From positions 1 through 42,021 of the forward strand of contig JAGOZL010000005.1 in the NCBI GenBank assembly GCA_018058685.1: DNA of 42,021 nt, written 5' to 3'. The notes beneath the pieces are model-generated. The model had not been told where the DNA came from. It saw only the letters and a list, made by a program, of their open reading frames with translations, and did not search any database. Shown here one piece after another: positions 1-42,021 of this stretch. Each line of letters opens with the position of its first letter. Positions within the stretch are counted from its first letter, which is position 1. Made by a program: the position numbers and the translations under genes. The DNA is from Sulfurospirillum sp. Its GTDB lineage: Bacteria > Campylobacterota > Campylobacteria > Campylobacterales > Sulfurospirillaceae.

Positions 1-1017
1 CCCAAAGCGACCCAATCCAAAGAGTTTGCCATTACGAAAGAGATTTGTCATATCGCTGATTCTTTGATGGCACAGCATCGCTCTTTCATTAGCATCTACG
101 ATGAGTTATTGACACATATTGTGAGCTTTGAAGCTGAGGAAAGAGGGCGTCTCATTAAACTCAAAAGCACGTTTTCAGACAGTCTCAAAAAAGCGTTTAT
201 GCGCATCGAAGAGATTATTGAAACCATTAGTGATGCGCTTTTCCAAGAGATAGGTAAAACCCAACGGGTGCGCTACGAAGCTCAAAATTCAGGGCTTTTT
301 AGTAAAAAAGTGTGTTATGCTCCTTTTAGCTACGAGGCGCCAAAAATCAACTCAGATGTCATTTATAAAACACTTTTTTACGAAGAAAATATCATTGGAA
401 AGATGTTTAAACACTATGTAAAGATGTTAAGTGCCATCCAAGAAGAGGTGAATCAAAGCAATCTTTTGGTCTATCAAGCGCTTGAAAAAAGAGTTTTAAA
501 GTGGCAAGCACCTTATGAGATGATTCGTAAAAGCGAAGCCATTCACTCCGATATCGAATTTGCCAATATCCGCAAATTTGCCTCCAAAGCGTATGAGACG
601 ATTTTGAAACCATATCATGATGAGATAGCTGATTCGTATGCAAAAATCAGCTCAGAGTTCAACCACCTAAGCAGTGCGGTAAGTTTTAACTACCAAAACG
701 CAACAGAGGTTTGTGTCGCCTTTTTGGAAAATAAAATCGAAAAATCACGCGCCTTATACGAAGAAAATCCAACCAAATTTTCCTTGTACCAGCCTAAACG
801 TGAAGAGATTAAAGAGCGCCTTCGCACGAGTTTTCATCTGTATGAACTTGAAAATATGATGAACACTAACCATACCTTTTTGAGTAAAGATTATGAGCGT
901 TTGATGCAGAAGTTTCAAGGATTAACCGAAGAGAAAGTAGCCTTGCTTGAAAAGCGAAAAGAAAGACACCATAAAGCGATTGAAGTCATCGATGCACTGG
1001 TCAAAGAGATACGTTAA
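1..1017 (+). CDS. unrecognised helical protein, 5' end outside window
   Basis: The frame is open from the first base, so the true start lies upstream; the TTG/ATG at 64-69 is probably internal. About 338 residues are visible. They are rich in Lys, Glu and Leu, with heptad-like stretches suggesting a largely alpha-helical, coiled-coil protein. I see no membrane segment, signal peptide or nucleotide-binding motif. The tail of a bacterial dynamin-like GTPase is one possibility, because such stalks look like this, but the GTPase domain would be outside the window, so no function is assigned. The stop codon TAA (1015-1017) sits in the loop of a terminator-like hairpin. Confidence 0.7.
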   Translation, partial: PKATQSKEFAITKEICHIADSLMAQHRSFISIYDELLTHIVSFEAEERGRLIKLKSTFSDSLKKAFMRIEEIIETISDALFQEIGKTQRVRYEAQNSGLFSKKVCYAPFSYEAPKINSDVIYKTLFYEENIIGKMFKHYVKMLSAIQEEVNQSNLLVYQALEKRVLKWQAPYEMIRKSEAIHSDIEFANIRKFASKAYETILKPYHDEIADSYAKISSEFNHLSSAVSFNYQNATEVCVAFLENKIEKSRALYEENPTKFSLYQPKREEIKERLRTSFHLYELENMMNTNHTFLSKDYERLMQKFQGLTEEKVALLEKRKERHHKAIEVIDALVKEIR

Positions 1018-1028
1018 GTATCTCTTTG
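1002..1028 (+). terminator. hairpin terminator with the stop codon in its loop
   Basis: CAAAGAGATAC (1002-1012) and GTATCTCTTTG (1018-1028) form a perfect 11-bp stem. The 5-nt loop GTTAA contains the TAA stop of the upstream gene. A short T run (1033-1036) follows, so it fits a Rho-independent terminator for the plus strand. Confidence 0.65.
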
Positions 1029-1034
1029 GTGCTT

Positions 1035-1044
1035 TTACATGTAA
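1035..1044. repeat. TTACATGTAA repeat, copy 1
   Basis: Exact palindrome over the last codons and stop of the PerM-like gene (TAC ATG TAA on the minus strand). Confidence 0.9.
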
Positions 1045-2075
1045 CGTTTTTCTTTGAGAAGTTTGTAGAGTTTTAAAAGTGAAATAAACAGTGTAGTAAT
1101 CGCAGGACCTAGTATCATCCCCCAAAATCCAAAGGTGGTGAGTCCTGCAAAAATAGCAAAGAAAATCAACAGTTCATTCACCACAGTAGGCGTTTTGACC
1201 AGTTTATCATTGATGTATTTGATGATGAGCGGTTTGACGAAGGTATCTGCGATAATGGAAATAACAATCACCGAATAACTCGCAATCACAATCGCTGAGA
1301 GAACATTGCCGTGTGCTAACTCAAGTGAACACAGCGGTATCCACATGAGTGCGCCTCCAATAATAGGAATAAGCGAGGCAAATCCATAAAAAATACCCAG
1401 TAAAAGACCATCGTATCCAAAGTACATTCCTATGATAGAAAAAAGAGCCCCTTGAAAAATTGCACTGATAAGAATCGAATAAAACACCACACTCATTACA
1501 TTGGTGACTTCTGAAAAAACGATATTGACTTCGTTTGCATCCATAGGCATCACACTTTTGGTGTAGTCGATTAAATCTTTGCCATTGAGTAGGGCAAAAA
1601 AGAAAAAGACAACAATGAGAAGCATGTCTTTCAAAAAGCCAGCGCTATTTTTCCCAATCGAGCCTAAATAATTTAGTGCGGTGCTAGAGATTTGAGAAAT
1701 ATTTAGATGGTTGATAAAATCATCTAACGTGGGTTGTAAAAAAGCAATAGGGGTGGGTAGTTGATAATCAATCGTTTTAAAATAACTCTGAATACGCTCT
1801 ATCATAGAGATATCGAAAGTATTGACGATGGTTCCAATGGACGTGATGGAATAAACCAAAGGTCCAAAAAGTAAAACAGAAAGCAAAAGCGTTGAAAGCA
1901 AAGCGGCCAAATGTCTGTTTTTAAGCAAACGATAGAGTTTAAGATTGATGTTGTACGTTGCCATCGCAAGAAGGGAAGCAATGGTGATAATCATCAAAAA
2001 AGGTTGATACAGTTTGATAATCGAATACAAAACAGCTAAAAAAAGTGCGGTTAAAAAAAAGCGGTGTTCATTCAT
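1035..2075 (-). CDS. AI-2E/PerM family membrane transporter
   Basis: This 346-residue protein has multiple hydrophobic segments: about two at the N-terminus, one near 60-80, and a cluster from about 150 to the end. This is the pattern of the AI-2E exporter/PerM family (UPF0118). The C-terminal half has the Gly- and Pro-rich membrane stretches typical of the family (IPIIGGALMWIP, then GFWGMILGPA). Members have been linked to export of AI-2 or to ion efflux, so the substrate here is unknown. It is the last gene of a tight operon: its ATG is 3 nt after the ruvB stop. Its last codons, TAC ATG TAA, lie within a copy of the TTACATGTAA repeat, which supplies the stop. Confidence 0.85.
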   Translation of the reverse strand: MNEHRFFLTALFLAVLYSIIKLYQPFLMIITIASLLAMATYNINLKLYRLLKNRHLAALLSTLLLSVLLFGPLVYSITSIGTIVNTFDISMIERIQSYFKTIDYQLPTPIAFLQPTLDDFINHLNISQISSTALNYLGSIGKNSAGFLKDMLLIVVFFFFALLNGKDLIDYTKSVMPMDANEVNIVFSEVTNVMSVVFYSILISAIFQGALFSIIGMYFGYDGLLLGIFYGFASLIPIIGGALMWIPLCSLELAHGNVLSAIVIASYSVIVISIIADTFVKPLIIKYINDKLVKTPTVVNELLIFFAIFAGLTTFGFWGMILGPAITTLFISLLKLYKLLKEKRYM

Positions 2076-2078
2076 CCA

Positions 2079-3095
2079 TCAATCCTCAAAAAGTCCACTT
2101 TGTATCAGTGGCGGGGTCAGTCTAAAAAGTTCATAGGTTTTAGGCGTAACAAGTCGTCCCCGAGCGGTACGTTCGATATAGCCATTGGCTAAAAGATAGG
2201 GCTCTATCACATCTTCAATGGTTCCCTCATCTTCACTGAGTGCTGCAGCAATAGTGTTGAGTCCTAATGGTCTGCCTTTGGCTTGAAGCAATAACTCAAG
2301 GTACTTAATGTCTAATTCATCAAAGCCCAAATCATTGACACCCAGTTCATTTAAGCCATACTGAGCTTGTGATTTGCTGATGTTTTCTTCGTTTGCCACA
2401 TCCGCATAATCTCGAATACGTTTTAAAAGGCGCAACGCAATACGTGGTGTTCCTCGAGAACGCCTCGCTATTTCTACTGAAGCATCATCTAAACAAAGCT
2501 TTTCAAGCTTCTTAGAAGCACGAACGATGATGTTGGCTAACTCCTCTTTGGTGTAAAATTGCAACCTAAAGTGCATACCAAAACGATCACGCAAAGGAGA
2601 GCTAATCATACCTGCCCGTGTGGTAGCGCCAATAAGGGTAAAGCGTGGCAAATCAATTTTAATGGTTTGCGCCGCAGGACCAGAGCCGATGATGATATCA
2701 AGGCGAAAATCTTCCATGGCTGGGTATAAAATTTCTTCAATAGCAGGAGAAAGTCGGTGAATCTCATCAATAAATAAAATGTCATTTTCTTGAAGGTTCG
2801 TCAAAATAGCCGCCAAATCACCACTTTTTTCAATCATCGGAGCCGCTGTAATTTTGATGTTTGAGCGCATTTCATTGGAGATGATATACGCTAGTGTCGT
2901 TTTTCCAAGCCCTGGAGGACCAAAAAAAAGCACGTGGTCTAAGCATTCTGAACGCTTAATGGCAGCTTGAATAAAGACTTGAAGGTTTTTTTTGATTTTT
3001 TCTTGCCCAATATAATCTTCAAATGAAGTCGGTCTAAGGCTTTTTTCATACTCACTCTCAAAGGAGATTTTTTCAATTTCGACGATGCGTTCCAT
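2079..3095 (-). CDS. ruvB: Holliday junction branch migration helicase RuvB
   Basis: RuvB is the hexameric AAA+ motor that works with RuvA and RuvC to drive branch migration of Holliday junctions during recombinational repair. The 338 residues are full length. The Walker A motif GPPGLGKT is at about 59-66, the Walker B segment [10 protein letters not shown] at about 104-113, and the sensor stretch [18 protein letters not shown] follows. The C-terminal winged-helix domain ends with the [13 protein letters not shown]-like segment. It lies between panB (4-nt gap) and the PerM-like gene (3-nt gap), so all three are probably cotranscribed. No ruvA or ruvC is nearby, as is common in Campylobacterota. 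Confidence 0.97.
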
Positions 3096-3099
3096 GAGC

Positions 3100-3888
3100 T
3101 TACTTTGTGTAGGTGTGTTCAGAACTTGGGAAAGAGCGTTCTTGAACCTCTTTTATATAGCTATCCAGTGCCTCTTGAACCAGCGTACCACCCTCTAAAT
3201 AGCGTTTGACAAATTTGGGTTGAAAGGCTTGGAAAAAGCCTAGCATATCACTCCACACAAGCACTTGCCCATCGGTATATTTACCCGCACCTATGCCAAT
3301 AGTAGGAATGCTCACCGCTTCAGAGATACGCTTAGCCGCTTCTTCGACTACACCTTCGATAACGATACTAAAAGCACCTGCTGCTTCAACCGCTTTGGCA
3401 TCTTCAATGAGTTCTAAAATATCTTCTTCACTTCGCCCACGTACTTTATAACCACCCTCGCTTCTGACAAACTGTGGCATTAGCCCAATGTGCCCCATCA
3501 CGGCAATAGAGTTAGAAGTGAGTGCTTCAATGATGTGAGCTCTTTTAACACCACCTTCTATTTTAACCGCATGCGCACCTGTTTCGCTGTAAACACGTGA
3601 GGCATTGTGGAGTGCTATTTTTTCATTGGTATAAGTTCCAAAAGGCATATCGCATACGATGAAGGTATCGTGTGCACCAGCGCAAACCGCTTTGGTATGG
3701 TAAAGCATCACTTCTATAGTGGCAGAAAGTGTGTCAGGTTTTGCATTAAAGCTCATATTGAGGCTATCGCCCACTAAGATGATGTCTACTTTTGTATCAA
3801 ACAAGGAGGCAAAAAGAGCATCATATGCTGTAATGACCGTTAAAGGGGTTTGCCCCTTACTTTTTTTAATGGATGTAATTGTTTTCAT
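3100..3888 (-). CDS. panB: 3-methyl-2-oxobutanoate hydroxymethyltransferase PanB
   Basis: PanB makes ketopantoate from 2-oxoisovalerate and methylene-tetrahydrofolate, the first committed step of pantothenate and CoA synthesis. The family signature is clear: [11 protein letters not shown], then the metal-binding LVGDSLNM (Asp near 41), AHAVKIEGG, and [10 protein letters not shown] start it at the ATG at 3888 (MKTITSIKK, 262 residues), which matches the family N-terminus. An in-frame TTG six codons upstream (3906) would place the start upstream of the likely -10 box. No Shine-Dalgarno precedes the ATG, and a TATAAT lies 7 nt upstream, so the mRNA may be leaderless. panC is elsewhere in the window (33723-32902). 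Confidence 0.95.
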
Positions 3889-3895
3889 GGAGAGG

Positions 3896-3901
3896 ATTAT
3901 A
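3896..3901 (-). promoter_or_regulatory. -10 box for the panB-ruvB-perM operon
   Basis: On the minus strand this reads TATAAT, preceded by TTGGG. Its last base is 8 nt from the A of the panB ATG, which places the expected start of transcription at about 3889, almost on the start codon. No good -35 is visible, which is normal in Campylobacterota. Confidence 0.55.
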
Positions 3902-3939
3902 CCCAATTTTTAGACAAGAAAATTTTAGATTAAACATGG

Positions 3940-3945
3940 TACAAT
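3940..3945 (+). promoter_or_regulatory. -10 box for the hpt-trpA pair
   Basis: TACAAT lies 24 nt upstream of the ATG at 3969. A strong Shine-Dalgarno, GGAGG (3956-3960), sits 8 nt before that ATG and decides the start. The box is divergent from the panB promoter. Confidence 0.45.
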
Positions 3946-3968
3946 TTAGAACTTCGGAGGTAAGCAAC

Positions 3969-4379
3969 ATGGGTATTTTGACACAATTGGAAGTGGATTT
4001 TGATATTGAAATTGTTGAAGATTTTATCTCCCACTATGCTATTATGTGCGAAAACATGGAGCCTTTGGTTATAGGCTTAAATAAAAAAGAGCGCTACCAT
4101 GAAAATATTGGAGAGCTTTTTCGCATTTTTCACAATATGAAATCAGCCGCAGGATTTTTAAAGCTAGAGCCTATTATTAAGCTAGCTGTTTTATGTGAAG
4201 ATGTTGTGGAAGAAGCAAGGCTTTTAGAAGGGCCGGCAAGTGAGCCTTTTATCGACTGGCTTTTATTAGTGAGTGATCAGTTTGAACGCTATCGACGTGA
4301 TGTCGAACACGATGCAGCTTTTTTTACGGTGTTAAATCCTTTAATTATTAAAGTACCTCATGTTTTGGAGAAAGAGTGA
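3969..4379 (+). CDS. Hpt (histidine phosphotransfer) domain protein
   Basis: This 136-residue, all-helical single-domain protein carries the Hpt signature FRIFHNMKSAAGFLKL, with the phospho-accepting His at about residue 55 followed by the usual Lys-Ser-x-x-Gly. Hpt proteins relay phosphate between hybrid kinases and response regulators. A chemotaxis or phosphorelay role is likely, but the partners cannot be seen here. The GGAGG at 3956-3960 selects the ATG at 3969; a longer frame exists upstream but runs into the promoter. The gene ends in a GTGA overlap with trpA, so the two are translationally coupled, an unusual pairing. Confidence 0.85.
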   Translation: MGILTQLEVDFDIEIVEDFISHYAIMCENMEPLVIGLNKKERYHENIGELFRIFHNMKSAAGFLKLEPIIKLAVLCEDVVEEARLLEGPASEPFIDWLLLVSDQFERYRRDVEHDAAFFTVLNPLIIKVPHVLEKE

Positions 4380-5116
4380 AACAACTAGTTGCCTATATTA
4401 CGGCAGGATTTCCTGATATTTCGTTTTCATTAGATGCAATTGCGGCTTTAAAAGAAGCAGGTGTTGATAAATTGGAGCTTGGCATTCCCTTCTCTGACCC
4501 TGTGGCAGATGGTCCTATTATTGAACGAGCCAATCTTGAGGCTTTGAATAAAGGCTTTAAGATGCAAACACTGTTTGATATCTCCACAGCCGTTGCTCCC
4601 ACGATTGAGACGTATTGGATGGGATATTTTAATCCTTTTTACAAAAAAGGTCTAGAGGCATTTGCCAAGCAAGCTTTTACATGTAACGCCAAAGGGTTTA
4701 TCATTCCAGATCTTCCTTATGAAGAGGCTGTGGTGTATGAACCATTGATGCAAGCCCATGATTTAGCGATGATTTCGTTTGTCGCACCCACAGATAGCAA
4801 AGAGCGTATTGCCAAAATCGTACCTCATGCAAAGGGATTTATCTATCTTGTAGCGTATGCAGGCATTACAGGTGCTCATGCGAGTGAGGATTTAACCAAA
4901 ACGATTGCTTTGATTAAAGAGCAGAGTCAAACACCATTATTTGTTGGTTTTGGGGTCAATGAAAAAACAGCTAAAGAGCGTGCTCGTGGTGTGGATGGTG
5001 TCATCGTTGGGAGTGCTTTGGTTGAAGTGATGTTAGATGAGAGTTTGAGCTTAAGTGAGCGTATTAAAAAAATTGCCCTTCGTGCTAAAACAATTAAAGA
5101 GAAAATTAATTCTTAA
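4376..5116 (+). CDS. trpA: tryptophan synthase alpha chain TrpA
   Basis: TrpA cleaves indole-3-glycerol phosphate to indole and glyceraldehyde 3-phosphate and passes indole to TrpB. The N-terminal YITAGFPD and LELGIPFSDPVADGP motifs are intact. Glu34 and Asp45 are the expected catalytic acids. GFIIPDLP, the GITG segment and VGFGV follow. At 246 residues it is somewhat shorter than the roughly 268 of E. coli. It starts with GTG at 4376, overlapping the TGA of the Hpt gene. trpB is not adjacent; trpA stands apart from any trp operon here. Its 3' end overlaps the convergent RND gene by 11 bp. It carries one TTACATGTAA copy (Phe-Thr-Cys). Confidence 0.95.
   Translation: MKQLVAYITAGFPDISFSLDAIAALKEAGVDKLELGIPFSDPVADGPIIERANLEALNKGFKMQTLFDISTAVAPTIETYWMGYFNPFYKKGLEAFAKQAFTCNAKGFIIPDLPYEEAVVYEPLMQAHDLAMISFVAPTDSKERIAKIVPHAKGFIYLVAYAGITGAHASEDLTKTIALIKEQSQTPLFVGFGVNEKTAKERARGVDGVIVGSALVEVMLDESLSLSERIKKIALRAKTIKEKINS
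4677..4686. repeat. TTACATGTAA repeat, copy 2
   Basis: Exact copy inside trpA, read as Phe-Thr-Cys. It shares the wider context CTTTTACATGTAACG with the copy at 1035. Confidence 0.9.
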
Positions 5117-7565
5117 AGGGTTTAAACAGTATCAGTAATTTTGGCAGTAACAAAAGTGCTGCCAAAAGAGACGAGAACATAACCAGTACCGTGAGCAATC
5201 CAAAATAGATTGTCGGTATAAAGTTTGAGACGACTAAAATCAAAAATCCCATCATAATCGCTAAAGACGTATAATACATTCCATAACCGATGCTTGCATG
5301 AGAGCGTAACATCGCTTCTAAATAGTTTCCCTGAACAGCTTTGAGTTCGTGTTGAAAGCGATGAATATAATGAATCGTATCATCCACGCCAATGCCTATA
5401 CTAATGGCCGCAATCGTAATAGTCATCATATCCAAAGGAATACCAAGCCACCCCATAAACCCAAAGATGGTACTCATCGGAACAATATTAGCCACAATCG
5501 CAATCGTCGCTACATATAAAGAGCGAAACAGAAGAATAAACATTCCCCAAATAATCAAAATAACCACACTCAGTGTGACAATTTGCGAGAAGAAAAGGCT
5601 TTGGAGCATGTTGTTGTACAAAACCATCAATCCTGAGAGTTTGGTTTCTCCAATGTCCGAGGGAATCAATGATGAAAGGTCTTTTTGAATACGAGCTAAA
5701 AGTTCATTACGGCGTAAGTGTTCATTGGAATCAACAATACGTGTTGTAAAGCGTGCTTCATTGGCTTCAACATTGACGTAAGGATCTAAGATAAATTTAC
5801 GATAATGAGATGGAAGTTTGTTGTATAAAAGTGCCAGTTGAAAGCTGTCTAGTTCTTTATTTTCATTAAGGCTTTTTCCAATTTCTAACATGGTTGAAAG
5901 GGATTGAACATTTCCAATCTCATCTATATTTTTTAAGTAAGCGTGTACACGTTGAATGGCTTCAATTTTACGAGGCGTAAACCAATACTGTGCCGCACTT
6001 TTTTCTTCTTCAAACTCAGCTTCAAATTCATCAAGTGTTTCTGTAGGAAGTGTTTTTGGCTCGTCATGAAACGATAAGATAATATCCAAAGGCGTGGTGC
6101 CTCCTAAATGCTGGTCAATCACTTTCATGCCTTGGTAAATAGCTGTATTTTCTTTAAAATAATTAATAAAGCTATTTTCAACAATCAAACGAGAACTTCC
6201 CGTAATTCCTATAAGAAAGATAAGCAAGCTGACAATGAGTACTTTCTTTCCATGATGTTGCGTGAGTGAAGCGCATATACTCACAGGAGAAAAACGTAGT
6301 TCAAAGCTTTTTATCGGTTGTTTTGTAGGTAGTAAAATCATAATGGTAGGGAAGACTAAAAAAGAGATAATTAACGATAAAGCAATGCCTACGCTCATCA
6401 TCCAGCCTAAATTAATAATAGGTAAAATACCTGAGAGTAAAAGAGATGAAAACCCAGCAATCGTTGTAATAATGGCAAAAAACGAAGGATTTGCCTTAGA
6501 CAAAACGGTGTTGAGGATAAGTTTATATTGGTTAGAACGTGGGTATTTGAGTGCCAGTTCACGGTAGCGCACCATCAAATGCAAAACTACTGAAAGTGTG
6601 ATAATGAGCTGTAAAGAGACAAAATTAGAAGAGATAACCGTTACTTCCCATCCCATAAAGCCTAAAATTCCTGTGGTTGCAATTACCGAGAAGATGCTTA
6701 TAATAACAGGAATAAAAATCCATCGTAATTGTCTAAAAATCAACCAAAGAGTCAGAATAACAAGACTGAGGAGTAATGTTCCAAAAATGGAGAGATCTTT
6801 TTTGACAAAGCTGACAAGATCATCGGCGATCATATTAACCCCTCCCAAGAAGAGGTTTCCGCTGATTGTATAGTCTGACATTACTGCTCGGATTCGCTCG
6901 ATAGCATTATGTTCTTTTTGGCGTTGCTTGTCTCTGTATATTTTGAAAGCTTTATCGAGTTCATTTAAGCGAGTATCTTCCTCAAGGCTTAAAGGCTCAA
7001 GAGCTTTTTTATCTTTAAGTGCTGTTCTTTCATCTTTCATTGCTTGGGCTTCAAGGTCGGGTTTGAGATGTAAAAGAAGTGCCGTTGTTGTAAAATCAGA
7101 ACTGACTAAATTGTCTTTGTATAAAGGGCTATTTAAAAACTCTTGTTTGGCTAAGGTTAAATCCACATGTGAAGAACGAAGTGTTAAAATTTCATCTACA
7201 AGCTCTTTGACAGGTCTTGGAGGGCTTTGCAAGAGAGGAACACTTAAAATCGAAGTAATGCTTTGGATGCGATCAATCTTTAAAAGATCTTGGCTTAAAG
7301 CTTCTATGGTTTGAAGTGTTTGAGGCGAAAAGAGGTCATCTTTCGGAGAATAGGCTATAACTAGAAAATCATCACCCTTATAGCGCTTAGCTACATGCTT
7401 TGCATAATTTAAATCCGCATCGTGTTCCAAAAGGAGCGTTTCAGCGGATGCATCAATCTCAAGCTTAGTTGCCCCATACGATAAAATAAGAATACATGTA
7501 AAAAGTACACACAATACTGTTCGAGGAAACGCGAGTATAATATGTGTGTAAAGGTACTTTAGCAT
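5106..7565 (-). CDS. RND/MMPL family exporter of the MlaA-MlaC operon
   Basis: This 819-residue membrane protein has the duplicated RND/MMPL plan: one N-terminal membrane helix, a periplasmic region of about 200 residues, five to six helices (about 260-430), a second periplasmic region and a second helix bundle (about 655-810). The GIGVDDTIHYIHRF segment late in the protein is typical of the family's helix 10. It resembles the HpnN-like exporters and the C. jejuni gene next to the VacJ/Ttg2 genes (Cj1373 in my memory). It follows mlaA and mlaC in one operon, so lipid transport between membranes is the likely job; the direction is unknown. The start is ATG at 7565. Confidence 0.85.
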   Translation of the reverse strand: MLKYLYTHIILAFPRTVLCVLFTCILILSYGATKLEIDASAETLLLEHDADLNYAKHVAKRYKGDDFLVIAYSPKDDLFSPQTLQTIEALSQDLLKIDRIQSITSILSVPLLQSPPRPVKELVDEILTLRSSHVDLTLAKQEFLNSPLYKDNLVSSDFTTTALLLHLKPDLEAQAMKDERTALKDKKALEPLSLEEDTRLNELDKAFKIYRDKQRQKEHNAIERIRAVMSDYTISGNLFLGGVNMIADDLVSFVKKDLSIFGTLLLSLVILTLWLIFRQLRWIFIPVIISIFSVIATTGILGFMGWEVTVISSNFVSLQLIITLSVVLHLMVRYRELALKYPRSNQYKLILNTVLSKANPSFFAIITTIAGFSSLLLSGILPIINLGWMMSVGIALSLIISFLVFPTIMILLPTKQPIKSFELRFSPVSICASLTQHHGKKVLIVSLLIFLIGITGSSRLIVENSFINYFKENTAIYQGMKVIDQHLGGTTPLDIILSFHDEPKTLPTETLDEFEAEFEEEKSAAQYWFTPRKIEAIQRVHAYLKNIDEIGNVQSLSTMLEIGKSLNENKELDSFQLALLYNKLPSHYRKFILDPYVNVEANEARFTTRIVDSNEHLRRNELLARIQKDLSSLIPSDIGETKLSGLMVLYNNMLQSLFFSQIVTLSVVILIIWGMFILLFRSLYVATIAIVANIVPMSTIFGFMGWLGIPLDMMTITIAAISIGIGVDDTIHYIHRFQHELKAVQGNYLEAMLRSHASIGYGMYYTSLAIMMGFLILVVSNFIPTIYFGLLTVLVMFSSLLAALLLLPKLLILFKPFKN

Positions 7566-7580
7566 GAAAATTTTAAAAGA

Positions 7581-8153
7581 TTAGTGAAGTTTTTCAAGAA
7601 GTTTTTCAAAAGATTCTTTAGCAAGCATATCTGCAAACTGTGTACGATACGTTTGAATGATACTAACCCCTAAAATATCAACATCATAGATAAGCCACTG
7701 GTCATTTTTATCTTTATAAAACTTATAGATAATTTCATACACTTCACTGTTTTTGATCAGATGCGTTGTTAAATGAATACGCGCATCTTTGATTTTTTCT
7801 AAATTTTTAATGACAATCTTTTCATCGGTGTAAAGGTCTAGTTTTTCCATATAAGAGTTTTTAAGTTTCACTTCAAAGGCTTTTGTGAAACGGGCTTGTT
7901 TTTCTACACCGATACTTTCCCATTGTTTACCACCAAGGGCAAGTTTAGACATAAGCGTATAATCAAAAATAGCATCAAAAATAGTAAATATTTTTTGTGC
8001 CTTATCCGCTTTTTGAATCTTAGAATCCCTTAGAATAGTTGTTGCAAGATCAATATTGGTTTGCATAAAAGGGGTAATCTCTTTTTCTTCTAATGCATGT
8101 AAAGGCATCAAACTAAACATACATAAGGTTAAAAGTGTTAAAAAATGTTTCAC
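7581..8153 (-). CDS. mlaC: MlaC/Ttg2D-like periplasmic phospholipid-binding protein
   Basis: MlaC proteins carry phospholipids across the periplasm between MlaA at the outer membrane and an inner-membrane transporter. The mature sequence shows the family pattern: an ATTILRD region, FDAIFDYTLMSKLALG, WESIGVEKQARFTKAFEVKLKNSYMEKL, and the late YDVDILGVSIIQTYRTQFADML. I chose the GTG at 8153, which gives 190 residues with an ordinary signal peptide (KHFLTLLTLCMFSLMPLHALEE) and leaves 4 nt after the mlaA stop. An upstream in-frame ATG at 8192 would add 13 residues and overlap mlaA by 35 bp; I think it less likely. Confidence 0.85.
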   Translation of the reverse strand: MKHFLTLLTLCMFSLMPLHALEEKEITPFMQTNIDLATTILRDSKIQKADKAQKIFTIFDAIFDYTLMSKLALGGKQWESIGVEKQARFTKAFEVKLKNSYMEKLDLYTDEKIVIKNLEKIKDARIHLTTHLIKNSEVYEIIYKFYKDKNDQWLIYDVDILGVSIIQTYRTQFADMLAKESFEKLLEKLH

Positions 8154-8157
8154 GGAA

Positions 8158-8880
8158 TTATTCACTGATACGTTTATTTCGACGAGATTCATAAAGATTT
8201 CTTAAAAAAGGATATAAATCAATCGCATCTTTTTTGAAAGAATCATATTCTTCAAAGTGTAAAGAGGTTCGATTGACGGCTAAAAATCCTTTGAGAAGTA
8301 ACTCTTCTTCAAAACTGTCTAAAAGATTTGCATCGCGCGCTTCAACGTAAGCCATAGGATTTGCCCATGAATCACCAAAAAGACCTACAATATCACGTGC
8401 ATTTGATGGTCCTAGCAAAGGAATCACAATATGAAAGCCACTGCCAACACCATAAAATCCTAATGTTTGCCCTAAATCTTCGCTGTGTTGCTTTAACCCA
8501 AAATCACTGCTAGCAACATCCATAAATCCAACAATGCCTAAGGTAGAGTTGATGACAAATCGTCCTAATTCTTCCATACTATTTTGGAATTTTAATTGAA
8601 GAATGTTATTGATAAAACGGATAGGAAATAATAAATTGTCTGCAACATTAGCGATACCTTCTCGTGCAGGTTGAGGCACAACATAGGCGTACCCTTGCGC
8701 GGTTGGCTTGAGCACATATTCATAAACGTTGTCATTAAATGTTGTCATGATTCTATTATAGCCGCTCAAAGGATCAAAAAGCGTTTCTTCCTTATCTGCA
8801 GAAAATTCATTTTCTATATCAGAGGGGGAAGATGCTAGCATCAATGAACAGGTAAACACAAAAGAGAGCAAAAAGCGCAT
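8158..8880 (-). CDS. mlaA: MlaA/VacJ family outer-membrane lipid protein
   Basis: MlaA sits in the outer membrane and removes phospholipids from the outer leaflet to preserve asymmetry. The 240 residues carry the VacJ hallmarks: DPLSGYNRIMTTFNDNVYEYVLKP, the PARxGIxNVxxNL stretch, GRFVINSTLGIVGFMDVAS, the EDLGQTLGFYGVG segment and a YVEARD-like end. The N-terminus is a signal peptide (MRFLLSFVFTCSLMLASS), but the Cys at 11 lacks a normal lipobox (VFTC instead of LAGC-like). It may therefore be cleaved by signal peptidase I rather than lipidated. It is the first gene of the minus-strand operon. Confidence 0.9.
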   Translation of the reverse strand: MRFLLSFVFTCSLMLASSPSDIENEFSADKEETLFDPLSGYNRIMTTFNDNVYEYVLKPTAQGYAYVVPQPAREGIANVADNLLFPIRFINNILQLKFQNSMEELGRFVINSTLGIVGFMDVASSDFGLKQHSEDLGQTLGFYGVGSGFHIVIPLLGPSNARDIVGLFGDSWANPMAYVEARDANLLDSFEEELLLKGFLAVNRTSLHFEEYDSFKKDAIDLYPFLRNLYESRRNKRISE

Positions 8881-8915
8881 ATTTGATAACCTTGTAAATA
8901 GTGAAAAATTTCAAG

Positions 8916-8921
8916 ATTATA
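8916..8921 (-). promoter_or_regulatory. -10 box for mlaA-mlaC-RND operon
   Basis: The minus strand reads TATAAT, ending 36 nt upstream of the mlaA ATG, with AT-rich periodic tracts further upstream. It is divergent from the rpsB promoter. Confidence 0.5.
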
Positions 8922-9008
8922 AGATTTTTTTCATTTAAAGTAAATAAAAGAAGAAACTCAAGAGAGTACTTTTGCATAAAAACAAGCAAAATTTAATCTT
9001 TTTTTAAC

Positions 9009-9014
9009 TATAAT
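9009..9014 (+). promoter_or_regulatory. -10 box for rpsB-tsf
   Basis: TATAAT is preceded by a T-rich tract (8998-9005). The predicted transcription start is near 9021, giving a leader of about 92 nt that contains the hairpin described at 9033-9077. Confidence 0.6.
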
Positions 9015-9032
9015 CACCGTCCAAATCTCACA

Positions 9033-9077
9033 CACACCAATCCTTTACGGTTGCAGTTTACGCTGTTGATGGGTGTG
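9033..9077 (+). promoter_or_regulatory. structured rpsB leader, possible S2 autoregulatory element
   Basis: CACACC-A-ATC (9033-9042) pairs with GAT-G-GGTGTG (9068-9077), giving nine base pairs around one A-G mismatch. An inner helix of GCAG (9053-9056) with CTGT (9063-9066) closes the loop TTTACG. The structure lies between the predicted start of transcription and the Shine-Dalgarno of rpsB (9102-9105). S2-mediated control of the rpsB-tsf leader is known in gammaproteobacteria; its presence here is inference. Confidence 0.5.
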
Positions 9078-9112
9078 GAGGCAAAACCAAAAACAAAACA
9101 AAGGAGCACTTC

Positions 9113-9904
9113 ATGGTAACCATGAAAGACTTATTAGAGTGTGGTGTACACTTCGGACACCAAACAAGACGTTGGAACCCAAAGATGAAAAAATTCATCT
9201 TCGGTGAACGAAAAAATATCTATATCGTAGACTTACAAAAAACACTACGTTATTTTAGATACACGTACAATGTTGTTAAAGATGCAGCAGCAGAGGGCAA
9301 AACAATGCTTTTTGTTGGTACAAAAAAACAAGCAAGCCAAGCCATTAAAGAATACGCAGAAAAATGCGGTATGCCATACGTTAACCACAGATGGTTAGGC
9401 GGAATGCTTACAAACTACCAAACCATCAGACAATCAATCCGTAAACTTGACATTATTGAGAAAATGGAAGAAGATGGACAAATCGACCTTCTTACTAAAA
9501 AAGAAGCGTTGATGCTCCGCCGTAAAAAAGAAAAACTTCTTGATTACCTTGGTGGTATCAGAAACATGAAGAACTTACCAGATATGATTTTTGTTATTGA
9601 TACGGTAAAAGAGAAAATTGCAGTTCAAGAAGCTAGACGTCTTGGCATTACCGTTGTAGCTCCACTTGATACCAACTGTGATCCAGACGTTGTTGATCTT
9701 CCAATTCCTGGAAATGATGATGCGATCCGTTCCATTCAACTTTTCTGTAAAGAGATGTGTGAAGCAATGACAGAAGGGTATGAAATCCGTTCAAAAGATG
9801 CTCCAGCGTCTGAAGAAGTAGCAGATATCACTGAAGAAGAGAAAAAAGAGCTTATCAGTGAAGTAGTAAGTGAAGAAGACTTCGTAGCAGAGGAAGGCGA
9901 ATAA
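9113..9904 (+). CDS. rpsB: 30S ribosomal protein S2
   Basis: S2 is a late-assembling 30S protein at the back of the small subunit. The [25 protein letters not shown] start is characteristic. The [18 protein letters not shown] and [12 protein letters not shown] segments are all present in 263 residues. The acidic C-terminal extension (from about 235) is common in this group. AAGGAG at 9101-9105 sets the start at 9113. Its stop overlaps the tsf ATG by one base (TAATG), so the two genes are coupled. Confidence 0.98.
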
Positions 9905-10971
9905 TGGCTGAGATTACTGCTGCTTTAGTAAAAGAATTACGCGAGTCCACTGGGGCTGGCATGATGGATTGTAAGAAAGCATTGGTGGACACAGACGGTG
10001 ATTTTGAAGCGGCAACAGCCCTTTTAAGAGAAAAAGGTTTGGGTAAAGCGGCTAAAAAAGCTGACAGATTGGCAAGTGAAGGATTGGTTAACGTTCACGT
10101 TGATGCAAGCCTAAAAATGGCAACGGTGAGTGAAATCAACGCTGAGACAGACTTCGTTGCAAAAAACGAAGGTTTTATTAACTTAACCAAAGATACCACA
10201 GCACATATTCAAGCAACCAATGTTGAATCAACAGAAGAATTGATGAAAACGACTATTAATGGAACTGTTTTTGAAGAGTATTTTGCAACAAAAGTAGCGA
10301 CAATTGGTGAAAACCTCGTTGTAAGACGTTTTGCAACATTAAAAGTGGGTGCGAATGGCGTTGTGAATGGCTATGTCCATTCAAACGGTCGAGTGGGAGT
10401 TTTAATTGCAGCAGAGTGCGACAGTGAAGCAACAGCTCAAAAAGCAGGCGAGTTTATCCGTAACCTTTGTATGCACGCCGCAGCGATGAAACCATCCTTT
10501 TTAAGCTATACAGAACTTGATCCTGCGTTTGTTGAACAAGAAACGATTGGTATTAAAGCAGACATTGAAAAAGAAAATGAAGAGCTAGCACGTTTGAAAA
10601 AACCATTGAAGCGTATGCCTTTATTTGTTTCTCGTGTACAGTTGACCGATGCTGTTTTAGAAAATGCTAAAAAAGAGATGGAAGCTGAACTCAAAGCGCA
10701 GGGAAAACCTGAGCAGATTTGGGATAAAATCATTCCAGGTCAATTGGAAAGATTTATTGCTGATAATACACAACTTGACCAACAATACACGCTTTTAAGT
10801 CAATTCTATGTTATGGACGATAAAAAGACCATTGCTCAAGTGGTTGAAGAAAAAGCAAAAGAGATTGGCGGTAAAATTGAGCTTGTGAGTTATGTGCGTT
10901 TTGAACTAGGTGAAGGCCTAGAGAAAAAAGCATGTGATTTTGCTAGTGAAGTTGCTGAACAACTCAAATAA
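9904..10971 (+). CDS. tsf: elongation factor Ts
   Basis: EF-Ts exchanges GDP for GTP on EF-Tu. The N-terminal UBA-like segment (VKELRESTGAGMMDCKKAL) and the EF-Tu-contacting TDFVAKNEGF motif (about 81-90) are clear, as is the repeated core ending in VRFELGEGLEKK. At 355 residues it is longer than the 283 of E. coli; the extra length, a Lys/Glu-rich insert in the second half, is normal for Campylobacterota. Confidence 0.97.
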   Translation: MAEITAALVKELRESTGAGMMDCKKALVDTDGDFEAATALLREKGLGKAAKKADRLASEGLVNVHVDASLKMATVSEINAETDFVAKNEGFINLTKDTTAHIQATNVESTEELMKTTINGTVFEEYFATKVATIGENLVVRRFATLKVGANGVVNGYVHSNGRVGVLIAAECDSEATAQKAGEFIRNLCMHAAAMKPSFLSYTELDPAFVEQETIGIKADIEKENEELARLKKPLKRMPLFVSRVQLTDAVLENAKKEMEAELKAQGKPEQIWDKIIPGQLERFIADNTQLDQQYTLLSQFYVMDDKKTIAQVVEEKAKEIGGKIELVSYVRFELGEGLEKKACDFASEVAEQLK

Positions 10972-10990
10972 TTTTTTACTTAGCTATTAA

Positions 10991-11015
10991 GGTGAAGAGT
11001 ATTTTACTCTTCACC
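10991..11015 (+). terminator. perfect hairpin between tsf and the ABC ATPase gene
   Basis: GGTGAAGAGTA (10991-11001) and TACTCTTCACC (11005-11015) form an 11-bp stem with a TTT loop. No T run follows, so it may be a weak terminator, a processing site or a 3'-end stabiliser that separates abundant rpsB-tsf mRNA from the downstream genes. Confidence 0.55.
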
Positions 11016-11040
11016 GCTGCTTAATCTTTAAAGGACAGTA

Positions 11041-11685
11041 ATGCCTTTACTTCGACTTGACAATATCGCCCATTCTTTTGAGTATCCCTTATTTGAAAAT
11101 GTTTCTATTGCTTTACATGTAAAAGAGTCTATGGCCATTTTAGGTGTAAGTGGCTGTGGTAAGTCAACACTTTTACATATCGGAGCAACCTTACTACAAC
11201 CTAAACAAGGTATTGTGACGATTTTAAATCAAAATATCTATCAACAAAACGAAGAGCGCAGACTTTCTTTAAGACGGTATGATGTTGGTATTATTTTTCA
11301 ATCCCACTATCTTTTTAAAGGTTTTTTTGCCAATGAAAACATTGAACTTGCTTCTTTAATTAGTGGAGAAGAGATGGATGAACGCATTTTAAAAAAGCTT
11401 GGTATCGAAAAGTTGATGCATCAAAAAATTGGTGATCTCTCAGGTGGACAACAACAAAGAATCTCTATCGCTAGAGTACTGGCTAAAAAACCTAAAATTA
11501 TTTTTGCAGATGAGCCCACAGGTAACTTGGACGATAAAACGGCGCATGAAGTGATGGATGTTTTACTTGAATACACTGAGGAAAATAGTGGTGCTTTATT
11601 GTTGGTAACGCACAATCAAAATTTAGCAAAAGCATGCACGTACGTAAGGCATTTGCATTTGGATGGTTTAAAAGAAGAGGCTTAA
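11041..11685 (+). CDS. LolD/FtsE-like ABC transporter ATP-binding protein
   Basis: This is a 214-residue stand-alone ATPase of the LolD/FtsE/MacB group. Walker A is GVSGCGKS (about 35-42), the Q-loop is IIFQSHYLF, the signature LSGGQQQR is near 135-142, and Walker B is KIIFADEPTGNLD with the NLD extension of this group, followed by the switch His in LLVTHNQNLA. No permease gene is next to it. The gene order (tsf, this ATPase, fliR) is kept in C. jejuni, where it is also an orphan. Lipoprotein release (LolD) is plausible but not proven. It carries a TTACATGTAA copy read as Leu-His-Val-Lys (residues 25-28). Confidence 0.9.
   Translation: MPLLRLDNIAHSFEYPLFENVSIALHVKESMAILGVSGCGKSTLLHIGATLLQPKQGIVTILNQNIYQQNEERRLSLRRYDVGIIFQSHYLFKGFFANENIELASLISGEEMDERILKKLGIEKLMHQKIGDLSGGQQQRISIARVLAKKPKIIFADEPTGNLDDKTAHEVMDVLLEYTEENSGALLLVTHNQNLAKACTYVRHLHLDGLKEEA
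11112..11123. repeat. TTTACATGTAAA repeat, copy 3
   Basis: Full 12-bp palindrome inside the ABC ATPase gene, read as Leu-His-Val-Lys. Confidence 0.9.
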
Positions 11686-11686
11686 G

Positions 11687-12460
11687 ATGGAATCACTCAT
11701 CAAAATGATCGGTGAAGATCAAGTCATTCTTTTCTTTCTTCTCTTTGCTCGCTTAAGTGGTCTTTTTGCATTTTTCCCTTTTTTTTCACATGGAAATATT
11801 CCAATTTCACTCAAAACGGCGATTACTCTTTTTATGGTGATATTTCTTTTTCCCTTATTACCTCCTTTACATGTAAAACCGACACTCGCCTTTCTAGCTT
11901 TAGCCATCAGTAGTGAACTGCTTATAGGATTTATTGCTGGGCTTTTTTTGAGTATTGTTTTTGCTATTTTACAGCTTGCGGGGATGCAAATATCGTTTAT
12001 TATGGGATTTACGATGGCAAATGTCATTGACCCTCAAACAAGTACAGCAATTCCATTGATGTCGCAATTACTTTCGTTGATTGGTTTGATGATTATTTTA
12101 GCCTTCAATGGTCACCACCAAATGCTCTTGTTTATCTCAGAATCCCTGCACGTTTTACCGTTAGGAACTTTTTATCCTCAAGAAAATATCATACTCTATT
12201 TGGCAAAAGCGGTTACGGGTATGTTTGTCTATGGATTTATTCTCTCTTTCCCTGTAGTGGCTTTTTCGCTTCTGTTAGATGTTGTTTTTGGAATGCTGAT
12301 GAAAACGATGCCACAATTTAACCTTTTGGTCGTAGGATTTCCTATCAAGATAGGTGTTTCTTTTGTTGTTTTAATGGCTACACTCGCTTCAATGATGCTT
12401 ATTTTTAAAAAAGAATTTTTGGAGGCGATGAATCATTTGACCCTTCTTTTTGCGCATTAA
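11687..12460 (+). CDS. fliR: flagellar export apparatus protein FliR
   Basis: FliR is an inner-membrane part of the flagellar type III export gate, forming the core with FliP and FliQ. The 257 residues hold about six membrane helices. The N-terminal LLFARLSGLFAFFPFFSHGNIP and the conserved GMQISFIMGFTMANVIDPQTST segment identify the family. It starts one base after the ATPase stop, with AGAGG as its ribosome binding site. No other flagellar gene is adjacent, as in Campylobacter where flagellar genes are scattered. A TTACATGTAA copy encodes Leu-His-Val-Lys near residue 61. Confidence 0.95.
   Translation: MESLIKMIGEDQVILFFLLFARLSGLFAFFPFFSHGNIPISLKTAITLFMVIFLFPLLPPLHVKPTLAFLALAISSELLIGFIAGLFLSIVFAILQLAGMQISFIMGFTMANVIDPQTSTAIPLMSQLLSLIGLMIILAFNGHHQMLLFISESLHVLPLGTFYPQENIILYLAKAVTGMFVYGFILSFPVVAFSLLLDVVFGMLMKTMPQFNLLVVGFPIKIGVSFVVLMATLASMMLIFKKEFLEAMNHLTLLFAH
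11866..11877. repeat. TTTACATGTAAA repeat, copy 4
   Basis: Full 12-bp palindrome inside fliR, read as Leu-His-Val-Lys. Confidence 0.9.
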
Positions 12461-12516
12461 AGCAATCATAATTTTTTTTATACTACAATCAGCTATAAAT
12501 TCTCTTAGGAGTAACA

Positions 12517-13920
12517 ATGCGCCTGCTTCTACTCAACAATAACCCCGCAGTTTCACGATTAATCAAACTAAGTGTCGATAAAGTCGGCTATGAATTGGAT
12601 GAGTTTGAGGACTATGGAATTGTGCCCCTAAATCACTACGATCTTATTATGGTGGATAATGAGTGTTACGATGAGGCAGAACTTGCAACACTGTGCGAAC
12701 AGAGTCATTGTCAGTATGTTCTTTATATTTGCCAACGTGGATCTAAAAAACCAGAATTTGCAAACATGGCATTGGAAAAACCGTTTTTACCAACGGATTT
12801 TTTAACTCTTTTGGAAAAAATTAAAAATGTTCTAGCGAGCCTAAAGCCAGAAGAGTCAAAGAGTGTTGAAGAAGAGATTGACTTATCTGAAGATGAACCT
12901 GAAGTGGCTCTTCAAAATGGAACGGCTTTTGATATTGATGGTATCGATACTTTCGGTGTTGAAGAAGAAATTCCTCTTCAAAATGATATTTTATTGGAGA
13001 AAGAAGAACTCTTAACTGAAGAAGAAGTTTCGATGGATATGCCTGAACTGCAAGAGGAAGATGACGCTTTAGATTTACCAACATTTGATTTAGATGCGCA
13101 TGAAGAAGAACTTTCGATACCTTTCATGAACAAAGAAGTTAATGATGAAAACAGCGACGATGATGATATTTTCATTTCTGAAGAGACGATAGCCACGAAT
13201 GCTGCATCTCATGAGGCAGAAGAAAAAATCGAAGAAGCGTTTAATGCAACATCTATATTAGATAAAGATGAGATTAATGAGGTTAAGCAACTCTTAGATG
13301 AGAGTGATGAAGAGCCTTTTGATTTAGAAAGGGATTTTGAAGTATCAGGAAAAGAGCCTTTAGGAGAAGATGTTTTGGAGCAAGAAGATGGTGAACTCTT
13401 GCTTCAAGAAACAGCTTTGACAATGGAAGACGAGGATGAAGAAAAAGAATTTGCCTTAGATGACATCTTTGCGCAAGGCTCATTAGAAGACGGCAAAGAA
13501 CTTACTTTTGAAGAGATCGACGAAGATAGCTTAGAAGCAGAAGATGTTGGATTAGAAGAGGAAGAACTGATGATTCCAACACAAGAAGAAATGATAGATG
13601 ATTTTGAAGAGGTTATTGAAGAAAAAATCGAAGAAGAGATAGAAATGGCTATGGATGATGAGATCGCAGTGTTATCTCAAATGCATTCGAGTGATTTTGA
13701 CTCGTTAGATGATTTGAATGAAAATGCCATCAAACGTGCTTTTGGTGAAGAGGTTGAAGAAGTATCAACAAAGAAAAATGAAGATGTTGCCGTGATTCGT
13801 GGAGAGATAGAAAATACCATTGCTCGAAGTCTTTCAGGTCTTGCACAAAGCGATATTTTACGAGAGGCACTTAAAGGAATGCGCATTAATATTTCCATTA
13901 CTTTTGATGAGAAAAACTAG
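12517..13920 (+). CDS. highly acidic protein with degenerate receiver domain
   Basis: Residues 1-110 resemble a response-regulator receiver fold. A beta1-like RLLLLNNN is followed by DLIMVDNE, with Asp47 where the phospho-acceptor should be, and ALEKPF with Lys88 where the conserved Lys-Pro lies. The usual acidic pair after beta1 is replaced by Asn-Asn-Asn, so phosphorylation is doubtful. Residues from about 115 to 410 are a very acidic, low-complexity linker dominated by Glu and Asp. The last 60 residues (from about DVAVIRGEIENTIARSL) look folded and end in a short beta strand (INISITF). C. jejuni has an acidic protein at the same place between fliR and gmk. Function unknown; the setting hints at a flagellar or scaffold role. 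Confidence 0.85.
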   Translation: MRLLLLNNNPAVSRLIKLSVDKVGYELDEFEDYGIVPLNHYDLIMVDNECYDEAELATLCEQSHCQYVLYICQRGSKKPEFANMALEKPFLPTDFLTLLEKIKNVLASLKPEESKSVEEEIDLSEDEPEVALQNGTAFDIDGIDTFGVEEEIPLQNDILLEKEELLTEEEVSMDMPELQEEDDALDLPTFDLDAHEEELSIPFMNKEVNDENSDDDDIFISEETIATNAASHEAEEKIEEAFNATSILDKDEINEVKQLLDESDEEPFDLERDFEVSGKEPLGEDVLEQEDGELLLQETALTMEDEDEEKEFALDDIFAQGSLEDGKELTFEEIDEDSLEAEDVGLEEEELMIPTQEEMIDDFEEVIEEKIEEEIEMAMDDEIAVLSQMHSSDFDSLDDLNENAIKRAFGEEVEEVSTKKNEDVAVIRGEIENTIARSLSGLAQSDILREALKGMRINISITFDEKN

Positions 13921-13922
13921 CT

Positions 13923-14537
13923 GTGAAAGGTAATATTTTAGTCATTTCAGGGCCTAGCGGTTCAGGAAAGAGCTCTTTAATGAAAGAGGTGTTAACGCAA
14001 ATTCCTGATACTTATTTTTCAATTTCTAGCACAACACGAGCCCCAAGAGAGGGAGAAGTGGATGGGGTTAATTATCACTTTATTTCAAAAGAAGAATTTG
14101 AACAAGATATTGATGCAGGATTTTTTTTAGAGTGGGCTAAAGTGCACGATCATTATTATGGTACTTCTTTAAAGCCTATTTTGAAAGAGCTTCATGAGGG
14201 AAAATTGGTTATTTGTGATATTGATGTACAAGGTCACAAAATTGCGCGTGAAAAATTAGGCAATTTCATCACTTCAGTTTTTATTACAACACCGGACCAA
14301 AAAAGCCTTAAAGATAGACTTAACAAGCGTGGAACAGATTCATCAGAGGTGATACATAAACGATTGCTCAATGCTGTTTCGGAGATGACCCGTATGCGAG
14401 AGTATGATTTTTTACTTATCAACGACAATTTCGAAAAGACATTGATGCAGCTTTTGTGTGTGGCTCGTACTTCACGTACAAAAATGACACTCATAGACAG
14501 TGGTGATTTTTTAAGTCAGTGGGCGAATATCGATTAA
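13923..14537 (+). CDS. gmk: guanylate kinase
   Basis: Gmk phosphorylates GMP to GDP. The P-loop GPSGSGKSS (about 9-17), the GMP-binding segment STTRAPREGEVDGVNYHFIS and the EWAKVHDHYYGT stretch are all canonical. IDVQGHKIAREK follows in the middle. At 204 residues it is full length. The start is GTG (13923), 3 nt after the acidic protein's TAG, with no clear separate promoter. Confidence 0.97.
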   Translation: MKGNILVISGPSGSGKSSLMKEVLTQIPDTYFSISSTTRAPREGEVDGVNYHFISKEEFEQDIDAGFFLEWAKVHDHYYGTSLKPILKELHEGKLVICDIDVQGHKIAREKLGNFITSVFITTPDQKSLKDRLNKRGTDSSEVIHKRLLNAVSEMTRMREYDFLLINDNFEKTLMQLLCVARTSRTKMTLIDSGDFLSQWANID

Positions 14538-14571
14538 AAAACTGCCTCATCTTTCGTTTATAAAAAAATGC

Positions 14572-14577
14572 TATAAT
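14572..14577 (+). promoter_or_regulatory. -10 box for tatA-argS
   Basis: TATAAT (in GCTATAATGC) is followed by a predicted start near 14584 and a leader of about 38 nt. The leader contains the repeat TTTACATGTAAA (14592-14603) and the Shine-Dalgarno AAGGAG (14611-14616). Confidence 0.6.
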
Positions 14578-14591
14578 GCACAGACAAAATT

Positions 14592-14603
14592 TTTACATGT
14601 AAA
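14592..14603. repeat. TTTACATGTAAA repeat, copy 5
   Basis: Full 12-bp palindrome in the tatA leader, between the predicted transcription start and the binding site. Confidence 0.9.
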
Positions 14604-14621
14604 CAATAAAAAGGAGAAAAA

Positions 14622-14864
14622 ATGGGTCCAAGTGTTCAGCAATTGCTGATAATTTTACTCATCGTTGTGTTGCTTTTTGGAGCGAAGAAAATTCCAGAAC
14701 TTGCAAAAGGTATTGGTTCAGGTATTAAGAACTTTAAAAAAGCAGTCAAAGAAGATGAAGAAGCAACAGCGAATGTTGATAAAGTAGAAGCTAAACCTGA
14801 AACAACTTCTGCTCCTACGGCTACACCTGCAACTCCTGTCACAGATGATAAAAAATCTGTTTAA
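14622..14864 (+). CDS. tatA: Sec-independent translocase subunit TatA
   Basis: TatA forms the protein-conducting oligomer of the twin-arginine pathway. The 80 residues show the family plan: a short membrane helix (about 7-21, [14 protein letters not shown]), the hinge [23 protein letters not shown] with its conserved Phe-Gly and amphipathic helix, then an acidic, Pro/Thr-rich tail. TatB and TatC are not here. It has its own promoter and precedes argS by 9 nt, as in C. jejuni. Confidence 0.95.
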
Positions 14865-14873
14865 GGGTAACGA

Positions 14874-16460
14874 TTGAAAAAATTGGTTATTAATGCAATT
14901 ACGCAAGAGTTACAAAGAGAGTTTGTTTTAGAAAAGCCTGCCAATCTCTCTTTTGGACACTATGCAACACCCCTTGCTTTTTCATTAGCAAAAGAGCTTC
15001 GAAAATCTCCCATTGCCATTGCAGAAGAGATAAGCGCACGCTTTAATGCCCATGAAATTTTTCAAGAAGTCAGTGCCCTCAAAGGGTACATTAACTTTAA
15101 GCTCAGTCCAAAATTTTTAGATACCTACGCTTCATGGGCACTTGAAAATGAAGATGCTTTTGGTAGAGAAGAGCATAAAGAGACGATTTTACTTGAATAT
15201 GTTAGTGCAAACCCAACAGGACCTTTACACATAGGGCACGCAAGAGGTGCGGTGATGGGGGATGCTTTGTATCGTATTGGTACACATCTAGGTTACAAAA
15301 TCACGAGTGAATATTATGTCAATGATGCAGGAAATCAAGTTGATTTATTAGGACTTTCACTTTATCTCTCAGGACGTGAGCATATTTTAGGACTTGAAGT
15401 TGAATGGCCACAAGAATTTTATCGTGGCGAATACATTATTGATTTAGCACATGTCGCATTAAAAGAATTAGGCGAAGCTATCTTTCAAGATGAGAGTGGT
15501 ATATCCATCCTCTCTTCATGGGGGAAAGATAAGATGTTAGAGCTGATTCGTTCTAATCTTGCTGATGTAGGCATTGAATTTGAACAATTCGTAAGTGAAA
15601 AATCGTTGTATGACCAATGGGATGCAAGTTTTCAAAAACTACGTGATAATAGCAAAACATATGAAGAAGATGGAAAAACGTGGATTCGTTCTACTGAGCT
15701 TGGAGATGAAAAAGATCGCGTCGTTGTAAGAGAAGATGGACGACCAACTTATTTAGCGGGTGATATTATTTATCATGACAATAAATTTCAAAGAGGATAT
15801 GACCACTATATCAATATTTGGGGTGCTGATCATCATGGTTATATTACACGTGTTAAAGCCGCCATTAATTTTTTAGGATACGATGAGAGCAAACTTGAAG
15901 TACTTTTAGCACAAATGGTTTCTTTGCTTAAAGGTGGTGAGCCTTATAAAATGAGTAAACGTGCAGGTAATTTTATTTTAATGAGCGATGTTGTCAGTGA
16001 AATTGGAAGCGATGCCCTGCGTTTTGTTTTTTTGAGTAAAAAATCAGATACTCATTTAGAATTTGATATCGATATTTTCAAACAAGAAGATAATAACAAT
16101 CCAATTTTTTATATCAACTATGCCCACGCACGGATTAATCAAATTTTTGCCAAAGCAGGTAAAAGTGTCAATGATATTAAAAATGTAAGCTTAGATAGCA
16201 TGAATGAAGAAGCACAAAATCTTTTGTTTAGCGCACTTTTATTGCCAGAGGTTTTAGAAGATGCTTTCAGCTCACGGCAAGTACAAAAAGTAACAGAATA
16301 TCTTAAAAACCTGGCAGCAGCACTTCATAAGTTTTATAATGAAAATCGAGTCGTAGGTAGTGTGGAAGAAGAGCAATTGTTAAAACTGTTTGCTGTTGTT
16401 GCACTTTCGCTTCGCGTAGGACTTAAACTCATAGGAATTACTGCTAAAGATAAGATGTAG
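14874..16460 (+). CDS. argS: arginyl-tRNA synthetase
   Basis: This class I synthetase charges tRNA-Arg. The 528 residues include the N-terminal additional domain (FGHYATPLAFSLAKELRKSP), the HIGH motif at 119-122 (GPLHIGHARGA), and KMSKR at 359-363. KMSKR replaces KMSKS, and ArgS enzymes often vary here. The anticodon-binding helical domain follows, with HKFYNENRV and a C-terminus of the usual kind. The start is TTG at 14874 (MKKLVINAI), 9 nt after tatA; no ATG is available near the conserved N-terminus. Confidence 0.96.
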   Translation: MKKLVINAITQELQREFVLEKPANLSFGHYATPLAFSLAKELRKSPIAIAEEISARFNAHEIFQEVSALKGYINFKLSPKFLDTYASWALENEDAFGREEHKETILLEYVSANPTGPLHIGHARGAVMGDALYRIGTHLGYKITSEYYVNDAGNQVDLLGLSLYLSGREHILGLEVEWPQEFYRGEYIIDLAHVALKELGEAIFQDESGISILSSWGKDKMLELIRSNLADVGIEFEQFVSEKSLYDQWDASFQKLRDNSKTYEEDGKTWIRSTELGDEKDRVVVREDGRPTYLAGDIIYHDNKFQRGYDHYINIWGADHHGYITRVKAAINFLGYDESKLEVLLAQMVSLLKGGEPYKMSKRAGNFILMSDVVSEIGSDALRFVFLSKKSDTHLEFDIDIFKQEDNNNPIFYINYAHARINQIFAKAGKSVNDIKNVSLDSMNEEAQNLLFSALLLPEVLEDAFSSRQVQKVTEYLKNLAAALHKFYNENRVVGSVEEEQLLKLFAVVALSLRVGLKLIGITAKDKM

Positions 16461-16469
16461 AGGTTAAAA

Positions 16470-17306
16470 GTGAATCAAAAACACTTTATAACTTCGCTCA
16501 TTAGACTTTGTATAAAAAATCCAAAATTTTTTCTTTTAGCCCTTCTTCTTGGAGGGCTTTTTTACGCTTACGAGTTTTTCTATGCACGAAACACTATGGT
16601 TTTTGCTGGGATTCCCTCATCTAAAGAGCATTTTACGCGAATTTTTCGAAATGATGCCTATATGGTTGGTTATTCAGACAGTAAGAATAACCCTTTATGG
16701 GTTGTGTATAAATTAACTTCCCCCGATAAGAATGCACCTCATCTTAAACGCCCTGAGAATTTTAAAAGTGATTGGCGAAACTTTTGGCTGGTGACGCACG
16801 AGAACTATACCCACAGTGGCTATGACAGAGGACATATGGCACCCAATCATGCCATTGCCCTTCTTTATGGCAAAGAGGCGCAAAGACAGACTTTTTTAAT
16901 GACGAATATTACTCCCCAAAAGTCAATATTAAATCAAAATTTATGGCAATTCCTTGAAGAGATAGAACTTTATAAATTTACCAACAATGCAAAAGAACTA
17001 TGGGTTTTTACAGGCCCTCTTTTTGATGAAAAAATAAAGTATCTTAAAAAGACTTCTCCTATTGAAATTCCTGATGCTTTTTACAAAATTTATATCAAAA
17101 TAGAACAAAGTGGCCACATTAAAACACTTTCATTTATTATCCCTCAAACGGTCAAATCAAATGAGAAGCTTGAAAAATATATTGTGAGTATTGATGAAGT
17201 TGAAAAGCAAAGTGGATTTGATTTTTTAAAAGAACTTGATGCTCAGTTAGAAGAAAGTGTTGAGGCTAAAAAAGGTGTTTTAAACGATTGGTTAGCTACA
17301 AACTGA
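16470..17306 (+). CDS. DNA/RNA non-specific endonuclease (NUC, His-Me finger)
   Basis: This family cuts DNA and RNA without sequence preference using Mg2+. The signature DRGHMAPN carries the catalytic His at residue 122, and MTNITPQKSILNQNLWQ supplies the metal-binding Asn. A hydrophobic segment at about 18-35 (FFLLALLLGGLFYAYEF) is a signal anchor or signal peptide, so the enzyme acts outside the cytoplasm. It starts with GTG, 9 nt after argS. The last 64 bp overlap the convergent perR-like gene. Related nucleases lower natural transformation in some C. jejuni strains; nutritional use of DNA is another option. Confidence 0.9.
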   Translation: MNQKHFITSLIRLCIKNPKFFLLALLLGGLFYAYEFFYARNTMVFAGIPSSKEHFTRIFRNDAYMVGYSDSKNNPLWVVYKLTSPDKNAPHLKRPENFKSDWRNFWLVTHENYTHSGYDRGHMAPNHAIALLYGKEAQRQTFLMTNITPQKSILNQNLWQFLEEIELYKFTNNAKELWVFTGPLFDEKIKYLKKTSPIEIPDAFYKIYIKIEQSGHIKTLSFIIPQTVKSNEKLEKYIVSIDEVEKQSGFDFLKELDAQLEESVEAKKGVLNDWLATN

Positions 17307-17707
17307 GCAGAACAGGTTTTACATGTACCGTTCATCACCATAAAGCTATTATGAATAGAAAAACCACTTTTTGTTTCAATGGTCTGTAAGAGAGTCTTTG
17401 TATCAATAAAAACATCTTCTACCGCACTGCACTGTGTGCATAAAAGATGCACATGAGGCACTTTTTTAATTTCATATTGCTGTTTTTGATGAGGAAGTTT
17501 AACTTCTTCTAAAATATGAAATGAAATAAGATCATTGATATTACGATACAAAGTAGCTTTTGACATAGTAGGGTATTTTCGAACAATAGCATCATAAAGG
17601 GTGTCAATATCAACATGCCCAAACATATCAATACAATCTAAAATTGCCAAGCGCTGATGCGTTGATTTTAGATTGCTTGCCTTTAGGACATCTTTAAAGC
17701 GATCCAT
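17243..17707 (-). CDS. Fur/PerR family peroxide or metal regulator
   Basis: This 154-residue Fur-family repressor has an N-terminal winged helix (LKASNLKSTHQRLAILDCI and MSKATLYRNINDLISFHILEEV) and a C-terminal dimerisation domain. The two structural zinc CxxC pairs are present (LLCTQC and GTCKTC). HVHLLC carries the usual metal-site His residues. It faces a cytochrome c peroxidase gene across a 174-bp gap with a 7-1-7 palindrome, so PerR is the best guess over Fur. The ATG at 17707 has AGAGGT ahead. The final 64 bp are antisense to the nuclease gene. Confidence 0.9.
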   Translation of the reverse strand: MDRFKDVLKASNLKSTHQRLAILDCIDMFGHVDIDTLYDAIVRKYPTMSKATLYRNINDLISFHILEEVKLPHQKQQYEIKKVPHVHLLCTQCSAVEDVFIDTKTLLQTIETKSGFSIHNSFMVMNGTCKTCSAQFVANQSFKTPFLASTLSSN

Positions 17708-17742
17708 GATACTACTACCTCTACTTATTTTAATAAGGAAAT

Positions 17743-17748
17743 TTTATA
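17743..17748 (-). promoter_or_regulatory. -10 box for the PerR-like gene
   Basis: The minus strand reads TATAAA, 35 nt upstream of the ATG. It is AT-rich like the surroundings, so confidence is modest. Confidence 0.35.
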
Positions 17749-17811
17749 AAAGCCGAGCTTAATAAGATATTAACTATCCTATTTAAGAAATAAAAATAAT
17801 TGACTTTATTC

Positions 17812-17826
17812 CTAAATAATATTTAG
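17812..17826. promoter_or_regulatory. 7-1-7 inverted repeat, likely PerR/Fur operator
   Basis: CTAAATA-A-TATTTAG is a perfect 15-bp palindrome with the 7-1-7 spacing of Per and Fur boxes. It lies about 22 nt upstream of the TATAAT of the peroxidase gene, over its -35 region. The 10-mer CTATTTAAGA occurs on both sides (17779-17788 and 17829-17838), exactly 50 bp apart, and shares the half-site TATTTA. Confidence 0.6.
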
Positions 17827-17848
17827 TACTATTTAAGATTAAAAATCA

Positions 17849-17854
17849 TATAAT
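17849..17854 (+). promoter_or_regulatory. -10 box of the peroxidase gene
   Basis: TATAAT is 27 nt upstream of the ATG, with AAGGAG at 17871-17876 as ribosome binding site. The operator at 17812-17826 would overlap RNA polymerase contacts upstream of it. Confidence 0.6.
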
Positions 17855-17881
17855 TTTCTACATCTTAAAAAAGGAGTAGAA

Positions 17882-18910
17882 ATGAAAATTTCTAGGGTTT
17901 TAAGTTTCTGTGCAATCAGTGCAACGGTGTTGTTTGGGGCAAACAACTTAGTCGATAAAGTCAAACAAAATGGTATGCAAGCCATTCCAAACAGTAATTA
18001 TGAATTACTTAAACTAATTGATGATCCTAAGGATCCAATCACAGATGCAAAAGTAGAACTTGGTAAAAAACTCTACTTTGACCCACGTATGTCAAAAAGT
18101 TCACTCATTAGCTGTAACACCTGTCATAACTTAGCCATTGGTGGCGTTGATGGAATTTCTGCAGCGATTGGTCATGGATGGACAGCCAATCCAGCGCATC
18201 TAAACTCTCCAACGGTTTATAACTCAGCCTTTTTTAAAGCACAATTTTGGGATGGAAGAAGTCCTCACTTAGCTGATCAAGCACAAGGTCCCGTACAAGC
18301 CGGTCCAGAAATGGCTGCTCCTCCAAAGCTTGTTGAAGAGCGAATTAACTCTATTCCTGAGTATGTTGAAGAGTTTAAATTTGCATACGGCGATAAAGTC
18401 AAAATCAATTTTGAAAAAATTACGTCAACCATTGCTATTTTTGAAAAAACATTGGTTACACCTTCTCGTTTTGATGACTTCCTTAATGGGAATGACAACG
18501 CTTTAACAAAAGCAGAAAAAGAGGGGCTTGAAGTTTTCATTGATAAAGGATGTGCTGCATGTCACAATGGTATAGCCCTTGGTGGAACAATGCAACCTTT
18601 CCAAGTAGCAGGCAAGTATAAATTTGCATCACTTGGTGGTTTTGCAGGAGATAAAAATGGTATGGTCAAAACACCAACCCTAAGAAATATTACAGAAACT
18701 GCGCCATATTTTCATAATGGTGCGATTTGGACTCTTAAAGAAGCCATTCAAGAGATGGGAAGTACACAACTTGGTATTACGATTAACGATGCAGAAGCAG
18801 GAAAAATTGAAACGTTCTTAAAAGCATTAAAAGGTCGCAAACCAGCTATGACCTATCCACAATTGCCAGAAAGTACCTCAAAAACACCAAAGCCTGATTC
18901 AAGAATGTAG
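17882..18910 (+). CDS. di-haem cytochrome c peroxidase
   Basis: This periplasmic enzyme reduces H2O2 to water with electrons from the respiratory chain. The 342 residues begin with a signal peptide (MKISRVLSFCAISATVLFGA). The two c-type haem sites are CNTCH (Cys78) and CAACH (Cys224). The AIGHGWTANPAHLNSPTVYNSAFF and TPTLRNITETAPYFHNGA segments are typical of the family. Its own promoter carries a likely PerR box, and the divergent gene is the PerR-like regulator, which suggests peroxide-responsive control. A strong terminator follows at 18920-18954. Confidence 0.95.
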   Translation: MKISRVLSFCAISATVLFGANNLVDKVKQNGMQAIPNSNYELLKLIDDPKDPITDAKVELGKKLYFDPRMSKSSLISCNTCHNLAIGGVDGISAAIGHGWTANPAHLNSPTVYNSAFFKAQFWDGRSPHLADQAQGPVQAGPEMAAPPKLVEERINSIPEYVEEFKFAYGDKVKINFEKITSTIAIFEKTLVTPSRFDDFLNGNDNALTKAEKEGLEVFIDKGCAACHNGIALGGTMQPFQVAGKYKFASLGGFAGDKNGMVKTPTLRNITETAPYFHNGAIWTLKEAIQEMGSTQLGITINDAEAGKIETFLKALKGRKPAMTYPQLPESTSKTPKPDSRM

Positions 18911-18919
18911 GGTTTATTG

Positions 18920-18954
18920 GCTTCGTGTGAAAGAATTTCACACGAAGCTTTTTT
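18920..18954 (+). terminator. Rho-independent terminator after the peroxidase gene
   Basis: GCTTCGTGTGAAA (18920-18932) and TTTCACACGAAGC (18936-18948) form a perfect 13-bp stem with the loop GAA and are followed by six T residues. It ends the peroxidase transcript just before the convergent rsfS. Confidence 0.9.
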
Positions 18955-18964
18955 AGAGAATTAT

Positions 18965-19306
18965 CTATATACCTCTTACTTTTTTCATCTCATCTTCTCT
19001 CTCTTTCAAGAAAAGTTCTAGATTATATTTTAAACGGTAAGCAGGCGTCATTAAATGAATGAGAATATCACCCATATCAATAACCGTCCAATTATCATCT
19101 GCATCCACATTTAAAAAGGTTTCACCGGCACCTTTAAGCTCTGTTTTGAGATGGTCTAAGAGTGAGAGTCCGTGTCTTTCGCCCATTGTTGTGGCGATGA
19201 CCACACTGTTGACAAAGTAGTCTTTATTGCGCATATCAAATACTTGTATATCTTCTGCTTTTTTTTCGCTGAGCGCAAAAACAATTTTTTCGATTCGATT
19301 ATCCAT
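18965..19306 (-). CDS. rsfS: ribosome silencing factor RsfS
   Basis: RsfS binds L14 on the 50S subunit and blocks subunit joining during starvation. The 113 residues show the Iojap/RsfS pattern: AEDIQVFDMR, the VVIATTMGERH stretch and a late WTVIDMGDILIHLMTPAYRLKYNLELF. It follows nadD by 8 nt; the Shine-Dalgarno AAGGA overlaps the nadD stop. The same pair is found across bacteria. Confidence 0.94.
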   Translation of the reverse strand: MDNRIEKIVFALSEKKAEDIQVFDMRNKDYFVNSVVIATTMGERHGLSLLDHLKTELKGAGETFLNVDADDNWTVIDMGDILIHLMTPAYRLKYNLELFLKEREDEMKKVRGI

Positions 19307-19314
19307 TGGATTCC

Positions 19315-19848
19315 TTAACTGTTGTAGTAGGCTTGAACTTCGTTGCGGATGGCTTGGGGAATAAACATCTCATCAAACGATTCACGAAGCTTTGTAGAGC
19401 TGATATTAACATGAATTGGTAAAATTTTCAAGTCCTCGGGGTATGAGCGCGTAGAGCGTGTAGCAACAACGTATTCAACCAAAGAAGAAAGCTCTTCATA
19501 ACGACGCCATAAAGGAAGTGTTGCATATGCATCGCTTCCCATAATAAGATAGATATGTGCTTGCGGATATAAGTGTTTTACATGTAAAACGGTTTCGATG
19601 GTTGGAACTTGCCTGTGTTGGTCGCACTCATAGGAGAGAACTTTTGTTTTAGGTGTTGATGCAAATATCTTTTGAAGCCACTCAAGACGTAATGCAGGAG
19701 GTGCGCTAAAAGTCTCTTTAAAAGGACTTAGAAAAGTTGGAACCACAAAGAGTTGTTCAATCTCAAGCATTTCTAAGGCTTTTTCGACAATTTTCTTATG
19801 CCCAATGTGCGGTGGATCAAACGAGCCTCCAAAAATCGCTATGTTCAA
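19315..19848 (-). CDS. nadD: nicotinate-nucleotide adenylyltransferase NadD
   Basis: NadD makes deamido-NAD from nicotinate mononucleotide and ATP. The nucleotidyltransferase signature GGSFDPPHIGH (residues 7-17) and the later ISSTKLRE motif (SSTxLR) are intact in 177 residues. The start is TTG at 19848 (MNIAIFGG), supported by the strong AGGAG just upstream. It carries a TTACATGTAA copy read as Leu-His-Val-Lys. It is divergent from gapA. Confidence 0.95.
   Translation of the reverse strand: MNIAIFGGSFDPPHIGHKKIVEKALEMLEIEQLFVVPTFLSPFKETFSAPPALRLEWLQKIFASTPKTKVLSYECDQHRQVPTIETVLHVKHLYPQAHIYLIMGSDAYATLPLWRRYEELSSLVEYVVATRSTRSYPEDLKILPIHVNISSTKLRESFDEMFIPQAIRNEVQAYYNS
19577..19588. repeat. TTTACATGTAAA repeat, copy 6
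   Basis: Full 12-bp palindrome inside nadD, read as Leu-His-Val-Lys on the minus strand. Confidence 0.9.
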
Positions 19849-19874
19849 CGTTACTCCTCTTGCCCTTAAACTAT

Positions 19875-19880
19875 TTTATA
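19875..19880 (-). promoter_or_regulatory. -10 box for nadD-rsfS
   Basis: The minus strand reads TATAAA within TATAAAAT, 26 nt upstream of the nadD TTG start, with AGGAG in between. Confidence 0.45.
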
Positions 19881-19892
19881 CTCTAATTTTGG

Positions 19893-19898
19893 TAAAAT
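19893..19898 (+). promoter_or_regulatory. -10 box for the gapA-pgk-tpiA-fabI operon
   Basis: TAAAAT (in GGTAAAATGG) lies 30 nt upstream of the gapA ATG, with AAAAGGA as ribosome binding site. It is divergent from the nadD promoter. Confidence is limited because the region is AT-rich. Confidence 0.45.
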
Positions 19899-19928
19899 GG
19901 GAGCCTTATTATATCAAAAGGAAAACCT

Positions 19929-20927
19929 ATGGCACTCAAAATTGCTATAAATGGATTTGGTCGCATTGGAAGATGCGTTGCTAGAATTATAGATTCACGT
20001 GATGATGTTGAGCTTGTGTGCGTGAATGACACGGCTGATCGTGCTATGACAAAACAATTACTAAAATATGATAGCGTTCATGGTATTTTCCCCGGAAGTG
20101 TAGAATTTTTAGAAGATGATTATATGCAAATGGGAAAAGCAAAAGTAAAAATGTTTTCAACCCGTGATCCTAAAGCACTCAATTTTCAAGATTATGGCGT
20201 GGATGTTGTTTTGGAATGTACAGGTGCATTATTGACACAAAAAGATGCGCAAACCTTCATTGACAATGGCATCAAACGTGTAGTGATGTCAGCACCTGCT
20301 AAAGATGACACACCAACATTTGTTATCGGTGTAAACGAAGATAAATATGCAGGACAAGCCATCGTTTCTAATGCAAGTTGTACAACCAACTGTTTAGGAC
20401 CGGTTGCTAAAATCTTAGATGATGCCTTTGGTATCGATAAAGGTTTAATGACCACCGTGCATGCGTATACCAATGACCAAAATATTTTAGATGTGAAACA
20501 CTCAAAAGATTTACGCCGTGCGCGTGCAGCAGCTGTCAATATGATTCCTACAACCACAGGGGCTGCTAAAGCAATCGGTTTAGTGCTTCCACACCTCAAA
20601 GGTCGTTTACATGGACAGAGTGTGCGTGTTCCAACGCCAAATGTTTCTATGGTTGATTTAAACGTTGTGGTTAAAAAAACAACGACAAAAGAAGAAGTAA
20701 ATGCACTCTTTACACAAGCATCCCTTGGGTATTTAAAAGGTATCTTAGAAGTGGATGTTGAGCAACGTGTTTCGTCTGATTTTGTCACGAGCACATGGAG
20801 TTCAATCGTAGCAAGTGATTTGACGCAAGTTATTGGTGGGGATATGATTAAGGTAATGGCATGGTATGACAATGAGTGGGGATATTCAACTCGTTTGATT
20901 GACATGGCTTTACATGTAAGCAAATAA
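19929..20927 (+). CDS. gapA: glyceraldehyde-3-phosphate dehydrogenase
   Basis: GAPDH interconverts glyceraldehyde 3-phosphate and 1,3-bisphosphoglycerate. The Rossmann start INGFGRIGR (8-16), the NAD-selecting Asp34 and the active-site SNASCTTN with Cys151 are all present in 332 residues. The motif after it, [11 protein letters not shown], is canonical. It opens the operon with pgk and tpiA; in Campylobacter these run mainly in gluconeogenesis. The C-terminus reads ALHVSK, encoded by a TTACATGTAA copy just before the stop. Confidence 0.98.
20910..20919. repeat. TTACATGTAA repeat, copy 7
   Basis: Exact copy at the 3' end of gapA, read as Leu-His-Val before Ser-Lys-stop. Confidence 0.9.
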
Positions 20928-20940
20928 AAAAGGACAACGG

Positions 20941-22140
20941 ATGATTCGCTCCATCAGAGATTTAGATATATCAGGAAAAAAAGTCTTTATACGTTGTGAT
21001 TTTAACGTGCCTTTGGATGAGTTTGCGAATATTACAGATGATAGAAGAGTTCGCTCAGCTATTCCTACGATTCGCTACTGTTTAGACCATGGGTGTTCAA
21101 TCATTCTTGCGAGCCATTTAGGTCGTCCTAAGGGTGTTGTGGATGAGAAATACTCTCTTGCACCTGTTCAGATGCGTTTAAAAAGACTGCTTGATACTGA
21201 AGTTGTTTTAGCTCAAGATGTGATTGGAAAAGATGCTCAAGAAAAAGCAGCCAATCTTCAAAGTGGTGAAGTGTTGTTGCTAGAGAACTTACGTTTTTCT
21301 AAAGGCGAAACAACCAATGATGAAGAGTTTGCAAAAGCTTTGGCAGATATGGCTGAAGTGTATATCAATGATGCGTTTGGTGTGTGTCACAGAGCCCATG
21401 CATCGGTTGAAGCGATTACGCATTATTTCAATGAAAAAACATCGGCTGCTGGATTTTTGCTCCAAAAAGAAGTTGAATTTTCAAAAAATCTGCTCCGCCG
21501 CCCAACCCGTCCTTTTGTAGCCGTTGTGGGTGGCAGTAAAGTAAGCGGTAAGCTTCAAGCTTTGGTAAATCTTTTACCGCGTGTCGATAAATTGGTTATT
21601 GGTGGCGGTATGGCGTTTACCTTTTTAAAAGCACAAGGCTTGGATATTGGTAATTCATTGGTTGAAGATGACCTCATTGATGAAGCCAATCGTGTGATGG
21701 AAGAAGCAAAACGTTTAGGTGTGAAGCTTTATTTGCCTGTTGACGTCGTTGCCGCACAAACATGCTCACAAGATGCGACCATTAAATTTGTTACTGTTCA
21801 AGAAATCCCTAAAGGGTGGATGGGCTTAGATATTGGGCCTGCAAGCTCACGTTTGTTTAGAGAAGCGCTTGCGGATGCGCAAACTATTTTGTGGAATGGT
21901 CCAATGGGTGTGTTTGAGCTTGAAAAGTTCTCAAAGGGGAGCTTTAAAATGTCTCATGTGATTGCAGAAGCGCATGCGACTACCGTTGTAGGTGGTGGTG
22001 ATACGGCAGATGTTGTAGCTCGTGCGGGGGACGCCGATGAGATGACCTTTATCTCAACAGGTGGAGGAGCTAGCTTGGAACTCATTGAGGGAAAAGTACT
22101 TCCTGGTGTTAAAGTACTCAGCAACCCTGAGAACGAGTAA
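20941..22140 (+). CDS. pgk: phosphoglycerate kinase
   Basis: Pgk transfers phosphate between 1,3-bisphosphoglycerate and ADP. The 399 residues include [10 protein letters not shown] near the start, SHLGRPKG (about 60-67), the [10 protein letters not shown] hinge region and the nucleotide-binding WNGPMGVFE and GGGDTADVV. It begins 13 nt after gapA with an AAAGGA binding site and ends 2 nt before tpiA. Confidence 0.98.
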
Positions 22141-22142
22141 GT

Positions 22143-23686
<1,544 letters not shown>

Positions 23687-23688
23687 GC

Positions 23689-24657
23689 ATGATACCATCA
23701 ATACTGCGTAAACTCTTCTATGTGGTATTGATGCTTTGTATTATCTCTTTGCTCTCGTTTGGAGCGATTCATTTGGCTCCAAACTCTTTTTTTGCTAGTG
23801 GAGAACTAAACCCCAATATCACTCCTGAAGCCTTAGAACAGCTCAAACGCGTTTATGGGCTTGATAAGTCTCTTTTGATGCAGTTTATTTCATGGTTTAC
23901 AGCCATCATTCAGCTAGACTTTGGCATTTCCTTTGCCAGTGGTAAGGCTGTTCGAGATGAGATACTCAGTCGTCTTCCTATCACGTTGTGGATGAATATT
24001 ATTAGTCTTATTGTTGTATTTATCCTCTCTGTCTACTTTGGGATCAAAGCAGCGCTTAAACATGACCAAATGTACGATAGAAATGTCAAGCAATTTGCTC
24101 TTTTAAGTTACGCAATGCCTTCATTTTATCTTTCATTGATTTTAGTGCTTGTTTTTGCAGTGAAATGGAACCTCTTTCCCATCTCTGGTGTGCATTCAAC
24201 GCCCACTCCTTTAGAGACGTGGAAGTACTATCTTGATATGGCATGGCACTTAGTTCTTCCTATCTTTGTGATGGTTTTTGGGGGTTTGGGAAGTTTGATT
24301 TTGTATGTGAGAAGCTTGACACTGAATATTTTAAAAAGTGACTATATCTTTTTTGCAAAAAGCAGAGGTATAGAGGGAAAAGTGCTTTTCTGGCATTATA
24401 TCTTGCCAAATTTATCACCGCCAATGATTACCATCTTAGGTTTATCGTTGCCTGGTTTGATAGGTGGCAGTGTTATTTTAGAATCAATTTTTGCTATTAA
24501 TGGTATGGGATTATTGTTCTATCAAAGTGCTTTAAGTAGAGATTATCCTGTGATTATGGGTATTTTGATTATTTCATCATTTTTGACATTATTGGGTAAT
24601 ATGATTGCCGATATTGTTCTAACAAAACTCAATCCACATTTTAAAAGGAGAACGTAA
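23689..24657 (+). CDS. OppB/DppB-like ABC transporter permease
   Basis: The 322-residue inner-membrane permease has about six membrane helices. The N-terminal LLSFGAIHLAPNSFF, the PEALEQLKRVYGLDKSL segment and the EAA-loop region (AKSRGIEGKVLFWHYILPNLSPPMITILG) are typical of the oligopeptide/dipeptide permease family. I use the ATG at 23689, 2 nt after fabI; an upstream in-frame start would overlap fabI. No partner permease, ATPase or binding protein is adjacent, so it is an orphan subunit here and its substrate is unknown. Confidence 0.9.
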   Translation: MIPSILRKLFYVVLMLCIISLLSFGAIHLAPNSFFASGELNPNITPEALEQLKRVYGLDKSLLMQFISWFTAIIQLDFGISFASGKAVRDEILSRLPITLWMNIISLIVVFILSVYFGIKAALKHDQMYDRNVKQFALLSYAMPSFYLSLILVLVFAVKWNLFPISGVHSTPTPLETWKYYLDMAWHLVLPIFVMVFGGLGSLILYVRSLTLNILKSDYIFFAKSRGIEGKVLFWHYILPNLSPPMITILGLSLPGLIGGSVILESIFAINGMGLLFYQSALSRDYPVIMGILIISSFLTLLGNMIADIVLTKLNPHFKRRT

Positions 24658-24807
24658 ATGAAGTACATAGTTTCATTTCTCATGATTGCATTGTTCAGTG
24701 GCTGTGCGACGTGGGGTGGTATCAAAAAAGATGCAAGCGATGGTGCTGAATGGACAAAAGAGAAAATCAATAAAGGTGCGGAGTACGTTAAAGAAAAAAC
24801 TGAGTAG
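24658..24807 (+). CDS. small entericidin-like lipoprotein
   Basis: The ATG directly follows the permease stop and codes for 49 residues. A short signal peptide ends in a lipobox (LFSGC, Cys16), then comes CATWGGIKKDASDGAEWTK and a Lys/Glu-rich helix. Length and pattern resemble the entericidin EcnA/EcnB lipoproteins, which have a Cys, a Gly-rich turn and an amphipathic helix. Membrane localisation follows from the lipobox; a toxin or envelope-stress role is inference. The paired-repeat hairpin after it may end the whole operon. Confidence 0.75.
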   Translation: MKYIVSFLMIALFSGCATWGGIKKDASDGAEWTKEKINKGAEYVKEKTE

Positions 24808-24813
24808 GAAGAG

Positions 24814-24823
24814 TTACATGTAA
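24814..24823. repeat. TTACATGTAA repeat, copy 9
   Basis: Left arm of the hairpin between the lipoprotein gene and nusA. Confidence 0.9.
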
Positions 24824-24837
24824 AGCCTCGAATGGCT

Positions 24838-24847
24838 TTACATGTAA
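24838..24847. repeat. TTACATGTAA repeat, copy 10
   Basis: Right arm of the same hairpin. Confidence 0.9.
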
Positions 24848-24855
24848 CGATACAA

Positions 24856-25980
24856 TTATAATCCGCCGAAAAGGTTTTTTAACGCATTTGGATCACGACT
24901 TGGTTGATCATCTTTTGTTGAATCGTCTGCATTGACAGCAGCTCCTCCTGATTCAACAAGTTCTATCTCAAATCCAGACAACATGCTGGTTAGGCGAATA
25001 TTGATACCACTTTTTCCGATAGCTTTTGATTTTTGATCACTTGGAAGCGTGACAATAGCTTTGCCATTTTGAATTTTGACATTTGAGATAATAGCAGGGC
25101 TAAGTGCTCTAGCGATAAAAATTTCAGGGATATTAGAGTATTCGATACAATCAATATTTTCATCACTGAGCTCTTTACTGACCGCATTGATTCTCACTCC
25201 TCGTGTTCCAACGGTTGCGCCAACTGCGTCGATATTTGGATGCAAAGACATCAAAGAGATTTTTGCTCTCTCCCCAGGGATGCGTGCACTTCCTACGATT
25301 TTGATTAAACCGTCTTTGATTTCAGGAACTTCAAGTTCCAATAAGGATTCTAAAAATTTAGGACTGGTGCGTGAAAGCTCTACATAGATACCTTGTGACT
25401 TATCAATCATCACTTTACGAATAACACTTTTAACCACATTGCCCACTTTAAATTTTTCGCCCTTAATGCGGTTTTTACGAGGCAATACGGCTCTGATTTC
25501 ATCGATTTCGATATAGGTATTTTCATCGTTATCAATTCTCACAACACTTCCAAAAACCGTTTTGCCCACAAGTTTTTGGTATTTATCAAAAATATTGGTT
25601 TCTAAAAGTCGTTGAATGTGATACTCTAGCTCTTTTTGTAAGGTAGCCGCTGCAGTACGTCCAAGGTTGTCCAAAGGAAGCTCATAAGTCAGTTCATCTC
25701 CAATCTCAATATCAGGATCAACCTCTTTAGCCTCTTTGATGGCGATAAAATTCTCATTGCCATCCAAAAGTCGTTCATCATCAGGGCTGACAACAATCAC
25801 TTTTTGATACAATTTTAAACTTTTTGTAGCAGGATCGATTTCAGCACCGTATTCGTACTGATTGCCGTAAACTTTTTTTGCTGTTTTTACCAAGGCTAGT
25901 GTAACAGTGTTACGTACTTCAAGAATGTCAAGCCCTTTTTCATGAGCAATAGATTCGATAATGTCTACAATTTTTTCCAT
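24856..25980 (-). CDS. nusA: transcription termination/antitermination factor NusA
   Basis: NusA binds RNA polymerase and nascent RNA and modulates pausing, termination and antitermination. From the ATG at 25980 (MEKIVDIIESIAHEKGL) there are 374 residues: the N-terminal polymerase-binding domain (about 1-125), S1 domain (about 135-200), and two KH domains, the second with AIGKSGINIRLTSML. The C-terminal acidic repeats of E. coli are absent, as is usual here. AAGGA precedes the ATG. rimP and infB are not adjacent, unlike in many bacteria. Confidence 0.96.
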   Translation of the reverse strand: MEKIVDIIESIAHEKGLDILEVRNTVTLALVKTAKKVYGNQYEYGAEIDPATKSLKLYQKVIVVSPDDERLLDGNENFIAIKEAKEVDPDIEIGDELTYELPLDNLGRTAAATLQKELEYHIQRLLETNIFDKYQKLVGKTVFGSVVRIDNDENTYIEIDEIRAVLPRKNRIKGEKFKVGNVVKSVIRKVMIDKSQGIYVELSRTSPKFLESLLELEVPEIKDGLIKIVGSARIPGERAKISLMSLHPNIDAVGATVGTRGVRINAVSKELSDENIDCIEYSNIPEIFIARALSPAIISNVKIQNGKAIVTLPSDQKSKAIGKSGINIRLTSMLSGFEIELVESGGAAVNADDSTKDDQPSRDPNALKNLFGGL

Positions 25981-26069
25981 AATTTTCCTTAATAAAATAC
26001 ATTTGGGTGATAATCGCAATGCTAAAAAGTCATGATGGAATTTTAAACGATTGCGAGGCGAAGAAAAAG

Positions 26070-26075
26070 ATTATA
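26070..26075 (-). promoter_or_regulatory. -10 box for nusA
   Basis: The minus strand reads TATAAT, 89 nt upstream of the nusA ATG, predicting a leader of about 80 nt. I see no clear regulatory structure in it. Confidence 0.4.
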
Positions 26076-26150
26076 GCTAAAATCTTCTTTTGTTTAACTT
26101 TATAAGAGCGAAAGAGTCTCATTTTAATAAGGAATTTATCGAAAACAAAG

Positions 26151-26156
26151 TATAAT
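26151..26156 (+). promoter_or_regulatory. -10 box for the HP0268-like gene and miaB
   Basis: TATAAT (GTATAATCC) is 62 nt upstream of the ATG at 26219. The leader contains a partial repeat copy (GCATGTAAAA near 26174-26183). The binding site AAGAGGA precedes the start. Confidence 0.55.
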
Positions 26157-26218
26157 CCGCGATATATCTTTGTGCATGTAAAACGCATCGGATAATTTTT
26201 GGCAAAAGAGGACAGGTC

Positions 26219-26461
26219 ATGGAAATCAAATTGGCACGCAACGAAATTAATGGAAAACCAAAAACGATTACGCTAGAAAAAGTTACTGAAATTATCGAAA
26301 AAGAGGGACAGAAGATTTTTTATTTCGATAAAGAAAACTCTCATAAAGACCTTGTAAGCTTGGTAGAACACTTTGAAGCAAAAGGTTTTAGCGTCTATTT
26401 ACGAGATATTAAATACGGCCTTGGTGAAGGTGATTATATGTATGAAGTACATATTCTATAA
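26219..26461 (+). CDS. HP0268-like small nuclease-fold protein
   Basis: The 80 residues match the size and pattern I recall for Helicobacter pylori HP0268: a short beta start (MEIKLARN), IFYFDKENSHKDLVSLVEHFEAKGFSVYLRD, and the closing YMYEVHIL. HP0268 has been reported to nick DNA and cut RNA. It also lies directly before miaB in H. pylori, which supports orthology. It is cytoplasmic with no signal. A 9-nt gap separates it from miaB, so both are probably cotranscribed. The role is unknown. Confidence 0.8.
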   Translation: MEIKLARNEINGKPKTITLEKVTEIIEKEGQKIFYFDKENSHKDLVSLVEHFEAKGFSVYLRDIKYGLGEGDYMYEVHIL

Positions 26462-26470
26462 GGTTGATGA

Positions 26471-27784
26471 TTGACACAACAGAGCAAAAAACTCTATATT
26501 GAGACGCTGGGTTGCGCCATGAATGTGCGCGACTCAGAACATATTATCGCAGAACTTGGTGAAAAAGAGGCTTATTCTTTAACAGACAATCTTGCAGAAG
26601 CAGATCTTATCTTGGTGAACACGTGCAGTGTACGTGAAAAACCTGTCAGCAAGCTTTTTTCTGAAATTGGTAAATACAATTTACAGAAAAAAGAAGGGGC
26701 AAAAATTGGTGTGTGTGGATGTACCGCAAGCCATTTGGGTAAAGAAATTTTTAAGAGAGCTCCTTATGTGAGCTTTGTCATTGGTGCACGTAATGTTTCT
26801 AAAATATCCACTGCCGTTAATACTGAAAAATTTTTAAGCGTTGATACTGATTATGATGAAAGTACCTATGCTTTTGGTGAGTACCGTAATAGTCTTTATA
26901 AGGCTTATGTGAACATCTCTATTGGATGTGATAAAAAATGTACCTACTGCATTGTGCCTCACACCAGAGGCGAAGAGATATCTATTCCTCCTGAACTCAT
27001 TATCCAAGAAGCGCGAAAAGCTGCCCTTAGTGGTGCGAAAGAGATTTTTTTACTGGGACAAAATGTTAATAACTATGGCAGACGTTTTAGTGGAAAAGTC
27101 GATTATAACTTTGATTTTTCTGATCTTTTAAACGCTATTAGTGACATTGATGAGGTAGAACGTATTCGTTTCACTTCTCCGCATCCTCTACATATGGATG
27201 ATAAGTTTTTAGAAACCTTTGCCAATAACCCAAAAGTATGTAAATCGATGCACATGCCTCTTCAAAGTGGTTCAACTCATATTTTAGAGCAGATGAAACG
27301 AGGCTACACTAAAGAGTGGTTTTTAAATAGGGCTTTAAAATTACGAGCGATGGTGCCAGATGTTTCAATTAGTACCGATATTATCGTTGCTTTCCCAGGG
27401 GAGAGTGAAGCTGATTTTGAAGACAGTTTGGATGTCATGAGACAAGTAAAATTTGAACAAGTTTTCGCATTTAAATACTCACCTCGCCCACTCACAAAAG
27501 CAGCAGAATTTACCAATCAAGTTGACCCTGAGGTTGCTTCTGAACGCTTAGAGCGTTTACAAGTCATTCAAGATACTATTTTGGACGAGATTAGTGAGGG
27601 AAGGCGCGATAAAGTGTATGCTGTTTATATCGATGAACTTCGCAACAGTGGATTTTTAGCAGGGCGGACCGATAATAATGCCCTTGTGCAAATTCAAGGA
27701 AATGAAAATCTTTTAGGTCAAACGGTGAATATCAAAATAACCAATCCTAAACGTCTTTCTTTATATGGCGAAATTGTTCTCTAA
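26471..27784 (+). CDS. miaB: tRNA-2-methylthio-N6-dimethylallyladenosine synthase MiaB
   Basis: MiaB methylthiolates i6A37 in tRNAs reading U-starting codons. The 437 residues hold the N-terminal MTTase domain with cluster Cys in LGCAMN, NTCSVR and GVCGC, the radical SAM motif CDKKCTYC (Cys153, 157, 160) and a C-terminal TRAM domain (from about 372). The start is TTG at 26471; the nearby ATG at 26467 is in another frame and stops after 11 codons. It overlaps the following acyltransferase gene by 20 bp. Confidence 0.96.
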
Positions 27785-28400
27785 AGCGAATCGTCGCAAA
27801 CTTTTGGCGTGGATTTTGCCACCCATTATTTATGTCTTTATAAAGCTTCTATACTTTACATGTAAAAAAAAGTTCCATATCAAAGAGAATGGCTCCATAA
27901 CACCTAGTATCTACGCTATTTGGCATGGGGAACTTTTGATGGTGGCTTTTGCGTATGCGTATTACTCTAAGCGACAAAAAATTGATACCATTGTGAGTCA
28001 GCATTTTGATGGGGAGCTAGTTGCGCGTCTTTTTAAGCTTTTTGGAGGGGGTGTTTTACGAGGCAGCTCTTCCAAAGGTGGAAAAGAGGTCTTAAGATTA
28101 GCCCTTCGTTCTTTAAAAGAGGGACGTGATATTGGTATTACCCCAGATGGTCCAAGAGGTCCAAGGCATAGTGTTGCTCATGGTCTTGTCACCATGGCGA
28201 AGCTTCAACACGTTCCTATTATTACAATGAATTGTAATGCTTCTCATTTTTGGAAGATGCGCAGTTGGGATCAATTTTGCATTCCAAAGCCTTTTAGTAC
28301 ATTAGAGTTTTATTTTGGGGACCCTTTTTATGTGGATGACCTTTCTCTTGAAGAAGGCATTGCTTTGGTCAAGGAAAAGCTACTAGAACATGCGCAATAG
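27765..28400 (+). CDS. LPLAT/DUF374 family acyltransferase
   Basis: This 211-residue protein matches the lysophospholipid acyltransferase-like DUF374 family. It has a basic N-terminus with one hydrophobic segment ([18 protein letters not shown]), a catalytic-type His at 54 in AIWHGELL and the conserved TPDGPRGPR block. Family members transfer acyl groups to lipid A precursors or lysophospholipids at the inner membrane; the substrate here is unknown. Its start is inside miaB (20-bp overlap), so translation is coupled. One repeat copy encodes Phe-Thr-Cys-Lys (31-34). Confidence 0.85.
27855..27866. repeat. TTTACATGTAAA repeat, copy 11
   Basis: Full 12-bp palindrome inside the acyltransferase gene, read as Phe-Thr-Cys-Lys. 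Confidence 0.9.
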
Positions 28401-28444
28401 CCGATATTGAGATACGGGTACTTTTTTTGCTTGTGTTTTTTACA

Positions 28445-28460
28445 AATCTTAAGCAAGATT
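28445..28460 (+). promoter_or_regulatory. inverted repeat and -10 box ahead of the PilM/N/O-like set
   Basis: AATCTT-AAGC-AAGATT (28445-28460) is a perfect 6-4-6 inverted repeat. It ends 9 nt upstream of a TATAGA (28470-28475) that could be the -10 box for the gene at 28520. It could be an operator or a weak terminator for the genes before it. Confidence 0.3.
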
Positions 28461-28519
28461 AGTTTACACTATAGAACAAAATTCATACAAGAGATGTACG
28501 TGCACAAAGAGAAAGCTTT

Positions 28520-29575
28520 ATGAGCCTAAGAACCATCATTCAAAAAAAATTTCAGAACCTTTTTGTGGCTGTGGTTTTAAGTGAATCAGAATGTGTCTTG
28601 CGTTGTAAAGTGATTCAAGATGGTAGCGTAAAAAAGACTTTTACTAAAACCTTTTCTCTCTCAGGTTCAACAGATGCACTTGATAAGAATGTTGAAAACT
28701 ATCTGATTGCCTTGCAAGAAGAGTACGCATTTGTGTATGTTGCTTTTTTGCTAGGTGTTATGGGCCAAGGCGCTTTTGAAGGTACAGGAAAATCTGCTTT
28801 TACAAAACACAGTGTCGATATCAATAATGTTCATTATGTTGTTTTAAACAATCAATGGACGACCTATGCTTCGTACATTGAAATCAAGTGGGCAAAAAAC
28901 TTATTTTCAGAAGTAGGATTAGATTTACTTTACGCACCTTTTATCATTTTGAATGATTTTGTGGTCTCTCAAAAACTTAAAAATAAACCCACATGCTATC
29001 TTTTAAACTGTCAAGATTTTTTTGTTTTAGCCATCATGGAAGAGAAAAAACTTCACTTTGGTGCTTTTTTTAGAACGCAAAGTGATACAGCTTTTACACA
29101 AACCGCAGAAGTAAATGACTGGGAAAGTGAAACTCAAGAAGAAGGTGTTACCAATCTTGGTGAACTTTCTGCCTTGATGGATGAAGACGAGGAAGAGGAG
29201 AGCTTAAGTGGCTTTGCCGCTTTAGGAGATATGGATGATTTTCAATCGGTTGATTCCTTTTCAGATGTGGATGAAGCTAAAACATTGGGTCATTTTAAAG
29301 GTATTGATAATGTGCGTGAAGAAGATACTAACTTAGAGCTTTATGGAAGAGATTTATTAGTCTATAAGTACCTCAAATCTTCTTTAGAAGAGTATTACCA
29401 TAATCCTTTATATGTCAGTGAATTTATTGAAGAAATTATTATTTTTGATGGATACGAAGTCAGTTCCGAATTGATTCACCAGCTTGAAGATGAGTTAATG
29501 ATGGATGTAGAAATTCATAAAGTTGATGTGAGTGATCGAATGTGTGATATCGCGATAAAAGAGATTTTCCGATGA
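28520..29575 (+). CDS. unknown cytoplasmic protein, possible PilM/GspL-like partner
   Basis: The 351 residues show no signal peptide or membrane helix. Residues 1-200 look like a folded alpha/beta domain with strand-rich segments (FVAVVLSESECVLRCKV, HYVVLNNQWTTYASYIEIKWA, CYLLNCQDFFVLAIM) that could be an actin-like PilM fold. An acidic linker (about 215-260, EDEEEES) follows, then a C-terminal helical-strand domain. The gene overlaps the next, which encodes a PilN-like protein, and that overlaps a PilO-like one, so the order PilM-PilN-PilO is suggested. No sequence motif is decisive. The partners would form the inner-membrane platform of a type II secretion, type IV pilus or DNA-uptake machine. 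Confidence 0.5.
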   Translation: MSLRTIIQKKFQNLFVAVVLSESECVLRCKVIQDGSVKKTFTKTFSLSGSTDALDKNVENYLIALQEEYAFVYVAFLLGVMGQGAFEGTGKSAFTKHSVDINNVHYVVLNNQWTTYASYIEIKWAKNLFSEVGLDLLYAPFIILNDFVVSQKLKNKPTCYLLNCQDFFVLAIMEEKKLHFGAFFRTQSDTAFTQTAEVNDWESETQEEGVTNLGELSALMDEDEEEESLSGFAALGDMDDFQSVDSFSDVDEAKTLGHFKGIDNVREEDTNLELYGRDLLVYKYLKSSLEEYYHNPLYVSEFIEEIIIFDGYEVSSELIHQLEDELMMDVEIHKVDVSDRMCDIAIKEIFR

Positions 29576-30093
29576 AACAAAGTTTCATAGTCCCCCGCAA
29601 AAAACATTTTGTATCCCTTTTTAGCAAACTTTGGATTTCATTCATTGCGCTCATGGCTCTTTTTATGTTTATTTTTAATGGGTATATTGCTATAGAAATT
29701 CAATCTTTTAAAGAAGGAATTGTTAATTTAACACAAGAGAGAGAATCTTTAGAACATAAAATTGATGAAGATGATGAGGCGATTGGTCTTATTTTGCGGC
29801 AAAAAGCACTTGCTGAGGAAATTTTTTCAAACAATACACTCCTTAAGGAGAGTATGAAAAATCTCTTTGACTTGGTTCCTGATCAAATTACACTTAAAAA
29901 AGTGGAAATGGACCGCAATTCATTGGTTTTATACGGCGTAACACCTACTCAAGATGCCTTTAATTTTCTCTTAGCAGCACCCTTGAAATCTATTTTTCAT
30001 ACCAGTCAAACTACTTTTTATTTGACGCCGCAAGGATGGTATAATTTTGTAAGTACCAATAAAATTATTGTAGAGGAGGGGATGCGTGAGTAG
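29572..30093 (+). CDS. PilN-like inner-membrane protein
   Basis: The 173 residues have a short basic cytoplasmic start, one membrane helix (about 22-44, LWISFIALMALFMFIFNGYIAIEI), a coiled-coil (about 45-95) and a small alpha/beta domain (VPDQITLKKVEMDRNSLVLYGVTPTQDAFNFL). This is the architecture of PilN and of GspL C-termini. The ATG overlaps the previous TGA (ATGA). It overlaps the next gene by 8 bp. Confidence 0.6.
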   Translation: MKQSFIVPRKKHFVSLFSKLWISFIALMALFMFIFNGYIAIEIQSFKEGIVNLTQERESLEHKIDEDDEAIGLILRQKALAEEIFSNNTLLKESMKNLFDLVPDQITLKKVEMDRNSLVLYGVTPTQDAFNFLLAAPLKSIFHTSQTTFYLTPQGWYNFVSTNKIIVEEGMRE

Positions 30094-30631
30094 TGTAGAC
30101 CGTAGCCTCGAAAAAATTGATTTTATGAAGTTACTTTTATTTTTGATTATTTTTTTAGTGGTCACTTTTGGACTTATTTTTATTTTGATTATTCCTAATA
30201 TTAAAGAACACCGTATGCTTAAAGCAGAGCACAAACGCGTCCTTGTTCATAAAACACGTGTGGAAAATCTTTTTTTAGAGCGTGAGGCAGAACTTTCTAA
30301 GCTCAAAGCAGAGAATGCGCATGTGATTAAAGCATTTCGTCATTCGTTTGCAGATGATGAATTTGTGGAGTATGCACGTAAGTTTTTTAGCGATGTTCAT
30401 TTGGCACAAACGACTCAAAGTGATTATAAAAAAGAGTTTGTGGAGTATGAACTCAATGTCACTTCTGCACTTAAAACACCAACAAATTTCTATCATTTTT
30501 TAGAAGGCTTAAATCGTTATAACAATATTGTTCAAGCGGATTTTCCTATTCATCTTGAATCAAGCAACAAAGAAAATATCACATCAACGTTTAAACTAAA
30601 AGTATATGACCTTAACGCAACAACGCGTTAG
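30086..30631 (+). CDS. PilO-like inner-membrane protein
   Basis: The 181 residues have one membrane helix near the N-terminus (about 14-34, LLLFLIIFLVVTFGLIFILII), a coiled-coil (about 40-80) and a periplasmic ferredoxin-like segment (ELNVTSALKTPTNFYHFLEGLNRYNNIVQADF), which is the PilO/GspM plan. The start is GTG at 30086. Its 3' end overlaps the convergent tilS by 20 bp. Together with the PilN-like gene it would form the platform complex; no ATPase, pilin or secretin gene is in the window. Confidence 0.55.
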   Translation: MSSVDRSLEKIDFMKLLLFLIIFLVVTFGLIFILIIPNIKEHRMLKAEHKRVLVHKTRVENLFLEREAELSKLKAENAHVIKAFRHSFADDEFVEYARKFFSDVHLAQTTQSDYKKEFVEYELNVTSALKTPTNFYHFLEGLNRYNNIVQADFPIHLESSNKENITSTFKLKVYDLNATTR

Positions 30632-31586
30632 GAAAGATACCTTTTTTATAAAGATAAGGGCGTATTTTATGAGGGATACGTGCACATCGACAGAGCTCTT
30701 TAAATGATTTATCCATAGTGTCTGTACAAAAAGGAGCTACATAAATAGCACCATCGCTGTAACATACAGCCACTTTACCTCCAACAACACAATCATGTGT
30801 ACGCAGTATCTCTTGGCGCTGTGCATAAGAGGCGACGATACCTAGTTTTTTTAATGCTTTATCAATGGAGCGAATATTTAAAAGTTCATCATTTGCTTGT
30901 TCAATGATAAAAAGTTCTTCTATGTGCTTCATCGCTTTTGGTAATAAACGTTTGGCATCTTCTTCAAGATAGTCAAAACTTTTAGCAATCCCTGAGGCAT
31001 AGGTTTCAATAAGCTTTGAGGCATGATGGTGACGAAAGTAATTTCGCACGTACGTTTCTTCATCATTACTCTCATCATGAAAATAGGTGATATTTCTTTC
31101 ATTCAGATAGTGAAGCAAAGAGGTTTTATTGAGATGCAATAAAGGGCGAATAAGCATATATCCCTCTTTTTCTTCCATCTCTTGCATCCCAAGCAGTTCA
31201 ACCACTCCAGCTCCTTTGCACAGCTGCATTAAAAGCCATTCCAATCTATCCCCCAAATGATGCGCACTTAAAAGTGTGTCGTACTCTTTTTCTTGAATGA
31301 CGCGTTCAAAAAAGGTGTAGCGAGCATGGCGAGCATTGTGTTCAAAGTTTTTAGGTGAGAGGTTACATGTAAAAATAAAAGCTTCTTTTTGATAGTTCTT
31401 TGCTAATGCTCGTGCGTACTGCTCTTCGGCGTTACTTTGTGCTCTTGTTTGGTAATTGACATGGGCAATATCAAAAGGAATGCCGTGTTCAAGCAGTAAA
31501 AAAAACAAGGCGGTAGAGTCTCCACCGCCTGAGAATGCGAGTAAATTTTTACGGGTTTTTAGATAAGAAAGCGTTGCTTCATGCAA
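30612..31586 (-). CDS. tilS: tRNA(Ile)-lysidine synthetase TilS
   Basis: TilS converts the wobble C of tRNA-Ile(CAU) to lysidine so that it reads AUA. The PP-loop SGGGDST is near residue 18 of the protein as I start it. [24 protein letters not shown] and the [19 protein letters not shown] stretch follow. The frame extends upstream into rimO. The TTG at 31586, overlapping the rimO TGA by 8 nt, is my choice (324 residues); a TTG at 31607 is the other option. A TTACATGTAA copy encodes Phe-Thr-Cys. Confidence 0.92.
31363..31372. repeat. TTACATGTAA repeat, copy 12
   Basis: Exact copy inside tilS, read as Phe-Thr-Cys on the minus strand. Confidence 0.9.
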
Positions 31587-32889
31587 CAGAGGTAATGGTG
31601 GCAATGAGTTTATCTCCAGCACATTCGCTGATTTTTGCACGGTAACATCCGCCCACTCGAATTCCCTCAATGTCTGAATCATTCACCAAGATTTCACCAT
31701 CGATAGTGGGAGCCCAAAGAAGCTCGCGTGCTCCCATGAAAAATTCATGCTCACTGCTTTCTCCTTCTATAAGAATCAGTACCTCTTTACCTACCTCTTT
31801 TTCAAAACTTTTTTTCGTTTTGGCTTGGACGAGTTTATCCAGTTGTTTAATGCGTTTATTGATGGTTTTAGTGTCGATTTTCTCTTCCATTTCATAAGCA
31901 GATGTGTCTTCTTCATCAGAATAAGCAAAGATGTTGACACGGTCAAAATCAAACGCTTTGGTAAAGTCCAGAAGTTCTTGAAACTCTGTTTCACTTTCCC
32001 CTGGATGTCCCACGATAAAACTGGTGCGAATAAAGCTATTGGGCGCTTTTTTCATAAGTTCTAACTGTTCGATGATGCGCTCACGTCCCGCTCCTCGCTT
32101 CATGCGTTTGAGCATTGAATCGCTAATATGTTGGATAGGCATATCAAAGTAATTATGAAACACAGGAGATGCAATAATGCGTTCAATCAAAGCATTGGAT
32201 GTGGTAGTAGGATAGAGGTACAAGATACGCGCACTTTTAACGCCCTCAATTTGTTCCACCGCATCAATGAGTTTAATGAGCCCCTCTTTTTCACCCACAT
32301 CACGCAAAAATGAGCTACTATCTTGAGAGATAAAACTAAAGTCATAAAAGCCTTTGGAAACCAGTGCTTTGACCTCTTTAATCAGCGATTCAAGTGTGCG
32401 TGAAAGCAGTTTTCCTTTAAAACCAGGAATGGCACAAAAGCTACAACTTTGATTACACCCCTCCGAGAGCTTAATATACGCATGCGCATTTGAGCCTGTA
32501 ATAACACGCTCTTCTTCATTGAGAAGATAGGTAGAAGGTGTGAAGCGGTTTTGGCGTAGGGCGATGATTTCATCGATTTTGTCATAATCACCCACGCCTG
32601 TAAAGAGGTCAACTTCTTTAAGCTCTTGGGTTAAATCTTCTTTGTATCGCTCTGTTAAACAGCCTGCCATAACAAGCACAGAGCCTTTTTTTCTCGCTTC
32701 ATGCAGAGAAAAAATGGTGTTGAGACTCTCTTGTTTGGCAGGTCCGATAAAGCCACAGGTATTGACGATAAGCACATCAGCAGTTTTTGGGTCATCGCAG
32801 AGTTGATACTCTTTAAGTTTGCCTAGCATCACTTCGCTGTCGACGAGATTTTTAGTACAGCCTAAAGAGACCAAATGTAATTTTTTCAA
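31579..32889 (-). CDS. rimO: ribosomal protein S12 methylthiotransferase RimO
   Basis: RimO methylthiolates Asp of S12. It differs from MiaB by the start ([20 protein letters not shown]), [13 protein letters not shown] and AGCLTERY. The radical SAM motif CNQSCSFC is intact and a TRAM domain ends the 436 residues. The start is TTG (32889) after AAGGA. The panC-rimO-tilS run is one minus-strand operon. Confidence 0.95.
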
Positions 32890-32901
32890 GATTTTCCTTT
32901 T

Positions 32902-33723
32902 TTATATCCATAAATTATCGATTAAACGAGTAGTTCCCACTTTAGCGCAGACGAGAATGATGGAGTTTCCTATTTCAATGGACGATATTGTATCAAAATC
33001 TCTGTTTAAAATTTCCACGTATTCTACATGTAAAGCTGACATGGTGGATAACATCTCAGCTTTAATGGGTGCAACTTCTCTTCCTCCAGCCATCACACAA
33101 CGCGTGGCAATTTTAAGTGATTTGGAGAGCAATAAGGCTTCTTTTCGCTGTTCATGATTTAAATAAACATTTCGGCTAGAAAGTGCTAAACCATCGTCTT
33201 CGCGTACAATTTCACATGGGATGATTTCTAGGTCTAAAAAGAGTGTTTTCACCATATTTTGAATAAGGTAAAGTTGTTGAGCGTCTTTTTTACCAAAATA
33301 GGCTCGTGTGGGTTTTGTAAGGTGAAAGAGTTTTAAAACGACGCGTAACACACCATCAAAATGCCCCGGTCTTGAAAATCCCTCCAAGATGTAGGCTTTA
33401 GAAGAGGGTGCCAATAAGGTTGGCTCTAATGGGCTATATATGGTTGCAACATCAGGCATAAATAAAATTGCCACACCCGCTAATTCACATATCTTGATAT
33501 CAGCTTCTGGTTTTCTAGGGTATTTACTTAAATCCTCATGGGCTAAAAATTGGGTGGGATTGACAAAGATAGAGACAATGGTATGCTCATTTTCGCTCAG
33601 GGATTTTTGAATCAAACTCACGTGTCCATGGTGCAATGCTCCCATCGTGGGAACAAATCCCACCGAGCCGTGGAGTTCTTTTCTAGCCTTTTGGAGTTCG
33701 GGAATGGTTTTTACTATTTTCAT
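32902..33723 (-). CDS. panC: pantothenate synthetase PanC
   Basis: PanC ligates pantoate and beta-alanine using ATP. The signature PTMGALHHGHVSL (about 25-37) carries the adenylate-binding HxGH. FVNPTQF, GKKDAQQLYLI and the LALSSRNVYL block are canonical. I start at the ATG at 33723 (273 residues); a GTG three codons upstream is also in frame. It is 29 kb from panB in this window. A 9/10 repeat copy (CTACATGTAA, 33024) encodes Leu-His-Val. Confidence 0.95.
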   Translation of the reverse strand: MKIVKTIPELQKARKELHGSVGFVPTMGALHHGHVSLIQKSLSENEHTIVSIFVNPTQFLAHEDLSKYPRKPEADIKICELAGVAILFMPDVATIYSPLEPTLLAPSSKAYILEGFSRPGHFDGVLRVVLKLFHLTKPTRAYFGKKDAQQLYLIQNMVKTLFLDLEIIPCEIVREDDGLALSSRNVYLNHEQRKEALLLSKSLKIATRCVMAGGREVAPIKAEMLSTMSALHVEYVEILNRDFDTISSIEIGNSIILVCAKVGTTRLIDNLWI

Positions 33724-33774
33724 TTTAGGCACTTTAGAGTTTATTTAGAGTAAAATAGATACTTTTAAAAAGCG

Positions 33775-33780
33775 TATTAT
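33775..33780 (+). promoter_or_regulatory. -10 box for prfB
   Basis: TATTAT is 16 nt upstream of the TTG start, with AAAGGAAG as binding site between. It lies in the 73-bp gap divergent from panC. Confidence 0.4.
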
Positions 33781-33796
33781 AGCAAAAGGAAGAGCG

Positions 33797-34891
33797 TTGG
33801 ACAGTTACGAATACACAGAGTTACTTAAAAAATTGACAACCAAAGTGGATAATATTGCGCAGATTATCAAACCAGAAGAGATTTCTAAGCGTTTGGGTGA
33901 AATTGAGACGATAGAACAAGACCCTGAATTTTGGAATGATGCCAAAAAAGCAGGTGAGATGCAAAAAGAAAAAACAGGTCTTAACTCACTGCTTAATCGT
34001 TACACAAAAGCCAAAAATGTGGTCATAGATGCTGTAGATTTGTACGAGATGGCAAACAGTGAAAACGATGAAGCAACCATTGAAGAGCTTTATCGTGATG
34101 CAGAGCATTTGGAAGATCATATCACCAATTTAGAAATTGCGATGATGCTCAGTGGTGAAAATGACAATAAAAACGCTATCGTCTCTATCCATCCAGGAGC
34201 TGGAGGAACGGAGAGTCAAGACTGGGCGAGTATCTTGTACCGTATGTATTTGCGTTGGGCAGAGCGTTGCGGGTTTAAAATCGAGGTTTTGGACTACCAA
34301 GAGGGCGAAGAAGCAGGGCTTAAAGATGTGAGTTTTATCATCAGCGGTGAAAATGCGTATGGGTATATGAAAGTGGAAAACGGCATTCATCGTTTGGTGC
34401 GCATCAGTCCGTTTGATGCCAATGCCAAACGTCATACGTCGTTTAGTTCGGTGATGGTTTCACCTGAAGTGGACGATGATATTGACATCGTTATCGAAGA
34501 GCGCGATTTAAAAGTAGACACATACCGAGCAGGTGGAGCAGGTGGACAGCATGTCAATAAAACGGACAGTGCGATTCGTATTACCCATATGCCAACAGGT
34601 ATCGTGGTGCAATGTCAAAATGACCGCTCTCAGCATAAAAACAGAGCATCGGCTATGAAGATGTTGAAGTCACGTTTGTATGAGTTGGAGCTTGAGAAAC
34701 AGCAAGCGGAAAAAGATGGTGTGGAGAAGAGCGAAATCGGTTGGGGACATCAAATCCGCTCGTATGTACTCGCTCCGTATCAGCAAGTCAAAGATAACCG
34801 AAGCGGTATCGCTTATTCACAGGTCAATAACATTTTAGATGGCGATATTTCTAAAATGATAGAAGATGTGCTCATCGCGCAAAAACGTTAA
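33797..34891 (+). CDS. prfB: peptide chain release factor 2
   Basis: RF2 ends translation at UGA and UAA. The anticodon-like SPF tripeptide is in [15 protein letters not shown] and the catalytic GGQ is at 249-251 ([13 protein letters not shown]). The frame is continuous over 364 residues, so there is no programmed frameshift as in E. coli. The start is TTG at 33797 ([12 protein letters not shown]), preceded by AAAGGAAG. Confidence 0.96.
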
Positions 34892-34974
34892 AGCACTAAG
34901 CGTATGAGGGCTTCTTTGCCAAAGAGAACACAGCGTTAGCGTAGTCTTTAGAGCTTCGCTTTAAAAACCTATCA

Positions 34975-34993
34975 AGAGTTCTGTAAGAACTCT
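34975..34993 (+). terminator. weak hairpin between prfB and the next gene
   Basis: AGAGTTC (34975-34981) and GAACTCT (34987-34993) form a 7-bp stem with the loop TGTAA. No T run follows, so termination is uncertain. A full repeat (35001-35010) sits 7 nt downstream. Confidence 0.4.
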
Positions 34994-35000
34994 AAAATGG

Positions 35001-35010
35001 TTACATGTAA
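35001..35010. repeat. TTACATGTAA repeat, copy 13
   Basis: Exact copy directly upstream of the binding site of the gene at 35022. Confidence 0.9.
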
Positions 35011-35021
35011 AAAGGATAAAA

Positions 35022-35348
35022 ATGCAACATCAAGCGATATTAACACAATTAGGATACAGTGTCAGTGAAAGTGCGGTCGCACAAGTAAAACGTGTGATTG
35101 AAAACACGGCAGGGTTTGAGCATATTGAAAAACATCTTATCACATTACATGATGCACTCAAAGCACACCACTCTTTTGTAGCACTTTCAAGCAATAAAGA
35201 TTATTTCAAAATCAAAAACGAAGCACAAGGCGAAGAGATGATTGAAGAGGTCAATGCGATGATTGCTAAGTGGTCTGAAAAATATAAAATTACGTTGGAG
35301 AAAGTTCCTAACAAAAATACCTATTATATTTTAGGTTATAAATCTTAA
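35022..35348 (+). CDS. unknown small cytoplasmic protein
   Basis: The 108-residue protein starts at an ATG after AAAGGA (35011-35016). It is mostly helical (VAQVKRVIENTAGFEHIEKHLITLHDALKAHH) with a C-terminal strand pair (YKITLEKVPNKNTYYILGY). I recognise no motif. A repeat copy lies just upstream and touches the binding site. It is 9 nt before the DUF945-like gene and may form an operon with it, the TM2 and the EI24-like genes. Confidence 0.8.
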   Translation: MQHQAILTQLGYSVSESAVAQVKRVIENTAGFEHIEKHLITLHDALKAHHSFVALSSNKDYFKIKNEAQGEEMIEEVNAMIAKWSEKYKITLEKVPNKNTYYILGYKS

Positions 35349-35357
35349 AGGCACTGC

Positions 35358-36749
35358 ATGGCAAATACCAAATACCTCGTTATCGCTTCTGTGGTTGTTG
35401 CGGCATTAGGCGTGACACCTCTTATCGTCTCTTCATCGGTTGATAAGGCCCTTGAACAACACAAAGTGCTTTTAGAGCAAAACGGATTTAAACACGAAGC
35501 CTTAAGTAAAAGTGGCTATTTTTCAACGCAACGAGATTTTACCTTAGAGGTAGTAGATGCTGCGAAGGTGCGAGATTATCTCTTGGATACCTTGGTTGCT
35601 AAAAATGCACAGTATAAAATTTTTGCGCAAAGTATGAAAGAGATTGATGCAAAAGAGATGAATCAAGCCTTTAATGGGCTAAAATTTAAAGCTCAAATGA
35701 ACAACTCAAATCTTTTACCCCAAGAGTCTCAGGTTTCATTGGCGCTAGCACACCTTCCTCATGCAACACAAGCCGAACTTTCAAACGATAAAGAGTTAAG
35801 CAGTGTGATTTTACCTCTTTTAACGAGGGGCGTTTTTGCGTTGGATATGACATTGGATTCCAATCAAAAGTTTAAAACCCTCAAAGTTCGTGACATCAAA
35901 GAGAGTTTAAAACTGAAAGAAGGCATGCTTGACATCGACACATCCAATAACACCTTAGCCCTTGATGAAGAAAAGGGTGTGGTGAAAGGAAATGTAGGTA
36001 TCGCAAAACAATTCATTGGTGTGAGCGGTGAAGGGTTTACTCTCAAAAGTGAGCTTAACGATTTTGCTTACCGCTTCAATTTCAAAGATGATTTGAACAA
36101 CCAAGGTGCTTTGGAAGTGGGTAAATACCATTTTGCACTTGAAGAGATGGGCGAAAAAGTTGATTTTAGTGTTGCGAATATTAAAGTGAACAGCTCATTG
36201 GAAGAGGCACGCGAACAACTTTGGTTAAAAGCAGATTATGCGCTCAAAGATGTTTCTTTTGCTAATGGCTTGGAAGATTTTAAACTTCAAACTCTCTTAG
36301 CCAATCTTAAACTCAGTGGTATCAGCTCCCAAAAAATTAAAAAATTACAAAAGGATTATAATGCCTTGATGCTAGGGGTTAATGGTCCTAGCGATGAAGA
36401 GTTAATTGCTAATTTTGTAGGATTGATTAACGATGGGGTGAAGCTTGATTTTGGGATTGCCCTTAAAGAGCTTACAGGGGTGTTAGCACTTCAAGATATC
36501 AGCATTGATACGACGTTAGAAATTGCCAAAAACAATTACACCGATGCGCAAAGCCCCTTAGCGATTGTGGAACTTTTGGATATTAGTTCTAAAGTGAAGA
36601 TACACAAGAATGACCGTAAAACGCTTGAGGGTTTAGAAGTGACAATTCCTGAAGATTTTGCACTGGGAAAAGCTGAGGGTGATTTTTTTGTGTATGATAT
36701 TGCGATGAAAAAAGGCGTCATTACCGTCAATGGAAAGCCTATCGAGTAA
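35358..36749 (+). CDS. DUF945/YdgA-like protein
   Basis: The 463 residues start with one membrane helix (about 6-25, LVIASVVVAALGVTPLIVSS), followed by a long periplasmic region of alternating strands and helices with many Leu- and Lys-rich repeats (for example LKVRDIKESLKLKEGMLDID). This resembles the YdgA/DUF945 family of E. coli, whose role is unclear. The ATG is at 35358. Confidence 0.65.
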   Translation: MANTKYLVIASVVVAALGVTPLIVSSSVDKALEQHKVLLEQNGFKHEALSKSGYFSTQRDFTLEVVDAAKVRDYLLDTLVAKNAQYKIFAQSMKEIDAKEMNQAFNGLKFKAQMNNSNLLPQESQVSLALAHLPHATQAELSNDKELSSVILPLLTRGVFALDMTLDSNQKFKTLKVRDIKESLKLKEGMLDIDTSNNTLALDEEKGVVKGNVGIAKQFIGVSGEGFTLKSELNDFAYRFNFKDDLNNQGALEVGKYHFALEEMGEKVDFSVANIKVNSSLEEAREQLWLKADYALKDVSFANGLEDFKLQTLLANLKLSGISSQKIKKLQKDYNALMLGVNGPSDEELIANFVGLINDGVKLDFGIALKELTGVLALQDISIDTTLEIAKNNYTDAQSPLAIVELLDISSKVKIHKNDRKTLEGLEVTIPEDFALGKAEGDFFVYDIAMKKGVITVNGKPIE

Positions 36750-36758
36750 GGAGTGAAA

Positions 36759-37121
36759 ATGGAAAGTCGAACAAAACAGCCTGATGAAAAATTTTGCGCA
36801 GCGTGTGGTGAGATTATCAAAAAAGAGGCAGAAATCTGTCCCAAATGCGGTGTTCGACAACAGTATCCCTTTTCCAATAGCCTCACAAGCAGTGCCCCTA
36901 ATGGAAAAAGTAAAATAGCCGCTGCGCTGTTTGCTTTTTTCCTGGGAGGCTTTGGGGTGCATAAGTTTTATTTAGGTCAAATCGGACGAGGTTTTCTATA
37001 CCTTTTATTTTGTTGGACGTTTATTCCCTCTCTTATCAGCCTCATCGAAGCTATTTTATACCTTACGATGAAAGATGAGGTATTTAATGTGCGCTATGGC
37101 GGACTAACAATTATCCGATAA
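36759..37121 (+). CDS. zinc-ribbon plus TM2 domain membrane protein
   Basis: The 120 residues begin with a double CxxC zinc ribbon (FCAACGEI and ICPKCGVR, about 12-34), then a Ser/Asn linker, then a TM2 domain with two helices (KIAAALFAFFLGGFGVHKFYLGQ and GFLYLLFCWTFIPSLISLIEAILY). The ATG at 36759 is placed well after AAGGAG (36748-36751); the GTG at 36753 is too close to it. The function of this architecture is unknown; TM2 proteins are often envelope-associated. Confidence 0.85.
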   Translation: MESRTKQPDEKFCAACGEIIKKEAEICPKCGVRQQYPFSNSLTSSAPNGKSKIAAALFAFFLGGFGVHKFYLGQIGRGFLYLLFCWTFIPSLISLIEAILYLTMKDEVFNVRYGGLTIIR

Positions 37122-37130
37122 AGGCGTATT

Positions 37131-37868
37131 ATGACACTTCCTCATATCTTTGCTAACTCTTTAAAAGATGCACTCTCTCCCAATGTGTTATGGGTCACAC
37201 TCTTATCGTTTATTGCGACGATTCTTTTTTTTGTTGGGCTTATTTGGGTGGTGTTTGGAGGGGTTGAGTCTTTAACTCTTTTTGTGGGAGATTGGGTTCA
37301 AGGTTTTGAAAGTGGCTTAGAGCAACATTGGCTTTTGAGTTTTCTCTCGTTTGTGGTGATTGCAAAAACGCTTATCATGGTGCTTTTTTTCTTAAGCTCG
37401 GCGATGGTGGTGTATTATCTCTTTTTGATGGTTTACTCCGTCATTGTAGGGTTTTTTGCAAGTTATTTTATTAAAGAGATTGCTCAAAAATACTATCCGC
37501 AGGTGCGTTTCAAGGGGATTGCCTTACCTCATTATATGTGGTTACTGCTCAAAGCTATTGTTGTGACGGTATTGCTCTTGATTCTTTTTTCTCCTTTATT
37601 GTTTATTCCCGTGCTTAATATCATGTTACTGATTCCTGTGTTTTATCTCTTTCACAAACTGTTGATTTTGGAAGTTGCTTCGGTGGTGCATTCGTATGCG
37701 GAGTACAAAGAGATTCAAAAGAGTTATGGAGGACAAAGCAGAGCGCTCTCTGCCTTATGTTTTGCGTTAACGCTGATTCCTATCGTGGGCGTGGTGATAT
37801 ATCCGTATTATGTGATTGTGGTGAGTCACTTTTTATTGGGGAAAACGCAAGCGTTGAGAGACGCTTAA
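37131..37868 (+). CDS. EI24/CysZ-like membrane protein
   Basis: The 245 residues have four to five membrane helices and the EI24 pattern: an N-terminal ISxxLxxAL-type helix, IGLIWVVFGG, a stretch VYYLFLMVYSVIVGFFASYFIKEIA and a late pair of helices (LLLILFSPLLFIPVLNIMLLIP). CysZ is a sulfate uptake protein of this family, but sequence alone does not assign sulfate here. It overlaps the convergent asparaginase-like gene by 4 bp. Confidence 0.8.
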   Translation: MTLPHIFANSLKDALSPNVLWVTLLSFIATILFFVGLIWVVFGGVESLTLFVGDWVQGFESGLEQHWLLSFLSFVVIAKTLIMVLFFLSSAMVVYYLFLMVYSVIVGFFASYFIKEIAQKYYPQVRFKGIALPHYMWLLLKAIVVTVLLLILFSPLLFIPVLNIMLLIPVFYLFHKLLILEVASVVHSYAEYKEIQKSYGGQSRALSALCFALTLIPIVGVVIYPYYVIVVSHFLLGKTQALRDA

Positions 37869-38350
37869 CGAGGCTCAAAAATCCCTTTTTCTCTGTTTTT
37901 GTAGATGCGTGTGTGTTCAAGTGTAACGCCATGCATACTGATAAAAATCCCTTTTTCTTCTCTTACATGTAAATCCCCAAGCGCAAACATAAAGTTCGCT
38001 GTTGCCTCAACCGTATCGATGCTAAAAGGCACCATAGCGCCTGTGAGAAAGATGGTTTTATCCTTTACATGTAAATCCAAATACGAAGCTGTAATATCCA
38101 TTGTATCGGTTCCATGAACAATGAGAATTTTATCTGAGGCGTGGTTTTGAATGGTTTTTAACATCAGCGCTCTATCATCCTCATTCATCTCCAAACTGTC
38201 TTTATGAATGATAGCTTTAAGCGTATAGGGCGTGTTGTAGCAGTAGCGTAGTATTGACTCAAGGGCAATGTTGTCTTTAGGAACTTCAAGTTCGCCTTTT
38301 AAAGGATTGTAATGCTTGTTAAAGGTGCCACCCGTGTTGATAATCAGCAT
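37865..38350 (-). CDS. half-length asparaginase-like protein
   Basis: The 161 residues match only the N-terminal domain of type I/II asparaginases (normally about 330). The two key motifs are present: INTGGTF at about 4-10, with the catalytic-type Thr, and VHGTDTMD near 79-86. FLTGAMVPF follows. There is no second domain downstream; the 3' end abuts the EI24-like gene. It may be a single-domain family member, widespread in Campylobacterota, or a relic. Catalysis is doubtful, because residues of the second domain help complete the active site. It starts 2 nt after dnaX. Two TTACATGTAA copies lie in it. Confidence 0.8.
   Translation of the reverse strand: MLIINTGGTFNKHYNPLKGELEVPKDNIALESILRYCYNTPYTLKAIIHKDSLEMNEDDRALMLKTIQNHASDKILIVHGTDTMDITASYLDLHVKDKTIFLTGAMVPFSIDTVEATANFMFALGDLHVREEKGIFISMHGVTLEHTRIYKNREKGIFEPR
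37963..37972. repeat. TTACATGTAA repeat, copy 14
   Basis: Exact copy inside the asparaginase-like gene, read as Leu-His-Val-Arg. Confidence 0.9.
38064..38075. repeat. TTTACATGTAAA repeat, copy 15
   Basis: Full palindrome inside the same gene, read as Leu-His-Val-Lys, 102 bp from copy 14. Confidence 0.9.
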
Positions 38351-38352
38351 AG

Positions 38353-39972
38353 TTAGACCTTAGGATGAATTTCGATTTTACGAGGCTCAAACAACTCTTG
38401 CGCTTTTTGGATAAAAGGGTCGTTTAAAATCTCTTTGACATCGATTTCTCGCTCTTTTGCCATCATCGTTCCTGTTGCACAGCTTTCACTTTGCGGTGTT
38501 TCAAACTCAAGACTTTCAATCATCGAAGCACTTTCATTGAAACTTTGCATATCAGGGAGTGAAGACTCTTCTTGGATGAGTGGCTCAAGATTTTTAACGA
38601 TGTCAATTTTAGTCTCTAGCCCAAAAACTTCTTGCACAAAATGCTTGATGATGCCTGAGTTGTGTTTCAAAATGGTACTGTCATCATCTTTTGCACTGGA
38701 TTCGAGTCGTAAAATATGCTCTTCAAACGCTAAAAAAGTGATATTTTTTTCAAAACAATTTCCAAGCTCTACATTGCGGTCTTTGAGTTTGGCACACAGT
38801 TTTGTAAAAAGCTCTTTATCGTTTCGCTTCACAACAGGCTGAGCGCTTTCATGGATGGGCGTCTCTTCTAAGGGTTGTGCTTTTACATGTAAAGAGGATA
38901 TGGGGATGCGAAATTTCTCACTCTCCAAAGAGTCAATCATCTCTTCGATGCTCTTAATGTGTGTTGCCTCAACCATTTTGAAAAAGACTAAAGAGAGTAC
39001 AAAGCCATTGTTCGCGTTGATATGCAATAAACTTTTAGCTTCACTCAAAATCTTAAAAAAGCGCTCATATAAAAGGGTTGAAAAGCGTCTGTCTTGTTCA
39101 AAGAAAGCGTTTTTAAGGTAGACGATCAGTTCATCAATGACCACTTCACACTCATAACTTTCAAGCTCTTTGATAAGGCTTAGAAGTTCATGGCGATGAC
39201 TTCCTAAAACAGCCGCAAAGATACGCTCTAATTGTGTGGGGTCAAGAAGTCCCAACATTGTAGCCACGCTACTTGGTGTGATGAAGCCTTTAGAATAAAT
39301 GATGGCTTGATCCATGAGGGTGAGTGTGTCTCTCAAAGAGCCATTTCCCGCTCGGCTTAACATCTCCAACGCCTCTTTTTCATACCCTACATTTTCCAAA
39401 TGCAAAATGTGACAAAGGTGATTTACCACATCGCTGTTTTTAATCTGTTTAAAACGAAAATGCTGTGTGCGCGAGAGAATCGTCGCTGGAAGTTTTAGTG
39501 GGTCGGTTGTCGCTAGGATAAATTTAACATAAGGCGGCGGCTCTTCAAGCGTTTTTAAAAGCGCATTAAACGCTTGGGTCGTGAGCATGTGGACTTCATC
39601 GATGATGAAAATCTTAAAACGCGCCATATTAGGTTTGTATTTGGTGCTTTCAATCAGTTCACGTATATCGTCAATCCCACGATTGGATGCCGCGTCCATT
39701 TCGATGATGTCGATATGACGGTTTTCATTTGCACTCAAACAATGCTCACACGTTTCGCATGGGGTTGATGTTGGACCTTTTTCACACACTAAGGCTTTTG
39801 CAAAAATACGAGCTGTTGAGGTTTTTCCACTGCCACGAAGCCCTGAAAAGAGGTAGGCATGAGAGAGTCGCTCTCCGGAAAGAGCGAGGCTTAAGGTCTG
39901 AACAACAGCCTCTTGTCCGATGAGTTTATCAAAACTTGAGGGGCGGTATTTTAAAGCGAGGACGTGTGTCAC
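38353..39972 (-). CDS. dnaX: DNA polymerase III gamma/tau subunit
   Basis: DnaX is the clamp-loader ATPase. The 539 residues include Walker A GLRGSGKT (44-51), the zinc Cys of the N-domain (Cys63, 72, 75, 78), the Walker B stretch IFIIDEVHML and the EEPPPYVKFILATTDPLKLPATILSRTQHFRF segment. The C-terminal part after about 370 is a shorter tau-like region. The start is GTG (39972). It is preceded by rho, 11 nt away. I see no clear programmed frameshift signal to make gamma. Confidence 0.95.
   Translation of the reverse strand: MTHVLALKYRPSSFDKLIGQEAVVQTLSLALSGERLSHAYLFSGLRGSGKTSTARIFAKALVCEKGPTSTPCETCEHCLSANENRHIDIIEMDAASNRGIDDIRELIESTKYKPNMARFKIFIIDEVHMLTTQAFNALLKTLEEPPPYVKFILATTDPLKLPATILSRTQHFRFKQIKNSDVVNHLCHILHLENVGYEKEALEMLSRAGNGSLRDTLTLMDQAIIYSKGFITPSSVATMLGLLDPTQLERIFAAVLGSHRHELLSLIKELESYECEVVIDELIVYLKNAFFEQDRRFSTLLYERFFKILSEAKSLLHINANNGFVLSLVFFKMVEATHIKSIEEMIDSLESEKFRIPISSLHVKAQPLEETPIHESAQPVVKRNDKELFTKLCAKLKDRNVELGNCFEKNITFLAFEEHILRLESSAKDDDSTILKHNSGIIKHFVQEVFGLETKIDIVKNLEPLIQEESSLPDMQSFNESASMIESLEFETPQSESCATGTMMAKEREIDVKEILNDPFIQKAQELFEPRKIEIHPKV
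38882..38893. repeat. TTTACATGTAAA repeat, copy 16
   Basis: Full palindrome inside the C-terminal part of dnaX, read as Leu-His-Val-Lys. Further 9/10 matches lie at 7492, 17319 and 33024. Confidence 0.9.
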
Positions 39973-39983
39973 AGTTTGGCCTT

Positions 39984-41342
39984 TTATTCGTTCATGATGG
40001 AGAGTAATTCTTCGTTGTCCTTGGTTTTTAGCATCTTAGCGTACAAGAATTTAAGCGCTTCGATATCTTCCATCTGGTTAATCGCACTTCTAAGTGCCCA
40101 TACTTTTTGTAAGGTATCTGGGCTAAGAAGTAGCTCTTCTTTTCTCGTTCCTGATTTCATGATGTTGACCGCTGGGTATATTCTTCTATCAGAGATATTT
40201 CTATCAAGAACGATTTCGCTGTTTCCCGTTCCTTTGAACTCTTCAAAAATCACTTCATCCATTCTACTTCCCGTTTCAATCAATGCGGTTGAAATGATGG
40301 TTAAACTGCCACCAAATTCGATATTTCTAGCCGCACCAAAGAAGCGTTTTGGTTTATGAAGTGCGTTTGCATCCACACCACCGCTTAACACTTTTCCACT
40401 AGAAGGTGTGACGGTATTGTACGCACGAGCTAAACGAGTAATGGAATCTAGTAAGATGATAACGTCTTTGCCCATCTCAACCATACGTTTGGCTTTTTCG
40501 ATGACAAGGTTAGCAACACGGACATGGTTTGATGCTGGCATATCAAAGGTTGAACTGTACACTTCGCCTTGAACACAGCGTTGCATATCGGTCACCTCTT
40601 CAGGACGCTCATCAACAAGTAGTACGATGAGTTGTGCTTCGGGATGGTTACGTGCGATACCGTGTGCGAGCTCTTTCATAAGCTCTGTCTTACCGCTTCG
40701 TGGAGGGGCAACGATAAGTCCACGTTGACCTTTTCCAAGCGGTGTAAAAAGGTCTAAAACACGTCCTGTGATTTTCATCGGGTCGTATTCGAGTTTGATT
40801 TTTTCTGTCGGATAAAGTGGGGTTAGGTTTTCAAATAAAGGACGTTTTTTACTTTCTCCCATCGGAAGGTAGTTAATCGCTTCGATTTTGAGTAACGCAT
40901 AGTAGCGCTCTTGATCTTTTGGAGGGCGTACTTGTCCTGTGACGATATCACCTGTTCTAAGGGCAAATTTTTTGACTTGGGTGCTACTCACATATGCATC
41001 GTTGGCACTGTCGGAGAAGTTAGCATCCGTAGCTCGTAAAAAGCCATACCCTTCACCTGCGATTTCTAAGATACCCGTAAAGAGGATAAACCCACCTTGG
41101 TTGACTTGAGACTTTAATATCTCAAACATTAAGTCTTGGCGTTTAAGTTCGTTTGGATTTTCGATGCCAAGTTCAGTTGCAATTTCGAGTAACTTTTCTA
41201 AAGGAGTGGTGCGTAAACCCTCGATTTTATAGCCATCAACGGGAACGTGTGTGCGTGATTTAGAGTGATGGTTAGGTTTACTTGGAGCATTGCTGGGTGC
41301 ATGAGAATTTGGGTTGTTTGAGGTTGGAGTATTTCCGCTCAT
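39984..41342 (-). CDS. rho: transcription termination factor Rho
   Basis: Rho is the hexameric RNA helicase that ends transcription. The 452 residues contain a charged, Asn/Pro/His-rich N-terminal tail (about 1-30), the RNA-binding OSB domain (about 50-145, GEGYGFLRA), Walker A PPRSGKTE near 210, [13 protein letters not shown] and the C-terminal [31 protein letters not shown] block. The ATG at 41342 follows GAAGG. Its leader (41343-41470) includes a 4-codon frame (ATG AAC GAT AAA TAA at about 41375 down to 41361). Confidence 0.97.
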
Positions 41343-41505
41343 TGTGCCTTCTTTTTGGTTTTATTTATCGTTCATGAAACTAAAGTCTCTTAAGTCTTGA
41401 AAAGTGCCCACGAAGATAGAGTTGCTTGAGTCGACGTAAAGTAGTAATGGCGTAATTTTAGTCAAAGTGGGTGAATTTGTCAAGTAAGCCTAAAGGCAAA
41501 GAGGA

Positions 41506-41511
41506 TAGAAT
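41506..41511 (+). promoter_or_regulatory. -10 box for uppS
   Basis: TAGAAT lies 37 nt upstream of the ATG at 41549. The 206-bp region between rho and uppS must hold both divergent promoters; the rho one is less clear. Confidence 0.4.
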
Positions 41512-41548
41512 ACACTCTTAAAAATTAAGCATTTAAGAAGTAAAAACT

Positions 41549-42021
41549 ATGAATGATTTGGTACATTTGGCGATTATCATGGATGGCAATGGCAGGTGGG
41601 CAAAACGCCAAGGTAAAGAGCGCTCTTTTGGACATAAAGAAGGGGCTAAAAAGGTACGAGAAATCACCGAATACGCTTCTCAAATGGGTGTCAAATACTT
41701 AAGCCTCTACGCCTTTAGCACCGAAAACTGGAATCGTCCTAAAGCGGAAGTGACTCTTTTGATGAAGTTACTCTCCTCTTTTTTAAAAAGCGAAGTTGCC
41801 ATTCTCAAACAAAACAATATTCGCTTTGAAGTCATTGGCGATATGAGCAAGCTCTCTTCTAGCTTGCAAAAAGAGATAGCAAAAGCCAAAGAAGCGACAC
41901 AAACATGCACAGGACTCACACAAATCTTAGCCATCAACTACGGCAGTCACGACGAAATCTTACGTGCCATCAACAAGGCTGTGCAAACTAACGAGCCTTT
42001 GACAAAAGAGCTCTTAGAAAA
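41549..42021 (+). CDS. uppS: undecaprenyl diphosphate synthase, 3' end outside window
   Basis: UppS condenses isopentenyl units onto farnesyl diphosphate to make the C55 lipid carrier for peptidoglycan and glycans. The first 157 or so residues are visible. The catalytic N-terminal block LAIIMDGNGRWAKRQG is exact, followed by GHKEGAKKVREI, YAFSTENWNRP and INYGSHDEI. The gene runs off the window; the total should be about 225-240 residues. Confidence 0.95.
   Translation, partial: MNDLVHLAIIMDGNGRWAKRQGKERSFGHKEGAKKVREITEYASQMGVKYLSLYAFSTENWNRPKAEVTLLMKLLSSFLKSEVAILKQNNIRFEVIGDMSKLSSSLQKEIAKAKEATQTCTGLTQILAINYGSHDEILRAINKAVQTNEPLTKELLE

Follow-up and report, generated by a model that had tools for sequence, protein, structure and literature searches.

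A palindromic 10-mer with uptake-sequence-like features forms an inverted pair between convergent genes in Sulfurospirillum

Self-DNA recognition at uptake by a short over-represented motif has been stated only for the Neisseriaceae and the Pasteurellaceae (PMC12616744). The uptake sequences of these families (DUS and USS, respectively) show pairing of copies with a tail-to-tail bias, dialects and depletion from islands (PMC1852404, PMC3630211, PMC7371117), and the hairpins formed by Neisseria DUS have long stems with few T residues in the tail (PMC1852404). Campylobacter jejuni, by comparison, uses a Cts-type system for DNA uptake and transformation (PMC10046745) and tells self DNA by methylation (PMC8468864). 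Uptake sequences have not been reported from the Campylobacterota, the pattern so far being one of self-DNA tags in Neisseria and Haemophilus. A literature search covering open-licence papers, such that an earlier mention elsewhere is possible, returned no relevant paper on the 10-mer described here, TTACATGTAA, and none linking Sulfurospirillum to uptake sequences; reports of natural transformation in Sulfurospirillum were likewise looked for, and none turned up.

Among these systems, TTACATGTAA resembles the DUS of the Neisseriaceae in occurring as hundreds to thousands of exact short copies, in having dialects across the family that keep a common core, in forming inverted-pair hairpins between convergent genes and in being depleted on foreign elements (PMC3630211, PMC1852404, PMC7371117); the hairpin studied here also has a long stem with few T residues in its tail. 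It differs in that DUS are directional 10-12-mers whereas TTACATGTAA is a palindromic 10-mer with a CATG core, in that it occurs in another phylum, and in that the receptor is known in the Neisseriaceae (ComP) but putative here. In density it is also similar to the USS of the Pasteurellaceae, which likewise have AT-rich flanks, paired copies at gene ends and variants among clades. USS are directional and carry AT tracts on one side, whereas the flank preference of TTACATGTAA is symmetric. The cyanobacterial HIP1 is likewise a highly iterated palindrome, found genome-wide and infrequent in certain lineages (PMC4390886). The RAATTY motif methylated by CtsM in C. jejuni offers a parallel within the same order, as it serves a T2SS/T4P-type machine to recognise self DNA at the first step of uptake (PMC8468864); there, however, what marks the DNA is the methylation of a short, common motif, whereas the mark proposed here is an over-represented 10-mer.

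The stretch of DNA analysed (the window; 42,021 nt) contains a 48-nt gap between a small lipoprotein-like ORF (24658..24807, forward strand; 49 aa, no Pfam match) and the convergent nusA gene (24856..25980, reverse strand), which was named in the initial annotation and whose product is 82-89% identical to Sulfurospirillum homologues, its closest matches. A hairpin element fills this gap, beginning 5 nt beyond the ORF end at 24807 and lying 7 nt from the nusA stop codon, which starts at 24856. The initial annotation had described a perfect 15-bp inverted repeat here with a 6-nt loop and a palindrome in each arm, and this description holds: at 24813-24848 two 15-nt arms (24813-24827, GTTACATGTAAAGCC; 24834-24848, GGCTTTACATGTAAC) are 100% complementary across a 6-nt loop, and each contains the 10-letter palindrome TTACATGTAA (24814..24823 and 24838..24847). 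Because the unit is palindromic, any two copies constitute direct and inverted repeats at once, and the informative part of the repeat is the pairing outside the 10-mer, namely AGCC/GGCT on the inner side and G/C on the outer side. Folding of the element was compared with that of shuffled sequences, giving z = -5.7 for the forward strand and -5.2 for the reverse strand, with no shuffle equally stable. Of the features of a Rho-independent terminator, the stable stem-loop is present and the U-tract directly after the stem is absent on both strands (CGATACAATTAT on the forward strand, CTCTTCCTACTC on the reverse strand); a terminator scan did not call the site. Because the U-tract is missing, terminator activity can only be suggested, although from position and conservation we reasonably infer that the hairpin blocks read-through between the convergent genes. 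The further proposal that the palindromic arms permit alternative cruciforms appears weak, since the loop needed by a lone 10-bp palindrome would leave it with a stem that is too short.

The window holds 16 copies of TTACATGTAA where 0.06 would be expected. Beyond the focal pair, single copies were located by motif search at 1035..1044, 4677..4686, 11113..11122, 11867..11876, 19578..19587, 20910..20919, 22755..22764, 31363..31372, 37963..37972, 38065..38074 and 38883..38892, together with two intergenic copies at 14593..14602 and, by the gene calls used, 27856..27865, and one at 35001..35010 that precedes a start codon by 11 nt and whose 3' flank gives AAAAGGA. The whole draft genome (1.82 Mb, 157 contigs) contains 840 copies and none of the reversed control sequence, and in a 951-kb sample TTACATGTAA was the most over-represented 10-mer, with 451 copies against 1.97 expected (229-fold). 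The favoured extended form, CTTTACATGTAAAG, is symmetric. Most one-mismatch variants occurred at or below expectation in this sample, apart from CTACATGTAA (23x), GTACATGTAA (5x) and a handful of weak cases. A scan of IMG/VR with CTTTACATGTAAAG gave matches that were unrelated and mostly single. Two tetranucleotides, GATC (935 versus 4104 expected) and CCGG (163 versus 595 expected), were strongly avoided in the 951-kb sample.

Normalised for length, TTACATGTAA was enriched 26-fold in convergent gaps, 5-fold in co-directional gaps and 2.6-fold in divergent gaps, and in convergent gaps it mostly lay 2-15 nt from a stop codon (genes were called with a simple custom script, so that small errors at gene ends are possible). 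The motif was present in 29 of the 58 convergent gaps of 10-300 bp, 11 of the 58 holding at least two copies. Pairs spaced 13-35 nt apart numbered 29 in the 951-kb sample against ~4.5 expected (~6-fold); across the whole genome there are 32 close pairs, such that the pair beside nusA is not the only one of its kind, and 23 of the 32 sampled pairs were situated in convergent or co-directional gaps. Complementarity also extends inward from the motif, for the inner arms of pairs match over a mean of 1.94 bp, compared with 0.80 bp when the same flanks are re-paired (maximum of 2000 shuffles, 1.38).

The nusA hairpin is conserved throughout the genus. At the 3' end of nusA, ten relatives retain two copies of TTACATGTAA around an inner stem that has varied (e.g. 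AGCG/CGCT or AGC/GCT). Stem pairs 11, 13 and 14 vary on both sides while mostly remaining paired, a pattern of compensatory change, and in three relatives (L040, L041 and L043) the same hairpin is built from the dialect TTTACATGTAG..CTACATGTAAA. In one further relative (L042), the motif pair gives way to an unrelated perfect hairpin, beside which lies a single motif copy. Because the stem covaries and the dialect rebuilds the hairpin, selection acts on the nusA hairpin as a structure and on the motif as a sequence. The parallel with paired DUS and USS drawn in the initial annotation thus survives at genome scale, in the excess of pairs, the bias towards convergent gaps and the covariation of this hairpin.

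Genomes of Sulfurospirillum carry 49-1496 copies of TTACATGTAA each. In the sister genera g2, g3 and g5 there are up to 733, with 29-107 in two g5 genomes, while counts are low in genus g4 (7-23) and amount to 0-6 in other families of the order. Dialects occur within this range: in S. cavolei (G021), TGACATGTAA and TGACATGTCA (TKACATGTMA) stand at positions that hold TTACATGTAA in others, G025 uses CTACATGTAR, and G026 has 389 copies of YATCATGATR, which is found at background counts in other genomes. Common to all dialects seen is the CATG centre. Across six Sulfurospirillum genomes, motif 10-mers were identical in 79% of comparisons versus 19% for neighbouring 10-mers (ordered pairs, which are non-independent). 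Sites that differ between species show mostly substitutions and almost no indels, and an origin of the copies as insertion elements was rejected. In one complete genome (G008) the motif is nearly gone (49 copies) and no replacement 10-mer was detected in 180 kb; the counts of CTACATGTAAA and TGACATGTCA are too low for either to be a full replacement in G008, G010 or G020. Motif density is 0.04-0.2/kb on plasmids versus ~0.45-0.55/kb on chromosomes, two ~39-kb S. diekertiae plasmids holding 4 copies each and pSulSP holding 2 to 10 per 50 kb.

Two observations were made in passing on these replicons and dialects. The plasmid pSulSP (L327, L328) contains two copies of a ~45-kb cassette (~54-97 kb and 100-143 kb) that carries reductive dehalogenase and norcobamide genes and is bounded by identical IS21 elements, and both cassettes hold identical motif copies. 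In the S. cavolei sample (L246, L277-L282), the 10-mers GACTTTAGGA and CGCTAATATC are also over-represented, at ~12-13 copies in 140 kb, and are possibly a CRISPR or other repeat.

We favour an explanation in which TTACATGTAA serves as an uptake-type self-DNA tag in the Sulfurospirillaceae, with a probability that we place at about 0.5, because its copy number, 3'-end pairs, dialects, site conservation and scarcity on plasmids match those of DUS and USS and because relatives encode ComEC and a Cts-type cluster. According to this model, the competence machinery would include a DNA-binding receptor with a preference for palindrome-bearing DNA. Uptake and recombination would therefore favour tagged alleles, and copies would build up wherever the sequence is permissive. 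Facing copies in convergent gaps, as between the lipoprotein gene and nusA, would then be co-opted as a long RNA hairpin, either preventing read-through or defining both transcripts at their 3' ends. A new uptake-sequence-like system of this type appears moderately likely. The more specific proposal of a system independent of those in Neisseriaceae and Pasteurellaceae, based on a CATG-centred palindrome with dialects and on a receptor within a Campylobacter-type Cts machine, is more tentative and falls slightly short of even odds.

The genes for such a machine are present in relatives. These encode ComEC, pilins and a cluster of T2SSF, T2SSE, AAA ATPase and secretin genes, the order of which presumably matches that of the C. 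jejuni cts genes. The draft genome from which the window comes (86% complete) encodes T2SSF and a homologue of a 119-aa cluster gene, and gave no ComEC match. Copy number, inverted pairs in convergent gaps, family-wide dialects, depletion on plasmids and transformation machine genes are thus all shared with DUS and USS systems. Loss of the motif together with competence genes, which is typical of those systems though not strictly defining, was not seen: G008 retains ComEC, the Cts-type cluster and four pilin-type genes, so that its motif loss accompanies the loss of none of them. Because this association is missing and receptor-driven uptake, the defining feature, is only putative here, we file TTACATGTAA as uptake-sequence-like rather than as a proven uptake sequence, and do not claim membership of the DUS or USS.

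Two pilin-like genes adjoin priA near comEC (L315:13362-14336 in G007; L314:12686-13678 in G008), the same setting as that of the C. jejuni competence gene cj0683 (PMC10046745). The C-terminal domain of one of them, the priA-adjacent pilin, is hypervariable even within one species, whereas flanking genes are mostly 80-96% identical, and it differs in G008, where the motif is nearly lost. It was rejected as the motif reader, since it also differs between G007 and G019, which share the motif, and between the two S. diekertiae-type genomes G016 and G023. Several observations stand against the uptake tag. G008 is poor in the motif and keeps the machinery, the palindromic form sets the motif apart from DUS and USS, and the priA-adjacent pilin failed as a candidate reader. 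Near-miss copies are few, although drift in a drive motif ought to generate them. The literature search that turned up no natural transformation in Sulfurospirillum and the missing U-tract after the hairpin also count against it. If the tag explanation is correct, the Sulfurospirillaceae would be the third family with motif-based recognition of self DNA at uptake and the first palindromic case. The spread of such tags and their shifts of dialect could then be tested independently in a different phylum, and for this the family supplies closely related genomes that have the motif, use another dialect or have almost entirely lost it. Such a system would also provide a handle for the genetics of Sulfurospirillum, which is used in the dechlorination of polluted groundwater.

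The placement of copies within genes bears on the alternatives. By number, 311 of the 451 sampled copies (69%) are coding, and they are read as TTA CAT GTA (201) or NTT ACA TGT AAN (103); the third frame would yield a stop codon and is used by only seven copies, each of which exactly ends its gene. Density is lower in the genes with the highest coding scores (0.15 versus 0.61 per kb between the extreme fifths, the motif itself slightly affecting the score). A predominantly coding, genome-wide distribution would suit an iterated palindrome of the HIP1 kind, in which the palindrome is under selection from an orphan methyltransferase that recognises a CATG centre and is linked to repair or replication timing, with no part in uptake. 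The perfect palindrome and the CATG centre in every dialect seen point in the same direction, HIP1 being likewise palindromic with a centre that is read by methyltransferases (PMC4390886). Against this, CATG outside the motif occurs at 0.7 of expectation and so receives no special treatment, and the D12 methyltransferase family has no member in three motif-bearing genomes, G017 (934 copies), G009 and G020; its absence from the motif-rich G017 excludes it as a required partner. TTACATGTAA further differs from HIP1 in its strong 3'-end and inverted-pair bias, with no methyltransferase linked to it. HIP1 is not known to form inverted pairs at gene ends, and this also counts against an explanation that we consider unlikely.

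The symmetry of the motif could instead reflect binding by a dimeric protein that organises the chromosome or regulates genes globally, with pairs acting in looping or as roadblocks at gene ends. Two-fold symmetry with symmetric favoured flanks, near-invariant recognition with few point variants, and the S. cavolei dialects, which alter both half-sites at single loci, would all be expected of such a site. Known organiser sites (matS, parS, SlmA), however, are far sparser than the ~0.46/kb observed here, two thirds of the copies lie within genes in two reading frames, and the motif is depleted on plasmids. Moreover, pairs are extended by inner stems that vary yet remain complementary, which points away from two protein sites and towards a structure in RNA or in a single strand. 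We consider this explanation unlikely as well.

That TTACATGTAA is solely a terminator building block, present because pairs form hairpins, would account for the conservation of the nusA hairpin, its substitution by an unrelated hairpin in L042 and the enrichment at gene 3' ends, but is largely refuted by the single coding copies and is very improbable, as only ~64 of the 840 copies are in close pairs, 69% of the sampled copies are singles within genes, and sites that are mostly single are conserved far above their flanks.

A separate observation concerns gene starts. The 3' flank of the motif (AAAGGA or similar) is found 9-20 nt before start codons at L110:7383, L101:13687, position 35001 of the window and others, where it may double as a Shine-Dalgarno sequence.
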